From positions 62,001-126,000 of the forward strand of contig JAFWHX010000004.1 of assembly GCA_017533915.1 (NCBI GenBank): a DNA stretch of 64,000 bases, written 5' to 3'. The position numbers and the translations under genes were made by a program. The number at the start of each line of letters is the position of its first letter. Position 1 is the stretch's first letter. Of this stretch, positions 1 to 64,000 are shown in pieces. A model generated the notes under the pieces. It ran no database searches and was not told where the DNA came from. It worked only from the letters and a program-made list of their open reading frames with translations. This DNA is from Eubacterium sp. GTDB lineage: Bacteria > Bacillota > Clostridia > Peptostreptococcales > Anaerovoracaceae.

Positions 1-2124
1 GGTGCTCTGATCGCACTCGATATCGGACCGATCGGCCGTATGATGGAGCCAAACGGCGATATGTCGTTTGATGAGGCATATGACATATTCTCTGAGGTGG
101 TCAAAGCAGGAGAGGGTACTGATCTGATAGTATGCGAGACTATGACTGATCTCTATGAGCTGAGGGCAGCTGTGCTCTCTGCTAAAGAGAACAGTACGCT
201 GCCTGTTATATGTACCATGACGTTCGAAAAGGGAGGAAGGACTTTCTCAGGAACTGAAGCATCATCAATGGCACTGACCATGTCGGGACTTGGAGTCTCC
301 GCTCTAGGCATCAACTGTTCTCTCGGCCCTTCAGATTTTATTCCTATTCTTGACGAGATAACGAAGTGGACAGATCTTCCTATAATAGCAAAGCCTAATG
401 CCGGCCTTCCTGATCCTGTGACAGGACAATACATGATCGGTCCGGATGAGTTCGCCAGAGAGGCTTCAGGATTTGCCGAGCATGGCGCTAAACTTGTAGG
501 AGGATGCTGCGGCACTACGCCAGAATATATCAAAGCACTTAAAGCAGCATATTCATCAAAATCATATCAGCATCAGGAGCATCGCCCATTCTCAGCTGTA
601 TGCACTGCAGAAAAGACCGTTGAGATTGACAGGCCACTGATAATCGGAGAAAGGATCAATCCGACAGGCAAGAAAGCTCTGAAAGAAGCTATAAAAGAAG
701 GAAACTACGGCTATATTCTGGAACTTGCACTCAAGGAATCAGAGGAAGGAGCTTCGATACTCGACGTTAATGCAGGTGTTCCTCAGGTAGACGAGAAACA
801 AGTTATAGTAGATATTGTAAAAAAACTGCAGGGCAATGTGACAGCTCCGCTTCAGATAGATTCTGGCAATGTAGATGCGATCGAGGCAGCATTAAGGGTA
901 TATGCAGGGAAAGCCATCATCAATTCTGTGAACGGAAATGAGTCCTCTTTATCTTCTGTTCTTCCAGTCGCAGCGAAATATGGCGCTGCTGTTGTGGGGC
1001 TGACCCTTGATGAAAAAGGTATTCCCAAGACGGCACGAGAAAGAGTTGCCATTGCTGAGAAGATCCTTGACAGAGCACTTTCATATGGCATAAGAAAAGA
1101 GGATGTATTCATAGACTGCCTTACGCTTACAGTATCCGCCGAACCTGATTCATCCAATCAGACTCTAGATGCTCTCCAGGAGGTCAAGAACAGGCTTGGT
1201 CTTAAAACAGTACTTGGAGTTTCAAATATATCGTTTGGGCTCCCGGCAAGATCTGTCGTTAACGCAGCTTTCCTGCAGATGGCACTTTCACGCGGTCTTG
1301 ATCTTCCTATTATGGATCCGGGGGATCCGCTCATGATACGTGCGCTCGACACTAATGCACTGATCACGGGGAAGGATAAAAATGCCGCCTCATATATAGC
1401 GAAGTATATCAATCTTGACGTTAGTTCTGAAACAAGTGGATCATTAAACACTTCCAACGCAGATCATAATACTGAAGATGTGGAGCGGCAGAACAGTACA
1501 GATCTTGTCTATCTTATACAGAACGGTCTTGAAGAAAAAGTCTGTGATACCGTACGGAGCATGCTCGAGCATGAAGATCCGCTTGACGTTATCTCTCAGA
1601 AACTTATACCTGTAATGGACAGAACTGGCGAAGATTTCGAAAAGGGACGTATATTCATACCGCAGCTGCTTACAGCAGCAAAAACAGCACAGAAGGCTTT
1701 TGATGTAGTGAAGGATAAGATCGCGGAGACAGGTCAGGAAGGTCCGTCACGAGGTACTATAATAATAGCTACAGTAAAAGGCGACGTTCATGATATAGGA
1801 AAGAATATAGCAAAAGTCGTTCTGGACAACTATGGATATGAGATCATCGATCTTGGCAAGGACGTCAGTCCTGAAACGATACTTGACAAGGCAAAAGAAA
1901 CGGGAGCCCGTCTTGTTGGGCTTTCAGCCCTTATGACTACTACGCTCCCGAACATGGAGAAAACAGTAAAGCTTATAAAGGAAAAAGCCCCAGGATGCTT
2001 TGTTATGGCAGGCGGGGCAGTGGTGACAGAAGAATATGCACGTATGATCGGAGCTGACTTCTATGTTCCAGATGCGCAGGCATCAGCTAAAGCGGCAGGC
2101 GCAGTATATGACAAAGAACTGTAA
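1..2124 (+). CDS. metH: Cobalamin-dependent methionine synthase, 5' end outside window
   Basis: Transfers the methyl group of 5-methyltetrahydrofolate to homocysteine through cobalamin. The reading frame is open from base 1, so the start lies upstream. Visible in order: the rest of the homocysteine-binding barrel with the zinc cysteines in GINCS and GGCCGT, a pterin-binding barrel beginning near IIGERINPTG, a helical cobalamin cap, and a Rossmann cobalamin domain with the DVHDIGKN motif that supplies the axial histidine. The protein stops right after the cobalamin domain, so it lacks the C-terminal AdoMet reactivation domain of E. coli MetH. This short form is common in Clostridia and Thermotoga, where a separate protein presumably reactivates the enzyme. 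The lipoprotein gene follows 16 bp later. Confidence 0.93.
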   Translation, partial: GALIALDIGPIGRMMEPNGDMSFDEAYDIFSEVVKAGEGTDLIVCETMTDLYELRAAVLSAKENSTLPVICTMTFEKGGRTFSGTEASSMALTMSGLGVSALGINCSLGPSDFIPILDEITKWTDLPIIAKPNAGLPDPVTGQYMIGPDEFAREASGFAEHGAKLVGGCCGTTPEYIKALKAAYSSKSYQHQEHRPFSAVCTAEKTVEIDRPLIIGERINPTGKKALKEAIKEGNYGYILELALKESEEGASILDVNAGVPQVDEKQVIVDIVKKLQGNVTAPLQIDSGNVDAIEAALRVYAGKAIINSVNGNESSLSSVLPVAAKYGAAVVGLTLDEKGIPKTARERVAIAEKILDRALSYGIRKEDVFIDCLTLTVSAEPDSSNQTLDALQEVKNRLGLKTVLGVSNISFGLPARSVVNAAFLQMALSRGLDLPIMDPGDPLMIRALDTNALITGKDKNAASYIAKYINLDVSSETSGSLNTSNADHNTEDVERQNSTDLVYLIQNGLEEKVCDTVRSMLEHEDPLDVISQKLIPVMDRTGEDFEKGRIFIPQLLTAAKTAQKAFDVVKDKIAETGQEGPSRGTIIIATVKGDVHDIGKNIAKVVLDNYGYEIIDLGKDVSPETILDKAKETGARLVGLSALMTTTLPNMEKTVKLIKEKAPGCFVMAGGAVVTEEYARMIGADFYVPDAQASAKAAGAVYDKEL

Positions 2125-2140
2125 GACAGGAGATAAAGGC

Positions 2141-3586
2141 ATGACCATCAATAAAAGAATAACATCATATATATTGCTGGCGGCAGTGATGGTTCTGATC
2201 GCTGTATTTCTTTGCGGTTGTGAGGAGAAACCGGACGAAACGATCAGTGTCAATGCGCTTCAGGAAAAGATCGAAAACAAGACTGAGGCATACCTGACAG
2301 ATCTATCTGATTCGAGATCCGGACTCACCACAAATGAAAAGATGGCGAAATATATCTTGAACTGGGCAGAATCCAAGGGAATACGCGTTAAAACGGAAGG
2401 CGAAGTCATAGTTATGAATGTAGATGGTTCAGAGCTATATAAAGATGCTCCCAAGACCATCATAGTATGCCCATATGATCAGGAAAACTTTGACGGTACG
2501 ATGAACGCTCTTGTACTTGCTTTCTATGTGCTGAAAAACAATGAAGATACTGGCAGGCTCACAGCTCTTTTCATTCCGGAGAAAGCTCATGATATGTCAT
2601 CAGCAGATCTTCTTGAAAAAAAATATTTCGGAAAGAAAACAAGAGTGATATGCCTCAACGGAGATGAACACGCAAGTGTCGCAAGGATGACCGGAGGATC
2701 ATCTCGTTATGTCTTCAGCAAAGATTACACAATGACGAAGCCAAAGAACAAGCTCGCATATAAGCTTAAGATAACCGGAGTCAGGAACAGTCAGGTGGAC
2801 AACAACATAAACGAGAAACTCAATCCGATCGTAGAGCTGAATACTTTGCTCGCAAGTCTCAGAAGCTCCAGTATTGACTTTGAGATAGGATCCATGAAAG
2901 GCGGACAGGACGGTCTTTTATATCCTGGAGAATGTGTACTGACGATAACTGTTGATGAAGACAGACAATCGGCAGTTGAAAGAAAGATCATGTCAAGGAT
3001 CGAATCATTCGACAGAAGAAAGAAAGCAACAGACCCCGATGCTGTGTTTGAGTTTGAAGAAGCGAGCCGTCCGGGCAAGGTGATACGGCAGAAGGATTCG
3101 TCTGAGCTGGTCGGCTTTATCTATACTCTTCTTGAAGATGAATATCATAGAGATGAGGATACAGACAAACTCATGGCTGTATGTGACATTTCATTTATAA
3201 GCACTAAGGACGGCAAGATACGAATCGGATCTAACGCATGCAGTACCGATGAAGACAGGCTTAAAGAAATAGATCAGGCTGAAAAGACACTTTGCGGCCT
3301 ATCGGGTTTTGAATACAAGAAAGAGTCCACATATCCGTCATGGGATGAATCGCTGACCGAAGATACGTCAGCATTCACAGCTGCATTCAAGAAAGCATAT
3401 AAGAAATATACCGGCAAAAAGCTCAAGACTGATCCTCAGGTAACGCCATCTTATACTTCAGCAGTTAAGAAACTGCAGGATAAATGTGATATGCTTGCGG
3501 TCACGGTAAGTCCTAATACTTTAACAGACCTTACTGGAACAGTGATGGAATATCTGATACAGTCCAATGTAAACGAAGAAAAATGA
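2141..3586 (+). CDS. Lipoprotein with degenerate M20 (PepD-like) peptidase fold
   Basis: The 481-residue product starts with a lipoprotein signal: basic residues, a hydrophobic stretch and the lipobox FLCGC with Cys at about 24. ATG 2141 is chosen because AGGAG lies just upstream and the signal begins there. The body resembles aminoacyl-histidine dipeptidases (M20C) block by block: an N-terminal SGLTTNEKMAKYIL segment, a strand IIVCPYDQ where the family has a metal-binding HLD, then EKAHDM for the catalytic EEAGM, a VDNNINEKLNP insertion-domain segment, GGQDGLLYPGE for GGTLRNAIPRE, and YPSWDES near the C-terminus. Several expected metal ligands, including the first His and the C-terminal His, are replaced. 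I infer a surface lipoprotein that binds peptides or has lost catalysis. The family match was made by eye. Confidence 0.6.
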   Translation: MTINKRITSYILLAAVMVLIAVFLCGCEEKPDETISVNALQEKIENKTEAYLTDLSDSRSGLTTNEKMAKYILNWAESKGIRVKTEGEVIVMNVDGSELYKDAPKTIIVCPYDQENFDGTMNALVLAFYVLKNNEDTGRLTALFIPEKAHDMSSADLLEKKYFGKKTRVICLNGDEHASVARMTGGSSRYVFSKDYTMTKPKNKLAYKLKITGVRNSQVDNNINEKLNPIVELNTLLASLRSSSIDFEIGSMKGGQDGLLYPGECVLTITVDEDRQSAVERKIMSRIESFDRRKKATDPDAVFEFEEASRPGKVIRQKDSSELVGFIYTLLEDEYHRDEDTDKLMAVCDISFISTKDGKIRIGSNACSTDEDRLKEIDQAEKTLCGLSGFEYKKESTYPSWDESLTEDTSAFTAAFKKAYKKYTGKKLKTDPQVTPSYTSAVKKLQDKCDMLAVTVSPNTLTDLTGTVMEYLIQSNVNEEK

Positions 3587-3655
3587 CGATAATACGCGAC
3601 AAGATCAATTATAAGGCATGAATTGAAAAATTTACTGATTTTAAGAAAATAATGC

Positions 3656-3685
3656 TTGTGTTATCATCTGCCGTTGTGTTATAAT
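3656..3685 (+). promoter_or_regulatory. Sigma-70-type promoter for rpmB
   Basis: TTGTGT, an 18-bp spacer, then a perfect TATAAT, 46 bp before the rpmB start and behind a 145-bp gap. This fits a vegetative promoter for the short rpmB transcript, which ends at the terminator beyond 3942. Confidence 0.65.
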
Positions 3686-3731
3686 GCAACACGTGTGATA
3701 TCGGAATCACAAAAAGAGGAGGCCAAATCAA

Positions 3732-3923
3732 ATGTCAAGAAAATGTGAAGTCTGCGGAAAAGGACAGGTTTCAGGAAACAACGTTTCCCATTCGAACAGA
3801 CATTCCAGAAGAAAGTGGAACGCTAATATTCAGACTGTTAGAATAGATGATAACGGAACTATCAGAAAAGCAAATGTCTGCACGAAGTGTCTCAGATCCG
3901 GAAAAGTAAACCGCGCAGTATAA
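3732..3923 (+). CDS. rpmB: 50S ribosomal protein L28
   Basis: A 63-residue basic protein of the large ribosomal subunit. It begins MSRKCEVCGKG and has a second CxxC pair near the end (VCTKC), so this is the zinc-ribbon form of L28. NVSHSNRHSRR is the typical RNA-binding core. AGAGGAGG precedes the start. It has its own promoter and a strong terminator. The Asp23 gene follows, as in many Firmicutes. Confidence 0.97.
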   Translation: MSRKCEVCGKGQVSGNNVSHSNRHSRRKWNANIQTVRIDDNGTIRKANVCTKCLRSGKVNRAV

Positions 3924-3941
3924 AAGAATAAGGTTATCCGG

Positions 3942-3985
3942 ACTGTCATATCAATGGGTGAGCCATCTGATATGACAGTTTTTTA
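3942..3985 (+). terminator. Rho-independent terminator after rpmB
   Basis: A 12-bp perfect inverted repeat (ACTGTCATATCA / TGATATGACAGT) with a 14-nt loop is followed directly by a run of six T. It lies 19 bp after the rpmB stop. Confidence 0.85.
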
Positions 3986-4048
3986 TTGCCCTGAAGTCTG
4001 ATATAATGATGATAACAGTATTTTATCTGACCGAGGCGGTGAGTGTAT

Positions 4049-4477
4049 ATGGCGATCTCAATAGAAACTGAACTGGGTGAAGTAAAGATCACCAGACAGG
4101 TGATAGCAGGAATCATATCGGATATAATGTCAGAACCGGGAATGTCTGACAGGATATGGCCTGCAACAGAACACGGACATGCTATAGGAAAGCGGTCCAT
4201 GATCGCTGAGATCGTAGATATCCGTGATACTGATTTTGCGTCAAACATTGAAGTAACTACCGCAGATTCCGGCGAGGTGACCATAGAGTTCAGTGTAATC
4301 GTACGATTCGGCGTAAGTATCAAAACCCTCAACCGCACGTTATCTGACAGGATCGTAAATGATATGCATTATTTACTTGGAGTCAGTCCGTCAGTCATAA
4401 TAATCAACATCGCAGGCGTAAAGTCAAGACAGATCGCCAGGAGAAACACAAGAACGATATACAGGTATAACGACTGA
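4049..4477 (+). CDS. Asp23/Gls24 family envelope-stress protein
   Basis: A 142-residue protein of the Asp23/Gls24 (DUF322) family, the YloU type found next to rpmB. The N-terminal stretch ETELGEVKITRQVIAGIISDI and the strand EVTIEFSVIVRFG are characteristic. Family members sit at the membrane or modulate neighbouring kinases, and this copy's job is not known. ATG 4049 follows GGTGAG at a short spacing. A GTG at 4043 in the same frame is possible but overlaps that site. In most Firmicutes a fatty-acid kinase (fakA/yloV) gene comes next, but here recG begins 4 bp after the stop. Confidence 0.85.
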   Translation: MAISIETELGEVKITRQVIAGIISDIMSEPGMSDRIWPATEHGHAIGKRSMIAEIVDIRDTDFASNIEVTTADSGEVTIEFSVIVRFGVSIKTLNRTLSDRIVNDMHYLLGVSPSVIIINIAGVKSRQIARRNTRTIYRYND

Positions 4478-4481
4478 TCTC

Positions 4482-6527
4482 ATGGAACTTTCCGACAGTG
4501 TAACAACTTTAAAAGGTATCGGGCCAAAGAAAGCCGAACTGCTCGCAGGACAGGGCATATTCACGCTCAACGATATTATAATGCGGTTTCCGAGGAAATA
4601 TGAAGACAGGCGCGAGATAATACCGGTATCAGAGCTTCAGGCCGGAAAAGATCAGCTCATTCATGTAAAAGTGCTTTCCAGAAGGTACAGCGGCTTCAGA
4701 TATAAGAAAAAATCGCCGCTGCTTCTGTTATGTGAAGATGATTCTGGCGGCAGGATAGAGGTCGTTTTCTTTAACGGAGCCTATATCGCCAATCTGTTCA
4801 ATGCCGGAGCCGAATATACTTTCTACGGCCGCGTTACAGAGAACCGCGGAGCCTTACAGATGGTGCACCCCGAATTTCACAGAAAAGGTGATCCCGACGA
4901 TATCAGAGGGATCATACCTGTATATCCGGGAACAGAAGGGATCTCCCAGAATGAATACCGAAGAATGGTCCGCGCCTGTGAACCTCTTATTGATGGTATC
5001 GGCGAGTGGCTTCCCGGGGATCTTCCGGAAAGATACAGACTTGCTGATCCCGCTTTCGCTGTACGCAACATCCATTTCCCTGATGATGAGAAAAAGATCC
5101 GGCAGGCAAGATACAGACTAATCTTTGATGAACTTCTTACGCTTGAGACAGGTATGCTGTCGATACGCGGACAGATAGCTGACTGGAAAAGCGGTGCAGT
5201 GATAGATCCGGCTCCAGCTGATGAATTCGTGAAGACTCTTCCTTTTGAACTTACTGACGGTCAGAAAGAAGCATGGAAAGATATATCTGATGATCTGATG
5301 TCTCATAAGGCAATGAACAGACTGATTCAGGGAGACGTGGGTTCAGGCAAGACCGTTATCGCTGAGATGGCGATGTTCGCTGCCGTAAAGTCTGGATATC
5401 AGGCCGTTATGATGGCTCCTACCGAGATACTGGCCAAGCAGCATTTCAAGACTCTCACAGATGATCTGAGCATGCTCGGCATACGCATCGCCATACTCAC
5501 CGGGAGCATGAAGCAGAAAAATAAAAATGAAACGCTGAAGCGACTGGCCGACGGCGATATAGATGTGCTGATCGGTACACACGCTCTTATAGAGCCAGGT
5601 GTTCAGTTTCATTCACTTGGACTCGCTGTGACAGATGAGCAGCATAGATTTGGAGTAGAGCAGCGTCATATGCTCTCAGGAAAGGGCGAGGGCATAAACA
5701 TAATGGTAATGACTGCCACGCCTATTCCCAGAACGCTGGCTGTGATCATTTATGGAGATCTGGATATATCACAGATCCATACTATGCCTGCAGGAAGAAA
5801 AAAGATAATAACAAAAGTCGCTCACCCTGAAGACAGGATGGTGATGTATGACTTTGTAAAAAAGAAGATGAGGCAGGGCCAGCAGGCATATGTCGTAGCT
5901 CCACTGATAAGCGAATCAGATAAGATAGACGCAAATTCCGCAGAAGAACTGTTCGATGAGCTTTCAGACCTGTTCAGAGGCTTCAGGCTTGCGCTTCTTC
6001 ACGGCAGCATCGATCCTGCTGAAAAAGACAGGATCATGACAGATTTTGCCGATCACAAGATAGACATGCTCATCTCAACAGTAGTGATAGAGATAGGTAT
6101 CAACGTGCCAAATGCGACTGTGATGGTGATAGAGAACTGTGAACGCTTCGGCCTTGCACAGATGCATCAGCTTAGAGGTCGTGTCGGCCGCGGGAGCGAG
6201 AAATCATACTGTTTCCTGGTTATGGAGCATGAGTCGGATATCGCGCTGCAGAGAGCGGCTATACTGGAAGAATCATCTGATGGATTCAGGATCGCTGAAG
6301 AAGACCTGAGGCTCCGTGGACCGGGCGAGATCTTCGGAACAAAACAACATGGTATACCTGAGCTGAACATAAGTGATCTTGTAAGTCATGCCGACGTCCT
6401 TGAAAAAGCCAAACAGGCAGCTCAGGACATTCTTCATGACGATCCTCATCTCACCGCTGACCAGGATCAGGCACTCAAAAAACGAGTAAGAAATATGTTC
6501 GGCGACGATATACACCTGGAACTTTAA
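4482..6527 (+). CDS. recG: ATP-dependent DNA helicase RecG
   Basis: Branch-migrating helicase that reverses stalled replication forks and processes recombination intermediates. It has 681 residues, the normal length. The N-terminal wedge domain starts with the helix-hairpin-helix-like TLKGIGPKKAELL, followed by an OB fold. Helicase motifs are clear: Walker A GDVGSGKT near residue 284, DEQH near 385, TATPIPRTLA for motif III, and QLRGRVGRG for motif VI. The C-terminal part contains RGPGEIFGTKQHG, typical of RecG. It is tightly coupled to the Asp23 gene upstream and to rsmD 12 bp downstream. Confidence 0.97.
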   Translation: MELSDSVTTLKGIGPKKAELLAGQGIFTLNDIIMRFPRKYEDRREIIPVSELQAGKDQLIHVKVLSRRYSGFRYKKKSPLLLLCEDDSGGRIEVVFFNGAYIANLFNAGAEYTFYGRVTENRGALQMVHPEFHRKGDPDDIRGIIPVYPGTEGISQNEYRRMVRACEPLIDGIGEWLPGDLPERYRLADPAFAVRNIHFPDDEKKIRQARYRLIFDELLTLETGMLSIRGQIADWKSGAVIDPAPADEFVKTLPFELTDGQKEAWKDISDDLMSHKAMNRLIQGDVGSGKTVIAEMAMFAAVKSGYQAVMMAPTEILAKQHFKTLTDDLSMLGIRIAILTGSMKQKNKNETLKRLADGDIDVLIGTHALIEPGVQFHSLGLAVTDEQHRFGVEQRHMLSGKGEGINIMVMTATPIPRTLAVIIYGDLDISQIHTMPAGRKKIITKVAHPEDRMVMYDFVKKKMRQGQQAYVVAPLISESDKIDANSAEELFDELSDLFRGFRLALLHGSIDPAEKDRIMTDFADHKIDMLISTVVIEIGINVPNATVMVIENCERFGLAQMHQLRGRVGRGSEKSYCFLVMEHESDIALQRAAILEESSDGFRIAEEDLRLRGPGEIFGTKQHGIPELNISDLVSHADVLEKAKQAAQDILHDDPHLTADQDQALKKRVRNMFGDDIHLEL

Positions 6528-6538
6528 AGGAGTTAAAA

Positions 6539-7081
6539 ATGCGTGTTATTGCTGGTAGATATAAGGGCAGAAAGCTTGAAGCTCCACTAGACACGAGCGT
6601 CAGGCCTACGACTGACAAAGTCAAAGAGGCTCTTTTTGATATTCTAATGGGTGATGTAGATGGTTCCGTATTCTGTGATCTTTTCGCCGGAAGCGGCGCT
6701 ATCGGGATAGAAGCTCTTTCGAGAGGCGCAGAGAGATGCTGGTTCTGTGATTCTGACCGCGCCAGCATCAGGCTTGTTAAAGCAAATCTGAGAGCATGCG
6801 GCACAGGAGATGAAGCCAGGATCATAACCGGCGACTATAAGAAGGCTCTCCGTAAGATCACTGACAAAGTGGATATCTTTTTCATCGATCCTCCATATGA
6901 ATCCGGTGTATATGAGTCGTGCCTTTCACAGATAGAAATTCTTGATTTATTGACCGATGACGGTATAATTATAACTGAGCATGATTCCAGGACCGAGATG
7001 CCGGAACTGACAGACACACTTGATAAGGTCAGGGATCACAGATATGGCAAAACTGTTCTTTCTGTCTACAGAAAGAGATAG
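6539..7081 (+). CDS. rsmD: 16S rRNA (guanine-966 N2) methyltransferase
   Basis: Methylates G966 of 16S rRNA with AdoMet. The 180-residue protein starts MRVIAGRYKGRKL and has RPTTDKVKEALFDIL, the AdoMet-binding loop DLFAGSGAIGIEALSRGA, and the N-methyltransferase catalytic motif DPPY near residue 120. AAGGAG precedes the start. The order recG-rsmD-coaD is conserved in clostridia and supports the assignment. Confidence 0.95.
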   Translation: MRVIAGRYKGRKLEAPLDTSVRPTTDKVKEALFDILMGDVDGSVFCDLFAGSGAIGIEALSRGAERCWFCDSDRASIRLVKANLRACGTGDEARIITGDYKKALRKITDKVDIFFIDPPYESGVYESCLSQIEILDLLTDDGIIITEHDSRTEMPELTDTLDKVRDHRYGKTVLSVYRKR

Positions 7082-7097
7082 ATCCCGGGAGACCATA

Positions 7098-7586
7098 ATG
7101 ACAGGGAAAGCATTATACACAGGTTCTTTCGACCCGATGACTAACGGCCACCTCGACATAATCCGCAGAGCGTCACGTATGTTCGACGAGCTTACCGTAG
7201 GAGTCATCGTGAATCCGAGCAAAAACTGCCTTTTTACAGAGCAGGAGCGTGTCGAGATGATAAAAGAAGTCGTAAAAGATCTTGAAAATGTCAAAGTCGA
7301 CACATTTAAGGGACTTCTGGCTGATTATGTCAACAGCGGAGGTTTTGATCTTGTGGTAAGAGGCCTGAGAGCGACCACGGACTTTGAATACGAGATACAG
7401 ATGGCTCAGATGAACGCGAGACTCTTCAACGACGGTGTGGAGTCTGTTTTCCTGATGACGAGTCCTGAATACTCATTCATAAGCTCAAGCATGATAAAAG
7501 AAGTCGTCTCACTTCACGGCGATGCGGAAGGACTCGTCCCGGATGTCGTCCTTCAGAGAATTATAGAAAAATTTAAGGAGAATTAG
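7098..7586 (+). CDS. coaD: Phosphopantetheine adenylyltransferase
   Basis: Adenylates 4'-phosphopantetheine to dephospho-CoA, the penultimate step of coenzyme A synthesis. The 162-residue protein carries the nucleotidyltransferase signature GSFDPMTNGHLDI with the catalytic His, RGLRATTDFEYE, and SPEYSFISSS for phosphate binding. ATG 7098 is preferred over upstream in-frame codons because the family begins with a short lead to ALYTGSFDP and the upstream codons run inside rsmD. The next gene begins 2 bp after the stop. Confidence 0.96.
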   Translation: MTGKALYTGSFDPMTNGHLDIIRRASRMFDELTVGVIVNPSKNCLFTEQERVEMIKEVVKDLENVKVDTFKGLLADYVNSGGFDLVVRGLRATTDFEYEIQMAQMNARLFNDGVESVFLMTSPEYSFISSSMIKEVVSLHGDAEGLVPDVVLQRIIEKFKEN

Positions 7587-7588
7587 AA

Positions 7589-8182
7589 ATGACAGTTCTG
7601 GATCTTTTAGACGAACTTGAAGATATAGTTGATACAGCGCCTAATGTGCCTCTTACCGGAAAGATCATGGTAGAATCGAGTGAAGTGCTTGAGATCGTTG
7701 ATGATATCCGTAAAGCTCTTCCGGAAGACGTAAAACAGGCAAAATGGCTTAAAGATGAGAAAGAGCGTATTCTGGCCGAAGCGAAGGAAGAATATGAGAA
7801 GATCATCATGGAAGCAAAAAAGCAGGCAGGATTCCTGGTCGATAACAATGACATAACTCTTAAGGCCAAGAAGAGGGCGGATTCCATCAGCGACGCCGCG
7901 GACGACTATTCCAGAGTCCTCAAGATGAAGACATATGATTATCTCGATAAGATGCTGTATGACATGCAGGACAAGGTAGACACTCTGAACGTCAATTACG
8001 CTTCACAGATGTATGAATATCTTGAGAAGAGCTTCGAGGAGATCAATTCAGAGCTCCAGAAGAACCGTGACGAACTGAAAGAAATGGCTATACGAACGAA
8101 GAACGGCGAGGACTGGCTGTATGATGAGAAAGATCAGGAACAGTCCGGTGAGGCAGCACAGCCTGAGGAAGAGAAGAAATAA
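7589..8182 (+). CDS. Conserved coiled-coil protein of unknown function
   Basis: A 197-residue, strongly charged, mostly helical protein with no signal or membrane segment. Residues about 40-180 are heptad-like and rich in K, E and A (for example KEEYEKIIMEAKKQAGFLVDN), and the tail is acidic (QPEEEKK). Proteins of this kind sit directly after coaD in many clostridia and are sometimes labelled ATPase-like or DivIVA-like, but I see no nucleotide-binding motif. AAGGAG overlaps the coaD stop, so the two are probably co-translated. The function is not recognisable. A role as a cytoplasmic scaffold is only a guess. Confidence 0.75.
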   Translation: MTVLDLLDELEDIVDTAPNVPLTGKIMVESSEVLEIVDDIRKALPEDVKQAKWLKDEKERILAEAKEEYEKIIMEAKKQAGFLVDNNDITLKAKKRADSISDAADDYSRVLKMKTYDYLDKMLYDMQDKVDTLNVNYASQMYEYLEKSFEEINSELQKNRDELKEMAIRTKNGEDWLYDEKDQEQSGEAAQPEEEKK

Positions 8183-8203
8183 TAACAAATCTATACGACA
8201 ACG

Positions 8204-8232
8204 ATGCCATGCTCTTAATATGAGCATGGCAT
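8204..8232 (+). terminator. Stem-loop between coiled-coil gene and tmcAL
   Basis: An 11-bp perfect inverted repeat (ATGCCATGCTC / GAGCATGGCAT) with a 7-nt loop begins 22 bp after the stop. Only TT follows the stem, so termination may be weak. It could instead be an RNA-stabilising hairpin. Confidence 0.5.
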
Positions 8233-8268
8233 TTACACATTCACAGTAATAAAAGGAGATCGCCCATA

Positions 8269-9381
8269 ATGAAATGCTTCGGTGTAGCCGCTGAATTCAA
8301 TCCATTCCATGACGGTCATTCATATCTGATAAAGAAAGCAAAAGAAGCGACAGGCTCTGAATGCTGCATAGCCGCAATGAGCGGTGATTTTACACAGCGA
8401 GGAGAGCCTGCTGTTTTTGATAAGTGGGAGAGGGCAAAGACTGCTGTAGAATGTGGAGCAGACCTGGTGGTCGAGATACCTCAGGTCTACGCATGCTCAT
8501 CGGCGTCATACTTTGCAAAAGGCGCAGTGTCCGTGCTCAAAGGCCTTGGCGTATGCGATCATATCGTATTTGGCAGCGAATGCGGCTCTACCGAAAAACT
8601 CATAAGAACAGCCTCGTTTATCACCAGCCATTCTGAGCAGATCGACAGCATGGCATCTGATCTCGTGAGGCATGGCATATCATACCCGAAAGCACGCGAG
8701 CAGGCTGTTTCCCAGATCTCCGGTAATGATGAGCTGTCTGTTTATGGACCGAACGATGTCCTCGCTGTTGAATATCTGAAACAGGACCTGGGCAGTATGG
8801 AACCTCTCGCGATCCTGAGGACCGGGAAAGGGCACTTTGAGACAGCTTCTGAACTAAGAAGAGCACTTGAAGAAAAGGACCGTGAAGGTTTTGATCAAAG
8901 GGAAAGGGCATATTTTGATCTCGTATCATACAGGATCGCCATTACTCCGGCGGAAGAGCTGGAGACTTTTGCCGAGTCGGAAAACGGTCTTGGGAACAAG
9001 GTCAAGAAAGAGCTGAGATATGCTTCCGATCTGGAGGCTCTTATAGACAGGGTAAAATCTAAGGCGTACACGAGGACAGCGATAACAAGGCTCCTCACAC
9101 ACATTCTGCTCGGTATAAGAACATCCGAAATCGAAGACACTGCTTACGCAAGGGTTCTGGCCATGAATGACACAGGCGCGGAGGCATTGAGAATCGCGAA
9201 AAAAAGCGAGCTCCTAAGCATACCTGTCGTCAGCAATCTCACAAAAGATATGGAAAAGCTGAGTGATTTGCAGAAAAGAATGATTTCCTTTGATATCACA
9301 GCTGGAGATGTATATAATATAATTACAGGCAAGAATCTCTATGAGAATAGTGATCATGTCAAATCGCCTTTTAAGGCTTAA
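8269..9381 (+). CDS. tmcAL: tRNA(Met) cytidine acetate ligase
   Basis: Activates acetate with ATP and makes N4-acetylcytidine at the wobble base of elongator tRNA-Met (the YlbM family). It has 370 residues. The N-terminal nucleotidyltransferase fold shows GVAAEFNPFHDGHSYLI with the HxGH-like motif, and SGDFTQRGEPAVFDKWERA, both signatures of the family. GGAG lies upstream. The acetate kinase gene follows 30 bp later, so enzymes that use acetate and acetyl phosphate are adjacent. The two are probably co-transcribed, with a 16-bp palindrome at the junction. Confidence 0.9.
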   Translation: MKCFGVAAEFNPFHDGHSYLIKKAKEATGSECCIAAMSGDFTQRGEPAVFDKWERAKTAVECGADLVVEIPQVYACSSASYFAKGAVSVLKGLGVCDHIVFGSECGSTEKLIRTASFITSHSEQIDSMASDLVRHGISYPKAREQAVSQISGNDELSVYGPNDVLAVEYLKQDLGSMEPLAILRTGKGHFETASELRRALEEKDREGFDQRERAYFDLVSYRIAITPAEELETFAESENGLGNKVKKELRYASDLEALIDRVKSKAYTRTAITRLLTHILLGIRTSEIEDTAYARVLAMNDTGAEALRIAKKSELLSIPVVSNLTKDMEKLSDLQKRMISFDITAGDVYNIITGKNLYENSDHVKSPFKA

Positions 9382-9394
9382 TATTGCAATATTA
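9379..9394. promoter_or_regulatory. 16-bp perfect palindrome between tmcAL and ackA
   Basis: TAATATTGCAATATTA is a perfect palindrome that starts on the tmcAL stop codon and ends 8 bp before the ackA ribosome site. It could be an operator or a small hairpin that shields the ackA start. No known regulator is assigned. Confidence 0.35.
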
Positions 9395-9411
9395 AAGAAA
9401 AGGAGAAGGAA

Positions 9412-10623
9412 ATGTTAGTATTGGTAATCAACTGCGGCAGCTCATCTCTTAAGTATCAGCTTATCCAGATGGACAATGAGGAACTGATCGCAAAAGGCCT
9501 GGTCGAGAGGATCGGCATCGAAGGCTCTGTTCTCAGCCACACCACGATCGGCAAGGAGAAGAAAGTCATTGAGTCTCCGATGAAAGACCATGAGGATGCC
9601 ATCAAGCTCGTAATGGAAGCACTTGTTGATCCTGAATACGGCGCTGTAAAGAGCCTGGATGAGATCGACGCCATCGGACACAGAGTCGTACACGGCGGCG
9701 AGACTTACAAGTCCTCTGTACTGATCGACGACAAAGTCATCAAAGACCTGGAAGCATGCATATCCCTTGCACCGCTCCACAATCCTCCAAACATTGCCGG
9801 AATCAAAGCCTGCAGAGAGCTTATGCCGAACGCTCCGGAAGTAGCTGCATTTGATACAGCTTTCCATCAGACGATGAAGCCGGAAGCTTATCTGTATGCT
9901 ATCCCTTACAGATTTTATGAGAAGTATGCTATCAGAAGATACGGCTTCCACGGACTGTCACACATGTTCATGGCTAACGAAGCTGCCAAGCTCCTGAACG
10001 TCGACGTTGACGACCTGAAGCTCATAACATGCCATCTTGGTAACGGCGCTTCCGTAACAGCTATCAAGCATGGCAGAAGCTTTGATACATCAATGGGATA
10101 TACACCGCTCGAAGGACTCGTAATGGGAACAAGATGCGGCGATATCGACCCGACGATCATCGATGCTATCGGAGAGAAGGAAGGGATCACCGATGAGGAA
10201 GTCAATACGCTCCTCAACAAGGAATCCGGAGTTCTCGGTATATCCGGCGTTTCCAGCGACTTCAGAGACCTGGAGAAAGCCATGAAGGAAGGAAACAAGA
10301 GGGCAGAGCTCGCTCTCAAAGTATTCGCACGCAAGGTAAGGTTCTACATCGGAGCTTACATCGCTGAGATGAACGGTGCTGACGCTATCGTATTCACCGG
10401 CGGTATCGGCGAGAACGACAAATACATGAGATCACTCATCTGCAGCAACATGGGCAACCTCGGTATCAAGCTTGATCCGGCGAAGAACGAGAAGACAGAT
10501 GATGCTGTTATCCTCTCAACTGACGATTCCAAGATCAAAGTCCTGAAGCTTGCTACAAACGAAGAGCTGGTCATCGCCAGAGATACCAAGTCGCTCGTAG
10601 AGAAGATGGAAGCGCGTAAGTAA
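9412..10623 (+). CDS. ackA: Acetate kinase
   Basis: Interconverts acetyl phosphate plus ADP and acetate plus ATP, the energy-yielding last step of fermentation to acetate. The 403-residue protein has the start MLVLVINCGSSSLKYQLI, the substrate loop GHRVVHGGE, FDTAFH, the phosphate loop HLGNGAS, and FTGGIGEN near the C-terminus. AAGGAGAAGG gives a strong ribosome site. Phosphotransacetylase is not adjacent. Codon use is tidy and G/C-ending, as expected for a highly expressed gene. Confidence 0.98.
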   Translation: MLVLVINCGSSSLKYQLIQMDNEELIAKGLVERIGIEGSVLSHTTIGKEKKVIESPMKDHEDAIKLVMEALVDPEYGAVKSLDEIDAIGHRVVHGGETYKSSVLIDDKVIKDLEACISLAPLHNPPNIAGIKACRELMPNAPEVAAFDTAFHQTMKPEAYLYAIPYRFYEKYAIRRYGFHGLSHMFMANEAAKLLNVDVDDLKLITCHLGNGASVTAIKHGRSFDTSMGYTPLEGLVMGTRCGDIDPTIIDAIGEKEGITDEEVNTLLNKESGVLGISGVSSDFRDLEKAMKEGNKRAELALKVFARKVRFYIGAYIAEMNGADAIVFTGGIGENDKYMRSLICSNMGNLGIKLDPAKNEKTDDAVILSTDDSKIKVLKLATNEELVIARDTKSLVEKMEARK

Positions 10624-10664
10624 GTCTTAACAATTTTTAATCGTCCTGACGGTCAAAAAATCTG

Positions 10665-10693
10665 TTGACAATGCCTTTGCAGGAGTGTATACT
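10665..10693 (+). promoter_or_regulatory. Near-consensus promoter for rpmF
   Basis: TTGACA, a 17-bp spacer and TATACT, 56 bp before the rpmF start. It lies in the 125-bp gap where a DUF177 gene is normally found in other Firmicutes, so rpmF appears to be transcribed on its own here. Confidence 0.75.
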
Positions 10694-10748
10694 CTTTAAC
10701 GTTGACGATTGAAATGACATCGAATTTATTATAAGGAGGTGGAGCTAC

Positions 10749-10934
10749 ATGGCTACTCCAAAGAGAAGAACTTCAGCAACTAGAAGAGACAAGAGAAGGT
10801 CGCCTAATATGAAGATGAAGGCGCCTGGTCTTTGCATCTGCCCTAAGTGCCATCAGCCGAAGCTTCCGCATAGAGTCTGCCCTAACTGTAACTACTATGA
10901 CGGTCAGGATGTGCTGAAGGCTAAAGAAGCATAA
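10749..10934 (+). CDS. rpmF: 50S ribosomal protein L32
   Basis: A 61-residue basic large-subunit protein with the zinc-binding pairs CPKC and CPNC and the L32 opening MATPKRRTSATRRDKRRS. AAGGAGGTGG precedes the start. It has its own promoter and terminator and is isolated from fatty-acid genes such as plsX, which often follow it elsewhere. Confidence 0.97.
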   Translation: MATPKRRTSATRRDKRRSPNMKMKAPGLCICPKCHQPKLPHRVCPNCNYYDGQDVLKAKEA

Positions 10935-10953
10935 AAAATCAAAGATGTTTTTT

Positions 10954-10981
10954 AAGCAGGTCGAAAGGCCTGCTTTTTTTG
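10954..10981 (+). terminator. Rho-independent terminator after rpmF
   Basis: A 7-bp stem AAGCAGG / CCTGCTT with an 8-nt loop, followed by seven T, 20 bp after the rpmF stop. Confidence 0.85.
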
Positions 10982-11039
10982 TATTCTTTTAATGCAAAAA
11001 ATCTTAGCATTTCTTATGCTTTTAAAAGCGCTCAAAGCA

Positions 11040-11068
11040 TTGAGATTCACGCAAAACACTGATATAAT
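11040..11068 (+). promoter_or_regulatory. Promoter for asd
   Basis: TTGAGA, a 17-bp spacer and a perfect TATAAT, 38 bp before the asd start. The leader is too short for a lysine riboswitch, and none is seen. Confidence 0.7.
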
Positions 11069-11106
11069 TATTGTGTATATTTATGTAATAAATGGAGGGG
11101 ATTTTT

Positions 11107-12201
11107 ATGTACGTACCAGACAGTAAATTAAAGGTCGGTATACTTGGTGGAACCGGAATGGTAGGACAACGGTTCATAACACTGCTTGACGGTCATCCAT
11201 GGTTTAAAGTAACTACTATCGCTGCGAGCTCAAGGAGCGCAGGCAAGAGATATGAGGATGCTGTAGGCGATAAGTGGAAGATGGAAAAGCCTATGCCGGA
11301 CAGCGTCAAGGATATCGTTGTAAAAGATGTAGCTGATATCGATGATGTTGCTGCTGATGTTGATTTTGTTTTCAGCGCGCTCAACATGTCCAAGGATGAG
11401 ATAAGAGCGATAGAAGAAGCTTACGCGAAGACCGAGACTCCTGTTGTTTCCAACAACAGCGCTCACAGATGGACTCCTGACGTTCCTATGGTCGTTCCTG
11501 AGATCAACAGCGACCATTATGATATCATTGAGACACAGAAAAAGAGGCTTGGAACAAAGAGGGGCTTTATCGCTGTAAAGCCTAACTGCTCGATCCAGTG
11601 CTACACTCCTGCTCTTGCTGCATGGAAGGAGTTCGGTCCTAAGGAAGTCGTCGTTTCCACATATCAGGCTATCTCCGGAGCAGCAAAAACATTCAAGGAA
11701 TGGCCTGAAATGCTCGGTAATATCATTCCATATATCAGCGGTGAAGAAGAGAAGAGCGAGAAAGAGCCTCTGAAGGTATTCGGCCACATTGAAGATGGAA
11801 AGATCGTAAGCGACGACACGATGACTATCACATCACAGTGTGTAAGAGTGCCTGTTCTTAATGGTCATACTGCTTCTGTATTCATCAACTTCAGGGAAGA
11901 TCCGGGCAGGGACGTCCTTATAGAAAAGCTGAATTCATTCAGCGGATATCCGCAGGAAGCTGGGCTTCCAAGTGCTCCTAAACAGTTCATTAAGTATCTG
12001 GAAGAAGACGACAGACCGCAGGTAACAAAAGACGTCGATTACGAGAACGGCTTCGGCGTCACTATCGGAAGACTCAGAAAAGACACAGTATTCGATTATA
12101 AATTCATAGGGCTCGCTCACAATACAGTAAGAGGGGCTGCCGGCGGCGGTCTCCTTGCTGCGGAAACGCTTGTTTCAAAGGGATACATCAAAGCAAAATA
12201 G
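11107..12201 (+). CDS. asd: Aspartate-semialdehyde dehydrogenase, archaeal/fungal-type
   Basis: Reduces aspartyl phosphate to aspartate semialdehyde with NADPH, a branch point to lysine, diaminopimelate, threonine and methionine. The 364-residue protein has the NADP loop GILGGTGMVGQRF, the active-site cysteine in KPNCSIQC, and a C-terminal GAAGGGLLAAE. Its pattern matches the archaeal/yeast subfamily, which also occurs in many clostridia. ATG 11107 is chosen: an upstream in-frame ATG at 11092 overlaps the GGAGGGG ribosome site. It appears monocistronic. Confidence 0.94.
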   Translation: MYVPDSKLKVGILGGTGMVGQRFITLLDGHPWFKVTTIAASSRSAGKRYEDAVGDKWKMEKPMPDSVKDIVVKDVADIDDVAADVDFVFSALNMSKDEIRAIEEAYAKTETPVVSNNSAHRWTPDVPMVVPEINSDHYDIIETQKKRLGTKRGFIAVKPNCSIQCYTPALAAWKEFGPKEVVVSTYQAISGAAKTFKEWPEMLGNIIPYISGEEEKSEKEPLKVFGHIEDGKIVSDDTMTITSQCVRVPVLNGHTASVFINFREDPGRDVLIEKLNSFSGYPQEAGLPSAPKQFIKYLEEDDRPQVTKDVDYENGFGVTIGRLRKDTVFDYKFIGLAHNTVRGAAGGGLLAAETLVSKGYIKAK

Positions 12202-12206
12202 TAAAT

Positions 12207-12240
12207 CTGCAGGGCGCTGATACATTATTCAGCACTCTGC
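12207..12240 (+). terminator. Imperfect stem-loop between asd and uppP
   Basis: GCAGGGCGCTGA and TCAGCACTCTGC form a stem with one mismatch and one G-U pair just after the asd stop. No T run follows, so it is a weak terminator or a processing hairpin at best. Confidence 0.35.
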
Positions 12241-12287
12241 TCTGCATGATCATCAAATGATGTATTACTAAAAGGGGGAAAAGAGAT

Positions 12288-13133
12288 TTGAGTTATTTAC
12301 AAGCTGTCATACTCGGCCTTATCCAGGGACTTACAGAATTTCTTCCAGTATCGAGTTCCGGACATCTGGCTCTGCTGCAGCATTTTTTCGGAATCAGTGG
12401 CGATGATGTTCTTTTGTTCACGGTACTGCTCCATGTCGGTACACTTATCTCAGTATTCTTCATGTACTGGAAGGATATCTGGGAACTGATCAAAGAACTT
12501 TTCATGACCATAGGAGATATTTTTACAGGAAAGGGACTGAGGCTGGATGAGCGTCCGATAAGGAAGCTCGGAGTCCTCATAATCACCGCTTCGATCCCGA
12601 CCGCGATCATCGGATTTGCTTTCAATGACTTTTTTGAAGGCCTCTACAGCAACATTCTGTTTATAGGTATAGGATTTATGATCACAGGAACAATGCTGTT
12701 TTTGTCCGAGAGATTCGGGAGCAATTCCAGGGATCTGGACAAGATGAATCTCCGGAACGCCATCTTCATCGGCATTCTCCAGGGAATAGCGATCTATCCG
12801 GGCATCTCGAGATCAGGGTCAACTATCGTCGGCGGCCTTACAACAGGACTGAAGCGTGAGCTCGCTGTACGTTTTGCATTTCTCATATCTGTCCCGGCCA
12901 TCATGGGATCAGCTCTTCTCGAAGGCAAGCACGCCCTGGAAGAAGGCATCGATATGTCTGTGCTCGGGCCTGTGATCGTAGGCATGGCTGTTGCAGCCGT
13001 GAGCGGCGTCATCGCTATCAAAGCCATGATCAAAGTCGTATCTGACAGAAAACTCAAGTACTTCTCGTTTTACGTATGGGTACTTGGAACGGCTGTAATA
13101 ATCTACAGCATATTTGGCATGGCAGTAAAATAA
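12288..13133 (+). CDS. uppP: Undecaprenyl-diphosphate phosphatase
   Basis: Membrane enzyme that dephosphorylates undecaprenyl diphosphate to recycle the lipid carrier for cell-wall synthesis, and gives bacitracin tolerance (BacA family). The 281-residue protein has about eight hydrophobic segments, the motif LTEFLPVSSSGHL near residue 17, and the second motif PGISRSGST near 165. The start is TTG at 12288, supported by AAGGGGG about 9 bp upstream; no ATG fits the N-terminus. ftsK follows 30 bp later, also with a TTG start. Confidence 0.95.
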   Translation: MSYLQAVILGLIQGLTEFLPVSSSGHLALLQHFFGISGDDVLLFTVLLHVGTLISVFFMYWKDIWELIKELFMTIGDIFTGKGLRLDERPIRKLGVLIITASIPTAIIGFAFNDFFEGLYSNILFIGIGFMITGTMLFLSERFGSNSRDLDKMNLRNAIFIGILQGIAIYPGISRSGSTIVGGLTTGLKRELAVRFAFLISVPAIMGSALLEGKHALEEGIDMSVLGPVIVGMAVAAVSGVIAIKAMIKVVSDRKLKYFSFYVWVLGTAVIIYSIFGMAVK

Positions 13134-13163
13134 AATACTTGGCTGAATATTCGGGGGTATATT

Positions 13164-15776
13164 TTGGCTACAGAAAAGAAAAAAGGTCCGGGAAGACCTA
13201 AGGGATCAAAAAACAAAAGCTCTTCCAAGAGCAGTAATTCCAAGCGCAAAGAAATAGAAGAGATTCAGCGCAAGCGCGAATCGACGGCAAGGTTGACAGA
13301 CATAATCTGGGGCATATGCTATATTGCCCTTGGCGCTCTTGTATTCTTTGCCGTACAGTTCCACGCCGCAGGAGAAGCCGGCAACATAGCCGGAGATATG
13401 CTTAAAGGCATGTTCGGCCTGCTCGGCCTCATATTACCCTGGTATCTCATAATACTCGGCATTCTGATGATAACAAGAGTCTTCATGCACTTCTCTGCAA
13501 AGACGCTTATCATCTCCTTTATTCTGTTATGTCTTCTCTGTCTGCTGAATTCCGGAAGATTCATCGATTCTGAAAATATCACCTTTGATATGGTACAGTT
13601 CTATCAGGATGGCATCACTCTTGATTCCGGCGGATTCATCGGCATGACGCTGGGCAGTGTGATCGTAAAGTTCCTCGGCAAATCAGGATTATATATCATA
13701 TCAGCTGCCGGCATATGCATCAGCCTGCTGCTTATTCTTAACACACCGATGTCTAAATGGCTCGAGAAGCGCCGCCAGATAAGGGAAGAGACTGTACTTC
13801 TGCAGGAAGCTGAAGCCCAGAAGAGATATGAAGACTTCAAAAACAGGCAGGAGGAAGAGGAGGAAGACGAGCAGGATCAGCTTCCGGAACATTCGGAGTA
13901 TAATCCAAAGAGTCAGAAAAAAGAAAGTTTTCTCGGCCATCTGTTCGGCTTTGATGATGAAGACTATGAGGATGATGAGCAGGATAGCTCACCTGACGAC
14001 AGTCAGAGTACGGCTGACACACTTCCGCAGTTCCCTGATGAGCCTCAGATAGTCAATACCAACGAGTCAGAGGAAGAAGAGAAAAAGAAGGAAGAAAAAG
14101 CGTCAAGCTTCCTCAAGGCGATAAGCCTTTTCGGAAATGAAGAAAAAGAAGACGATACAACAAAGCTTGATGCCGACGAGCTTATGAAAGAGCAGTCTGA
14201 TGATGTGACCGAAGATAAACAGGACAAAGTCAAGGTCACCAAGCGTGATATCGACGCAACTGCTAAAGAGATAAACAGCAACAAGGCAAAGAAGACTATA
14301 GCGTATAAGAAGCCTAAGATTGATCTGCTGTCTAAACCTGAGCGCGCTAATAATGAAGGCGTGAATGAAGAGCTCAAGCGCAAGGCGCATGTTCTGGACG
14401 AGACGCTCAAGAACTTCGGAGTGGATGCGAGAGTCGTGCAGGTCACACAGGGGCCTGCGATAACACGTTACGAAGTACAGCCTAATGTCGGCGTAAAAGT
14501 AAGCAAGATCGTAAGTCTTGCAGACGATATCGCACTTAATCTTGAGGCAAAGAGCATAAGAATAGAAGCTCCTATCCCGGGAAAAGCTGCAGTCGGTATC
14601 GAAGTAGAGAACTCTGTGGTCAATACCGTAACGCTGCGTGAGATAATCTCATCCAAAGAATTCAAAAACCAGAAATCGAAGATATCATTTGCTGTCGGTA
14701 AAGACATAGCAGGAAATCCGATAGTCGGAAACCTGAAAGAGATGCCTCATCTGCTCATCGCGGGAGCTACCGGTTCAGGTAAGAGCGTATGCATCAACAG
14801 TATAATAACAAGTATACTCTATAAGGCAGACCCAGATGAGGTTAAGCTCGTCCTTATCGACCCTAAGGTAGTCGAGCTCGGAAATTACAACGGGATACCG
14901 CATCTTCTCATTCCTGTAGTCACTGACCCGTCCAAGGCAGCTGCAGCACTGTCATGGGCTGTAGTCGAGATGACTGACAGATACAAGATATTCTCCGAAG
15001 TCGGTGCCAAAGATCTTGCAAGCTTCAACTCCAAGATGCGCGCCCAGGGTGAAGAAGATCAGGTGCTCCCTCAGATCGTCATCATCATTGACGAGCTTGC
15101 CGACCTCATGTTAGTAGCCAGCAAGCAGGTGCAGGAGACAGTCCAGAGGATCGCACAGCTCGGCCGTGCTGCCGGAATGCACCTTATCGTCGCGACTCAG
15201 CGTCCGTCTGTCGATGTCATCACAGGAGTCATCAAAGCCAATATCCCTGCAAGGATCGCTTTCGCTGTATCTTCCGGATACGATTCCAAAACTATACTTG
15301 ACCAGGGCGGAGCAGAAAAGCTCGTAGGAAAGGGCGACATGCTCTACAGTCCTAAAGGAGGCGTAAAGCCTATCCGTGTACAGGGTACATTCGTATCTGA
15401 AGAAGATGTCAATGCAGTCATCGATTCCATTAAAGAACAGGTAGAAGAAAACGATTATGCACAGGAAGTTATCGACACTATCAATAACGGCGGATCATTC
15501 GATATGGGTGATGATGCAGATGAGCTCCTTCCAAAAGCTATAGAATGTGTGATCGACGCTGGTCAGGCATCCGTTTCAATGCTTCAGAGATATTTCAGGA
15601 TAGGGTATAACAGATCTGCAAGGATCGTCGATCAGATGGAGGAACGCGGTATAGTCGGCCCTCAGGACGGCGCAAGGCCAAGAAAAGTTCTTATCACAAA
15701 GGAAGAATGGCAGCAGATGCAGAATAGCCAGATCGATGCTGACGATGAAGACGATGACACAGATTACGATGAATAG
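13164..15776 (+). CDS. ftsK: DNA translocase FtsK/SpoIIIE
   Basis: Septal DNA pump that clears chromosome arms during division. It has 870 residues. The first 30 are very basic and include a GRPKGS AT-hook-like motif. Four membrane segments lie at about 45-190, then a long acidic linker rich in E, D and K (about 210-370), then the motor with Walker A GATGSGKS near 533 and the Walker B region IIIIDELADLM. The C-terminal winged-helix gamma domain (SVSMLQRYFRIGYNRSARI) reads DNA polarity. The start is TTG with GGGGG upstream. Paralogue type (division or sporulation) cannot be told from sequence. Confidence 0.96.
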   Translation: MATEKKKGPGRPKGSKNKSSSKSSNSKRKEIEEIQRKRESTARLTDIIWGICYIALGALVFFAVQFHAAGEAGNIAGDMLKGMFGLLGLILPWYLIILGILMITRVFMHFSAKTLIISFILLCLLCLLNSGRFIDSENITFDMVQFYQDGITLDSGGFIGMTLGSVIVKFLGKSGLYIISAAGICISLLLILNTPMSKWLEKRRQIREETVLLQEAEAQKRYEDFKNRQEEEEEDEQDQLPEHSEYNPKSQKKESFLGHLFGFDDEDYEDDEQDSSPDDSQSTADTLPQFPDEPQIVNTNESEEEEKKKEEKASSFLKAISLFGNEEKEDDTTKLDADELMKEQSDDVTEDKQDKVKVTKRDIDATAKEINSNKAKKTIAYKKPKIDLLSKPERANNEGVNEELKRKAHVLDETLKNFGVDARVVQVTQGPAITRYEVQPNVGVKVSKIVSLADDIALNLEAKSIRIEAPIPGKAAVGIEVENSVVNTVTLREIISSKEFKNQKSKISFAVGKDIAGNPIVGNLKEMPHLLIAGATGSGKSVCINSIITSILYKADPDEVKLVLIDPKVVELGNYNGIPHLLIPVVTDPSKAAAALSWAVVEMTDRYKIFSEVGAKDLASFNSKMRAQGEEDQVLPQIVIIIDELADLMLVASKQVQETVQRIAQLGRAAGMHLIVATQRPSVDVITGVIKANIPARIAFAVSSGYDSKTILDQGGAEKLVGKGDMLYSPKGGVKPIRVQGTFVSEEDVNAVIDSIKEQVEENDYAQEVIDTINNGGSFDMGDDADELLPKAIECVIDAGQASVSMLQRYFRIGYNRSARIVDQMEERGIVGPQDGARPRKVLITKEEWQQMQNSQIDADDEDDDTDYDE

Positions 15777-15792
15777 AGGATAAAGATAAAAC

Positions 15793-15823
15793 GGACTGGG
15801 ATGACAGATCCCGGTCCATTTTA
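15793..15823 (+). terminator. Stem-loop terminator between ftsK and rimO
   Basis: A 10-bp stem GGACTGGGAT / ATCCCGGTCC with one wobble and a 5-nt loop is followed by ATTTTA. It lies 16 bp after the ftsK stop. An in-frame ATG for rimO inside this hairpin was rejected for that reason. Confidence 0.6.
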
Positions 15824-15860
15824 TGAGTCAGTTATTAAACAAGAAAGAAACCAGCATATA

Positions 15861-17204
15861 ATGAAAGTATATTTTGATACACTCGGGTGTATGAAGAACA
15901 TGGATGACGCTGACATGGCACGCGGTATCCTTGAAAAAAGCGGTCATAAGACAGTTGAGTCGCCGGATGACGCGGATGTTATTATCGTAAACACCTGCGG
16001 ATTCATTGAGCCAGCAAAAAAAGAATCTATCGATGAAGTATTCACGATGGCTGAATACCGCGAACAGGGCAAAAAGCTGCTTGTATCCGGTTGCCTCGTA
16101 CAGCGCTACGCGATGGAGCTGTATGATGAGATGCCTGAAGTCGACGGGTTCATCGGCGTAAATGATTATGAAAGACTGCCGGAGCTCCTTGACGAAATGG
16201 ACCATTCAGGGAGATTCGTAAAAAACAGCTCGTATAACCCTGAAAGCGACGCGATCCTTTCAGAGCATGAAGTAAGATATGTGGCTGAGGGAACATATTC
16301 CACAACTCTGAGGATCTCCGAGGGATGCAGCAGGAACTGCGCATACTGCATCATACCTAAGATCAGAGGGCCGTACAGAAGCAAGAAAGAAGAATCGATC
16401 ATAGCCGAAGCGGAAAGACTGGCCGATGCCGGTGTGAAAGAACTGTCGATAATAGCGGAAGATACCGGATGCTACGGGATCGATCTTTACGGCGAGCCGA
16501 AGCTTGCCGATCTGTTGAGAAAGCTTTGCAGGATAGATGGTATTGAGTGGATACGCCTGATGTACTGCTACGAAGACCATATAACTGATGATCTTATCAA
16601 AGCAATAGCTGAAGAAGACAAGATATGCAAGTACATAGATATACCGCTCCAGCACGCGAGCGACGCCGTCCTTAAACGGATGAGACGTAAGACCACTGAA
16701 GACTCGATCTGCGAGAAACTTGATAAGCTCAGGAAAAACATTCCCAGGATCGCGATAAGAACTACTTTCATCACCGGTTTCCCTGGTGAGACAGAGGACG
16801 ATATCGCTGAACTTGAAGACTTTGTTGATGAGCAGAGATTTGCCAGAGTAGGAGTCTTCACATATTCCGCGGAAGAGGGGACTGACGCAGCTGAGATGCC
16901 TGACCAGGTGCCGGAAGACATCAAAGAAGAGCGCCGCAATCTGATCATGCTCAGGCAGCTTGAGATCTCCAACGAACATAATCAGGAGATGGTCGGGAAT
17001 GTTTACGACGTCATTATTGACGAGATAGATGATGATGGATCTTTTATCGGGAGGACCAGATATGATGCTCCTGATATAGATAACAGTGTGCTCTTTGTCT
17101 CTGACCATGAGCATGCTCCTGGGGATATAGTAAAAGTACTGATAGAAGAGGCATATGATTATGACCTCCAGGGAAGAGAGGTGTCTGATGAACCTTCCAA
17201 ATAA
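15861..17204 (+). CDS. rimO: Ribosomal protein S12 methylthiotransferase
   Basis: Radical SAM enzyme that adds a methylthio group to an aspartate of ribosomal protein S12. The 447-residue protein has the N-terminal UPF0004 domain with three cysteines (TLGCMKN, NTCGF, SGCLVQR), the radical SAM motif CSRNCAYC near residue 155, and a C-terminal TRAM domain. GCSRNCAYCIIPKIRG favours RimO over MiaB. ATG 15861 gives the usual N-terminus, but its ribosome site is weak. It overlaps pgsA by 17 bp, the standard rimO-pgsA-cinA arrangement. Confidence 0.93.
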   Translation: MKVYFDTLGCMKNMDDADMARGILEKSGHKTVESPDDADVIIVNTCGFIEPAKKESIDEVFTMAEYREQGKKLLVSGCLVQRYAMELYDEMPEVDGFIGVNDYERLPELLDEMDHSGRFVKNSSYNPESDAILSEHEVRYVAEGTYSTTLRISEGCSRNCAYCIIPKIRGPYRSKKEESIIAEAERLADAGVKELSIIAEDTGCYGIDLYGEPKLADLLRKLCRIDGIEWIRLMYCYEDHITDDLIKAIAEEDKICKYIDIPLQHASDAVLKRMRRKTTEDSICEKLDKLRKNIPRIAIRTTFITGFPGETEDDIAELEDFVDEQRFARVGVFTYSAEEGTDAAEMPDQVPEDIKEERRNLIMLRQLEISNEHNQEMVGNVYDVIIDEIDDDGSFIGRTRYDAPDIDNSVLFVSDHEHAPGDIVKVLIEEAYDYDLQGREVSDEPSK

Positions 17205-17739
17205 GCTTACGGTCGCAAGAGTGATAGCCGTACCGTTTTTTATCGCGCTTTATATGATGGGCTATTTTCTGCCAGCGCTGGTGCTGTTTATCCTGGCATC
17301 GCTCACTGATATGCTCGACGGAAAGATCGCGAGAAAATACAACCTTGTCACGAACTTCGGCAAGATCATGGATCCACTGGCAGATAAGATTCTCGTCTAC
17401 TCAGCTTTCTGCCTTATGGTAGGCGACGGCCTGATCCCTGCATGGATGCTTATAATCATTCTTGCCAGAGAATTCCTGATGGCAGGTATGCGTACTGTCG
17501 CTGCTTCCGAAGGCATCGTCATAGCGGCAGATATGAGCGGCAAGATCAAAACTGTACTGCAGATGATCTCAGTACCTCTTCTTATATTCTATAAAGCTGT
17601 TCCGACGATACCGCAGATCTCGCAGTATGAACACTATATTTATCTTTGCGCTATGGGGTTCCTTTACGCTTCGCTGTTCATGACTGTATATTCCGGTATC
17701 GAGTATATTACCAAAAATAAAGAAGTTTTCAGACAGTAA
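17188..17739 (+). CDS. pgsA: CDP-diacylglycerol-glycerol-3-phosphate 3-phosphatidyltransferase
   Basis: Makes phosphatidylglycerol phosphate, the first committed step to phosphatidylglycerol. The 183-residue membrane protein has the CDP-alcohol transferase motif DG-x2-AR-x8-G-x3-D-x3-D, seen as DGKIARKYN and GKIMDPLADK, and several hydrophobic helices. ATG 17188 follows GAGAGGTG and begins MNLPNKLTVAR, typical of the family. It is translationally coupled to rimO. Confidence 0.95.
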   Translation: MNLPNKLTVARVIAVPFFIALYMMGYFLPALVLFILASLTDMLDGKIARKYNLVTNFGKIMDPLADKILVYSAFCLMVGDGLIPAWMLIIILAREFLMAGMRTVAASEGIVIAADMSGKIKTVLQMISVPLLIFYKAVPTIPQISQYEHYIYLCAMGFLYASLFMTVYSGIEYITKNKEVFRQ

Positions 17740-17757
17740 GTAAGGAAGTAAGTAAAA

Positions 17758-19011
17758 ATGAAATGTGCAATAATCAGCGTCGGTACTGAGCTGTTGATGG
17801 GACAGATCGTCGACACGAATGCGGCGTGGCTCTCTGAGAGGCTCAGGTCGCTCGGCATCGATGTATTCTACAGATATACAGTAGGGGATAATCCTGAGAG
17901 GCTTGCTGATACAATACGTACGGCATTCGATCATGTCGATCTCGTCATATCCATCGGAGGGCTCGGGCCCACAGAAGATGATCTGACCAAAGAGACATTC
18001 TGTGATGTACTTGGAGTTCCACTTGTTAGAGATGAGCGTACAGTCCAGGACCTTGAGAGCAATGCAAAGATATCTCAGAAAGTATTTACTGACAATAATT
18101 ATAAGCAGGCAATGCTTCCTGAAGGCGCTGTGATCTTCTATAACTATACGGGAACAGCTCCGGGTTTTGCAAAAGAAGTTGACGGGAAGATCTTCATCTG
18201 CATGCCAGGTCCTCCGCGTGAGCTTTCATCTATCTGGGAGAACGGTGCTGAAGACTATCTGAAAGGGCTCGGCGACGGTGAAGTCTATTATCATGTCATC
18301 CGGCTGTTCGGAAAGGGTGAATCTGTCATTGAGACCGATCTGATCGATCTTATCGATGCTCAGACGGATCCGACTATCGCAACATATGCCAAAGAAGGGG
18401 AATGTACTGTAAGAGTTGCCTCCAAGCACAAGGATCCAGAAGAAGCAAAAAGAAAAGTCGATGAGATGACGGAGATCATCTGCGACCGGGAAAGGGATTT
18501 TGTTTACAGCACTGACGATGAGCCGCTGGTAATGCTCGTTGGAAGAAAACTGCTCGAGAAAGGACTCTCGATCTCGTGTTGTGAATCATGCACCGGCGGA
18601 ATGTTCGCGTCACAGCTCACGAACGTTCCGGGCATATCCTCCGTGTTTGACCGTGGGCTTGTAACATACACCTACAATGCCAAGATGAATGAGCTAGGCG
18701 TCAGAGAAGAAACTCTGGCAAAGTATACTGCAGTCAGCCGTCAGGTAGCCGATGAGATGGTGACCGGACTTCAGGCTAAGACAGGATGTGATGTATGCGT
18801 ATCCGTCACAGGAATTGCAGGTCCGTCCGGCGGCACCAAGAGAAAACCTGTCGGACTTGTATATGTCGGCTGCATAGTAAAAGGGAAGAAGAAGGTCGTC
18901 AAGCTGAACATCAGTAATCTCGGAAGAGCATGGATAAGGAAATATGCCACGCTCGCGATGTTCAACATCATAAACAAAATGATCGACGGCAGTAAGATAC
19001 CGCCTATGTAA
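17758..19011 (+). CDS. cinA: CinA: nucleotide pyrophosphatase / NMN amidohydrolase
   Basis: A 417-residue two-domain protein. The N-terminal MoaB/MogA-like domain (SVGTELLMGQIVDTN, GGLGPTEDD) hydrolyses ADP-ribose-type nucleotides. The C-terminal PncC domain, about 255-417 with CCESCTGG and GIAGPSGGT, deamidates nicotinamide mononucleotide to salvage NAD. In competent bacteria CinA binds RecA, and recA follows here, although it has its own promoters. GGAAGTAAGT precedes the start. Confidence 0.95.
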   Translation: MKCAIISVGTELLMGQIVDTNAAWLSERLRSLGIDVFYRYTVGDNPERLADTIRTAFDHVDLVISIGGLGPTEDDLTKETFCDVLGVPLVRDERTVQDLESNAKISQKVFTDNNYKQAMLPEGAVIFYNYTGTAPGFAKEVDGKIFICMPGPPRELSSIWENGAEDYLKGLGDGEVYYHVIRLFGKGESVIETDLIDLIDAQTDPTIATYAKEGECTVRVASKHKDPEEAKRKVDEMTEIICDRERDFVYSTDDEPLVMLVGRKLLEKGLSISCCESCTGGMFASQLTNVPGISSVFDRGLVTYTYNAKMNELGVREETLAKYTAVSRQVADEMVTGLQAKTGCDVCVSVTGIAGPSGGTKRKPVGLVYVGCIVKGKKKVVKLNISNLGRAWIRKYATLAMFNIINKMIDGSKIPPM

Positions 19012-19041
19012 TAGCAGAATATCATTTCCCATATAAGTATA

Positions 19042-19070
19042 TTGACAGTGTATGGGGAAGTTGATAACAT
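19042..19070 (+). promoter_or_regulatory. Upstream promoter candidate for recA
   Basis: TTGACA, a 17-bp spacer and TAACAT, about 120 bp before recA. It would give basal transcription in addition to the LexA-controlled promoter nearer the gene. Confidence 0.45.
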
Positions 19071-19125
19071 CTATAGAATCATGGATTCTGGTATCCGTTT
19101 CGTTTTTCTGTTTAAGATTTTGCAC

Positions 19126-19172
19126 TTGACATATCATTATTCCGTAGTAGAATAAATATAGAACACATGTTC
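19126..19172 (+). promoter_or_regulatory. recA promoter with LexA (SOS) box
   Basis: TTGACA, a 16-bp spacer and TAGAAT (19126-19153) are followed at 19161-19172 by GAACACATGTTC, an exact match to the Gram-positive LexA operator GAAC-N4-GTTC. The box covers the expected transcription start, so LexA binding should block initiation until DNA damage. Confidence 0.85.
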
Positions 19173-19189
19173 GTATTATGGAGGTGGCT

Positions 19190-20299
19190 ATGGCAGCTAA
19201 GAATGATAATGATGGGAGAGAAAAAGCGCTGGATGCGGCTCTCGCACAGATAGAGAAACACTTTGGACAGGGCGCCATCATGAGGATGAGCGACAACGCA
19301 AGCATGAACGTTGAAGCTATATCTACCGGCTCGATAAGCCTTGATATGGCTACCGGCATCGGCGGTGTCCCAAAGGGAAGGATAATAGAAGTATATGGAC
19401 CGGAGTCTTCCGGAAAGACCACACTGGCGCTTCACGTAATAGCAGAGAGCCAGAAACAGGGCGGAAGAGCAGCATTCATTGATGCAGAGCACGCTCTTGA
19501 TCCTGTCTATGCCAAGAATCTGGGCGTAGTTATAGAGGATCTGCTTGTATCGCAGCCTGATACAGGAGAACAGGCTCTTGAGATCTGCGACATGCTTGCA
19601 TCAAGCGGCGCTATAGATGTGATCGTAATAGACTCAGTAGCGGCACTGGTGCCTAAGGCAGAGATACAGGGCGAGATGGGAGATTCTCATGTGGGCCTAC
19701 AGGCAAGGCTTATGTCACAGGCTCTGAGAAAGCTTACAGGTACTGTTAACAAAACCAATACATGTGTGATCTTTATCAATCAGCTCAGAGAAAAAGTCGG
19801 CGTTATGTTCGGCAATCCTGAAGTTACTACAGGCGGACGCGCGCTGAAATTCTATTCATCGATGAGATTTGACGTAAGAAAGATAGAGACGATCAAGCAG
19901 GGCGAGTCGATACTCGGAAGCAGGACCAGAGTGAAAGTCGTTAAGAATAAGGTCGCGCCTCCTTTCAAAAAAGCTGAGTTCGATATCATGTATGGCAAAG
20001 GAATATCTCTCTCCGGAGATATTCTCGACTGTGCTGCTGAAATGGGCATCGTAAAGAAGTCAGGTTCATGGTATAGCTACGGCGGAGACCGCATCGGTCA
20101 GGGAAGAGAAGCTGTGAAAGCTTATCTCGAAGAGAATCCCGATCTCATGAACAAGATCAGAGATGAGCTTATGGGATCCCTCCATCCAAAAGATGCCGGT
20201 GATGCTGATGATACTGCAAAAGCAGATCTGCCTGGTGTTTTTGACGAGACTTCTACCGAATCTGTTACAGTAGATGACGATGGTGTCATCATCGAATAG
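19190..20299 (+). CDS. recA: Recombinase RecA
   Basis: Strand-exchange protein and co-protease that triggers LexA cleavage. The 369-residue product has Walker [10 protein letters not shown] near residue 66, [10 protein letters not shown], the Walker B region [12 protein letters not shown], loop L1/L2 around [19 protein letters not shown], and [12 protein letters not shown] 19190 is used because GGAGGTGG lies directly before it; an upstream in-frame ATG at 19178 overlaps that site. The C-terminal tail is acidic, as usual. The rny gene that often follows recA is not here. Confidence 0.98.
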
Positions 20300-20338
20300 A
20301 TCCGAAGGTGTTCGTAAAATAAAGTTTTTTTAAATCAT

Positions 20339-20367
20339 TTGACTTCTCCTTTGAGTCGTGATAATAT
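20339..20367 (+). promoter_or_regulatory. Promoter for rplU-rpmA
   Basis: TTGACT, a 17-bp spacer and TAATAT, 87 bp before the rplU start. The long leader downstream suggests post-initiation control. Confidence 0.65.
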
Positions 20368-20379
20368 ATACGAGTTAGA

Positions 20380-20453
20380 CCGCACTCTGACGGGTCTTAA
20401 ACAGCAATAAGGCTTACCCGTTGAGGCGAGACTGGTATGAGGAGGAACAATTA
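20380..20453 (+). ncRNA. Candidate L21 ribosomal-protein leader
   Basis: The roughly 75-nt untranslated leader of rplU contains ACGGGT (20390-20395) able to pair with ACCCGT (20416-20421), followed by TTGAGGCGAGACTGG before the ribosome site. Position and the conserved-looking ACCCGTTGAGG segment resemble the structured L21 leader known in Firmicutes, which is thought to bind L21 for feedback. A covariance-model search would confirm or refute this. Confidence 0.5.
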
Positions 20454-20912
20454 ATGTATGCAATCATCGAGACCGGCGGAAAGCAGTACAAGGTAGAAGC
20501 AGGCGATATCGTTTCTGTAGAGAAGCTTGGCGCTGAAGTCGGAGAAACAGTTACTTTCGATAAGGTAATGGCAGTAAGTGATGACAACGGACTTAAGGCC
20601 GGAACTCCATATCTGGAAGGAACAGTCGTGACCGGAGAAGTCACAGAAAATGGAAAAGGCAAGAAGGTAGTCGTATTCAAGTATAAGGCTAAGAAGGATT
20701 CCAAGTCCAAGCAGGGACATAGACAGCCTTATACGATGGTAGAGATCAAAGCCATCGGAGAAGGTTCAGCACCTGCACCTGCTGCCGAAGAAGAAGTCAG
20801 TGTTTCCATGAAGAAGGAAGATCTCCTTCAGTATGCTAAAGATCACGGTATCGAAGTAGATCCAAAGGCTAAGAAGGCTGACATCATCGATGCTATAAAT
20901 AATGCAAAATAG
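20454..20912 (+). CDS. rplU: 50S ribosomal protein L21 with C-terminal SAP/Rho-N-like extension
   Basis: Residues 1 to about 100 are normal L21 ([33 protein letters not shown]). Canonical L21 ends there, but this protein has 152 residues. A flexible Ala/Pro/Glu linker ([10 protein letters not shown]) leads to about 35 residues, [15 protein letters not shown] then KKADIIDAI, that read like a helix-extension-helix SAP or Rho-N fold, often used to touch nucleic acid. The frame is intact and ends in its own stop. GGAGGAACAATT precedes ATG 20454. rpmA follows 25 bp later with no prp gene between. Confidence 0.95.
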
Positions 20913-20937
20913 CTGATATAAACAGGAGGTAATACAC

Positions 20938-21198
20938 ATGTCAAGTAAAAAGGGAGTAGGCAGTTCCAAGAACGGCCGCGAATCCGAATCTAAGCGTCTT
21001 GGTGTGAAATGTGGAGACGGCCAGTTCGTATCAGCCGGAACCATCATCGTACGTCAGAGAGGCACCAAGCTTCACCCGGGAAATAACGTAGGGATCGGCG
21101 GAGACGACACACTGTTCGCCAAGATCGACGGTTCAGTTAAATACGAAAGGAAAGACAAGACCAGAAAACAGGTCAGCGTCTATCCGGTAGAAGCATAA
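20938..21198 (+). CDS. rpmA: 50S ribosomal protein L27, no N-terminal extension
   Basis: An 86-residue large-subunit protein near the peptidyl-transferase centre. It starts [19 protein letters not shown], so it lacks the roughly nine-residue leader (ending LQFFA) that most Firmicutes carry and remove with the Prp protease. AGGAGGT precedes ATG 20938 and the upstream bases cannot encode that leader. The matching absence of prp between rplU and rpmA is consistent. Confidence 0.96.
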
Positions 21199-21204
21199 GT
21201 ACTA

Positions 21205-21237
21205 AGGGCCCCTGTAAACAGGGGCCCTGATTTTATT
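21205..21237 (+). terminator. Rho-independent terminator after rpmA
   Basis: A 10-bp GC-rich perfect stem AGGGCCCCTG / CAGGGGCCCT with a TAAA loop, followed by GATTTTATT. It lies 6 bp after the rpmA stop and 24 bp before obgE, so obgE may depend on read-through. Confidence 0.85.
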
Positions 21238-21261
21238 ATAACAAGCAACTTTTGGTGTGAT

Positions 21262-22557
21262 ATGTTAGTAGATAAAGCAAGAATAAAGATCGTATCCGGA
21301 AAGGGCGGAAACGGTGCTGTCACATTCAGGCGTGAGCCTTTTGTTCCAGAAGGCGGGCCTGACGGCGGCGATGGCGGCAAAGGCGGCGATGTCATAATCC
21401 GCGCAAACAGAAACCTGACGACACTTATGGACTTTAAATATAAGAAGAAGTTCAAGGCCGAAGATGGTCAGGACGGCATGAGAAAGAAATGCTTTGGAAA
21501 AGACGGAGAAGATCTCATCATCGAAGTCCCTGTCGGAACTATGGTCACAGATGAAGAAACAGGCCTTCTGATGGCCGATCTGACTTCTGACGGCCAGTCT
21601 GTGGTCGCAGCAAAAGGCGGCAAGGGCGGAAAAGGAAATGTACACTACAAGAGCTCTGTAAGACAGGCTCCTGATTTTGCTGAAGCAGGAGACTTCGCAA
21701 AGGAGCGATATGTCATCCTCGAGTTGAAAATGATCGCTGATGTCGGTCTTGTAGGGTTTCCTAACGTAGGTAAATCGAGCATTCTCTCAGTTTCCACAAA
21801 TGCAAGGCCTAAGATAGACAACTATCATTTTACTACCCTGGAACCGAACCTGGGAGTAGTGGAGATATCTGACACTGAGTTTCTGATGGCCGATATCGCT
21901 GGAATAATTGAAGGCGCTCACAAAGGCCTCGGCCTTGGCCTTGACTTTCTGAAACACATAGAGCGTACAAGAGTGCTCATACACGTTGTCGACGTGTCAG
22001 GATCTGAAGGCAGAGATCCTCGTGAGGATTTTGATAAGATCATGAAAGAGCTCGAGGAGTACAGCCCTAAGATGCTGAAAAAGCCTATGATCGTTTGCGC
22101 TAACAAGATGGACCTCGTACCTGAAGGATCTGACATCTATGAAGACTTCAGGAAATATGTGACCGAAAAGGGATATGACATATACCCTGTGGTCGCTCCG
22201 ACCAGAAAAGGCGTCAGCGAGCTGCTTTATGCCGCGCTCGCAAAGCTTAATGAAGTAAGAGAAAACGAGCAGGATGAATATGAAGATGTCCAGTGGTTCG
22301 ACTTTGATCGTGACGACGTGGACAAGAACTACCGTGTAGTAAACGTAGAAAAGAAAGGCGACATGTTCATTCTTTCCGGCACTCAGCTTCATAAGATATT
22401 CAATTCTACGAATTTCAACGATACCACATCTCTCCGCTATCTCTACAAATATATTGAAAAGAGCGGAGCTATTAAGAAGATGAAGGAGATGGGCCTTAAA
22501 GAAGGCGACACCGTATCGATCTACGATTACGAGATGGAATACATAGAAGAATTCTGA
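21262..22557 (+). CDS. obgE: GTPase ObgE/CgtA
   Basis: Essential ribosome-associated GTPase for 50S assembly and stress signalling. The 431-residue protein has the glycine-rich Obg domain (GKGGNGAVTFRREPFVPEGG), the G domain with GFPNVGKSS near 168, DIAGIIEGA, and NKMD, and a C-terminal OCT domain after about 355, which occurs in Gram-positive Obg. The ribosome site is modest (GGTGTGAT). The next gene begins 3 bp after the stop. Confidence 0.97.
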   Translation: MLVDKARIKIVSGKGGNGAVTFRREPFVPEGGPDGGDGGKGGDVIIRANRNLTTLMDFKYKKKFKAEDGQDGMRKKCFGKDGEDLIIEVPVGTMVTDEETGLLMADLTSDGQSVVAAKGGKGGKGNVHYKSSVRQAPDFAEAGDFAKERYVILELKMIADVGLVGFPNVGKSSILSVSTNARPKIDNYHFTTLEPNLGVVEISDTEFLMADIAGIIEGAHKGLGLGLDFLKHIERTRVLIHVVDVSGSEGRDPREDFDKIMKELEEYSPKMLKKPMIVCANKMDLVPEGSDIYEDFRKYVTEKGYDIYPVVAPTRKGVSELLYAALAKLNEVRENEQDEYEDVQWFDFDRDDVDKNYRVVNVEKKGDMFILSGTQLHKIFNSTNFNDTTSLRYLYKYIEKSGAIKKMKEMGLKEGDTVSIYDYEMEYIEEF

Positions 22558-22560
22558 TAT

Positions 22561-24909
22561 ATGGCAGAAAGACTTACTGAAAACGAATGCTACAGGCTCT
22601 TCCGAGAGTATGACACGCCAGACCGCGTCATCGCACACTGTCTTGAAGTATCAAGATGTGCGTATCTCATCGCCTGTGAGCTTAATAAGAACGGATATCA
22701 ACTGGACGCCGAACTGGTCCGTATCGCTGCGCTGATCCATGACCTCATGAGAACAGACGATAAGCACGACGAAGCAGCAGGCGAGGTTTTAATGTCTCTC
22801 GGATATGAGCAGGAGGCAGAGATAGTCCGCGATCACATGTCTTACAGATTCAACGATCTTCCTGTCGTAACTGAGCATGACGTCGTCTGCCTCTCCGACA
22901 GGATCGTTAAGGAGCATGAATACGCAGGGATAGACGACAGGGTGGAATATCTCATCAATAAAGCCCCTGAGAATATCGAGAGAAAAGAGCATCTTCTCTA
23001 CTGGAAAGAGAAGGTCAGAGAATATATACATGGCATAGAAGACATTATCGGCATTTCTTTTGATGAGCTGCTTGCTCCTGACATGGAACAGCTTCTCTCA
23101 AGAGTCGAGAAACCAGCAAGATATACAGGTCACGAGGTTAACGAGATAGTGAAAGACGTGGACGATCATACTCTGCGCATGGCTTTTGCTTTTCCCGACC
23201 TTTATGAGATAGGGATGTCATATCTGGGACTCCAGATCCTGTATGATGTCGTAAACAAGCGCGACGGGCTCTACATGGAGAGAGTCTTTGAACCCGCTCC
23301 TGACATGTGTGCCATGATGAGGAAGACCGGCAGAAAGCTGTTCACACTTGAAACAGGCACTCAGGTCAAGGATATGGATGTGCTTGGATTCACGCTGCAG
23401 TACGAGATGTCATATACCGACATACTCGATATGCTCGATCTTTCTGACATACCGCTGTATGCCAGGGACAGAGATGACAGATATCCGCTCGTCATAGCAG
23501 GAGGACCGTGTGCGTTCGCTCCGGAGCCTCTTGCCGATTTTATCGATGTCTTCCTTATCGGCGATGGAGAATTGCTTCTTCCGTCATTTCTCGAAAAGCT
23601 CAGAGCATCAAAAGAGAATGCTGTTTCAAAGACAGATTTTCTCAGATCAGTCTGCTCTGACGAAGGGGTATACGTGCCTGCATTCTATGAACCGGTATAC
23701 AACGACGACGAAACAGTGAAGGAATACCGCAAGGTCTATGAGAATGCTCCTGATGTCATAGAAAAGGTTCTCGTAAAAGATCTTGACAGCGCTCCGTTCC
23801 CAGTCAACAACATCATACCAAACGTTGAGGCTGTACATGACCGCGCTGCTGTTGAATCATTCCGCGGGTGCACCAGAGGCTGCAGATTCTGCCAGGCCGG
23901 TATGTTATACAGGCCGATACGCGAAAGAAAGCGTGATACTATAATCGATCTTGCAAGGAAACAGATCGAGAACACCGGTCATGATGAGCTTTCTCTTCTG
24001 TCACTTTCCACGAGCGATCATTCCGATTTCGAGGGTATGGCAACAGAGCTCATGGATCTCTGCAGCAAAAGCGATGTATCGCTCTCACTTCCGTCACTCA
24101 GACTGGACAGCTTTTCATTCAAAGTTCTCAACGAGATCCAGAAATACAAGAAATCCGGCCTCACTTTTGCAGTTGAAGCCGGCACACAGCGTCTGAGAGA
24201 CTCTATAAACAAAGGAATAACCGAGGAAGATGTATTCAGCGCAATAGAACAGGCTATTGAGCTCGGCTGGAGACACGTGAAACTCTATTTCATGATCGGC
24301 CTTCCAGGAGAAACAGACGAAGATCTGGACGGAATAGTCAAGATCACCAAAGACATACTGGCCATCCACAAAAGATCCGGAAATGGCGGGTTCTTCAACG
24401 TTACCGTAAGCTGCTCCAATTTCGTCCCAAAGCCTTTCACACCTTTCCAGTGGGTGCCGCAGGACAGCATGGATGAACTCGACAGAAAGAGAGAATACCT
24501 GAGGCAGCGCCTCAAGATAAAAGGCGTTAAGTTCCAGTGTCACGACAGCTTTGTGAGCAAAGTCGAGGCTGTGCTCGCAAGAGGGGACAGACGGTGTTCT
24601 GAGCTGCTCGCTGCTGCTCATGAAGCAGGATGCGTGCTCGACGGATGGAGCGATCTTTTCGACAAAGAGAAGTGGAGCACGGTGCTTGACAACTGGTCCA
24701 TGGACTACCGGTTCTTCTCTGACAGAGAGAGAGCTGCTGATGAATATCTGTCATGGGATATGATAGATCCGTATGTCACGAAGAAATATCTCCTGTCAGA
24801 ATACAGAAAATCTACGGAATGCAGGACTACAAGGGACTGCAGGAAAGGGTGCAACGGATGCGGCCTCACAAGAGTGATCAAGTGCTTTGGGGAGGTGGAA
24901 AATGAGTAG
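22561..24909 (+). CDS. HD-domain / B12-type radical SAM fusion protein
   Basis: A 782-residue protein with two parts. Residues 1 to about 170 form an HD phosphohydrolase-like domain: His26 in VIAHCLEVS, His60-Asp61 in ALIHDLMR, and a later LSDRI aspartate. From about 190 it matches the TIGR03960 radical SAM family: LRMAFAFPDLYEIGMSYLG, a B12-binding-like region, GGPCAFAPEPLADF, and the cluster motif CTRGCRFC near 438-445. A cysteine-rich tail (CRKGCNGCG) may bind another cluster. The radical SAM part is normally made without an HD domain. Its overlapping neighbour encodes the usual DUF2344 partner. Substrate unknown; a tRNA- or rRNA-related role is often guessed for this family. Confidence 0.85.
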   Translation: MAERLTENECYRLFREYDTPDRVIAHCLEVSRCAYLIACELNKNGYQLDAELVRIAALIHDLMRTDDKHDEAAGEVLMSLGYEQEAEIVRDHMSYRFNDLPVVTEHDVVCLSDRIVKEHEYAGIDDRVEYLINKAPENIERKEHLLYWKEKVREYIHGIEDIIGISFDELLAPDMEQLLSRVEKPARYTGHEVNEIVKDVDDHTLRMAFAFPDLYEIGMSYLGLQILYDVVNKRDGLYMERVFEPAPDMCAMMRKTGRKLFTLETGTQVKDMDVLGFTLQYEMSYTDILDMLDLSDIPLYARDRDDRYPLVIAGGPCAFAPEPLADFIDVFLIGDGELLLPSFLEKLRASKENAVSKTDFLRSVCSDEGVYVPAFYEPVYNDDETVKEYRKVYENAPDVIEKVLVKDLDSAPFPVNNIIPNVEAVHDRAAVESFRGCTRGCRFCQAGMLYRPIRERKRDTIIDLARKQIENTGHDELSLLSLSTSDHSDFEGMATELMDLCSKSDVSLSLPSLRLDSFSFKVLNEIQKYKKSGLTFAVEAGTQRLRDSINKGITEEDVFSAIEQAIELGWRHVKLYFMIGLPGETDEDLDGIVKITKDILAIHKRSGNGGFFNVTVSCSNFVPKPFTPFQWVPQDSMDELDRKREYLRQRLKIKGVKFQCHDSFVSKVEAVLARGDRRCSELLAAAHEAGCVLDGWSDLFDKEKWSTVLDNWSMDYRFFSDRERAADEYLSWDMIDPYVTKKYLLSEYRKSTECRTTRDCRKGCNGCGLTRVIKCFGEVENE

Positions 24910-25585
24910 ATACGCTTTGCTTTTCACCAAGACCGGACTTATCCGATTCACGTCGCATCTGGATCTTCTTAGAATGTTCAAGCGGGCGTTCAGAAGGGCT
25001 GAGATCCCTGTATCTTACAGCCAGGGATTCAATCCCCATCCGAAGATGGGGTTCTGCCAGCCTCTTTCACTTGGATACACAGGACTTGGCGAGCTCATCG
25101 AATTCCAGACTGATTCTGACAAAGGATGCAACAGATGGATGGATCTTATGAAGGACAGTCTGCCTGCCGGCATAGATCTGATCAGTATGGGTATAATAGC
25201 TGATGGTCAGCCATCCATGGCTGCTTCCTGCTATGCTGCTGATTATCTTATAGAATTCCGGGTCCCATATGCTCTTAAAGACTTCAAATCTCTTGTCTCA
25301 GATTTCCTGTCTCAGGATGAGATATCAGTGAGCAAGAAGTCGAAGAGCGGAAAAATATCTGATGTAGATATCAAAGGCAAAATAAGGTCACTTAAAGCTG
25401 CAGAAAAAGACGGCATGCTGATTCTGGAAACAACATTGGACTCAGGAAGCAGCTCAAATCTCAGCCCGGAACTCCTTATCAGATCTTTCTGCGCCTTCTG
25501 CCTTCCATTTGAAGAGCGATATGACATAAACGTTACAAGAAAGTGCCTTCATATCGGTGTTGACTACAGGATTACATGGATGTAG
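24902..25585 (+). CDS. DUF2344 (TIGR03936) radical SAM-linked protein
   Basis: A 227-residue protein starting MSRYALLFTKTGLIRFTSHLDL and carrying SYSQGFNPHPKMGF and LGELIEF, signatures of the TIGR03936 family that always accompanies the TIGR03960 radical SAM enzyme, either fused or adjacent. The start overlaps the previous stop by 8 bp behind a near-perfect GGGGAGGTGG, so the two are translationally coupled. Ribonuclease G (rng), a common third member of this cluster, is absent. Confidence 0.88.
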   Translation: MSRYALLFTKTGLIRFTSHLDLLRMFKRAFRRAEIPVSYSQGFNPHPKMGFCQPLSLGYTGLGELIEFQTDSDKGCNRWMDLMKDSLPAGIDLISMGIIADGQPSMAASCYAADYLIEFRVPYALKDFKSLVSDFLSQDEISVSKKSKSGKISDVDIKGKIRSLKAAEKDGMLILETTLDSGSSSNLSPELLIRSFCAFCLPFEERYDINVTRKCLHIGVDYRITWM

Positions 25586-25651
25586 AATAATCACACGATA
25601 CTGAACATCCACGTTTGTCGGGACTTCCAAACAGCAAAAAGGAGGTCCGGA

Positions 25652-26293
25652 ATGTACTACAGACTTAAGCGCCTTATAAAAGACGCTGAAAACAAGAACA
25701 TACTGCTTATAACGGCAGCTGCCGCCATTATACTGGCCGCAGCTGTCTTCTTTATTTATTACTATGGTAATAGTGAGAATATTTCCTTTGGGTCTCTTTC
25801 GGATCCAGAAGATCAGATTATATCTGAAACTGAGAACTCATCCAATATAGACCCTACCTCGAATATATATGTTGATATAAGCGGGTGCGTAAAGAAGCCG
25901 GGTGTATATGAGATGGAGCCTGGCAGCAGGATATTTGAAGTGATAGATGAGGCAGGCGGCTTCACTAGACATGCCGATACTGCTTTGATCAACCAGGCCG
26001 AAGAGATCAGTGACGGCATGAAGATAAATGTGCCCGACAAAAGAGATAAAGGAAAAGCAAAGTCGTCAGGGCATGCATCAGCCAGTTCTGATACGTCAGA
26101 AAGCCTGATAAACATCAATAAAGCGGATTCGGAGACGCTGCAGCGGATCCCCGGTATAGGTCCTGTTACAGCAGAAAAGATCATACAGTATCGAGAAGAG
26201 AACGGGCCGTTCGGTTCTGTCGAAGATATCACCAATATAAGCGGCATCGGCGACAAAACGCTGGAGAAGATGAGACCCAGCATAACTGTATAG
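25652..26293 (+). CDS. comEA: ComEA-like competence DNA receptor
   Basis: A 213-residue membrane-anchored protein. One transmembrane segment lies at about 18-38 (ILLITAAAAIILAAAVFFIY), then a Ser/Asp-rich linker, an SLBB domain from about 72 (VDISGCVKKPGVYEM), and a C-terminal helix-hairpin-helix DNA-binding domain from about 150 (ININKADSETLQRIPGIGP, ISGIGDKTLEKM). This is the ComEA layout for taking up double-stranded DNA in natural transformation. comEB and comEC are not in the window. AAAGGAGGTCC precedes the start. Confidence 0.92.
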   Translation: MYYRLKRLIKDAENKNILLITAAAAIILAAAVFFIYYYGNSENISFGSLSDPEDQIISETENSSNIDPTSNIYVDISGCVKKPGVYEMEPGSRIFEVIDEAGGFTRHADTALINQAEEISDGMKINVPDKRDKGKAKSSGHASASSDTSESLININKADSETLQRIPGIGPVTAEKIIQYREENGPFGSVEDITNISGIGDKTLEKMRPSITV

Positions 26294-26304
26294 GAGAAAA
26301 TGCT

Positions 26305-26655
26305 ATGGATAGAACTGATATCTGGATAGAATCCGAAAAAGAAGTTTCACGCCTTGGGGTCCCCGTAAAATACAAAGGTTACTATTATCTCATCATCGCT
26401 GTCGTGCTTGCATTCAAGTCGGGTCTCAGAAAAGCTGAGCTCTGCAATGAGATCTATGACAGGATCGCTTCGATGAATAACGTATCCAGTCAAAGTGTTG
26501 AGAAAGCGATACGTATGTCTGTCGTAAGAGCGTGGAAGAATGAGGAGGGCCCTATGAGACGCCTGTACCCGGGATACTGTAAAAAGCCTACGAACAGTGA
26601 AGTCATAGCCTACATTACAAGCCGTTTAAGGCTTGAAACGACTCGCGGAATTTGA
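26305..26655 (+). CDS. Stand-alone Spo0A-type C-terminal DNA-binding domain protein
   Basis: A 116-residue protein that matches the Spo0A effector domain along most of its length: LGVPVKYKGYYYLIIAV at the N-terminus, ELCNEIYDRIA, then VSSQSVEKAIRMSVVRAW, equivalent to the recognition helix region that in Spo0A reads TTPSRVERAIRHAIEVAW. There is no receiver domain and no room for one: comEA ends 12 bp upstream. AGGAG fits ATG 26305. It may be a phosphorylation-independent regulator, or act by competing with Spo0A for its sites. Confidence 0.75.
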   Translation: MDRTDIWIESEKEVSRLGVPVKYKGYYYLIIAVVLAFKSGLRKAELCNEIYDRIASMNNVSSQSVEKAIRMSVVRAWKNEEGPMRRLYPGYCKKPTNSEVIAYITSRLRLETTRGI

Positions 26656-26661
26656 TAGAAT
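26633..26661 (+). promoter_or_regulatory. Promoter for DUF896-phosphohexomutase genes
   Basis: TTGAAA, a 17-bp spacer and TAGAAT, overlapping the end of the Spo0A-like gene and 24 bp before the DUF896 start. Confidence 0.55.
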
Positions 26662-26684
26662 AGCGTATAAAGGAGTTTTATGTA

Positions 26685-26879
26685 ATGAAGCAGGAAAAGA
26701 TCGACAGGATCAACTGGCTTGCTAAAAAATCCAAGACCGAAGGACTCACTTCGGAGGAACTTGAGGAGCAGGCCATACTGCGGCGCGAATATATAGATGA
26801 TTTCAAAAAAAATCTCAAAGCGCAGCTTGATCGTATTGAAATAGTAGACGGCGACAAGGACGAAAGAAAAAATGGATGA
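26685..26879 (+). CDS. DUF896 (YnzC-like) small protein
   Basis: A 64-residue helical protein with the DUF896 pattern MKQEKIDRINWLAKKSKTEGLT and EEQAILRREYIDDFKKNLKAQLD. In Bacillus subtilis the homologue ynzC belongs to the SOS operon with yneA. Here it stands alone, without a LexA box, and overlaps the mutase gene by 8 bp. AAGGAG precedes the start. Function unknown. Confidence 0.85.
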   Translation: MKQEKIDRINWLAKKSKTEGLTSEELEEQAILRREYIDDFKKNLKAQLDRIEIVDGDKDERKNG

Positions 26880-28539
26880 GAAAGCCATAAGAAAACACGC
26901 ATATTCAGAATACAGGAGATGGCTGGAGAACACCAAAGGCGATCCTTACCATGAAAAGCTTACTGATATCAAGGATAATCCTGATGAGATAACTGACGCA
27001 TTCTGCCGTGAGATCACGTTCGGTACCTCAGGATTAAGGGGGCTTATCGGTCCTGGTACGAACAGAATCAACAAATATGTCGTAAGAAGGGTCACGCAGG
27101 GCATATGTGATTATCTGAAGACATCACATAAACCTGTAACAGTTGTCATCGGATATGATTCGAGGCGCGGCTCCAGATATTTCGCATATGAAGCAGCTTC
27201 TGTATTCAGGGGGAATCTGATCAAGCCATACCTTTTCAAGGATATCGTTCCTGTATCTCTTCTTTCATACGCTATAGAGAAACTGGAATGCGATCTCGGA
27301 ATCATGATCACAGCCAGTCATGATACAAAAATATACAACGGCTACAAAGTCTACAGCGCACAAGGCCACCAGATATCAGATGAAGTCGTACAGGACATCA
27401 TGAAGGAGATCGCAAAGAACGATTATTTCGGATCTGATATCTTCATGGACAACAAGAGCGGGATCTATCAGGCAGACGAGGATCTGAAGCACGATTTTGC
27501 CGATAAGGTCGCGTCACTCACGACGATCAAAGACAAGTCGGTATTCAACGATTTCAAAGTCGTCTATACTCCGCTTCACGGAGCAGGAGTTGAAACCTTC
27601 AAAGAGGTCTTTGATAAAGTCGGGATACAGTATGATGTCGTTCCTTCTCAGGCTGTTCCAGACAAAGAATTCACTACATGCCCTGTACCTAATCCTGAGA
27701 AGATCATGGCGTACAATGAGAGCTTTAAATGGCTCGACCAGCACGGTGGAGACATAATCACAGCTACAGACCCTGATGCTGACAGAGTAGGGTGCGCGAT
27801 AAAGCATGATGGCATGAGGACAGTGCTCACAGGCAATCAGACAGGTATCCTTCTTCTGGACTATCTGTGCCACATCAAGCCGCCAAGGCCAGGCCAGATA
27901 ATGATAAAGAGTATAGCTTCATCACCGCTCGCAGCAAAGATCGCCGAAAGAAACGGGCTGACAGTCATGAACTCTATAAGCGGCTTCAGGCATATAGGCC
28001 AGATACTGGATGACCTCGATGCATCAGGGAAGATCGACGACTTCTATTTTGCTTTTGAGGAGAGCGACGGATTCCTGGTCGATCCTTTCATCAGGGAAAA
28101 AGACGGCATCAGTGCAGCGCTCTATATATCCGAAATGGCTGCCTTCCACAAGAAGATGGGGAAGAACCTGATCGAAAGACTTTACGAGCTCTACAATGAG
28201 TACGGTATCTGTGTAGACAAGACCAGGAACTATTTCTTCAGCGGAGCAGCAGGGGAGCGCACAATAGCGTCCATAATGGATTTCTTCAGAAACAATGTCA
28301 ATCAGACGATCGGCGGCAGAAACATCGTAAAGAAGACCGATTATCTCTCACCAGACAGCACAATGATCGCCGACTGTGTAGAATTTGACCTTGACGACGG
28401 AAGCAAACTTATCATACGGCCGTCAGGCACAGAGCCGATCATCAAGATATATTCATTCGAGACATGTGATTTCACTGATGTAGAGAAAGACATAGCTGAT
28501 ATAGTAGACAGGTTCAAAACTGTCATGAAAGATAATTAA
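26872..28539 (+). CDS. Phosphoglucomutase/phosphomannomutase family enzyme
   Basis: Moves phosphate between C1 and C6 of hexoses, probably glucose. The 555-residue protein has the active-site serine loop GIMITASHDTK near residue 145, the metal loop DPDADR, the sugar-specific loop FEESDG near 395, and the phosphate-binding loop RPSGTEP near the C-terminus. The length and the EESDGFLV loop fit the bacterial PgcA-type alpha-phosphoglucomutase better than GlmM. alaS follows 12 bp later. Confidence 0.93.
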   Translation: MDEKAIRKHAYSEYRRWLENTKGDPYHEKLTDIKDNPDEITDAFCREITFGTSGLRGLIGPGTNRINKYVVRRVTQGICDYLKTSHKPVTVVIGYDSRRGSRYFAYEAASVFRGNLIKPYLFKDIVPVSLLSYAIEKLECDLGIMITASHDTKIYNGYKVYSAQGHQISDEVVQDIMKEIAKNDYFGSDIFMDNKSGIYQADEDLKHDFADKVASLTTIKDKSVFNDFKVVYTPLHGAGVETFKEVFDKVGIQYDVVPSQAVPDKEFTTCPVPNPEKIMAYNESFKWLDQHGGDIITATDPDADRVGCAIKHDGMRTVLTGNQTGILLLDYLCHIKPPRPGQIMIKSIASSPLAAKIAERNGLTVMNSISGFRHIGQILDDLDASGKIDDFYFAFEESDGFLVDPFIREKDGISAALYISEMAAFHKKMGKNLIERLYELYNEYGICVDKTRNYFFSGAAGERTIASIMDFFRNNVNQTIGGRNIVKKTDYLSPDSTMIADCVEFDLDDGSKLIIRPSGTEPIIKIYSFETCDFTDVEKDIADIVDRFKTVMKDN

Positions 28540-28551
28540 GGAGAACCGAAC

Positions 28552-31170
28552 ATGGAAAAGAAAGGCCTTAACGAGATCAGGGAGCTGTTCCTGAGCTTCT
28601 ATGAGAGCAAAGATCACTATCGCGGAAAGAGTGCGTCTCTTATCCCGAAGAATGATAAATCGATCCTCATCATCAACTCCGGAATGGCGCCTCTCAAGCC
28701 GTATTTCGCAGGACTTGAGACTCCTCCGAAAAAGAGGATGACGACCTGTCAGAAATGTATCAGGACAGGTGATATCGAGAACGTCGGCATAACCGCAAGG
28801 CACGGCACATTCTTTGAGATGCTCGGGAACTTCTCATTCGGAGATTACTTCAAGAAAGAGTCTCTCAACTGGGGATGGGAATTCATCACCAAAGTGCTCA
28901 AGATGCCTGAGGATAAACTCTGGGCTACAGTATATCAAGATGACGATGAGGCTGTAGCGATCTGGAAAGAGATCGGTCTTCCTGAGGATAGAATAGTAAG
29001 GCTCGGCAAAGAAGACAACTTCTGGGAGATCGGACTTGGCCCATGCGGACCATGCTCAGAGATCTACTATGACAGAGGTCCTGAATTCGGCTGCGGCAAG
29101 CCTGACTGCAAGCCAGGCTGCGACTGCGACAGATACCTGGAATTCTGGAACCATGTATTCACGCAGTTTTCCAAGGAAGAAGACGGAAGCTACAGCAACC
29201 TTGCTCATCCTAATATCGACACAGGAATGGGGCTCGAGCGTATAGCGTGCATAATGCAGGATACAGATTCCATCTTTGATATAGATACGATCAGACACAT
29301 TCTTGACGGTGTGGTCGAGCTGTCTGGTGTTCCATATGAAGCAGGCGACCATAAAGCTGACATCTCAACAAGAATAATCACTGACCATCTCAGATCAATG
29401 GTATTTATGATCGCTGACGGCATCAAGCCAAGCAATGAGGGCAGAGGCTATGTGCTCAGGCGTCTTATAAGACGTGCCATAAGACATGGAAAGATGCTTG
29501 GTATCAAAGAAGCATTCCTCTCAGACCTGGCAGATAAGGTCATCGAGGTATCCGGAGAAGCCTATCCTGAGATCGTTAAGAAACAGGTCTATATCAAGAG
29601 CGTGATAGCTGCTGAAGAAGATAAGTTCGAGCAGACTCTTGACCAGGGCAACGCCATCATAAACGAATATATCGATGAGATGAACGCTGCAGGAACAAAG
29701 GTGCTCGATGGTGATAAAGTCTTCAAGCTTTATGATACTTATGGATTCCCTGTAGAACTTACAGAAGAGATCCTTGCTGAGAACGGCTTTACAGCAGATC
29801 TGGAAGGCTTTGATGCTGACATGAAAGCCCAGAAAGAAAAAGCCCGTGCAGGAAAGAGAGACACTTCAGAGGAAGCCTGGAAAGAGAGCGAGATCCCTGA
29901 GGGAGTGACACAGACACTGTTCACCGGATATGATGAGCTTGATACGAAGGCTACTGTGCTTGCGTTAACTAAGGACGGACAGGTGATCGATGAAGCGGAG
30001 ACCGGCGATACAGTCACGATATTCACAGACAGATCTCCTTTCTACGTAGAGAGCGGCGGCCAGGTATCAGATAACGGAAGCATACTTGCAGAAGGAATGG
30101 AAGCAAGTGTGAGCATGCTCTCCAAGAACAAAGGGGTCATTCTCCACAACATCACTATAGAAAAGGGCAGCCTAGCTACGGGAGACACCGTACAGATGAG
30201 CGTAAACCCATACAAGAGAAATTCAACTGCTAGAAATCATACTGCTACGCACCTTCTCCAGAAAGCTCTGAGAGAAGTACTCGGCGATCATGTTGAACAG
30301 GCCGGGTCAAAGAACGATGAAAAGATGCTCAGATTCGACTTCACACACTTTGAGGCCATGACTCCTGAGCAGATCGAAAAAGTCGAGAACATCGTGAACC
30401 AGAAGATCACTGAGTTCATGCCTGTCATTACCACAGTCATGAGCAAAGAGGAAGCCGAGAAGACAGGCGCGATGATGCTCTTCGGCGAGAAGTACGGGGA
30501 TAAAGTCAGAGTAGTAAACGCCGGCGACTGGAGTAAGGAATTCTGTGCCGGAACACATGTCAAGAATACAGGAGAGATCGGCTGCTTCAGGATCACTTCA
30601 GAGAGCGGCGTAGCAGCAGGCGTCAGAAGGATCGAGGCTGTGACCGGAATGGGCGTGTTCCTGAGAGACAGAAAAGCTGAAGTCATTCTTGAACAGACTG
30701 CTTCTATCTTCAAGGCCACTCCTGAAACTGTCGTAGCCAAGGCAGGCCAGACTGTAGAAGATCTCAGAAAAGTCAAGAGTGAACTTGGAAAGTTCAAGAA
30801 GAATGAGATCGGTCAGGACTCTGCAGAGCTTATAAACAATGCGGAAGATTTTGACGGTGTCAAGCTTATAACGAAGAGATTCGAAGGCGCAGGACCTGAC
30901 GACCTGAGAACGCTCTCCGACAAGATAAAGGCTGAAGGTAAAGATGCGGTCATGGTATTCACATCCGTGACAGACGGCAAAGTGATGATGATCGTATCTG
31001 TTACTGACGGAGCTGTAAACAAGGGATATCACGCTGGAAAGATGATCAAGAAACTCGCCGGATTCATCGGCGGAGGCGGCGGCGGAAAGGCTGACATGGC
31101 CCAGGCCGGCGGAAGAGATCCGGAAGGCATCGAGGAAGCTTTCAGTGCTGCGAGAGAAATGTTGAACTGA
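28552..31170 (+). CDS. alaS: Alanyl-tRNA synthetase
   Basis: Charges tRNA-Ala and edits Ser- and Gly-tRNA-Ala. It has 872 residues. The catalytic domain has the class II motif 1 region SLIPKNDKSILIINSGMAPL, and GRGYVLRRLIRRA. The editing domain has the zinc motif HTATHLLQKAL and the later CAGTH. The C-Ala domain ends with GGGGGGKADMAQAGG. AGGAGAACC precedes the start. The order alaS-ireB-ruvX is the common Firmicute arrangement. Confidence 0.98.
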   Translation: MEKKGLNEIRELFLSFYESKDHYRGKSASLIPKNDKSILIINSGMAPLKPYFAGLETPPKKRMTTCQKCIRTGDIENVGITARHGTFFEMLGNFSFGDYFKKESLNWGWEFITKVLKMPEDKLWATVYQDDDEAVAIWKEIGLPEDRIVRLGKEDNFWEIGLGPCGPCSEIYYDRGPEFGCGKPDCKPGCDCDRYLEFWNHVFTQFSKEEDGSYSNLAHPNIDTGMGLERIACIMQDTDSIFDIDTIRHILDGVVELSGVPYEAGDHKADISTRIITDHLRSMVFMIADGIKPSNEGRGYVLRRLIRRAIRHGKMLGIKEAFLSDLADKVIEVSGEAYPEIVKKQVYIKSVIAAEEDKFEQTLDQGNAIINEYIDEMNAAGTKVLDGDKVFKLYDTYGFPVELTEEILAENGFTADLEGFDADMKAQKEKARAGKRDTSEEAWKESEIPEGVTQTLFTGYDELDTKATVLALTKDGQVIDEAETGDTVTIFTDRSPFYVESGGQVSDNGSILAEGMEASVSMLSKNKGVILHNITIEKGSLATGDTVQMSVNPYKRNSTARNHTATHLLQKALREVLGDHVEQAGSKNDEKMLRFDFTHFEAMTPEQIEKVENIVNQKITEFMPVITTVMSKEEAEKTGAMMLFGEKYGDKVRVVNAGDWSKEFCAGTHVKNTGEIGCFRITSESGVAAGVRRIEAVTGMGVFLRDRKAEVILEQTASIFKATPETVVAKAGQTVEDLRKVKSELGKFKKNEIGQDSAELINNAEDFDGVKLITKRFEGAGPDDLRTLSDKIKAEGKDAVMVFTSVTDGKVMMIVSVTDGAVNKGYHAGKMIKKLAGFIGGGGGGKADMAQAGGRDPEGIEEAFSAAREMLN

Positions 31171-31177
31171 TTTTTCC

Positions 31178-31206
31178 TTGAAGACAGGCTCAGCTGATAG
31201 TATAAT
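31178..31206 (+). promoter_or_regulatory. Promoter for ireB
   Basis: TTGAAG, a 17-bp spacer and perfect TATAAT, directly after the alaS stop and 22 bp before the ireB start. Confidence 0.65.
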
Positions 31207-31228
31207 TGTTTAAGGAGGTCTTTACGAT

Positions 31229-31477
31229 ATGGAGGACAGGAACACTATAATGTTCAATGCTGCGAAGACACAGCAGAAGTCGACGCGCGAAGTGCTCGAG
31301 GCTGTCTACGCTGCACTGGAGGAACGCGGATACAACGGAATAGACCAGATGGTAGGCTACATCCTTTCCGGAGATCCTTCCTACATCACCAGCCATAACA
31401 ATGCAAGACTGATGATCAGCAGGATCGACAGAGATGACCTGCTCGAAGAGATACTGAAGGAGTATCTTCAGAAATAA
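31229..31477 (+). CDS. ireB: IreB (DUF965/UPF0297) regulatory phosphoprotein
   Basis: An 82-residue protein with the family signature STREVLEAVYAALEERGYN and NQMVGYILSGDP-like NGIDQMVGYILSGDP. In Enterococcus IreB is phosphorylated on N-terminal threonines by the PASTA kinase IreK and lowers cephalosporin resistance. Thr6 is present here (DRNTIMF). AAGGAGGTC precedes the start. It has its own promoter and terminator. Confidence 0.94.
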   Translation: MEDRNTIMFNAAKTQQKSTREVLEAVYAALEERGYNGIDQMVGYILSGDPSYITSHNNARLMISRIDRDDLLEEILKEYLQK

Positions 31478-31486
31478 CTGACCATG

Positions 31487-31514
31487 GGCAAACCCTCACC
31501 GGGCTTGCCTTTTT
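31487..31514 (+). terminator. Rho-independent terminator between ireB and ruvX
   Basis: GGCAA-A-CCC and GGG-C-TTGCC form a stem with one internal mismatch and a 5-nt loop, followed by five T. It ends 15 bp before ruvX. Confidence 0.7.
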
Positions 31515-31529
31515 GGTATAAGGAGATGT

Positions 31530-31958
31530 ATGAGAAAAATAGGACTTGATGTAGGGGACAAGACGATAGGGATCGCAGTAAGCGATCCATTAGGGATTAC
31601 GGCTCAGGGGATAACGACGATCGAGCGTGTCGGTATCCGAAAAGATACGACTAAAGTTCTTGAGATGATCGACGAGCACGACTGTGACACGGTCGTTGTC
31701 GGTCTCCCGCTGAGCATGAGCGGCAGCGACAGCGAACAGACGAAAAAGGTCCGTGACTTTGTGACCATGCTCACAAATAAACTCGTGAGCACAGGGCACA
31801 AGGATGTCAAAGTGGTCTGGCAGGATGAGAGACTTACTACCGTGCAGGCAGAGAGGATACTCATCGAAGGGGACGTCAGGCGCAGGGACCGGAAGAAAGT
31901 CATCGACAAGCAGGCTGCTGTTCTTATTTTGCAGACTTATCTGGATTCACATTCTTAA
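31530..31958 (+). CDS. ruvX: Putative Holliday junction resolvase / pre-16S rRNA nuclease
   Basis: A 142-residue RNase H-fold protein of the YqgF family. The motif IGLDVGDKTIGIAVSDPLG holds the first catalytic Asp, VVGLPLSMSGS the middle region, and WQDERLTT the catalytic Glu. The final Asp lies in DKQAAVLILQTYLD. It matures the 5' end of 16S rRNA in E. coli. purE follows 14 bp later. Confidence 0.95.
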   Translation: MRKIGLDVGDKTIGIAVSDPLGITAQGITTIERVGIRKDTTKVLEMIDEHDCDTVVVGLPLSMSGSDSEQTKKVRDFVTMLTNKLVSTGHKDVKVVWQDERLTTVQAERILIEGDVRRRDRKKVIDKQAAVLILQTYLDSHS

Positions 31959-31972
31959 AAAGGAGAATACAA

Positions 31973-32467
31973 ATGTCAAAAAAAGTTGGTATCATAATGG
32001 GCAGCGCAAGTGATCTGCCAGTTGTTGAAAAAGCTGTCGGAGTTCTCGATGAGTTAGATGTTCCGTATGAGGTACATATCTACTCAGCACACAGAACGCC
32101 TGAGGAGGCCAGGGACTTCGCGGTAAACGCCAGAGACAACGGCTTCGGCGTCATTATATGTGCTGCCGGCATGGCCGCTCATCTTGCAGGTGCGATAGCT
32201 GCTAATACCACGCTTCCAGTAATAGGGATCCCGATCAAGTCTTCTTTTGACGGCATGGATGCTCTGCTTTCAACAATACAGATGCCTTCCGGCATTCCTG
32301 TTGCTGCAGTAGCAGTTGATGGGGCAAAAAACGCGGCTCTACTGGCTTGTGAGATACTTTCCGTGTCATCAGTAGAGATCGCCGATAAACTCGCTGAGAT
32401 GCGAAAAGAGGGTGCTTCTGCGGTGCTTGAAAAGAACGCAGAGATCGAAAGCAGATTCAACAAATAA
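31973..32467 (+). CDS. purE: N5-carboxyaminoimidazole ribonucleotide mutase
   Basis: Converts N5-CAIR to CAIR in purine synthesis. The 164-residue class I PurE has [13 protein letters not shown] for phosphate binding, SAHRTPE with the catalytic His, and [23 protein letters not shown]. It is the first gene of the purine operon, whose order here is purE-purM-purN-purO-like-purH-purD-purL. No purine riboswitch is seen in front of it. AAGGAG precedes the start. Confidence 0.97.
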
Positions 32468-32484
32468 TTTAAAGTGATGATTCG

Positions 32485-32507
32485 GCGGTCACGGCAGTAA
32501 TGACCGT
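32485..32507 (+). other. Stem-loop in purE-purM spacer
   Basis: CGGTCA and TGACCG form a 6-bp stem, extendable by one G-U pair, with a 9-nt loop in the 73-bp purE-purM gap. No T run follows. It may stabilise or tune the downstream message. Confidence 0.35.
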
Positions 32508-32540
32508 CCTCGTGTTGATTCGTTAAATTAAGGAGAAAAT

Positions 32541-33590
32541 ATGGAAAACAGCTACAGCAGCAGCTATAAAGACGCCGGCGTTGATATCACCAAAGGATAT
32601 GAAGCTGTCGAGCTTATGAAGAAACATGTGAAGAAAACTCTGGTCTTCGGCGACACCAGCGATATCGGAGGTTTCGGCGGTCTGTTCGGACTTGATAAGG
32701 AAGGCATCGAAGATCCTGTCCTCGTAAGCGGGACTGACGGCGTGGGCACCAAGCTTAAGATAGCTTTTCTTATGGATAAGCATGATACTATCGGGATCGA
32801 CTGTGTCGCCATGTGTGTGAACGATATCATATGTACCGGCGCCAGGCCTCTGTTCTTTCTTGATTATATAGCATGCGGAAAGAACAGGCCTGAGAAGATT
32901 GCCGATATAGTTAAAGGTGTTGCAGAAGGATGTCTTCAGTCCTATGCTGCTTTGATCGGCGGAGAAACAGCTGAGATGCCGGGTTTCTACCCTGAAGATG
33001 AATACGACCTCGCTGGTTTTGCTGTCGGCGTCGTTTCACGGCGATCGATCCTCGACAAGAACAAAGTCGATCCAGGCGACATCGTGATAGCGCTCCCATC
33101 ATCCGGACTCCACTCGAACGGGTATTCTCTTGTACGAAAAGCTCTTGACGTCGAGAATATCGACCTGGACGACCGCCCGGCTATACTTGGAGGCCCATCG
33201 ATAGGCGAGACTCTGCTTACACCAACAAAGATATATGTACAGCCTGTACTCAAGCTTATACAGCGTGTCAATGTGAAGTCGATTGCGAACATCACAGGCG
33301 GAGGCTTTTATGAGAACATACCAAGAAGCCTTCCGGACGGCATCGGAGTGAAGATAATGAGAAACAGCGTAAGGGTCCATCCGATCTTCTCTATGATACA
33401 GGAAAAGGGCGGCATTTCAGAGCACGATATGTTCAATACTTTCAACATGGGAGTAGGAATGACCTGCATAGTATCGAGAGATCAGACTGACCGTGCGCTC
33501 AACCTGCTGCAGGCAATGGGAGAAGATGCCTATATCCTTGGCGAGACGTGTGAGATAAAGCCGGGAGAAGACAGAATAGAGATATTATAA
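32541..33590 (+). CDS. purM: Phosphoribosylformylglycinamidine cyclo-ligase
   Basis: ATP-dependent ring closure of FGAM to AIR. The 349-residue protein has [16 protein letters not shown], the glycine-rich [51 protein letters not shown] and the C-terminal FNMGVGM, all typical of AIR synthetase. AAGGAG precedes the start. Confidence 0.97.
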
Positions 33591-33615
33591 ACTCAATAGA
33601 AGAGAGGTTTATACA

Positions 33616-34203
33616 ATGGATAAAGCAAGAATAGCTGTCCTGGTTTCAGGCGGCGGGACCAATCTGCAGGCACTTATTGATGCAGAGCACAGCGGGATAC
33701 TCACAAGCGGCGAGATAGTTCTCGTATGTTCAAGCAATCCTGATGCTTTTGCGCTGACCCGTGCAAAGAACAACGGCATAGAGACACATGTCATAGAAAA
33801 TGAGCAGGATCTTATCAGTCAGCTTGAATCACACAATATCGATCTTATAATCCTTGCCGGATTTATGACTATACTGAGTCCGGAAGTGATAAAGCGATAT
33901 CCAGAGCGTATCATCAATGTACATCCCGCGCTTATACCGTCATTCTGCGGCAAAGGATTCTACGGCCTGAAAGTACATGAAAAAGCTCTTGAGTACGGTG
34001 TAAAAGTTACAGGAGCTACTGTACATTTCGTCAATGAGATCCCTGACGGCGGAAAGATCATCTATCAGAAGGCCATAGACATCCTTGATGATGATACGCC
34101 GCAGAGTTTACAGAAAAGAGTTATGGAAAACTGCGAATGGATATTACTTCCGAAAGCAGCTGAAAAAGTATCAAAAGAGATCGTAGGATCAAGGGAGAAA
34201 TGA
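33616..34203 (+). CDS. purN: Phosphoribosylglycinamide formyltransferase
   Basis: Transfers formyl from 10-formyltetrahydrofolate to GAR. The 195-residue protein has VLVSGGGTNLQALID for phosphate binding, ILAGFMTILS, the catalytic segment RIINVHPALIPSF (Asn and His) and GATVHFVNEIPDGG with the active-site region. AGAGAGG precedes the start. The PurO-like gene begins 1 bp after the stop. Confidence 0.96.
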   Translation: MDKARIAVLVSGGGTNLQALIDAEHSGILTSGEIVLVCSSNPDAFALTRAKNNGIETHVIENEQDLISQLESHNIDLIILAGFMTILSPEVIKRYPERIINVHPALIPSFCGKGFYGLKVHEKALEYGVKVTGATVHFVNEIPDGGKIIYQKAIDILDDDTPQSLQKRVMENCEWILLPKAAEKVSKEIVGSREK

Positions 34204-34204
34204 T

Positions 34205-34942
34205 ATGAACCAGAATATGCTCGATACGTACCAGATCAGCAATATCTCTGATCTGATCAGTGGGAATCCATATGTCGGACGCGGCATCATCAGCGGTATG
34301 ACGCCTGACGGCAAGAAAGCTGTTTCTGCTTATTTCATCATGGGTAGGTCTGTAAACAGCAGGAACAGAGTTTTTGTTGAGGACGGAGAGGACCTCATGA
34401 TCAAGCCATACGACGAGTCTAAAGTCGAAGATCCTTCTCTAATTATCTATTATCCGCTCAGAATGATACCGCACGGCATGATCGTTACAAACGGCGACCA
34501 GACAGATACGATCAGAGACTTCACGGCCAGGGGACAGTCTTTCATCGACGCTTTAAGAACAAGAGAATTTGAGCCGGATTTTCCGAATCTCACTCCAAGG
34601 ATAAGCTCAGAGCTCGACTTTGATCAGTCATCGTACAGCATGAGCATCCTCAAATCGGGAGATCCTGACGGCAAAACATGCTCGCGCTATTTCTTCGAAT
34701 ACGCCATGCAGCCAGGCCTCGGCCATTTCATCCACACATATGAGACAGACGGCGACCCTATCCCGACATTTATAGGGGAGCCTGACCGGGTGAACATCTC
34801 ACAGGACATCGACGATCTAACCGCCGAGATCTGGGATTCACTCGATTATTACAACAAGATCTCACTTTACGTCAGATATGTCGACCTTGAGATCGGATCA
34901 TTTGAATCCAGACTTATAAACAAATATAAACAAAATAAATAA
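34205..34942 (+). CDS. IMP cyclohydrolase, PurO-type family
   Basis: A 245-residue protein that resembles the IMP cyclohydrolase family first known from archaeal PurO: NPYVGRGIISGMTPDGKKAVSAYFIMGRSVNSRNRVF, RMIPHGMIVTNGDQTDTI and YYPL. It would close the last ring of purine synthesis, FAICAR to IMP. Position supports this: the next gene encodes only the transformylase half of PurH, so the usual N-terminal cyclohydrolase domain is missing and this unrelated fold replaces it. AGGGAG precedes ATG 34205, which is coupled to purN. Confidence 0.82.
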   Translation: MNQNMLDTYQISNISDLISGNPYVGRGIISGMTPDGKKAVSAYFIMGRSVNSRNRVFVEDGEDLMIKPYDESKVEDPSLIIYYPLRMIPHGMIVTNGDQTDTIRDFTARGQSFIDALRTREFEPDFPNLTPRISSELDFDQSSYSMSILKSGDPDGKTCSRYFFEYAMQPGLGHFIHTYETDGDPIPTFIGEPDRVNISQDIDDLTAEIWDSLDYYNKISLYVRYVDLEIGSFESRLINKYKQNK

Positions 34943-34967
34943 AATGTGATAAGAGGGAGGTCTGTAA

Positions 34968-36152
34968 ATGAAGGAATTCGAACTCAAATATGGTTGCAAC
35001 CCTAATCAGAAGCCTGCGAAGATCTATATGGAAGATGGATCTGATCTTCCGATAGAGATCCTCAATGGAAGGCCGGGATATATCAATTTTCTGGACGCTT
35101 TCAACAGCTGGCAGCTCGTCTCCGAGCTTACTGACGCTCTCAGGATGCCAGCTGCTGCTTCTTTCAAGCATGTGAGCCCGACGTCGGCGGCTGTCGGCAG
35201 AAAGATGCCTGAAGAGCTGAAGATAGCTTCTTTTGTTGATGACATCGAAGGACTTGATGACTCTCCGATCGCAACGGCATATGCCAGAGCCCGGGGAACA
35301 GACAGGATGTCGTCGTTCGGAGACTGGATCGCACTGTCAGAGCCATGCGACCTCACCTGCGCGAAGATAATAAAGAGAGAGGTATCTGACGGTATCATCG
35401 CTCCCGGATTCACGCCTGAAGCACTTGAGCTCCTTAAGACCAAGAAGAAGGGCGCATACAATATCGTTCAGATAGATCCTTCCTACAGGCCTCAAGAAGA
35501 GGAAAAGAAACAGGTCTTCGGGATCACATTTGAACAGAAGAGGAATGATTACTCTGTCGATATGAACAGCTTCACGAATATAGTCACAGCGAATAAAGAT
35601 CTTCCGGAAGATGCAAGACGCGACCTTGTCATCGCTCTTATCACTCTGAAATATACACAGTCAAATTCAGTTGCTTACGCCGCAGACGGACAGGCAATAG
35701 GAGTCGGAGCAGGGCAGCAGTCCAGGATCCACTGCACGAGGCTTGCCGGAAACAAAGCTGATTTCTGGCACCTAAGACAGTCAGAGAAAGTCCTGTCACT
35801 TCCGTTCAAAGAAGATGTCCCAAGAGCAGTACGAGACAACACCATCGACGTTTACCTCGGCGATGAGTTCATGGATGTGCTCGCCGACGGAGCGTGGGAG
35901 CAGCTGTTTACCGAGAAGCCTTCTCCATACACCCCGGAAGAAAAGAGAGCATATCTTGACACCATCTCCGGAGTTGCTCTGGGAAGCGACGCATTCTTCC
36001 CGTTCGGCGATAATATCGAAAGAGCAAAGAAGAGCGGAGTCTCATATATCGCAGAGCCGGGCGGCTCAGTCCGTGACGATGAAGTGATCGCTACATGCGA
36101 TAAATACAACATGACGATGGCATTCACAGGCATGCGCCTGTTCCATCACTAG
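34968..36152 (+). CDS. purH: AICAR transformylase, stand-alone
   Basis: Formylates AICAR with 10-formyltetrahydrofolate. The 394-residue protein starts ELKYGCNPNQKPAKIY and contains AAASFKHVSPTSAAVG with the catalytic Lys-His, the NSVAYAADGQAIGVGAGQQSR loop, and GDNIERAKKSGV. It equals only the C-terminal half of the normal bifunctional PurH. The symbol is used for that homology. GGGAGG precedes ATG 34968. Confidence 0.93.
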   Translation: MKEFELKYGCNPNQKPAKIYMEDGSDLPIEILNGRPGYINFLDAFNSWQLVSELTDALRMPAAASFKHVSPTSAAVGRKMPEELKIASFVDDIEGLDDSPIATAYARARGTDRMSSFGDWIALSEPCDLTCAKIIKREVSDGIIAPGFTPEALELLKTKKKGAYNIVQIDPSYRPQEEEKKQVFGITFEQKRNDYSVDMNSFTNIVTANKDLPEDARRDLVIALITLKYTQSNSVAYAADGQAIGVGAGQQSRIHCTRLAGNKADFWHLRQSEKVLSLPFKEDVPRAVRDNTIDVYLGDEFMDVLADGAWEQLFTEKPSPYTPEEKRAYLDTISGVALGSDAFFPFGDNIERAKKSGVSYIAEPGGSVRDDEVIATCDKYNMTMAFTGMRLFHH

Positions 36153-36200
36153 GATATTTCCGGATGCACCTGCATCTCTTATATGAAGGAGGAAAAGATC

Positions 36201-37475
36201 ATGAATGTAATGGTAGTTGGAGGAGGCGGCCGTGAGCACGCCATCATCAAAGCGATAAGAAAGAATCCTGAAGTAAAAGACATCTATGCTCTTCCAGGAA
36301 ACGGCGGTATTGCTCAGGATGCGATATGTGTCAATGTCGATGCGGAAGACCTTGACGGCGTAGTGGAATTCGTCAGAGGTCACAAAGAAGTGATCGACTT
36401 CGCCGTGATCGCTCCTGACGACCCTCTCTGCATGGGCATGGTAGATGCCGTAGAAGCTGAAGGTATTCCATGCTTCGGTCCGAACAAAGATGCCGCTATT
36501 ATCGAGGGCAGCAAAGCATTTTCGAAAGATCTCATGAAACGCTATGACATACCGACGGCTGAATTCGAAACATTCACCGACATGGATGATGCTCTTGAAT
36601 ATGTACAGACCTGTAAGATCCCTGTTGTCGTAAAAGCTTCCGGCCTTGCCAAAGGCAAAGGCGTGCTCATCTGCGAGACACGTGAGGACGCAGTCCAAGC
36701 GGTGAAGACGATCATGGAAGACAAAGTCTTCGGAGCGAGCGGCGACACAGTCGTCATTGAAGAATTTCTCGAAGGTCCTGAAGTTACTGTGCTCTCATTC
36801 ACAGACGGAAAAGTCCTCATTCCTATGATCTCATCGATGGACCACAAAAGAGCAGGGGATGGTGATACAGGACTGAACACCGGCGGCATGGGAGTAGTCG
36901 CACCGAACCCTTATTATACAGAAGAGATCGCTCAGCAGTGCGAAGAAGAGATCTTCCTCCCTACGATGATCGCCATGAATAAAGAAGGACGCACATTCAA
37001 GGGATGCCTTTACTTCGGCCTCATGCTTACTGAAGACGGTCCGAAAGTCATTGAATACAACTGCAGGTTCGGAGATCCGGAAGCTCAGGTAGTACTTCCG
37101 CTCTTAGACAGCGATCTGCTGGATATAATGAAGCACGTACATGACGGCACGCTGGAAGATGCAGACGTAAGATTCGCCAGAGATGAAGCTACATGCTGCG
37201 TCGTAATGGCGACAGAGGGATACCCGGGCAAGTACGGCAAAGGATTTGATATCTACATCCCTGACGATATCAAAGACCACGTCTACGTTGCCGGAGCAGA
37301 CCTTGCAGAAGACGGGCATCTGCTGAGCAATGGCGGACGCGTGCTCGGAGTCACAGAGCGCGGCAAGGATATCCGCGAGGCAATCGATAAGGCGTATGAA
37401 TCTGTTAGTAAGATCAAGTTTGATCATGGGTTCTATCGTCATGATATAGGGCAGAGGGCACTTAAAGCATTATAA
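36201..37475 (+). CDS. purD: Phosphoribosylamine-glycine ligase
   Basis: ATP-grasp enzyme that makes GAR. The 424-residue protein starts MNVMVVGGGGREHAI and has VVKASGLAKGKGV, EEFLEGPEVTVLSF, NTGGMGVVAPNPYY and EYNCRFGDPE. ATG 36201 is preferred because GAAGGAGG lies before it. An in-frame ATG at 36183 sits inside that site. Confidence 0.97.
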   Translation: MNVMVVGGGGREHAIIKAIRKNPEVKDIYALPGNGGIAQDAICVNVDAEDLDGVVEFVRGHKEVIDFAVIAPDDPLCMGMVDAVEAEGIPCFGPNKDAAIIEGSKAFSKDLMKRYDIPTAEFETFTDMDDALEYVQTCKIPVVVKASGLAKGKGVLICETREDAVQAVKTIMEDKVFGASGDTVVIEEFLEGPEVTVLSFTDGKVLIPMISSMDHKRAGDGDTGLNTGGMGVVAPNPYYTEEIAQQCEEEIFLPTMIAMNKEGRTFKGCLYFGLMLTEDGPKVIEYNCRFGDPEAQVVLPLLDSDLLDIMKHVHDGTLEDADVRFARDEATCCVVMATEGYPGKYGKGFDIYIPDDIKDHVYVAGADLAEDGHLLSNGGRVLGVTERGKDIREAIDKAYESVSKIKFDHGFYRHDIGQRALKAL

Positions 37476-37503
37476 TTTATTCTTTTATAGAAAGGCATAT
37501 CAT

Positions 37504-40500
37504 ATGGTTTTCAGAGTATATGTAGAAAAAAAGCCGCAATTCAGCAGCAGCGCTTCCGCATTGAAGAAAGAGCTTTCGGATGTGCTTGGTGTCAAAGGGA
37601 TCACAGGGATCCGCATTATAAACAGATATGATGTTGAAGGTATAGATGAGGACCTCTTCAGGCAGGCGGTCACGACTGTTTTCTCTGAACCTCCTGTTGA
37701 TGATGTGGCGTACGATCTGAAAGCAGGACCGGATGACAAGGTGTTTGCTGTTGAGTATCTGCCCGGCCAGTTCGACCAGAGAGCTGATTCTGCGTCGGAA
37801 TGTATACAGCTCATATCCAAGGGAGAGCGTCCTCTTGTCAGAAATGCCCGTATTTACGTCATTTCAGGCTCTCTCACGGACGAAGACCTTGAAAAGGTAA
37901 AACATTACATGATAAACCCTGTCGAGGCGAGAGAGGCTGTTTTAGACACTTTCGACACTCTTGTCACAGAGTATGATCAGCCGGCTCCTGTCGAGATCCT
38001 CACAGGTTTTACGGATTTTGATGACGAACAGCTCAAGAAGTTCTCTGACGAGAAGGGACTCGCCATGGACCTTGCTGATCTCAGGTTTGTCCGCGACCAC
38101 TTTATCGAGGAGCACCGCGATCCTACGATAACCGAGATACGAGTTATCGATACGTACTGGTCAGACCACTGCCGCCATACGACATTCAATACGACTTTAG
38201 ACTCTGTAAAATTCCACGACAAATACATACAGGACACATATGAGGAGTACCTTAAGACCCGTGAGGAACTCGGAAGGACCAAGCCGATCTCTCTTATGGA
38301 TATCGGAACGATCGCCGCGAAATACCTCAAAGCGAACGGAAAGCTGGATAAACTGGATGAATCCGAAGAGATCAACGCATGCACGGTAAAGATAACTGTC
38401 ACAGTAGACGGCGAGCCACAGGACTGGCTGCTCCTCTTCAAGAACGAGACTCATAATCATCCGACAGAGATCGAACCTTTCGGAGGCGCGGCCACATGTA
38501 TCGGCGGAGCTATAAGAGATCCGCTGTCAGGAAGAAGCTACGTTTACGCCGCCATGAGAGTCACAGGAGCTGCTGATCCGCTCGTTCCGATCTCTGAAAC
38601 GCTCAAGGGAAAGCTTCCTCAGTCAAAGATCGTCACCACTGCAGCGGACGGCTACAGCTCATACGGAAACCAGATCGGTCTCGCTACAGGCCAGGTCGAT
38701 GAGATCTATCATCCTGGATACGTCGCGAAGAGAATGGAAGTAGGCGGGATCGTTGCTGCTGCTCCGGCCGAGAATGTCGTGCGGCTGAGGCCTGAAGAAG
38801 GCGATGTGGTAATACTTCTTGGCGGACGTACCGGCCGCGACGGTATGGGCGGTGCTACAGGATCATCAAAATCTCATACGGAAGAATCTCTTTCGACATG
38901 CGGCGCTGAAGTCCAGAAGGGTAATGCTCCAGAAGAGAGAAAGCTTCAGAGACTGTTCAGGAATCCTGAAGCGTCAAAGATGATAAAGCGCTGCAATGAC
39001 TTCGGCGCAGGCGGCGTATCCGTCGCGATCGGAGAGCTTGCGGACGGACTTGATATCGATCTGGACAAAGTTCCCAAGAAATATGAGGGACTCGACGGTA
39101 CTGAGCTCGCGATAAGCGAATCACAGGAAAGAATGGCTGTCGTAGTCACGAAACAAGATGCTGACAGATTCATAGAGCTCGCGGAAAAGGAGAATCTTGA
39201 AGCTACTATAGTTGCGACTGTAACCGCTGAGCCTTCACTCAGAGAATACTGGAGAGGCGATCTTATCGTTGATATCCCAAGGTCTTTTCTCGATACTAAC
39301 GGTACTGAGAAACACATAGATGTAGAAACTGAAGCCGAGAGCGATTATAAAGCTGCATATACAGGTGATTTCAAAGAAGATATGCTCGCGATGGCATCAG
39401 ATCTCAACTGCTGCAGCAAGCGCGGGCTTTCCGAGGAATTCGACTCGACTATAGGGCAGGGCGCCGTTCAGATGCCTTTCGGGGGCAGATATCAGAGAAC
39501 TCCGGTACAGGCCATGACGACTCTGATCTCAGTAGAGAAGGGCCATACAGACGACGTATCACTCATGTCCTGGGGTTATGATCCATATGTAACTTCAGCA
39601 AGTCCATATAAAGGAGCCTATCTTGCGGTTGTACAGTCAGTGTCAAAGCTCGTTGCGCAGGGCGCTCCGTTCAGAGATGTATATCTGTCATTCCAGGAAT
39701 ACTTCGAGAGGCTCGGTACTGACCCTAAGAGATGGGGCAAGCCGTTTGCCGCTGTACTCGGCGCTTTCAAGGCTCAGAGGGGACTTGAGGTCGCTGCTAT
39801 AGGCGGCAAAGACTCAATGAGCGGCACTTTTGAGAAGATCGATGTTCCGCCTACGCTCATCTCGTTTGCGGTTACTACCTGCAAGACCGGCGACATAATA
39901 ACGGGTGAATTCAAGAATGTAAACGATAAAATTATTATGTTATCACCGCATCTCCGAGAGGAGAGCGGACTGCCTTGTCCTAAGTCGCTGAAGAATATCT
40001 TCGATGAGATAGCAGCACTCAATAAAGAGGGCAAAGTCAAGGCCTGCTACACCAATGGATTCGGCGGAGTATCCGAAGCACTTATGAAAATGTCCATGGG
40101 AAACGGCATCGGGGTCATAATCCACAAGGAATTCCCGTATGAAAAGCTGTTCGAGAAGGGATATGGATCATTTATCATTGAAGTCCCTGCTGATCTTACT
40201 CTTCCTGAAAGTCCTTTCTATTATTCCGAAATAATAGGAACTACTACAACTGAGAAATGTATAACACTGAATGATGCACGTGTAGGCTTTGATGACCTGT
40301 TTGATGCGTATGAGAGCAAGCTCGAGCCGGTATATCCATGCAACATCGAGACAGTGCCGAACAAGATCGATACATTCACATACAACAAGAAAGAAACGGG
40401 CACATATCCAGAGCATGAGAGCACAGATTCACCGAAAGTGCTCATTCCTGTATTCCCTGGCACGAACTGCGAGTACGACACAGCGAAGGCGTTTGAAGAT

Positions 40501-41229
40501 GCCGGAGCAAAAGCTGATGTCGTCATCATAAACAACCTCGATCCTGAGCACGTATCAAGATCCGTCGAAGACTTTGCCGCAAAGGTGAAAGAGAGCCAGA
40601 TGATCTTCATTCCGGGCGGATTCAGCGGCGGAGATGAGCCTGACGGATCAGCCAAGTTCATTACTGCGTTCTTCAGGAATCCGGAGATAAAGGAGGTCGT
40701 AACTGAACTTCTCGACAGCAGGGGAGGCCTGATGGCAGGCATATGCAACGGCTTCCAGGCTTTGATAAAGCTGGGTCTTGTACCATATGGAAAGATATGC
40801 GATCAGGATGTGGACAGTCCGACGCTCACCTTCAATGAGATCGGCCGCCACCAGTCCAAGCTCATCAGAGTCCGCGTAGCTTCAGACAAATCCCCGTGGA
40901 TGGCAGGAGTACATACAGGAGAGATATACACAATGCCTATATCGCACGGAGAGGGCAGATTTATCGCGACAGAAGAAGAGATAAGAAAGCTCGCTGAAAA
41001 CGGACAGATACTAACACAGTATGTCGATCTTGACGGAAACGTATCTGCCGATATACAGTTCAATCCGAACGGATCTCTTTACTCTATTGAGGGCATCACA
41101 TCGCCTGACGGACGCGTGATCGGAAAGATGGGACATGCCGAAAGAAAGGGAGCAGGGCTTTATCTCAACGTTCCCGGCGAATATGACATGAAGATGTTCG
41201 AATCAGCGGTAGAATATTTCCGTCATTAG
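37504..41229 (+). CDS. purL: Phosphoribosylformylglycinamidine synthase, single chain
   Basis: Makes FGAM from FGAR, glutamine and ATP. The 1241-residue protein is the large one-chain form of the clostridial subtype. It has an N-terminal PurS-like part, DTYWSDHCRHTTF, the first ATP region KNETHNHPTEIEPFGGAATCIGG, two AIR-synthetase-like repeats (FGAGGVSVAIGEL), and from about 975 a class I glutaminase with the nucleophile in GICNGFQ near residue 1080 and SHGEGRF. It is the last gene of the purine operon and ends at a strong terminator. Confidence 0.97.
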   Translation: MVFRVYVEKKPQFSSSASALKKELSDVLGVKGITGIRIINRYDVEGIDEDLFRQAVTTVFSEPPVDDVAYDLKAGPDDKVFAVEYLPGQFDQRADSASECIQLISKGERPLVRNARIYVISGSLTDEDLEKVKHYMINPVEAREAVLDTFDTLVTEYDQPAPVEILTGFTDFDDEQLKKFSDEKGLAMDLADLRFVRDHFIEEHRDPTITEIRVIDTYWSDHCRHTTFNTTLDSVKFHDKYIQDTYEEYLKTREELGRTKPISLMDIGTIAAKYLKANGKLDKLDESEEINACTVKITVTVDGEPQDWLLLFKNETHNHPTEIEPFGGAATCIGGAIRDPLSGRSYVYAAMRVTGAADPLVPISETLKGKLPQSKIVTTAADGYSSYGNQIGLATGQVDEIYHPGYVAKRMEVGGIVAAAPAENVVRLRPEEGDVVILLGGRTGRDGMGGATGSSKSHTEESLSTCGAEVQKGNAPEERKLQRLFRNPEASKMIKRCNDFGAGGVSVAIGELADGLDIDLDKVPKKYEGLDGTELAISESQERMAVVVTKQDADRFIELAEKENLEATIVATVTAEPSLREYWRGDLIVDIPRSFLDTNGTEKHIDVETEAESDYKAAYTGDFKEDMLAMASDLNCCSKRGLSEEFDSTIGQGAVQMPFGGRYQRTPVQAMTTLISVEKGHTDDVSLMSWGYDPYVTSASPYKGAYLAVVQSVSKLVAQGAPFRDVYLSFQEYFERLGTDPKRWGKPFAAVLGAFKAQRGLEVAAIGGKDSMSGTFEKIDVPPTLISFAVTTCKTGDIITGEFKNVNDKIIMLSPHLREESGLPCPKSLKNIFDEIAALNKEGKVKACYTNGFGGVSEALMKMSMGNGIGVIIHKEFPYEKLFEKGYGSFIIEVPADLTLPESPFYYSEIIGTTTTEKCITLNDARVGFDDLFDAYESKLEPVYPCNIETVPNKIDTFTYNKKETGTYPEHESTDSPKVLIPVFPGTNCEYDTAKAFEDAGAKADVVIINNLDPEHVSRSVEDFAAKVKESQMIFIPGGFSGGDEPDGSAKFITAFFRNPEIKEVVTELLDSRGGLMAGICNGFQALIKLGLVPYGKICDQDVDSPTLTFNEIGRHQSKLIRVRVASDKSPWMAGVHTGEIYTMPISHGEGRFIATEEEIRKLAENGQILTQYVDLDGNVSADIQFNPNGSLYSIEGITSPDGRVIGKMGHAERKGAGLYLNVPGEYDMKMFESAVEYFRH

Positions 41230-41266
41230 ATCTATAATCAACGAGCATGCTCATTATAGTCATACC

Positions 41267-41303
41267 GAAACAGTACATTCATTAAATGTACTGTTTCTTT
41301 TTA
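41267..41303 (+). terminator. Rho-independent terminator after purL
   Basis: A 13-bp perfect stem GAAACAGTACATT / AATGTACTGTTTC with a 5-nt loop, followed by TTTTTAT. It closes the purine operon. Confidence 0.88.
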
Positions 41304-41345
41304 TAATAGTAGTGCTACAATTACCTTAGAAAGGAGATGATAGTC

Positions 41346-42527
41346 GTGATAATATCGATAAAGAGATTTATGGTTATTGCTTCATGCGCCATCATTATGG
41401 CTATCTCACTGTCACTCATTAATACAAATGCATCATACGCAGTCGGCAATATCGACGAAGGTACTACCGGCACATGCAAATGGGAGTATTATCGGATAGG
41501 AAATGGTCCATATACTCTTCAGATCTCTGCGAAAAACCCCTCTGTAGGCGGTGTTATGGATAACTATACTCACTCATCACCGGCTCCATGGAACAAATAC
41601 AGAGAAAAGATAGAGGAAGTCAAATTTGAAAATGTACTGAGTATTGGAGATTATTCGTTCTATAACTATCCAAATATCACAAGTGTAAATCTCAAAGGCG
41701 TTACTGAAAAAATCTATTCCGAAACATATGAACTGATCGGCGAGAATGTCATAAAAGGTGTATCACGTGTAGGTACCGGCGCATTCGCATGGTGTAAAAA
41801 TATTGGATATATAATTATATTTGGCGAGAACTGTGTTATCTGCGAAGATGCTTTCGCTTTTTGCGAGGACGTCGTGATGAACTCAGTCGATCTTTATGGC
41901 ATAAAGTCTATTAGACGAGATGCTTTTGAAGAAGTTGACTGCAGAGAGCTATATCTTCAGGAAGGTCTTGAATCCATAGGCTGGGGAGCATTCAACAACA
42001 ACGAAGCTCTCACCACGGTCACGATACCGTCGACCTGCATATCGATATCAGACAATGCTTTCTCAGCATGCAAAATGCTTGAGACCGCATATATTATGAA
42101 TCCTTCCTGTACCCTTGAAGAATATGCATTTGATAAGGATTATTATACGACACTTCATGTTTATCCCGGATCGACCGGTGAAGTTTATGCAAAACAGTAC
42201 GGATTCAATTATGAGTTTATCAAGCTCTATAATCCAATGACAGTCGTACCGAAGACAGGAACCGTTAGATACTCAAGCCTTAGAAAAAAGACTCAGTATC
42301 TGAGCAGGAAAAAAGTTCTTACTATCAACAATTATGAAGGAACACTCAAGTTTAAAAAGCTATCTGGAAATAAGAAGATCACGATCAACAGCTCGACAGG
42401 TAAAGTTACAGTCAGAAAAGGGCTGAAGAAAAAGAAGTACAAGATCAAGGTAAAGGTCACAGCATCCGGAAACGCAAGTTTTGAGAAAGCTTCAGAGATC
42501 GTTACGTTTACTGTCAGAGTAAAATAG
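41346..42527 (+). CDS. Secreted leucine-rich-repeat (BspA-type) protein
   Basis: A 393-residue exported protein. A signal peptide covers about residues 1-30 (ASCAIIMAISLSLI, cleavage near ASYA). The middle has irregular LRR_5 repeats: IGDYSFYNYPNITSVNLKG, GTGAFAWCKNIG, CEDAFAFCED, IRRDAFEEVDCRELYLQEG, GWGAFNNNEALTTVTIPS and SDNAFSACKML. From about 300 a lysine-rich beta domain ends with KIKVKVTASGNAS and TFTVRVK, the same module as in the beta-helix protein at 45219-47012. No sortase motif. GTG 41346 is chosen because AAGGAG abuts the ATG at 41337. A ligand cannot be predicted. Confidence 0.8.
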   Translation: MIISIKRFMVIASCAIIMAISLSLINTNASYAVGNIDEGTTGTCKWEYYRIGNGPYTLQISAKNPSVGGVMDNYTHSSPAPWNKYREKIEEVKFENVLSIGDYSFYNYPNITSVNLKGVTEKIYSETYELIGENVIKGVSRVGTGAFAWCKNIGYIIIFGENCVICEDAFAFCEDVVMNSVDLYGIKSIRRDAFEEVDCRELYLQEGLESIGWGAFNNNEALTTVTIPSTCISISDNAFSACKMLETAYIMNPSCTLEEYAFDKDYYTTLHVYPGSTGEVYAKQYGFNYEFIKLYNPMTVVPKTGTVRYSSLRKKTQYLSRKKVLTINNYEGTLKFKKLSGNKKITINSSTGKVTVRKGLKKKKYKIKVKVTASGNASFEKASEIVTFTVRVK

Positions 42528-42552
42528 AAAAAAATACAGTATTACTTCAGGT

Positions 42553-42580
42553 CCGCAGGAGAGATCCTGCGGGCTTTTTT
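42553..42580 (+). terminator. Rho-independent terminator after LRR gene
   Basis: A 7-bp stem CCGCAGG / CCTGCGG with a 6-nt loop, then GC and six T. It sits between convergent genes. Confidence 0.85.
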
Positions 42581-43010
42581 AATAATTATATATGTTCCTT
42601 ACGATCCACCAGATAATTATCATTATCAGGAAAACAGCATCGACAGCTCTGCTGATCTTTGTCTGACCGAGATCATTGTTTCTGCAGACCTGAACGAAGG
42701 CGAAGATAAGATATGCGAAGATAGGGATAAAAAGGGCGTTCTCACGGAAGGCATCCATTATATGACAGTTAGCACTGTTAGTGTCGGCTCTGATCATATC
42801 CGATGCTGCAAGGGCTATATCAGTCGCAGCATGCGACATGCCGCAGCCTGGGCACTTAAGTCCTGTAAAAGTCCTGAACGGACATGGAATATAGAAGCCG
42901 AAGAATATGCCGGCCAGTAGGTATAAAGCTGCTGAAACAAGCAAAAAAGCCGCCAGAACGACGGCTTTATCTGTTTTGCTTATTCTCTTGTCATCGGTGC
43001 TGTTATACAT
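42579..43010 (-). CDS. DUF2752 membrane protein
   Basis: A 143-residue protein with three to four hydrophobic segments and the DUF2752 signature CPFRTFTGLKCPGCGMSHA, a pair of cysteine motifs at the membrane surface. The family has no established function; members are common single genes in Firmicutes and Bacteroidetes. ATG 43010 is preferred but its ribosome site is weak; in-frame TTG 43052 and a GTG in between are alternatives. A LexA-like palindrome lies 48 bp upstream. Confidence 0.75.
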   Translation of the reverse strand: MYNSTDDKRISKTDKAVVLAAFLLVSAALYLLAGIFFGFYIPCPFRTFTGLKCPGCGMSHAATDIALAASDMIRADTNSANCHIMDAFRENALFIPIFAYLIFAFVQVCRNNDLGQTKISRAVDAVFLIMIIIWWIVRNIYNY

Positions 43011-43053
43011 ATTATCATCTATCGATATACAACATTTCACGAGCGAGAACAAT

Positions 43054-43073
43054 ACGCGAACACTCGTTCGCGT
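43054..43073. promoter_or_regulatory. Palindrome: LexA-like box or intergenic hairpin
   Basis: ACGCGAAC and GTTCGCGT flank ACTC. The core 43058-43069 fits GAAC-N4-GTTC, the Gram-positive LexA site, and on the minus strand also CGAACGAGTGTTCG. It also makes an 8-bp hairpin right after the DUF4234 stop. No good -10/-35 is seen beside it, so regulation of DUF2752 is uncertain. Confidence 0.4.
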
Positions 43074-43412
43074 TTATGCAAGCTTGTTTATCTCGTCCTG
43101 TACCATCGGAAGAAGTACGATAGGGAGGAAGAAACCAAGAATCATATACATGACCTTGTTATCCGTCGTCGGGATCCCTCTCTGTGCTTTGATCATGTTG
43201 ATCTGCTCATCAGCGCCCATACCGAACAGGATGAATCCTACAGGGGCGACGAAGATACAGAGGAGCAGACATGCGATCGCGTTCACACTTGACTGCTGTC
43301 CTGTAGTCTGCTCAAGGCTGTTCATCGTATCATACACCCAGTAGAGTCCATAAATGCCGCATGTGATGACGGTAAGCAATATGACTGCAACGACACTTCT
43401 GTTTGTTAACAT
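43074..43412 (-). CDS. DUF4234 membrane protein
   Basis: A 112-residue membrane protein. It begins MLTNRSVVAVILLTVITCGIYGLYWVYDTMN, the DUF4234 opening with TCGIYGLYW, and has three hydrophobic segments. The role is unknown. ATG 43412 follows GGAG at 6 bp; an upstream TTG overlaps that site. It lies just upstream of the DUF2752 gene on the same strand and is divergent from the lipoprotein gene at 43614. Confidence 0.75.
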   Translation of the reverse strand: MLTNRSVVAVILLTVITCGIYGLYWVYDTMNSLEQTTGQQSSVNAIACLLLCIFVAPVGFILFGMGADEQINMIKAQRGIPTTDNKVMYMILGFFLPIVLLPMVQDEINKLA

Positions 43413-43613
43413 AATAATCTCCAATCTGTTATAAAATAGAAATAATTGCGCGTACAGAAATAACCATACATCTGGTATTCTATAATATTACGCCGCAATA
43501 ATCAAGTTCTGAAGGAAACGCGGACGTATTGTACCTGTTTAGTTATAAGTATTGAATAAAAAAATACGTGTGATAGTATAGAATCAAAGATATGTAACAG
43601 GAGGTGATGATAG

Positions 43614-44213
43614 ATGAAAGCTAAGATAAGATGCTTTTTGATCTTAGGTCTTTCTGTTATTCTTGCATTCTGTCTGATCTCATGTACCGGAGCTTCCGAA
43701 AACACTGAGAACAGCGGCGGATCTGGACAGAAGACAGAGATCGAGCCTGACCCTAAGACTAAGGATGAGCCCGATGATACGAAGCCGGCAAAGGCTTATG
43801 ATGTCAGCGATGGAATGCAGACCGTTGCGTCTGAAGACGGATCGATAGAATATATCTATTTCAACGACTTCATGATCACTATGCCCAATAATGATAAATG
43901 GAGCTACGACATGACGCAGGATTCTGTAACGTTCTATCTGTTCTCCGCGCAGCAGGAAGGGTATGGCGGAAGGCTCGTCACCATAAGAGCGTATGATCTG
44001 GACGATGAGTCATACAAACAGCTACCAAGCTACCATGTCGCAGGTATAGGGCAGAACGTGGACAAACTGTTTATCGCTGAGTATCCGACAGATGTACAGT
44101 GGAACGGTAATGACAAAACACAGGATGCAGATTACAGAGAACTTCAGGCGTATCTCCAGAAGATCGGAGACAATGCTGTGAACAGTCCTGTCCAGACATC
44201 AGACGGTGACTGA
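43614..44213 (+). CDS. Small lipoprotein of unknown function
   Basis: A 199-residue protein with a lipoprotein signal (KIRCFLILGLSVILAFCLISC, lipobox Cys near 24), then a disordered Ser/Gly/Asp/Lys linker to about residue 62, then a globular part with FMITMPNNDKWSYDM, YHVAGIGQNVDKLFIAEYPTDVQW and YRELQAYLQKIG. The last block recurs in clostridial lipoproteins of unknown function. AGGAGGTGATGATAG gives an excellent ribosome site. The 200-bp divergent region upstream has a possible TTGAAT-N16-TAGTAT promoter. Confidence 0.8.
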   Translation: MKAKIRCFLILGLSVILAFCLISCTGASENTENSGGSGQKTEIEPDPKTKDEPDDTKPAKAYDVSDGMQTVASEDGSIEYIYFNDFMITMPNNDKWSYDMTQDSVTFYLFSAQQEGYGGRLVTIRAYDLDDESYKQLPSYHVAGIGQNVDKLFIAEYPTDVQWNGNDKTQDADYRELQAYLQKIGDNAVNSPVQTSDGD

Positions 44214-44244
44214 TAAAGATCATAGAGGTGATAGCATTAATTAT

Positions 44245-44277
44245 TACCAGTCAGATAAGTGTTCTGGCTGGTATTTT
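44245..44277 (+). terminator. Terminator-like stem-loop after small lipoprotein gene
   Basis: TACCAGTCAG and CTGGCTGGTA form a 10-bp stem with one G-U pair and a 9-nt loop, followed by TTTTC. It begins 31 bp after the lipoprotein stop. Confidence 0.65.
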
Positions 44278-44310
44278 CATATGTGAGGGGAAGGCGGGAT
44301 CGATATATAT

Positions 44311-44344
44311 AACTATTCCTAAAATCATAATTTTGGGAATAGTT
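44311..44344. repeat. 15-bp stem-loop in gene-poor spacer
   Basis: AACTATTCCTAAAAT and ATTTTGGGAATAGTT pair over 15 bp with one G-U and a 4-nt loop. No T run follows on either strand. It lies in the 453-bp stretch 44214-44666, which otherwise holds only the terminator-like stems on each side and A/T-rich sequence. Confidence 0.6.
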
Positions 44345-44596
44345 ATAGCGATACGCCAGAATAAGCCGCTCCGGCTGTACATATTGCAATCACTGCCTTT
44401 ACACTGCTTTATAAATATAATTGCATTTAATATATATTCTCTATTTCTGAAATGATTATAACGAAGAATTATTCGAGCCCTATTTTCACTTCTAAGCGAT
44501 TTTATTTAATATGGTCGATATTCTGTTCATCCTTATTTATCACTTATGATCGTTCTGTGCAGCAATTTATATCATGATCATTACTATTCTTCTATA

Positions 44597-44626
44597 AGAA
44601 AACGGAACGTCATTTCTGACGCTCCG
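44597..44626 (-). terminator. Terminator for the LysM gene
   Basis: On the minus strand CGGAGCGTCA and TGACGTTCCG form a stem with one mismatch and a GAAA tetraloop, followed by TTTTC. It lies 40 bp beyond the LysM stop. Confidence 0.65.
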
Positions 44627-44666
44627 CTCTCTGAGATTGTATATGGGTTTTATTAGGGTTAGCTTA

Positions 44667-45038
44667 TTATTGACTCACAGGTATCATCAGATTCTGTCCC
44701 TGGAATATTTCGCCTGCAGATATATTATTGTAGTCGCAGATCTCATACATGAAATCTCTTATATCTTTATCTGCCGGTTTATAGCATTCTGCGATCTCCC
44801 ATAATGTATCGCCGTACTGGACTGTGATCATCTCATATGAAGTCTTGCTTGAGCCTTCTGCATTGTATGATCCGATCATCATCCCGCCGGCCATCGTTAT
44901 CATAAGGATCGCTGCTACGAGCAATATTGTGAATCTTATTCTGTTTACTATATGTCTGTGATGATTACGTCTGCGTTTTCTGACAGCAGCACGTTCTGAG
45001 ATGCCATATGCATCATCGTATATCATTGTGTTTTCCAT
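44667..45038 (-). CDS. YneA-like LysM membrane protein, predicted SOS division inhibitor
   Basis: A 123-residue protein with a cytoplasmic, very basic N-terminus (RKRRRNHHRH), one transmembrane segment at about 35-56, and one extracellular LysM domain at about 70-121 (ITVQYGDTLWEIAECY, GQNLMIPVSQ). This is the layout of Bacillus YneA and its relatives, which block septation during DNA damage. The promoter carries two LexA-type boxes, which strongly supports that role. lexA, usually divergent from yneA, is not adjacent. GGGGTAAGAG lies before ATG 45038. Confidence 0.8.
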   Translation of the reverse strand: MENTMIYDDAYGISERAAVRKRRRNHHRHIVNRIRFTILLVAAILMITMAGGMMIGSYNAEGSSKTSYEMITVQYGDTLWEIAECYKPADKDIRDFMYEICDYNNISAGEIFQGQNLMIPVSQ

Positions 45039-45055
45039 ATCTCTTACCCCTTTTC

Positions 45056-45111
45056 GAACACTTGTTCGCCCTTGACAATAACAATATAACAGAACAGCCG
45101 TTCTCTGTCAA
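45056..45111 (-). promoter_or_regulatory. LysM-gene promoter with two LexA-type boxes
   Basis: On the minus strand: TTGACA (45106-45111), a 17-bp spacer and TATATT (45083-45088). One box, GAAC-GGCT-GTTC, fills the spacer (45092-45103). A second, GAAC-AAGT-GTTC (45056-45067), lies downstream of the -10 near the transcript start. Both fit GAAC-N4-GTTC exactly, so repression should be tight. Confidence 0.85.
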
Positions 45112-45147
45112 GTATTTTATAAACATTTGTTCTTTATTTTTTAAAAA

Positions 45148-45189
45148 CATAAAAGAGGGCGCTTTTTCAACTGTTTTAGCCGCCCTCTT
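45148..45189 (-). terminator. Terminator for the beta-helix protein gene
   Basis: A 9-bp stem (AAGAGGGCG / CGCCCTCTT on the plus strand) with a 19-nt loop, followed on the minus strand by TTTTATG. It lies 30 bp beyond the stop at 45219. Confidence 0.7.
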
Positions 45190-45218
45190 CAATGATCCAG
45201 ATAAATAATATCCGGTAT

Positions 45219-47012
45219 TTATTTGATTTTTACCGTTACGGTAACTGTTTTGCTGCTGCTTTTACAGCTGCTGTTTCCTGACGCCGTGACCTTTATTTTA
45301 AGCCTGTATGTACCCTTAGGTGTCCCCTTCTTTACCGTGATTTTGCCAGTCTTTGAATTAAATGACAGATATCTTTTTGATTTCTTATTTCCTGTCACTT
45401 TATATGTCACATTGCCTTCAGCATTTTTAACTGTAACAGCTTTGAATGTCTTTGCCGCCTTCTTGACCTTTGCTGCTTTATATGTCTTTGCCGACGCTGA
45501 GCTTACTGACATCGTCTGATCTTTCTTTTCAGAAGAATCTTCGCTGCTCTCGGAGCTCTCGTTATTCCTGTCTGAAGCAGTCTCTGTCGTTTCTGTGATA
45601 GTGCTCACTCCAGGATTTCCGCTCGTATATGTCTTGTTTCCTACCGTAAGCTTGTGTCCGTTATAATTGATCTTTCCTGTGCCGGAGATCGAGCTTACCG
45701 TCGTGTCTTCCGTAAGAACGATCAAAGCCTCATCTTCAAGTGTGATGTCTACTGTTCCCAGTGAAGAAGATACTGTAGATGAATCTTTATGTGAAATTAT
45801 CTTTCCGCTTGTCGTTCCTGTCCATACAGATGTGCCTTTAAGGTCAAGCTCAAGTTCTGAGTCGCTGCCAACGAGCATGGTCCCTGACAGTGTCTGATCC
45901 TTCGCATTAACAGACGCTTTGTTATTCAGTCCGCTCCATGCGTCGCTGCAGACTGAGAGAAGCACGTTCTCGGTATCTGTATTGTTGATCTTCACTCCTT
46001 CAAGCGTGATGGCAGCGCTTGTGTTCGTAACGTGGAACACATGTCCGATACTGTTGTTGAGCGTACCTCCTGTCATCGTGAATACGCTTGCTCCTTCAGA
46101 CGCATCGCCTGACATTGACTGATACAGGAAGATACCGTTTCTGAAATAATCCTGACTGTTCAGCTGTTCGTTCGCTGCGTTTATCGTGCAGTTCTCCAGG
46201 ATCACGGTATTTCCGCCTTCATTGACTACGCCCTGTGACGCAGTAGTCGACAGTGTCGCATTCTTGACATTGATAGTTGCTGTTGCGTATATTGCAGGTG
46301 ATCCGACTCCGCTCGTGGTGTATGACCCGCCGTCTACATTAACAAAGCCTCCACCTCTGTCGGATCTTATCGCAGCTGATGATCGTCCCGCAGTAGTTAT
46401 CGTAAGGTCACTGGCGTTTGTCGTACCAAAGCCCGTAGTCATGATTCCGCCGGAACCATCGCCGGTCGTTTTGATCGTCGAGTCAGATATATTCACCGTA
46501 GTTCCGTCGCCTGAAGCCGCATTTGTAGAAGCATTGCCGCCATAGCAGAACACTCCGTTCGCGCCAGAAGCATCAGTCGTGATCTTTGCATTTTTGATGG
46601 TCGTCGTGCCGCCGCCTTTGCACATCACCGCAGAGTTCGTGCCATAGAAGCTCTCGCTATCGCCCGCGCTGCTGCCGCCTGTCTTGGTAACTGCCACATT
46701 TGTAAGTGTGACATCATCTGAAGTGTCAACGAGAAGAGCATTCTCTGATGCTGTTGTGGAAGAATACGTTTTCCCATTCTCTGTGGCAACACTTGTGATC
46801 TTCGATGCTCCTGTCCAGGATACGCTGTCTGAAGACTGACCCGGAGCACCACCTGGAGCACCGTCTGGCGGAGCACCTCCTCCAGGCATCTCACTTCCAG
46901 GAGGCTCAGCAGATGCTGCGCTGCTCTCTGACTGAGCACAGCTTACACATGGTACAGCGATCATAGTCGAGCATATAGTACTCACAATTAACTTCTTTAT
47001 TATATCGTTCAT
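45219..47012 (-). CDS. Secreted beta-helix protein with Gly/Pro-rich N-terminus
   Basis: A 597-residue exported protein. The signal peptide covers about 1-27 (LIVSTICSTMIAVPCVSC). A Pro/Gly/Ala-rich stretch (GGGAPPDGAPGGAPGQ) follows, then from about 65 to 450 many short Ser/Thr/Asn/Gly strands with recurring VTLTNVAV, TTIKNAKIT, TVNISDSTIKTTGDGSG and SGGIMTTG, typical of a right-handed parallel beta-helix adhesin or carbohydrate-binding scaffold. A Ser/Glu linker leads to the same C-terminal module as the LRR protein (TGKITVKKGT, KIKVTASGNSS, TVKIK). No anchor motif. The best ribosome-site match lies 40 bp too far upstream. Confidence 0.75.
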   Translation of the reverse strand: MNDIIKKLIVSTICSTMIAVPCVSCAQSESSAASAEPPGSEMPGGGAPPDGAPGGAPGQSSDSVSWTGASKITSVATENGKTYSSTTASENALLVDTSDDVTLTNVAVTKTGGSSAGDSESFYGTNSAVMCKGGGTTTIKNAKITTDASGANGVFCYGGNASTNAASGDGTTVNISDSTIKTTGDGSGGIMTTGFGTTNASDLTITTAGRSSAAIRSDRGGGFVNVDGGSYTTSGVGSPAIYATATINVKNATLSTTASQGVVNEGGNTVILENCTINAANEQLNSQDYFRNGIFLYQSMSGDASEGASVFTMTGGTLNNSIGHVFHVTNTSAAITLEGVKINNTDTENVLLSVCSDAWSGLNNKASVNAKDQTLSGTMLVGSDSELELDLKGTSVWTGTTSGKIISHKDSSTVSSSLGTVDITLEDEALIVLTEDTTVSSISGTGKINYNGHKLTVGNKTYTSGNPGVSTITETTETASDRNNESSESSEDSSEKKDQTMSVSSASAKTYKAAKVKKAAKTFKAVTVKNAEGNVTYKVTGNKKSKRYLSFNSKTGKITVKKGTPKGTYRLKIKVTASGNSSCKSSSKTVTVTVKIK

Positions 47013-47210
47013 GTTATATCATCTGATCCAGTATATGGATCTTCTCCTTTCGTAATTATCAAAGCCTTATTGTAAGCTAGCAAATGCATTATACGAGCCT
47101 TACCTTAAATGAGCCTAAAATTGTTATCAATCTTTATTTATGATATACTGATGGAAATTAATGGAAATGATGATCTTACCATGCTCTGTCTTGAATACAA
47201 AGGTTCAGAT

Positions 47211-47254
47211 ACAGAAAAAGTATAACGATCAGAGATATCAATCACTATACTTTT
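47211..47254 (-). terminator. Stem-loop at the end of the TVP38 gene
   Basis: On the minus strand AAAAGTATA and TATACTTTT form a 9-bp stem that starts inside the last codons of the TVP38 gene, and TCTGT follows the T-rich arm. The loop is long (21 nt) but itself partly paired. Confidence 0.5.
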
Positions 47255-47954
47255 CATAGAGGTGGTCGATATATGAGATGATCTGTTTTCTTTTTATAAG
47301 GGATATAACGCAGATAATTATGACTATCAAAGCGACTGCACCCATGCCGGTGTAGTCTTTTTTCATGTACATCGCACCGAATATGATACTTCCTGCCATC
47401 GCCGGCATGCGTCCGGCGACAGATATGACTAGAAAAGGAAGAAACCTTATGCCGGACACTCCTGCAGCATAGCATACAGCATCCTTTGGAAGACCTGGTA
47501 TAAGATATATCAGAAATGTTATGAGATATGCCTTCTTGCTGGATAGAAGAACACTATAATGCTTTGACTTTTCATCCCCTATCATTAGTTGCACAGCATC
47601 TGAGCCGAGCAGTCTGGCCATATAGAACGTTATAGTTGTTCCGATCAGAGCGCCTATGAACGTATATATGAGTCCCGGAAGAAAGCCGAACAGATATCCT
47701 GCCGCAAACTGGAACACCTGACCTGGCAGTATAAATATCATGATCTGCAGGACTTCAGCCCCAAGATATATCGGTACTGAGAACTGTCTATACTGCCTGA
47801 GATACACTACGACGTCATCAAACGAACTGAACTGTGATATGAGATCACGATGGAACAGATAAATATAAAGCGGTACTCCGGCTACGATGAGAATAAGTAC
47901 CGCAAACTTGATGATGGCGATAAAAGACTGTCCTTTATTCCTGTTACTTACCAT
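47238..47954 (-). CDS. TVP38/TMEM64 (VTT-domain) membrane protein
   Basis: A 238-residue membrane protein with about six hydrophobic segments and the VTT/DedA-superfamily core: FILPGQVFQFAAGYLFGFLPGLIYTFIGALIGTTITFYMARL in two helices and IYLIPGLPKDAVCYAAGVSGI near residue 155. Relatives act in lipid movement across membranes, but this member's job is not known. No clear ribosome site precedes ATG 47954. The PLP lyase gene lies 18 bp upstream on the same strand. Confidence 0.85.
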   Translation of the reverse strand: MVSNRNKGQSFIAIIKFAVLILIVAGVPLYIYLFHRDLISQFSSFDDVVVYLRQYRQFSVPIYLGAEVLQIMIFILPGQVFQFAAGYLFGFLPGLIYTFIGALIGTTITFYMARLLGSDAVQLMIGDEKSKHYSVLLSSKKAYLITFLIYLIPGLPKDAVCYAAGVSGIRFLPFLVISVAGRMPAMAGSIIFGAMYMKKDYTGMGAVALIVIIICVISLIKRKQIISYIDHLYEKYSD

Positions 47955-47972
47955 AAAAATTTTATTGTATAA

Positions 47973-49265
47973 CTACATATTCTGAAGAAGGCCCTTTTCG
48001 TATAGGCGCTGCAATGACATAAGTACGCCCAATTTGCTGTGCTCATATGTGAGCCCGCCCTGGAAATACACTATGTACGGGTCACGTATAGGGGCATCTG
48101 ATGACAGCTCGATCGATGATCCCTGGACGAACGCGCCTGCAGCCATGACCACCTGATCCTCATATCCCGGCATATCTGATGGAACCGGCGTAACGAATGA
48201 ATCGACCGGAGCTGCTTTCTGGATACCTTCACAGAAGGCACAGACAGCCTCAGGAGACCCCAGCTTGACAGACTGGATTATATCACTTCTCTTATCATCT
48301 TTTTCAGGCCTTACATCATATCCGAGCTTATGATATACCTCGCCGCACAGGATAGCGCCTTTGACAGCTCCATTGACCACTGACGGAGCCAAGAAGAACC
48401 CCTGGAGCATCGCTCTTGTCTGTCCGAACATTAGGCCGCATTCACCACCGATCCCAGGACAAGTCATTCGGTACTGCACCATGTCTACCAGATCCTTACG
48501 GCCTGCGACATATCCACCTGAGAGAGCAAGGCCGCCGCCTGGGTTTTTGATGAGCGATCCTGCCATGATATCGACTCCGACCTGTGTAGGTTCCTTGACA
48601 TCAATGAACTCGCCATAGCAGTTGTCAGCCATCGTTATCACGTCAGGATAAGCCGCATGTATCGCCGATGCCCATTCAGCGATCTGATCTACAGTGATGG
48701 CTTTTCTCCAGGCATAACCTGTGGATCTCTGCACACATACCATGCGTGTGCTCGGACCGATCGCAGCGAGCACAGCGTCGATATCTATAGAACCATCAGC
48801 TTTGAGCTCTACCTGTTTATAAGTAACTCCGTATTCTTTGAGCGAGCCCATGCCGGATCCGCGGATGCCGATGACTTCCTCAAGAGTATCGTACGGCCCG
48901 CCTGAACAGTATATCATTTCATCTCCAGGTCTCAGACAACCCATAATAGCGATCGAAAGGGCGTGTGTGCCGTTTACGATGTTTGTCCTGACGAGCGCTG
49001 CTTCGGCTCCGAAAGTATCAGCATAGACATGCTCCAGAGCCGCCCTGCCGGCATCATCGTATCCGTAGCCTGTATTCCATGCAAAGTGTGTGTCGGAGAT
49101 CCTGTTTTTTCTGAAAGCGTCAGTGACTTTATACTGGTTGGCTTCTTTTATCTCATCCTGCTCGTGGAATCTGTCAGCAAGTTCTCTTTCAGTTTCCTGT
49201 ACGAGCTCAGTTATTTCCTTGTTTATTCCAAATTTCTCATATAACAGATCTTCAGTAAATGACAT
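47973..49265 (-). CDS. ynbB: YnbB-type PLP enzyme (methionine gamma-lyase family)
   Basis: A 430-residue fold-type I PLP enzyme of the Met_gamma_lyase_2 family (annotated aluminium-resistance protein or cystathionine gamma-lyase-like). It has HFAWNTGYGYDDAGRAALE, the cofactor loop IVNGTHALS, the aspartate in TMADNCYGEF, and the Schiff-base lysine in GSLIKNPGGG near residue 225. The natural substrate is unsettled. In many Firmicutes this gene is close to miaA, mutL and mutS, which here lie 10 kb away. Confidence 0.88.
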   Translation of the reverse strand: MSFTEDLLYEKFGINKEITELVQETERELADRFHEQDEIKEANQYKVTDAFRKNRISDTHFAWNTGYGYDDAGRAALEHVYADTFGAEAALVRTNIVNGTHALSIAIMGCLRPGDEMIYCSGGPYDTLEEVIGIRGSGMGSLKEYGVTYKQVELKADGSIDIDAVLAAIGPSTRMVCVQRSTGYAWRKAITVDQIAEWASAIHAAYPDVITMADNCYGEFIDVKEPTQVGVDIMAGSLIKNPGGGLALSGGYVAGRKDLVDMVQYRMTCPGIGGECGLMFGQTRAMLQGFFLAPSVVNGAVKGAILCGEVYHKLGYDVRPEKDDKRSDIIQSVKLGSPEAVCAFCEGIQKAAPVDSFVTPVPSDMPGYEDQVVMAAGAFVQGSSIELSSDAPIRDPYIVYFQGGLTYEHSKLGVLMSLQRLYEKGLLQNM

Positions 49266-49284
49266 GTCGGTCCCCTTCCCTGTT

Positions 49285-49764
49285 TCAACGTATTACGCTC
49301 CATGCGTCTAAAAGCTTATCGAATGTCCACGCGGCATTCGCAGGGCTCGTAGACGGCAGACAGACGGCTTCACGGCCGGTCTCAGGCTGTATGTACTTCT
49401 GGTACAGCTCGTATGATTTCCGGCCGTTACAGTATATTCTATCTATATTACAATTGTCGAGTATAATGCTGATGTCATTGGCTTTCACGTTCTTTATAGA
49501 TGAATCGGATGATCCGGTTATCTCACAACTTGCTATCGAGTCCCACAGTGCGAGGCCTTTTTCCAGTATCAAAATCTTCTTCTCTTCGATAGTTTCCGGC
49601 ACCTCACGATCAAAAACATTTGCGATGACTTTCCAGAACCGGTTCTGCGGATGGCCATAGAAAAAGTTCTGTTCTCTGGATTTTACTGATGGAAAGGATC
49701 CGAGGATCAGAACTTTGCTTTTATCACTGTACAGCGGACCGAACGGATGCTTAAGGACGCTCAT
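49285..49764 (-). CDS. Hypoxanthine/uracil-DNA glycosylase (family 6-like)
   Basis: A 159-residue DNA glycosylase of the uracil-DNA glycosylase superfamily. Residues VLILGSFPSVKSREQNFFYGHPQNRFWKV hold the family's catalytic and pocket region, and LPSTSPANAAW is the DNA-intercalating loop. This matches the deoxyinosine-removing subgroup, so it probably repairs deaminated adenine. AGGAGAAACAG precedes ATG 49764. The cation exporter lies upstream in the same direction. Confidence 0.85.
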   Translation of the reverse strand: MSVLKHPFGPLYSDKSKVLILGSFPSVKSREQNFFYGHPQNRFWKVIANVFDREVPETIEEKKILILEKGLALWDSIASCEITGSSDSSIKNVKANDISIILDNCNIDRIYCNGRKSYELYQKYIQPETGREAVCLPSTSPANAAWTFDKLLDAWSVIR

Positions 49765-49787
49765 ACTGTTTCTCCTGTCGGATGATA

Positions 49788-50897
49788 TTATAATTCTGCA
49801 AAATCAATGTCCATATTGTTTTCTATATCATAATCCGGAAATGCTTTCTGAACGTCTGATACAACTTCATCAAATACAGTTTTACGATCAGGAGCATCGA
49901 AGCTGATCACAATATCAAAGCGCATTTTCTTCTGTTCTTTGTCCATATAGAATCCATGCGTACCGTTGACATATTTATGGCTCAATACTATTTCTTTTAT
50001 TTTCTCTGCTGTCTGCTTGATCTCTTCATCTTTTGTGTTCGTGGAATAAACGCTTATTGCAGTAAGGATAACACCGTGTTTCTGCATTACTTCAGCAGTT
50101 ATCTCACGAATGAGCTTATCTATTCTGTCTGCCTGATACGTATCCGGAACTTCAACATGAATGGAACCATTCCATCTGTCAGGTCCGTAATTATGAAGTA
50201 CAAGGTCGTATGCTCCATTAACGCCGGGGAACCCTGCAACTGTCTTTTTTATATTTCTTGCCAGCTCCACATCATTACGCTCACCAAGGATCTTTGATAT
50301 GGTCTCACGAAGCATATCGATGCCGGACTTTATGATAACAACTGATATCACAGCTCCAAGCCATGCCTCAAGCGAAATATGAGCCGTTATGTATATAATT
50401 GCTGCAGCCAGTGTGGATGCTGAAATGATAGAATCCAGCGTGGCATCTTCCCCGGAGTTTATAAGCGAATCTGAGTTGACTTTAACGCCGACACTCTTAA
50501 CATATCTGCCAAGCAGGATCTTAACTACAACAGCAACTGCAACTATGACAAGTGAGACCGTGGTGTAGTCCGGAGTCTCCGGATGAATGATCTGTTTTAC
50601 AGACTCAACAAATGATGTGGCACCTGCATACAGGACGATAACCGATATTATCATCGCACTGAGATATTCTATCCGTCCATAGCCAAATGGATGCTTCTTA
50701 TCCGGCTCTTTACCGGCAAGCTTTGTACCGATTATCGTAATAACAGAGCTTCCGGCATCTGATATGTTGTTTACCGCATCAAGTACAATAGCTATCGAAT
50801 TCGTCATGATTCCTATAACAGCTTTGAATGCGGCAAGAAAAACATTAGCGATTATTCCTATGATACTGGTTCTTATTATTGTATTTTCGCGTGTCAT
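49788..50897 (-). CDS. Cation diffusion facilitator, possibly manganese exporter
   Basis: A 369-residue exporter with about five to six membrane helices and a cytoplasmic C-terminal dimerisation domain followed by a second, duplicated domain (KMRFDIVISFDAPDRK). The family motif HPFGYGRIEYLSA is clear. The transport site in helix 2 is DAVNN (DxxxN) and helix 5 reads NSGED (NxxxD), not the His/Asp sets of zinc carriers. The helix 2 pattern recalls the Bacillus YeaB/MneS manganese exporter, so Mn export is my inference. GGAGGGA precedes ATG 50897, with a 14-bp palindrome just before it. Confidence 0.85.
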   Translation of the reverse strand: MTRENTIIRTSIIGIIANVFLAAFKAVIGIMTNSIAIVLDAVNNISDAGSSVITIIGTKLAGKEPDKKHPFGYGRIEYLSAMIISVIVLYAGATSFVESVKQIIHPETPDYTTVSLVIVAVAVVVKILLGRYVKSVGVKVNSDSLINSGEDATLDSIISASTLAAAIIYITAHISLEAWLGAVISVVIIKSGIDMLRETISKILGERNDVELARNIKKTVAGFPGVNGAYDLVLHNYGPDRWNGSIHVEVPDTYQADRIDKLIREITAEVMQKHGVILTAISVYSTNTKDEEIKQTAEKIKEIVLSHKYVNGTHGFYMDKEQKKMRFDIVISFDAPDRKTVFDEVVSDVQKAFPDYDIENNMDIDFAEL

Positions 50898-50909
50898 CTG
50901 ATTCCCTCC

Positions 50910-50923
50910 GCGAGCATGCTCGC
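50910..50923. promoter_or_regulatory. 14-bp palindrome upstream of cation exporter
   Basis: GCGAGCATGCTCGC, a perfect palindrome that abuts the ribosome site of the exporter gene. It contains the 10-mer GAGCATGCTC that recurs through the window. It could be an operator or an RNA hairpin controlling access to the start. Confidence 0.35.
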
Positions 50924-50938
50924 CATAACGTTTATCGT

Positions 50939-51817
50939 TTACATATCAAATATACTGATCTGATCATTTTTCTCCGGCAGTTCATTCATGTAACTGAAGA
51001 TCTCATCAGGTCTGTGCATTATTCCGTTTTCCATGCACATATTTCTGAATATTGACATCAGCTCAGAAGAATGCGGACTCGGCAGCATATATGCGCTGCC
51101 GTAATTCTGTATGTATTTCTGTTTCAACCCAGGGAAATATCTGTCAAGCGCGGCATAATAGTATTCCCTGTCGCCATCCCTCAATGTAAGGCCCATATCG
51201 TAGCATATGACGCCTTTTACACCGACCCTGACACATTCATCAAGTATCGCTTTTATGTTGTCCACAGTGTCGTTTATGTACGGCAGGATCGGTGTCAGCC
51301 ATACGATCGTTGGTATACCAAGTCTCTGCATTTCTTCAAGGACTTCTATCCGGCGTTTCGTGTTGCAGACGTGAGGCTCGATGATGCTGCAGAGTTCGTC
51401 ATCGTATGTCGTCAAAGTCATCTGCACTACGGCTTTACTCTTTCTATTTATCTGATCCAGAAGGTCGATGTCTCTGAGTATGCGGTCAGATTTTGTCTGA
51501 ACAGCCGCACCGAACCTGTATTTCAATATTATCTCGAGACACCTTCTCGTTATCTGCAGCTTTTCCTCGCAGTGCATATACGGATCCGACATCGAGCCGG
51601 TACCTATCATGCACTTGTTCCTTTTAGACTTAAGAGCCGCTTCGAGAAGCTCAGGTGCATTCTGCTTTACTTCGATATCGTCAAACGGATGTGTAAAATG
51701 ATAGCATCTGCTCCTGCTGTCGCAGTATATGCAGCCATGTGAACACCCGCGGTATACGTTCATACCGTGAAAACCATTCTTCTCTGTCAGTATTCCCTTT
51801 GCATTGACAAAATGCAT
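50939..51817 (-). CDS. SPL-family radical SAM protein
   Basis: A 292-residue protein with the cluster motif GCSHGCIYCDSRSRCYHF near residue 25 and GTGSMSDPYMHCEEKLQITRRCLEI, both typical of the spore-photoproduct-lyase-like radical SAM group (PA0069 type). Length is short of true spore photoproduct lyase and I do not see its catalytic cysteine pattern, so photoproduct repair is not claimed. It starts 2 bp after the protease stop, implying translational coupling. Confidence 0.8.
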   Translation of the reverse strand: MHFVNAKGILTEKNGFHGMNVYRGCSHGCIYCDSRSRCYHFTHPFDDIEVKQNAPELLEAALKSKRNKCMIGTGSMSDPYMHCEEKLQITRRCLEIILKYRFGAAVQTKSDRILRDIDLLDQINRKSKAVVQMTLTTYDDELCSIIEPHVCNTKRRIEVLEEMQRLGIPTIVWLTPILPYINDTVDNIKAILDECVRVGVKGVICYDMGLTLRDGDREYYYAALDRYFPGLKQKYIQNYGSAYMLPSPHSSELMSIFRNMCMENGIMHRPDEIFSYMNELPEKNDQISIFDM

Positions 51818-51819
51818 CG

Positions 51820-54800
51820 CTATTTTATTCTTTTTGATGTCTTAATAGTGCTCCATGCACCGTAATAAGTCTTTTTATCGACCCTCTTATATGCACGGAT
51901 CCTGACCTGATACTGCTTTCCGGATCTCAGCTTTCTGATGGTACAGCTCTGCTTCTTGCTGACAGCTTTCTTCCATTTCTTTGCGCCTTTGATCCTGTAC
52001 TGGATCTCATATCTGTCGCCGCCAGTTTCTGAGACCTTCTTCTTAGCTTTCACTGTCATCTTCTTTTTGCCCGGCTTTACACTGTTTATCGCCGCTTTTC
52101 CAGGCACTACAGTGAATGTCTTTACTATTTCACCTTTGTATTTATAGCTGTTAGCTCTGATGTAGATCTTTCCAATGCCGACCATGCCATTATCAACATC
52201 TCCATCGACTTTATAGTCTGACGGCTTAAGACCGGATACTTCGACCTCAGGCTGGATGTACTGACCGTTGTAAACATATTTTGTTTTTTTCATTGTCACG
52301 GCGTAATTACTGATGTCGATCACAAGTGCCTGTGATAACTGATTTGTAAGATCTTCCACTTTGTCTTCCAGCTCATCGATCTTATCCTGCATTACACCAA
52401 GATCATAGGCTGATATCGTCTCCATTGTTTCTTCCAGTATGTCATTTGCCTGAGCAAGTTTGTTCTGTGCGTCTACAAGGAGTTCGTAAGCGGCATTAAG
52501 CTGTTCGGCATTACCGGTTTCAATAGCGGCTTTTATGGCCTTATCAGCTTCCTCAAGCGCCAGCTGAGCTGCATCTACTATTGCGTTAGCATCTTCTTCA
52601 GAATAAATGATCTTGAATGGCATTACAGTTTCATCTGTGAATCTGCCCTTACCTTTCACATCAAGGAGGTAAAGGCCTGGCTCTATCAGATCCGGACCAT
52701 CGTCAGGTCTGAAGAACTCCCATTCATAGTCAACTCCAGGCTGAAGAAGTTCACCGCGATATTCGATCTGAGGCTCAATGTCGTCACCAGTGTAGTACCC
52801 AGGTCTTGTTCTCGCGAGGTCTATACTGATGAGATGAGATTCAGTATTATTTACTATATCGCTGATATCGATTCTTTTATCATAAATATCTGTAACTGTG
52901 AACCGACTGTTGATAACTTCTCCATCTCCATCAAAATCGCTTATATCATTGATTTCTGAAATTTTTGTCTTTTCAAGTGTTATATCATCAGCGTTAGCGG
53001 CTGATATATTGAAGGCCTTTTTGCTGATCGGAAGATAATATTCCAGGAAGCCGTACATATTGACATATACTGACGGCATTAGCGTTATTTCTTCAGACAG
53101 TTCAGATGGCTTCACCGGACGATCTCCACTTTTAGTTACGTAATACATCTCTGAAAGATGGCCGTCATCACTATCGAAGATCAGCACTACTTTATCTGGA
53201 TCTTTGATATCTCCTGTAATACATGCAACTTCTATCTGATCTTCAGATTCCTTATATACTGCAGCAACGTGATTCTCACCTGACGCATCGTTTATCGCAA
53301 ACCATGTATTATCAAAAGGATCGATCTCCCAGTCGCTCTTGTTTTCGCTGTACCAGTCGATCATTTTCTGCCAGCTTTCGGTAGGAGGATACTGTACTGC
53401 CTGAATAGTACCTAATGACGTATTGGCCAGCTCATAGAGATGTCCGACTTGCTCACTTTCGAAATTTTCTGTCAGATACTTCTTCAAGGCAGGAAGCTCA
53501 AAGCTGGCGTTCATCTCTACAGATTTGATCACCCTCTTTTTTACATCACTGATATGTATCTCGTATCCGGTCCCGCTTTTCTGTTTTGCGGTGCTTGCCG
53601 TTATGTTATCGATACTGAGAGCTTCAGCCGCCTGCTGCTTTATCACTTCATCAAGCCATGTCTCAGTTTCAGCTTCATCATGTCCGGCGAGACTTCTCTT
53701 ATCGAAAAGCTGTTTTATTGATAATGACCATTCTGAGTATTCATCAATAAATGGATCGCCCTCGCCATCAGTCCAGTAAGCTTTGACTTTGTTAAAATCG
53801 ATATCTGTCTTTGGAACATGCGCTTCATTTACGATCTCGCTTATTGCCTTACCTGTTTCCATGACGAGAGCATAATCGATCATTGCGTTTCTGTAAGCAT
53901 CCAGGAATTTATATCGGGTATCATTTTCTTTGTCACGGATAGTATCTATCACATTTCCAATAACATCATAATATTCAGCTGCTGCATGGGGTGCCATCAT
54001 TTGAGGGAAGTACATCTGCATACCGCTTGTATACAGATTTTTATATTCAACACTGCCGTCAGAATCTCTTACTATCTTATCTTTTGAACATATGTTATCT
54101 GTTCCGTAGGCGTATATTATTTCGTCATTTCCAAGCACCTGGGATATTTTCTTTGAAAACTCAAGATAATCGTTGACGGTGTAATCAGGATCATCTCCTT
54201 CGCCTCCTCCTTCCGGTGCATTTAACTCTGTTTTGACTACGCCGAGAAGACCGGCGAGATTGCCAAGATCGAAGAGGTCGTCATCACCATATTGTATAGC
54301 TTCGTCAACGGACCTTAACTCATCATAGAACGCCTTCTTTGACATCTCATTATTCATGACATCAGCCATTCCGCAGAGAGCATCTTTAAACTCGCTGTTC
54401 ATGAGCTTTTTTGTATCGACTACAGCGAGTGTACCGTCCTGGCCTTTGCCTTCACCATTTGTATAGAACTCCTCAAAATCATCTACGATCTTTTTCCCGA
54501 GTTCGAACGTATCTATATCAGGTTTCTGTCCAAGCATATTGAGCCATCCGGAATACTCCTGTCCATATCCAGGCTCAAGCTCAGGTGACGCGATATAGTA
54601 ATCCATATAATCTGCAAGGATCAGATTAAGCTCCACGTTGTTCATGAGGCAGGCATCAAAGTCTATAAAATCAAATTTCGCGTCATTTGACGGATCATCA
54701 TCGCTCTGTTTTGTAACATTATTATCCCTCAGAGCATCCACGATCCCTATAAACGGCATAGTCTGAGGCATTATACTTTCTTCGTGGTCATCTACACCAA

Positions 54801-55398
54801 AGCCGCCGACCGGGCCGCCGCCATGATTCCAGAGTATAAGATCATATTTATCAGCCGGATAGTTCGCTTCACAGTAGTTTATGAAAGCCTTAAGCGTATC
54901 AGGATCTGACATCAGTTCGTCTTTTGATTTGACCGGTTCATTACCGGTCACTCCGTCTCCGTCAAGAAGCACAATTTTACCATGTGCGGGTCCTTCTGCA
55001 GGCTCGACGCGATACTCTGAATCTGCACCCTTTGCTTCCCAGATCTGATTATATTCCGCACTTACAGAATCGACAGGTTCACCTTCTGGAACAAGTTTAG
55101 GGTCGATACTGATGTACTCTTTTTCTAATCTCCATAGATTGGAACCGCCTGTCATAACGATAAAGCGAACGTCTTCATCATCACTGAAATTAGCTTTCAG
55201 GACCTGAAGCAGGTTGAAAGTCGCCATTCCAAACCAGGATTCAAGATTTGAGCCGCAGTCATACAGCATGACAGTTCTGACAGCTTTATTTGTATCTGCA
55301 TACGAATTCATGTTCCGATCGATAAAAGATATATGTGAAAACATAGAGATCATTAACGACACGATGAGGATAAATCCTATCTCTTTTTTTCTACTCAT
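51820..55398 (-). CDS. Secreted clostripain-family (C11) cysteine protease
   Basis: A roughly 1190-residue exported protein. A signal/anchor segment lies at about 8-25 (IGFILIVSLMISMF). The C11 domain follows: VRTVMLYDCGSNLE, then the catalytic His in LILWNHGGG near 192 and Cys in DFDACLMNNVE near 250. After about 560 come beta-rich regions, a FIVAR-like helical pair (IVDAAQLALEEADKAI, KLAQANDILEETM) and a coiled coil near 1000, an Ig-like strand set, and a fibronectin III domain at the end (YEIQYRIKGAKKWKKA, YQVRIRAYKRV). No sortase signal. ATG 55398 is chosen for spacing; 55404 is possible. A weak promoter lies upstream. Confidence 0.85.
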   Translation of the reverse strand: MSRKKEIGFILIVSLMISMFSHISFIDRNMNSYADTNKAVRTVMLYDCGSNLESWFGMATFNLLQVLKANFSDDEDVRFIVMTGGSNLWRLEKEYISIDPKLVPEGEPVDSVSAEYNQIWEAKGADSEYRVEPAEGPAHGKIVLLDGDGVTGNEPVKSKDELMSDPDTLKAFINYCEANYPADKYDLILWNHGGGPVGGFGVDDHEESIMPQTMPFIGIVDALRDNNVTKQSDDDPSNDAKFDFIDFDACLMNNVELNLILADYMDYYIASPELEPGYGQEYSGWLNMLGQKPDIDTFELGKKIVDDFEEFYTNGEGKGQDGTLAVVDTKKLMNSEFKDALCGMADVMNNEMSKKAFYDELRSVDEAIQYGDDDLFDLGNLAGLLGVVKTELNAPEGGGEGDDPDYTVNDYLEFSKKISQVLGNDEIIYAYGTDNICSKDKIVRDSDGSVEYKNLYTSGMQMYFPQMMAPHAAAEYYDVIGNVIDTIRDKENDTRYKFLDAYRNAMIDYALVMETGKAISEIVNEAHVPKTDIDFNKVKAYWTDGEGDPFIDEYSEWSLSIKQLFDKRSLAGHDEAETETWLDEVIKQQAAEALSIDNITASTAKQKSGTGYEIHISDVKKRVIKSVEMNASFELPALKKYLTENFESEQVGHLYELANTSLGTIQAVQYPPTESWQKMIDWYSENKSDWEIDPFDNTWFAINDASGENHVAAVYKESEDQIEVACITGDIKDPDKVVLIFDSDDGHLSEMYYVTKSGDRPVKPSELSEEITLMPSVYVNMYGFLEYYLPISKKAFNISAANADDITLEKTKISEINDISDFDGDGEVINSRFTVTDIYDKRIDISDIVNNTESHLISIDLARTRPGYYTGDDIEPQIEYRGELLQPGVDYEWEFFRPDDGPDLIEPGLYLLDVKGKGRFTDETVMPFKIIYSEEDANAIVDAAQLALEEADKAIKAAIETGNAEQLNAAYELLVDAQNKLAQANDILEETMETISAYDLGVMQDKIDELEDKVEDLTNQLSQALVIDISNYAVTMKKTKYVYNGQYIQPEVEVSGLKPSDYKVDGDVDNGMVGIGKIYIRANSYKYKGEIVKTFTVVPGKAAINSVKPGKKKMTVKAKKKVSETGGDRYEIQYRIKGAKKWKKAVSKKQSCTIRKLRSGKQYQVRIRAYKRVDKKTYYGAWSTIKTSKRIK

Positions 55399-55419
55399 AA
55401 CCATCCACTTTCTTTTAAA

Positions 55420-55448
55420 CAATTATCAATTATCCTTACTATGATCAA
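55420..55448 (-). promoter_or_regulatory. Possible promoter for the C11 protease
   Basis: On the minus strand TTGATC (55443-55448), a 17-bp spacer and TAATTG (55420-55425), 22 bp before the start. The -10 is poor. Confidence 0.35.
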
Positions 55449-55478
55449 GAGGCTGAGTTATACTTCAGCAGCTCTTTA

Positions 55479-57680
55479 TCATTCTCTCGTTATCGCGCCC
55501 ATACTCTTAAGCTCCTGCTTACGTTCATACATCAGCTTGTCTGCGCGCTCAAATACTTCATGGAAAGTACTTTCATCACCACATTTATATTCAGCAAGGC
55601 CGCCGGAAATTACGACCCGACCCGTTCCTATGTTCTGTTCTACTGCTCTGTCGAATTCAGCGACAAGATCCATTCTGTCCTGATAATCCTGTCCGTTCAT
55701 GAGCACTACGAACTCGTCTCCTCCTGTTCTGAATACCGGGCTGTGCTTGAACATCTCGCTGATCATCTTTCCTGCATCTTTGATGTACTGATCTCCGGCT
55801 TTATGTCCAAGTGTATCGTTTACGTGCTTGAGTCCGTTCACGTCACATACGAGCAGAGCAAAATCTTCTGCGTCTCCCTTTTTGATATCGTCCTCCATCT
55901 TTGACTCATATTCAGCAAAAGCATGCTTGCTCTTGACTCCTGTAAGCGGGTCTCTGTATGCTATCTCTCTGGCTTCATCCTCACATTTTCTCACATAGAA
56001 CCAGTTGGACAGCATTGTTCCAAGCGCTATGACAAATGTGCCTACCACAGCGGCAGCCGATCCCAGGATCATTATCATCATGTTTCTCTGAGAATCGATC
56101 ATAAACGGATCCTCATTAATTGATTCTATACTCTCTCCCGGCGCGAAATGATTACGTACAGCCAGAAGATTAGAAGCTGATATAGTGTAGCATTCTTCAC
56201 ATACCCAGATCATCGTCAGCATGAATATAAAGACCACGAGGAAGATCCATACAGTGAGATTCTTTCCGAACCTCCTTCCATGATCTCTTACCATTACGAA
56301 ACGGAAATACAATAATCCGATCACTGACCATACTATGAATATGAGCTGTGACTCACGTGACATGCCTCCTAGTCCAAAGCTGCTTGTCACGAATACATAT
56401 ACTCCGAATACGATCATTATTGCCAGGCCGAGAAGACCTGTGACCTTGACGATCTTCTCTCCATCTGCTTTTGATGCCTTGTAGGATGACGCTGAAGCAA
56501 ATCCGTAAAGCAGTATCGCTCCTATCGTAGTCACATCAACGATCCATCCAACGGCAGTACGTCCAACGAGTGTTATAGGAATAGTGAAGGCCATGATAAG
56601 GATGATCGCTGATTCCGGTACATTCTGGCTGTTAAGTACTGCGAATCTCCTGGGCAGTATCTTGTCTCTAGACAGATCAAAGAACAGACGGCTGAGAGAT
56701 ATCATGTTTCCAATCAGACTTGAGAACACCAGTCCAAGAAGCGAGATCATAAGGATCATCACGCCTGCATTTCCCATATACTTATATGCCGCATAGAATG
56801 ACGGAAGCCCTTCAATACCGCTCAGACTGTCCAGATCACTGATATATTCCAGCCAGCTGCTGTACCGCTCCGGATATGCTGATACAGACATCAGAAGCAC
56901 AAAAACATATAATGCCGTAGTAACGATTATCGCGACCCTGAAAATGCCGATGACCTTCTTCTTAGGGAAGTCAAATTCCTCAACGGAATGGCTTATGCTC
57001 TCGAATCCCACGAAAGCCCACGGAGTGATAAATGCGATCTTTATCACCTGACGCAAAAGTGAGGTATCAGGAAGGAAAAAAGGATCGAAAGTATTTGCAG
57101 ATGATCCGTTCCCTGCCATGATCCCTATGAAGCATACAGTTATTCCAGCGCAGAACGCGAGCACGGCAGATATGATAATGCCCTGTGTAAGGCTTTTGGA
57201 CTTCATGCATATCAGACCGAAGACAGCTGCTGCAAAAAGAGTAAGGATTATCTCACCGAGAAAAATGTCATATCCAAGAAATGTGTACAGATATCCGAAG
57301 CGGAATATATCACCGAAGAAATACCGCATGAACAGAGGAAGTGACGTGGCATTCGCCCACAGCATCGCCATATATGTCAGGCTGATGAACCACGAGATAA
57401 GGAATGCCCTGTCATATCCGAAGATATCCTTTACATAAGTGTAGATCCCGCCTGCTTCGGGGAACTTGTTGATGAGATACGCGAAGTTTCTTGCCATTAT
57501 AAGCATTACAGCTGCACCTATTATCATGCCTGCCGCGCTTCCTACCGGTCCGGCATGCAGGAGATATTCGTTATTCGTAACAACAAGTGATCCCCATCCG
57601 ATGGCTGTTCCTACTGCGAGTGCAAATGCACCGAGTACCGATAAATATGGCTTTAGCATTGTTTTTTTGTAATCCGACAT
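55479..57680 (-). CDS. Amino-acid permease (APC) fused to GGDEF diguanylate cyclase
   Basis: A 733-residue membrane protein. Residues 1 to about 455 form an APC-superfamily amino-acid carrier: AVGTAIGWGSLVV in helix 1, FPEAGGIYTYVKDIFG, FVGFESISHSVEEF in helix 6, and about 12 helices. Two more helices frame an extracellular loop (about 480-540). From about 565 a complete GGDEF domain follows, with RDPLTGVKSKHAF, DVNGLKHVNDTLGHKAGDQ, an intact GGDEF near 652 and ERADKLMYERKQ. The RxxD inhibition site is replaced by FKHS. It likely makes c-di-GMP in response to substrate. ATG 57680 is preferred: GGAAAG is 8 bp upstream. Confidence 0.9.
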   Translation of the reverse strand: MSDYKKTMLKPYLSVLGAFALAVGTAIGWGSLVVTNNEYLLHAGPVGSAAGMIIGAAVMLIMARNFAYLINKFPEAGGIYTYVKDIFGYDRAFLISWFISLTYMAMLWANATSLPLFMRYFFGDIFRFGYLYTFLGYDIFLGEIILTLFAAAVFGLICMKSKSLTQGIIISAVLAFCAGITVCFIGIMAGNGSSANTFDPFFLPDTSLLRQVIKIAFITPWAFVGFESISHSVEEFDFPKKKVIGIFRVAIIVTTALYVFVLLMSVSAYPERYSSWLEYISDLDSLSGIEGLPSFYAAYKYMGNAGVMILMISLLGLVFSSLIGNMISLSRLFFDLSRDKILPRRFAVLNSQNVPESAIILIMAFTIPITLVGRTAVGWIVDVTTIGAILLYGFASASSYKASKADGEKIVKVTGLLGLAIMIVFGVYVFVTSSFGLGGMSRESQLIFIVWSVIGLLYFRFVMVRDHGRRFGKNLTVWIFLVVFIFMLTMIWVCEECYTISASNLLAVRNHFAPGESIESINEDPFMIDSQRNMMIMILGSAAAVVGTFVIALGTMLSNWFYVRKCEDEAREIAYRDPLTGVKSKHAFAEYESKMEDDIKKGDAEDFALLVCDVNGLKHVNDTLGHKAGDQYIKDAGKMISEMFKHSPVFRTGGDEFVVLMNGQDYQDRMDLVAEFDRAVEQNIGTGRVVISGGLAEYKCGDESTFHEVFERADKLMYERKQELKSMGAITRE

Positions 57681-57777
57681 ACGCCACACTTTCCAAAAGC
57701 TTCATAAACTGTTTTATGCTGCCGTTCTGTTCTTATCGATCGCTTCTTTTGATTATCAGTTACAGTTTGTCTCTAAA

Positions 57778-58929
57778 TTATTCGTCTTCCGACGATCGTG
57801 TCACACCCTGGCGGCGCTCCTTCTCCCACTCCATATTGTGTACCAGGTCTCTTTTGACGTTATTCTTCTGCCTGGCATAGAGCTGCGTCGTCGTCACCTG
57901 CTCATGATCGAGCAGTGCAGCTACGTCATATATCGAGTTCCCGCGGCCGATAAGGCTGGTCGCCGCAGTAGCTCTCAGCTTATGAGGGCTGTACCCTTCT
58001 TCTCTTGAGGTCTTCATCCCGATCGAAGTATACTTTTTGACAAGTGTCCTTATCTGACGCCCCGTCATGCGCTTCCCCTGAAGTGACAGAAACAAAGCAT
58101 CCCTGTCTTCTTCCATTATCCTATCGTCAGAAGGCCTCTCATTATTGAGATAATCCTTTATCACCATCGTGACAGAATCGTTGAGCGGCATGATAGATTC
58201 CTTGCCGCGCTTTCTGTATATCTTGAACTCCCCGCGGTTGAAATTGAATGAAGACACATTCAGCTGCTCCAGCTCAGACAGCCTGAGCCCGTATGTGAGG
58301 AACGTCACCAGTATAGCCTTATCGCGTTTTTTGGTCCTCTCCCAGAAATCGAGCTCATGCTTTGTAAGACCGGTGCCGTTCGTTACAGCATCAAGCATTA
58401 TCATGACCTCGTCATCCTGCAGTGCTTTGATCTCGCGCTCTCCGGCTTTAGGAACACGTATCGGATCGAACCCGTCTGTGATATTCTTTGAAAGCAGTTC
58501 ATCCCGGTACAGCTGCTTGAACATTACAGAGACAGAAGATTTCTTCCTCGCAAGCGTCTTATTATTGTTCTCATAATAGTAGACGGCGTCATCTGTCTCG
58601 ACTTTGTATTTACGCGCATAGTCTATGAAGAGGTTCACGTCTGCCGCCTTCACACGGTCAAGCTCTGACAGCTTGATATCCTGGATCTTTTCTGCTTCAG
58701 TAAGTCCGGTCTCATTGATCATATAAGTGAAGAAAAACTTGAGGTCATGAAGATACGCAAGCCTTGTCATAGGCAGAACATTTCCTTTCAGGTATACGAA
58801 AAAACCGCGAAGGAACTTAGGCATCTCATGCTCCAGTTCTTCGCATTCCTGGAAGATCTCGGTCTCCTTTTCAACAATATTGTCAGGCTTGTCGCTTTTA
58901 TTGTGAACGACGACTTTTTTCACTGTCAT
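57778..58929 (-). CDS. Tyrosine recombinase (XerC/D-like)
   Basis: A 383-residue site-specific recombinase. The N-terminal SAM-like core-binding domain (about 35-150) is followed by the catalytic domain with Arg216 in YGLRLSEL, His316-x2-Arg319 in HKLRAT, His342 in LLDHEQ and the nucleophile Tyr351 in TTQLYARQ, so all key residues are present. It is longer than XerC (about 300) with an extra acidic N-terminus. It is not beside an excisionase or phage genes. The ribosome site is weak. Its 5' region carries a tandem repeat and a promoter. It may resolve chromosomes or be a resident integrase. Confidence 0.88.
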   Translation of the reverse strand: MTVKKVVVHNKSDKPDNIVEKETEIFQECEELEHEMPKFLRGFFVYLKGNVLPMTRLAYLHDLKFFFTYMINETGLTEAEKIQDIKLSELDRVKAADVNLFIDYARKYKVETDDAVYYYENNNKTLARKKSSVSVMFKQLYRDELLSKNITDGFDPIRVPKAGEREIKALQDDEVMIMLDAVTNGTGLTKHELDFWERTKKRDKAILVTFLTYGLRLSELEQLNVSSFNFNRGEFKIYRKRGKESIMPLNDSVTMVIKDYLNNERPSDDRIMEEDRDALFLSLQGKRMTGRQIRTLVKKYTSIGMKTSREEGYSPHKLRATAATSLIGRGNSIYDVAALLDHEQVTTTQLYARQKNNVKRDLVHNMEWEKERRQGVTRSSEDE

Positions 58930-58956
58930 GATCAGTATGATCTACTGTGAGAAAAC

Positions 58957-58984
58957 ATCTATCTATATAGATCTATCTATATAG
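58957..58984. repeat. Tandem 14-bp repeat upstream of recombinase gene
   Basis: Two exact head-to-tail copies of ATCTATCTATATAG (58957-58970 and 58971-58984), which also contain the palindrome ATCTATATAGAT. They lie between the predicted promoter and the recombinase start, a position suited to an operator or recombinase-binding site. Confidence 0.7.
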
Positions 58985-58988
58985 TTTG

Positions 58989-59017
58989 ATTATACAGCAT
59001 ATTCGCCTTTTTTTCAT
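58989..59017 (-). promoter_or_regulatory. Promoter for the tyrosine recombinase
   Basis: On the minus strand ATGAAA (59012-59017), a 17-bp spacer and a perfect TATAAT (58989-58994), immediately upstream of the tandem repeats. Confidence 0.55.
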
Positions 59018-59034
59018 TATATAGATTCATTTCT

Positions 59035-59985
59035 TTACCGGGTAAAAAGCGGTGTAAGAAAGCTTTTTATATCTTCCATGCATTCGTGCTCATCATTATA
59101 TTCAGACACATTGAACCAGTTCATATCTTTATATCGCCTGAACCATGTCATCTGGCGCTTTGCAAGATGCCTGGTATTCCTTTTGATCAGTCTTACAGCC
59201 TCGTCCAGATCATACTCTTTGTTAAGATATCCGATAAGCTCTTTGTATCCTATTCCCTTCATAGAGATGTCATCAAAGCCAAGCCCCATATCAACAAGCG
59301 ACTTGACCTCTTCGAGAAGCCCCAGATCCATCAGCTTGTCTACACGCCTGTTGATGCGGTCATACAGTTCTTCACGATCTCTTGAGATCCCGATCAAAGT
59401 CACTTCGTAATCTTCAGTCTTCTGCGGCGCAGTGTTGATATCCTCGATCGGTCTGCCGCTGTCAAAAGCTTCAAGCGCCCTTACGACTCTCTTTATGTTA
59501 TTAGGATGTATTCTGGCTGCAGCTTCGGGATCTTTTTCAGACAATATCGAATACAGTGTTTCTGGGCCTTCCTGCTCGGCTATCTCATAGTATTTATCGC
59601 GAGCATGCTCGCTTTCCGGCTCTGCCGCGAAGTCCAGATCAAAGATGAGAGATTCCAGATAAAGACCTGTCCCTCCACATATAACCGGCCGTTTGCCGCG
59701 TGCGAATATATCTTCTATCGCTTTTTTTGCGAGGTTCTGGTATTTTGCAACTGAGAATTCTTCTCTCGGGTCTATCATGTCCACCAGATGATGCGGTACC
59801 TCAGCAATCTGTTCAGGTGTAGGCTTTGCACTGCCGATATCCATATACCTGTACAGCTGCATGGAATCACATGATACCACTTCACCGTTGAACGTCTTTG
59901 CGATCTCTATGGCAAATTCGGTCTTCCCTGCTGCGGTCGGACCAGCGACCGCGATTATTCTTCTGTTGTTTTCAGTGTCAGTCAT
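59035..59985 (-). CDS. miaA: tRNA dimethylallyltransferase
   Basis: Adds dimethylallyl to N6 of A37 in tRNAs that read UNN codons. The 316-residue protein has Walker A GPTAAGKT at 15-22, SCDSMQLYRYMDIGSAKPT, PHHLVDMIDP, GGTGLYLESLI and the C-terminal RHLAKRQMTWFRR. The zinc-finger-like swinging domain is as expected. It lies downstream of mutL in the same direction, a conserved order in Firmicutes. hfq, a frequent neighbour, is absent. Confidence 0.96.
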   Translation of the reverse strand: MTDTENNRRIIAVAGPTAAGKTEFAIEIAKTFNGEVVSCDSMQLYRYMDIGSAKPTPEQIAEVPHHLVDMIDPREEFSVAKYQNLAKKAIEDIFARGKRPVICGGTGLYLESLIFDLDFAAEPESEHARDKYYEIAEQEGPETLYSILSEKDPEAAARIHPNNIKRVVRALEAFDSGRPIEDINTAPQKTEDYEVTLIGISRDREELYDRINRRVDKLMDLGLLEEVKSLVDMGLGFDDISMKGIGYKELIGYLNKEYDLDEAVRLIKRNTRHLAKRQMTWFRRYKDMNWFNVSEYNDEHECMEDIKSFLTPLFTR

Positions 59986-60070
59986 TTTCTGTTTTATATT
60001 TCATGTTGCGCATTCGAATCTTATTCATACTGCTTTCTTGTATTAATAAAACTGATCAGGATAATGATAA

Positions 60071-61981
60071 CTACTGTATCCTTTTGAAAAACTTCTCTAT
60101 CTGATACTGTGTGAACCGTATAAATGTAGGTCTTCCGTGCGGGCATGAGAATGGATTCCTGCATAACCTTAGCTGGGCGAGAAGCTCTTCTGCCTCTTCC
60201 ATGGAGAGATGATCATGAGCCTTTACTGAAGCCTTGCACGATCTGGTGATCAGCTTGTCGATCACTACTTTATTGCTGTGCTTCATCTCATCGCCGAGGC
60301 TTTCGGCATAATCAGCCGCGAATGCTTCTGCTTCGGAAAGCTCCATGAACACAGGGATCTCCTTGATTATGAAAGTCCCCGGCCCAAAAGGCTCTACAGC
60401 AAATCCCATCTTTTCAAGCTCCGGGATCCATTCATCCTGTAATTCATAAGTTGACGGATCGACGTCGAAAGTGACAGGCGTAAGCAGAGGCTGCGACGGC
60501 TTATCATCACTGAGATAATTCCCTACGAATTTCTCATAATTCACTCTCTCATGCGCCGCATGCTGGTCTATAAGATAAAATGCGTTACTGTCTTCACAAG
60601 TAAGATAGGTATCAAATATGCACCCTGTCAGTTTCAGGTCATCAAAATCAAACAGCTGATGTCCAGGTTCCATATCGAAATCTGCAATTGATGCATGCGG
60701 GAAATATCCTGGATCAGGAACATTCTTTTCATCGTATGCATTACTATTCTCAACATCATCAGAACCTTTTTCATATGTCGAGACATTATCATTTACTACG
60801 GATCTATCGTCTCGGTCATCATCTCCATACAGGCGTTCCTTAGTATCTGCATGTGTTTCTTCAATTATCTGCCTTGTATTGGTGCTTTCTGCGTTTTTGC
60901 GCATATTTGACAATACATTTTTTATGTCGACTTGTTCATTTTTCAATGGTTTCTCTACATCTTTATCATGAAAGTAATCACCCACTTTTATGACAGCTTC
61001 ATCGGACTGCAGCCCTTGTATGATCGCCTGTGATACTGCACGGATCACTGATTCTTCGTCGTGGAACCGTATTTCCTTTTTGTTAGGATGAATATTGACA
61101 TCTATTGAAGACGGATCTGTATCGATCAGAAGGAAGACTACGGGATACCTGCCTTCGAACAGTCTTTCACGATAGCCGTTTCTGATCCCTTTCTCTATTA
61201 CTTTACTTTCGACTACTCTTCCGTTCACGCAGAATACCTGATCTTTTCTTGTCGATCTCGAAAGTGACGGTCTTGAGATGCATCCTTTTATACGATAGCC
61301 GCCATATTCACCTTCTATCGTGAACAGGTCTCTGTATTCTCTTTTTTTGTATACTGAGACTACTGTATTTTTGATGTTTCCGTCGCCTGTCGTTGTGAAT
61401 ATGACATTACCGTTGCTTATGAGCTGAATACGTATACCTGAAAACGCCAGAGCCATTTCCGACACAAGCTCAGTTACCGCTGCAGTTTCGTGTGCGTCAT
61501 TCTTCAGGAATTCACGTCTGGCCGGCGTATTATAGAACAGGTCTGTAGAGACTACTGTCGTACCATCCGGACATCCGACCGATTCGACCGACAGGACTTC
61601 CCCGCCTTCGATAACGATCCTGCTTCCTGTCTGATCTTCATGGCGCTTTGTCACCATCGACGTCCTTGTGACCGCTGCTATGCTTGCGAGAGCTTCTCCT
61701 CTGAATCCCAGGCTCGTTATGCTGTCCAGATCTGACGCTTCGCTTATCTTGCTTGTCGCATGTCTAAGGAACGCAGTCCTCAGCTCATCATGGGATATTC
61801 CGCATCCGTCGTCAGTGACCCTTATATATGATTTCCCGCCGTTCTTGATCTCGACTGTTACAGACTTCGCACCTGCGTCTATCGAATTTTCCACAAGCTC
61901 TTTGATGATCGACGCCGGGCGTTCTATGACTTCACCTGCTGCTATTTTATCGGCGACCTGTTTTTCAAGTACTTTTATCAT
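60071..61981 (-). CDS. mutL: DNA mismatch repair endonuclease MutL
   Basis: The 636-residue protein has the GHKL ATPase head (VADKIAAGEVIERPASIIKELVENSIDAG, DDGCGI, TSKI, LGFRGEALASI), a Ser/Asp-rich linker at about 335-445, and a C-terminal dimerisation domain with the endonuclease motif DQHA-x2-E-x4-E (DQHAAHERVNYE) and CPHGRPT. So it is a nicking MutL, as in bacteria without MutH. ATG 61981 is chosen since GGAG lies 9 bp before it; the ATG at 61999 precedes that site. Confidence 0.95.
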   Translation of the reverse strand: MIKVLEKQVADKIAAGEVIERPASIIKELVENSIDAGAKSVTVEIKNGGKSYIRVTDDGCGISHDELRTAFLRHATSKISEASDLDSITSLGFRGEALASIAAVTRTSMVTKRHEDQTGSRIVIEGGEVLSVESVGCPDGTTVVSTDLFYNTPARREFLKNDAHETAAVTELVSEMALAFSGIRIQLISNGNVIFTTTGDGNIKNTVVSVYKKREYRDLFTIEGEYGGYRIKGCISRPSLSRSTRKDQVFCVNGRVVESKVIEKGIRNGYRERLFEGRYPVVFLLIDTDPSSIDVNIHPNKKEIRFHDEESVIRAVSQAIIQGLQSDEAVIKVGDYFHDKDVEKPLKNEQVDIKNVLSNMRKNAESTNTRQIIEETHADTKERLYGDDDRDDRSVVNDNVSTYEKGSDDVENSNAYDEKNVPDPGYFPHASIADFDMEPGHQLFDFDDLKLTGCIFDTYLTCEDSNAFYLIDQHAAHERVNYEKFVGNYLSDDKPSQPLLTPVTFDVDPSTYELQDEWIPELEKMGFAVEPFGPGTFIIKEIPVFMELSEAEAFAADYAESLGDEMKHSNKVVIDKLITRSCKASVKAHDHLSMEEAEELLAQLRLCRNPFSCPHGRPTFIRFTQYQIEKFFKRIQ

Positions 61982-62052
61982 ATGCACATTTATCTCCATA
62001 TACAGAAAAATACTACACAGATATCAGTATATGATGTGTAGTATTACTATCA

Positions 62053-64000
62053 TTATTCTTTATCCGCCATTTCTTTCAGCTCTGTAAGGATCCTGATAGC
62101 TTCAGCGGGCGTCGTCTCCATGATATCGAGCGACTTCAGCTTCTCGACGGCTGGGCTCATGTTCTGGCTGAAGAACGAGATCTGTGATCCCTGATCTTTT
62201 GCCGGGGCTTTATCATCAAAACCTCCGCGATCCAGTATGCCGGAGTCAGAATGTCCATCGTCAGATCCGCCGGCCGATCCATCCTGGCCGCTTTCTGCAG
62301 ATCCGAATGCGTCCCTTACAGAATCTATCGCCTCATCCTGCTCAAGCTTTTCCAGCTTTGCCTCCGCGTTCTCCAGCAGGTCTGACGGCACTCCTGCCAG
62401 TCTTGCAACATGCACTCCATAGCTCTTGCTCGCCGAACCAGGTACGATCTTATGCAGGAAAATGATCTGCCCGTTTTCTTCAGCTACATCGATATTCAGG
62501 TTCCTGACACCAACAAGCTGTTCTTCCAGCACAGTCATCTCGTGATAGTGCGTAGCGAACATAGTCCTGATCCTGAGCTTGTCTGAGCACAGCTTTTCAG
62601 CAGTTGCCCATGCTATCGATAGGCCGTCGTACGTGCTGGTCCCGCGTCCAATCTCATCAAGTATTATCAGACTGCGGCGCCCGGCGTTTCTCAAGATGTA
62701 TGCCAGCTCGCTCATCTCAACGAAGAATGTCGACTGTCCCTGCGACAGATTGTCAGATGCTCCTATCCTCGTGAATATCCTGTCGACGACTCCTATCTTC
62801 GCGCGGTCTGCAGGAACGAACGAGCCGCATTGAGCCATAAGGACGATAAGAGCAGTCTGCCTCATATATGTCGATTTACCTGCCATATTCGGACCTGTGA
62901 TTATGAGCATGGATGAATCCGTATTGTTCATGTACGTATCATTCGACACAAAAAGCCCTTCAGCTCCGCCTGTCTGGTTCTGCTCTATCACAGGATGACG
63001 TCCTTTTTCTATCTCGATCTCATACCCGTCATCCACTTCAGGCCTGACATATCCCAGCCTTGAAGCGACTTTGGCAAATGATGCAAGCACATCTACTGTC
63101 GCTATCGCTCTCGACGTCTCCTGGATCTCTTCTATGTGCTCGTTTATCTCATTCCTTATATCAGTAAAAATGTCATATTCAAGTTTGTTTATCTTGGTCT
63201 CGGCATTGAGCACCAGACTCTCTTTTTCTTTCAGTTCCGGTGTAATGAACCGCTCTGCTCCGACGAGCGTCTGCTTTCTGATATAATCTTCAGGGACCAT
63301 ATCCAGATTTGAGCGTGAGACCTCTATGTAATATCCGAAGACCTTATTATATCCAACTTTAAGATGTGTTATCCCGGTACGCTCTTTTTCTTTTACCTCA
63401 AGTCCAGCTATCCATGCTTTTGCATCTTTGATCGAGTCTTTAAGGGCATCAAGATCGTCGGAAGATCCAGACTTGATAAGCCCTCCCTCAGTTACTGTCA
63501 TTGGCGGTTCTTCCGTGATATGCGAATCGATCAGCTCGTAGATATCTGAAAGATCATGGATCTCTTCTCCGAGTTCTTCCAGAAGAGAGCTCCCAGATCC
63601 GGTCAGCACATCCTTTATCTCCGGTGTGGCGCCGATGGAATTCCTCAGCGCTATCATATCTTTTCCATTGGCATTTCCTGACGCCATACGGCCTGCAAGA
63701 CGCTCGAAGTCATAGACCCGCTTCAGTGCTTCGCTCAAGTCATTCAAAGCAAGAGGATCTGCGACAAGATACGAGACAGCATCTAGACGGGCATTTATCT
63801 CGTCCGGATCGTTAAGCGGCTCTCTAAGCCACAGCTTGAGCTTTCGTCCGCCCATAGCAGTGTTTGTTTTGTCCAGCACGCCCAGGAGCGATCCGTCGGT
63901 ACGCTTCTCATAAAGTGTCTCAGTCAGTTCAAGATTTCTAATCGTCGCCTTATCAAGCGCCATGTGATGCCCTGTCTCATAGAACACACACCTCGTTATC
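62053..64000 (-). CDS. mutS: DNA mismatch repair protein MutS, 5' end outside window
   Basis: Mismatch sensor ATPase. The frame remains open to the right edge, so the N-terminal mismatch-binding domain is missing here. Visible: the core and clamp domains (HHMALDKATIRNLELTE, FGYYIEVSRSNLD), Walker A GPNMAGKS, Walker B DEIGRGTSTYDG, and a helix-turn-helix dimer region. The C-terminal linker is Gly/Ser/Asp-rich (about 45 residues) before a final helical tail (MSPAVEKLKSLDI). mutL follows 71 bp after the stop. Confidence 0.96.
   Translation of the reverse strand, partial: ITRCVFYETGHHMALDKATIRNLELTETLYEKRTDGSLLGVLDKTNTAMGGRKLKLWLREPLNDPDEINARLDAVSYLVADPLALNDLSEALKRVYDFERLAGRMASGNANGKDMIALRNSIGATPEIKDVLTGSGSSLLEELGEEIHDLSDIYELIDSHITEEPPMTVTEGGLIKSGSSDDLDALKDSIKDAKAWIAGLEVKEKERTGITHLKVGYNKVFGYYIEVSRSNLDMVPEDYIRKQTLVGAERFITPELKEKESLVLNAETKINKLEYDIFTDIRNEINEHIEEIQETSRAIATVDVLASFAKVASRLGYVRPEVDDGYEIEIEKGRHPVIEQNQTGGAEGLFVSNDTYMNNTDSSMLIITGPNMAGKSTYMRQTALIVLMAQCGSFVPADRAKIGVVDRIFTRIGASDNLSQGQSTFFVEMSELAYILRNAGRRSLIILDEIGRGTSTYDGLSIAWATAEKLCSDKLRIRTMFATHYHEMTVLEEQLVGVRNLNIDVAEENGQIIFLHKIVPGSASKSYGVHVARLAGVPSDLLENAEAKLEKLEQDEAIDSVRDAFGSAESGQDGSAGGSDDGHSDSGILDRGGFDDKAPAKDQGSQISFFSQNMSPAVEKLKSLDIMETTPAEAIRILTELKEMADKE

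Follow-up and report, generated by a model that had tools for sequence, protein, structure and literature searches.

We hypothesize that the gene described here encodes a membrane receptor derived from a permease, or transceptor, and that this receptor controls a diguanylate cyclase, a reading to which, judging from the sequence, we assign a probability of roughly 0.7. The gene lies in a window of 64,000 nucleotides (the whole stretch of DNA that was analysed). Its reading as a transporter-receptor was put forward in the initial annotation, and is favoured by the varied outputs found on one permease module, by the single clade that the fused permeases form, by a conserved pocket, and by a coupling helix whose length is locked to the heptad. 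The overall layout is as follows.

55479..57680, minus strand: whole gene (APC permease, TM13-TM14 linker, GGDEF), one open frame of 733 amino acids, ATG at 57680, stop at 55479-55481
57689..57694, minus strand: GGAAAG, resembling a ribosome-binding site, 8 bases 5' of ATG 57680, read directly
56292..57644, minus strand: APC permease domain, residues 13-463, 12 transmembrane (TM) helices
55956..56258, minus strand: linker module (TM13, extracellular helical hairpin, TM14, coupling helix), residues 475-575, from the linker HMM and AlphaFold helices 475-511 and 525-575
55512..55961, minus strand: GGDEF diguanylate cyclase domain, residues 574-723, from Pfam

An alternative start is possible at GTG 57689, 9 bases upstream of the ATG. 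Pfam places AA_permease (PF00324) at residues 20-435 (95.8 bits, cut-off 24.6), AA_permease_2 (PF13520) at 13-453 (82.6 bits, cut-off 27) and GGDEF (PF00990) at 574-723 (81.4 bits, cut-off 23.8); beyond these, only a sub-cut-off bpMoxR match appears up to E 0.1. Alignment-averaged hydropathy gives 14 membrane segments, the 12 of the permease plus TM13 (475-493) and TM14 (540-558), with an extracellular stretch of roughly 45 residues between the last two, and the AlphaFold model agrees (a monomer of mean pLDDT 87.9, with values of 61-85 over residues 491-580). The model also has the helix breaks typical of the LeuT-type fold, in TM1 after residue 26 and in TM6 after residue 223, and structure comparison with Foldseek likewise finds the APC fold; the features of an APC permease (12 TM helices, broken TM1 and TM6, profile matches) are thus present. 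Both ends of the 12-helix carrier probably lie inside, and the GGDEF domain would then be cytoplasmic. The initial annotation had described an amino-acid permease fused to GGDEF, with about 12 APC helices and two more around an extracellular loop, and this description is confirmed by the single frame with its domains above cut-off and by hydropathy and model alike.

The architecture recurs widely. A scan of one genome per species with an alignment of the first fusions yielded 554 relatives, and the analysis covered the best 80 of these; a single-protein scan of genome contigs gave no relatives. Among the best 80, 77 have permease, linker and GGDEF in one frame, two end in HD-GYP and one (L121) is frame-broken; the recurrence of the identical order in 77 of 80 shows that the fusion is no artefact of assembly. 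Forty of the 77 continue into a receiver, a second, degenerate GGDEF (GGDEF*) and an EAL domain. Counted as genes, the 80 loci hold 40 permease-linker-GGDEF-receiver-GGDEF*-EAL forms (long forms), 39 permease-linker-GGDEF forms (short forms), six of permease, linker, histidine kinase and two receivers, and three of permease, histidine kinase and receiver; HD-GYP outputs occur at L062 and L086 (isolate Ruminococcus sp. YE71) within the best 80, and further at L143 and L144. Another relative, L096, comes from the cultured Lachnospiraceae bacterium AC2029. By NCBI names the best 80 comprise Clostridia (62), Coriobacteriia (8), Erysipelotrichia (4), other Bacillota (3), Actinomycetes (2) and Gammaproteobacteria (1), and 63 of the 80 record titles contain either ruminant words or one of the identifiers RUG, RGIG, SIG and RUI, which we take to denote rumen and ruminant-gut collections. 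In the family sample at least 9 of 197 genomes have a full-length GGDEF fusion, one of the nine being interrupted by a stop; the order sample gave 4 of 297, the class sample 4 of 391 and the phylum sample 1 of 398. All are lower bounds from overlapping samples that include the gene's own genome each time and in which 2-5 candidates were scored per genome. Transporter fusions had been called rare, which holds genome by genome but not for the architecture, a recurrent family. The fusion appears to be dispensable, since none of the 11 other members of its genus in the order sample carries it.

The pocket of the permease carries the ligand-binding features of the fold.

57591..57611, minus strand: TM1 unwound segment GTAIGWG, residues 24-30, the fold's ligand-binding position, at a helix break in the AlphaFold model; G24, G28, W29 and G30 invariant in 86/86
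57000..57026, minus strand: TM6 unwound segment TPWAFVGFE, residues 219-227; P220, W221, A222, F223, G225, F226 and E227 invariant in 86/86
56706..56708, minus strand: TM8 residue N325, aligned with GkApcT M321; N or M in 82/86 c-di-GMP-type fusions

The 86 sequences of these counts are c-di-GMP-type fusions, and the comparison set consists of 15 free-standing permeases. W221 aligns with AdiC W202 and E227 with AdiC E208 (the AdiC copy used lacked the first Met, and its numbering is one lower). The hhalign match to AdiC (probability 95, E 3.4e-8) spans only positions 53-357 of the family alignment A4, and TM1 was therefore mapped through GkApcT. Position 325 is N in 59, M in 23, T in 2 and L in 2 of the 86, F in all 15 free-standing permeases, and mostly G or A in short-loop kinase fusions; by architecture, the short forms have N in 38 of 43, and the long forms M in 20 and N in 19 of 41. 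The N/M split, which is confounded by descent, hints at more than one ligand class. At the E227 position 14 of the 15 free-standing permeases have D, at the H231 position all 15 have Q, and W29 is found in 13 of them as well. Because the motif is common to free-standing permeases, pocket conservation alone cannot separate a receptor from a transporter. Among the 12 helices conservation is highest in TM10, 6, 1, 3 and 8 (0.75-0.86, versus 0.54-0.67 for the others), which are the pocket-lining helices of the APC fold, and the mean conservation of the two unwound segments (0.903) was matched by 58 of 5000 random pairs of TM windows. This conservation of pocket residues and pocket helices indicates that the permease module is not a decayed carrier.

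Between permease and cyclase the fusions share a linker whose most regular part is its last helix.

55953..56006, minus strand: cytoplasmic coupling helix, residues 559-576, exactly one heptad shorter than in most relatives

In the AlphaFold model residues 525-575 form one continuous helix of 51 residues. The distance from F549 (inside TM14) to D577 (in GGDEF) was read from a 73-row fusion alignment, A3, made of 79 fusions minus six more than 85% identical, then minus the kinase fusion L060 and plus the window protein (L121 fell below the coverage filter and L086 was excluded by name; L014, with its internal stop, was left out of alignments A1 and A2). This spacing is 28 in 10 of the 73, the window protein included, and 35 in the other 63, with no other value, a regularity among related sequences that represents far fewer independent events (two changes on the tree); a quick tree has the 28-residue spacing arising twice. 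Over the same 73 fusions the length from W478 to F549 varies from 62 to 98. Hydropathy, a noisier measure than the alignment, gives coupling lengths of 35-36 in 8 and 42-45 in 65 of the 73 GGDEF fusions. In 21 kinase fusions the spacing from TM14 to the His is constant by eye, and by hydropathy it is 50 in 18 of them and 47, 49 or 53 in the others. An HMM of the linker (residues 456-572), built from GGDEF fusions only, scores 53-89 bits with long kinase fusions and 87-108 bits with three HD-GYP fusions. Its matches are weak for the fourth, short-loop HD-GYP fusion (L144, 12.5 bits) and for two distant kinase fusions (L130 and L132, about 19 bits), and it has none on eight kinase fusions of the short-loop and L131 kind or on any of the 17 rows listed as free-standing, although a single contig-truncated kinase fusion accounts for two of these rows. 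Since an HMM made from GGDEF fusions also matches kinase and HD-GYP fusions, the permease with its two extra helices behaves as an input module that, much like PAS or Cache domains, is combined with varied outputs. Not every form of the fusion has or needs the extracellular hairpin, because short-loop kinase fusions lack a linker-HMM match and one HD-GYP fusion reaches only 12.5 bits.

Permease-kinase fusions recur in relatives, and the genome of the window itself has a second permease fusion, of 1106 amino acids (permease, HisKA, HATPase and two receivers; L039, 5511-8828), whose gene adjoins a receiver-GGDEF-EAL gene and a hybrid kinase gene. A permease tree was built from 83 of 124 rows, every second GGDEF-type row being dropped, with 68 fused rows (67 genes, the window gene standing twice, once as its truncated copy L004) and 15 free-standing permeases. 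All fused permeases form one clade (100/100) with no free-standing permease inside, in a topology that a fuller sample could change, the free-standing kin having been chosen through similarity searches. Nested within it, the fusions with c-di-GMP output are again one clade (100/100), and the kinase forms branch outside. On this tree the EAL tail requires three changes and HD-GYP two, of which the starred branches make only one necessary; the program flagged L131 and L049 as long branches, and the window protein too is on a long branch (0.79). In a tree of GGDEF domains, most of those from fusions (42) group together with three others (86/83), among them the severed part of the frame-broken L121; with its unsettled bootstrap, this tree weakly suggests that permease and GGDEF were joined once.

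The output domain has the residues expected of an active cyclase.

55710..55724, minus strand: GGDEF signature, residues 653-657, read in the translation and supported by alignment

RTGGDEF (651-657) is intact in the window protein, as are D613, K618, N621, D630 and K721, their metal and GTP roles being assigned on the assumption that they match those of PleD-type enzymes; together with the profile match, these are the features of a GGDEF domain. All 73 aligned fusions, one of them the window protein, have GGDE, and the final F and D630 are each conserved in 72. The RxxD site, five residues before GGDEF, reads FKHS in the window protein and is present in none of the 73. The alignment thus bears out the initial annotation's statement that the motif is intact and RxxD absent, and gives no sign that key residues are inactive.

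Product feedback might still act by a route other than RxxD, and 40 relatives carry EAL (c-di-GMP breakdown) in the same chain; in these long forms the second GGDEF motif is lost and the EAL and receiver motifs are kept in 40 of 40, by loose motif patterns. Thirteen of 39 short forms, against 2 of 40 long forms, have a separate EAL gene no more than 600 bp away (Fisher p 0.0015, among related loci with flanks of differing length); for loci flanked on each side by more than 2 kb the counts are 10/25 and 2/25. At six loci (L054, L058, L060, L061, L069 and L094) the order is hybrid kinase, receiver-GGDEF*-EAL, permease-kinase, permease-GGDEF-receiver-GGDEF*-EAL. From these arrangements we infer that a writer and an eraser of c-di-GMP are paired, and the permease-kinase may drive the eraser. 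The window gene itself is located away from the genome's kinase/EAL operon, and because of this position and its long branch its circuit may be decayed. The genome has eight GGDEF, four EAL and one PilZ match, the last in a family-2 glycosyltransferase that looks like cellulose synthase and is likely to be one effector. No c-di-GMP-I riboswitch was matched in this genome, in a search whose control also matched nowhere, and a dif-site pattern has no match within the window. A gene for a C11 protease starts 56 bases downstream of the fusion gene on the same strand, and the initial annotation had proposed this protease as the supplier of amino acids; that part did not hold as a general feature, there being no homologue at 80 related loci (tblastn 1e-10, flanks of at most 7 kb, often cut by contig ends). 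Recurrent neighbours at the 80 loci are a large signalling cluster, found widely, and then clusters in only 8, 5 and 3 loci, an example of the 8-locus cluster being a frame antisense to the fusion gene.

In the mechanism that we propose, the outward-facing central pocket would bind a small ligand from outside the cell, most probably an amino acid or a close analogue, and closure of the pocket would move the final helix of the permease against TM13. In a putative dimer (the model being a monomer), the TM13/TM14 hairpin would pass this movement on by shifting or rotating the continuous helix 525-575, so that two GGDEF domains either meet productively or come apart, which would set c-di-GMP output independently of RxxD feedback. 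Opposing EAL activity, with a receiver domain, would in many relatives come from the same chain or from the gene next door. Whether the ligand raises or lowers c-di-GMP, we lean only slightly toward a rise.

The alternative that overlaps most with this proposal, which itself leaves transport open, is a working amino-acid transporter that also signals, such that uptake beyond binding drives the cyclase, as in CbrA; Gap1 is a further example of a transporter that also signals. The fold, gating residues and pocket motifs are all kept, as such a protein would need, and CbrA does transport histidine (excerpts of PMC13022988). Against this, the fused clade contains no free-standing permease, the fusions do not have the ApcT-type TM5 lysine at the corresponding position (though free-standing relatives lack it too), and Ks-Amt5 and Ssy1 bind without measurable transport (excerpts of PMC5764959 and PMC12958826), and we regard an actively transporting cyclase regulator as possible but rather doubtful. 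A permease that senses a proton or membrane gradient, pH or another physical cue instead of a nutrient would make sense of the invariant acid E227 in TM6, whose counterpart AdiC E208 is a pH-related residue; the variation between N and M at pocket position 325 suggests tuning to a ligand instead, and we consider a physical cue unlikely.

Control might also run the other way, from a GGDEF domain sensing GTP or c-di-GMP to an adjusted permease, and KimA, whose transport is controlled by c-di-AMP and which was solved with that nucleotide bound, is among the structural matches. Such control is very improbable given that catalytic residues are kept in 73/73 (D630 in 72), that none has the RxxD c-di-GMP site, and that histidine kinases and HD-GYP domains sit on the same module. 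We give equally little credence to a permease that merely anchors a constitutive cyclase at the membrane: the poor conservation of the extracellular hairpin (0.345) would fit it, but the varied outputs on one module, the heptad-locked spacing and the strongly conserved pocket helices would not. The permease-derived receptor is the reading that we carry forward.

Few bacterial transporters serve as receptors, and the route from movement to output is open even for CbrA; here one permease module occurs on four kinds of output, with coupling helices one heptad apart, and coupling could be dissected by swaps. Amino-acid supply may be tied directly to c-di-GMP in Clostridia, Erysipelotrichia and Coriobacteria, many of them from ruminant guts, and genes annotated as amino acid permeases in such genomes may conceal receptors.

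There are membrane diguanylate cyclases with MASE, Cache or 7TM inputs. The window protein resembles them in its order of membrane input, helix and GGDEF, and differs in that its input is a whole 12-helix carrier, with no such input model matched in Pfam up to E 0.1. It has the broad feature of a transceptor, a transporter fold joined to a signalling output, and like CbrA, CrbS/MxtR and RpuS, as excerpts of the sources present them, it is a LeuT-fold transporter with the output fused at its C-terminal end. CbrA combines SLC5, STAC, PAS and kinase parts, binds and transports histidine and is called a rare transceptor (excerpts of PMC13022988 and PMC7918813), and RpuS is a related sensor kinase of the SLC5/STAC group (excerpts of PMC9100948). 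Whereas the CbrA type is an SLC5/SSS protein with a STAC four-helix domain and PAS before the kinase, the window protein has AA_permease, the TM13/TM14 hairpin and a direct helix, and its family uses GGDEF, EAL or HD-GYP besides kinases; Pfam gives no SSF model up to E 0.1, and no STAC four-helix domain was found between permease and output, where F549 and D577 are only 28 residues apart and the model has one helix.

Ks-Amt5, which binds ammonium and does not translocate it (excerpts of PMC5764959), is likewise a transporter fold turned receptor with a fused output, but of the Amt fold, for ammonium, and with a histidine kinase. No Amt model matches the window protein in Pfam up to E 0.1. Amt-GGDEF/EAL fusions exist in the literature, although our literature search gave no match for them. 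The yeast amino-acid sensor Ssy1, with no detectable transport (excerpts of PMC12958826), is like the window protein a relative of APC-superfamily amino-acid transporters, the receptor role of the latter being proposed from sequence; it differs in being eukaryotic and in signalling through separate partners, Ptr3 and Ssy5, with no fused enzyme. The S-component-like 5TMR receptors, which their authors call the first prokaryotic transceptor case, setting STAC proteins aside (excerpts of PMC11109136), also join a transporter-related membrane fold to kinases, GGDEF and EAL, but the fold is that of the S-component of ECF transporters, not APC. In a term search of a c-di-GMP evolution review (PMC10333796) the word 'permease' is absent, and among the literature matches listed (titles and abstract openings, with subscription literature mostly outside) none describes a fusion between an APC permease and GGDEF, HD-GYP or kinase. 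None of CbrA, Ks-Amt5 and Ssy1 has this permease with these outputs, and the family is apparently undescribed. It is possible, if somewhat short of an even chance, that it is a bacterial family of dedicated, non-transporting APC-fold nutrient receptors, a counterpart of Ssy1 with fused output, in which the receptor arose once and then swapped histidine kinase, GGDEF, GGDEF-EAL and HD-GYP; in some operons the writer and a kinase possibly driving the eraser would share a kind of permease pocket, acting through the heptad-locked helix. By the features tested, the window protein is predicted to work like a transceptor, one made of an APC permease and a GGDEF domain and distinct from the SLC5/STAC and Amt sensors.

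The fusion gene is adjoined in the window by the following gene:

51820-55422, minus strand, clostripain-family (C11) protein

The C11 gene begins 56 bases downstream of the fusion gene and so may share a transcript with it in this genome. At its C-terminal end the C11 protein matches a fibronectin-III-like domain weakly, under the Pfam cut-off. Searches of the window's genome gave a single PilZ match, which lies in a family-2 glycosyltransferase (L138:1-2307).

Among related genomes, copies of the fusion are interrupted at two loci, by an in-frame stop in L014 and by a frame break at the linker/GGDEF junction in L121, reflecting either decay or assembly error. A long-form fusion (L115:6977-11353) occurs in a metagenome-assembled genome named Succinivibrionaceae (Pseudomonadota), and in the tree of permease domains it groups as a pair with the Lachnospiraceae copy L055, a pairing attributable either to gene transfer or to a mis-binned contig.

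Around window positions 44000-45200, GC skew switches sign and gene direction passes from mostly plus on the left to mostly minus on the right. Either a replication terminus or a simple convergent boundary would look like this; a dif consensus pattern gave no matches in the window. Three otherwise different proteins, two from the window and one from locus L048, have in common a similar C-terminal segment of the type GNKK...TGKVTVKKGLKKG-Y-KVKVTA-GN, perhaps a surface or anchoring module:

Window 41337-42527, plus strand, protein with the shared segment
Window 45219-47012, minus strand, protein with the shared segment
L048 3-1760, protein with the shared segment

At another related locus (L145:2086-4983, minus strand), the fusion partner of a related permease is not a signalling output but an ATP-grasp domain associated with sugar transfer (PF14397, 143 bits), and this protein is possibly an uptake-and-ligate enzyme.
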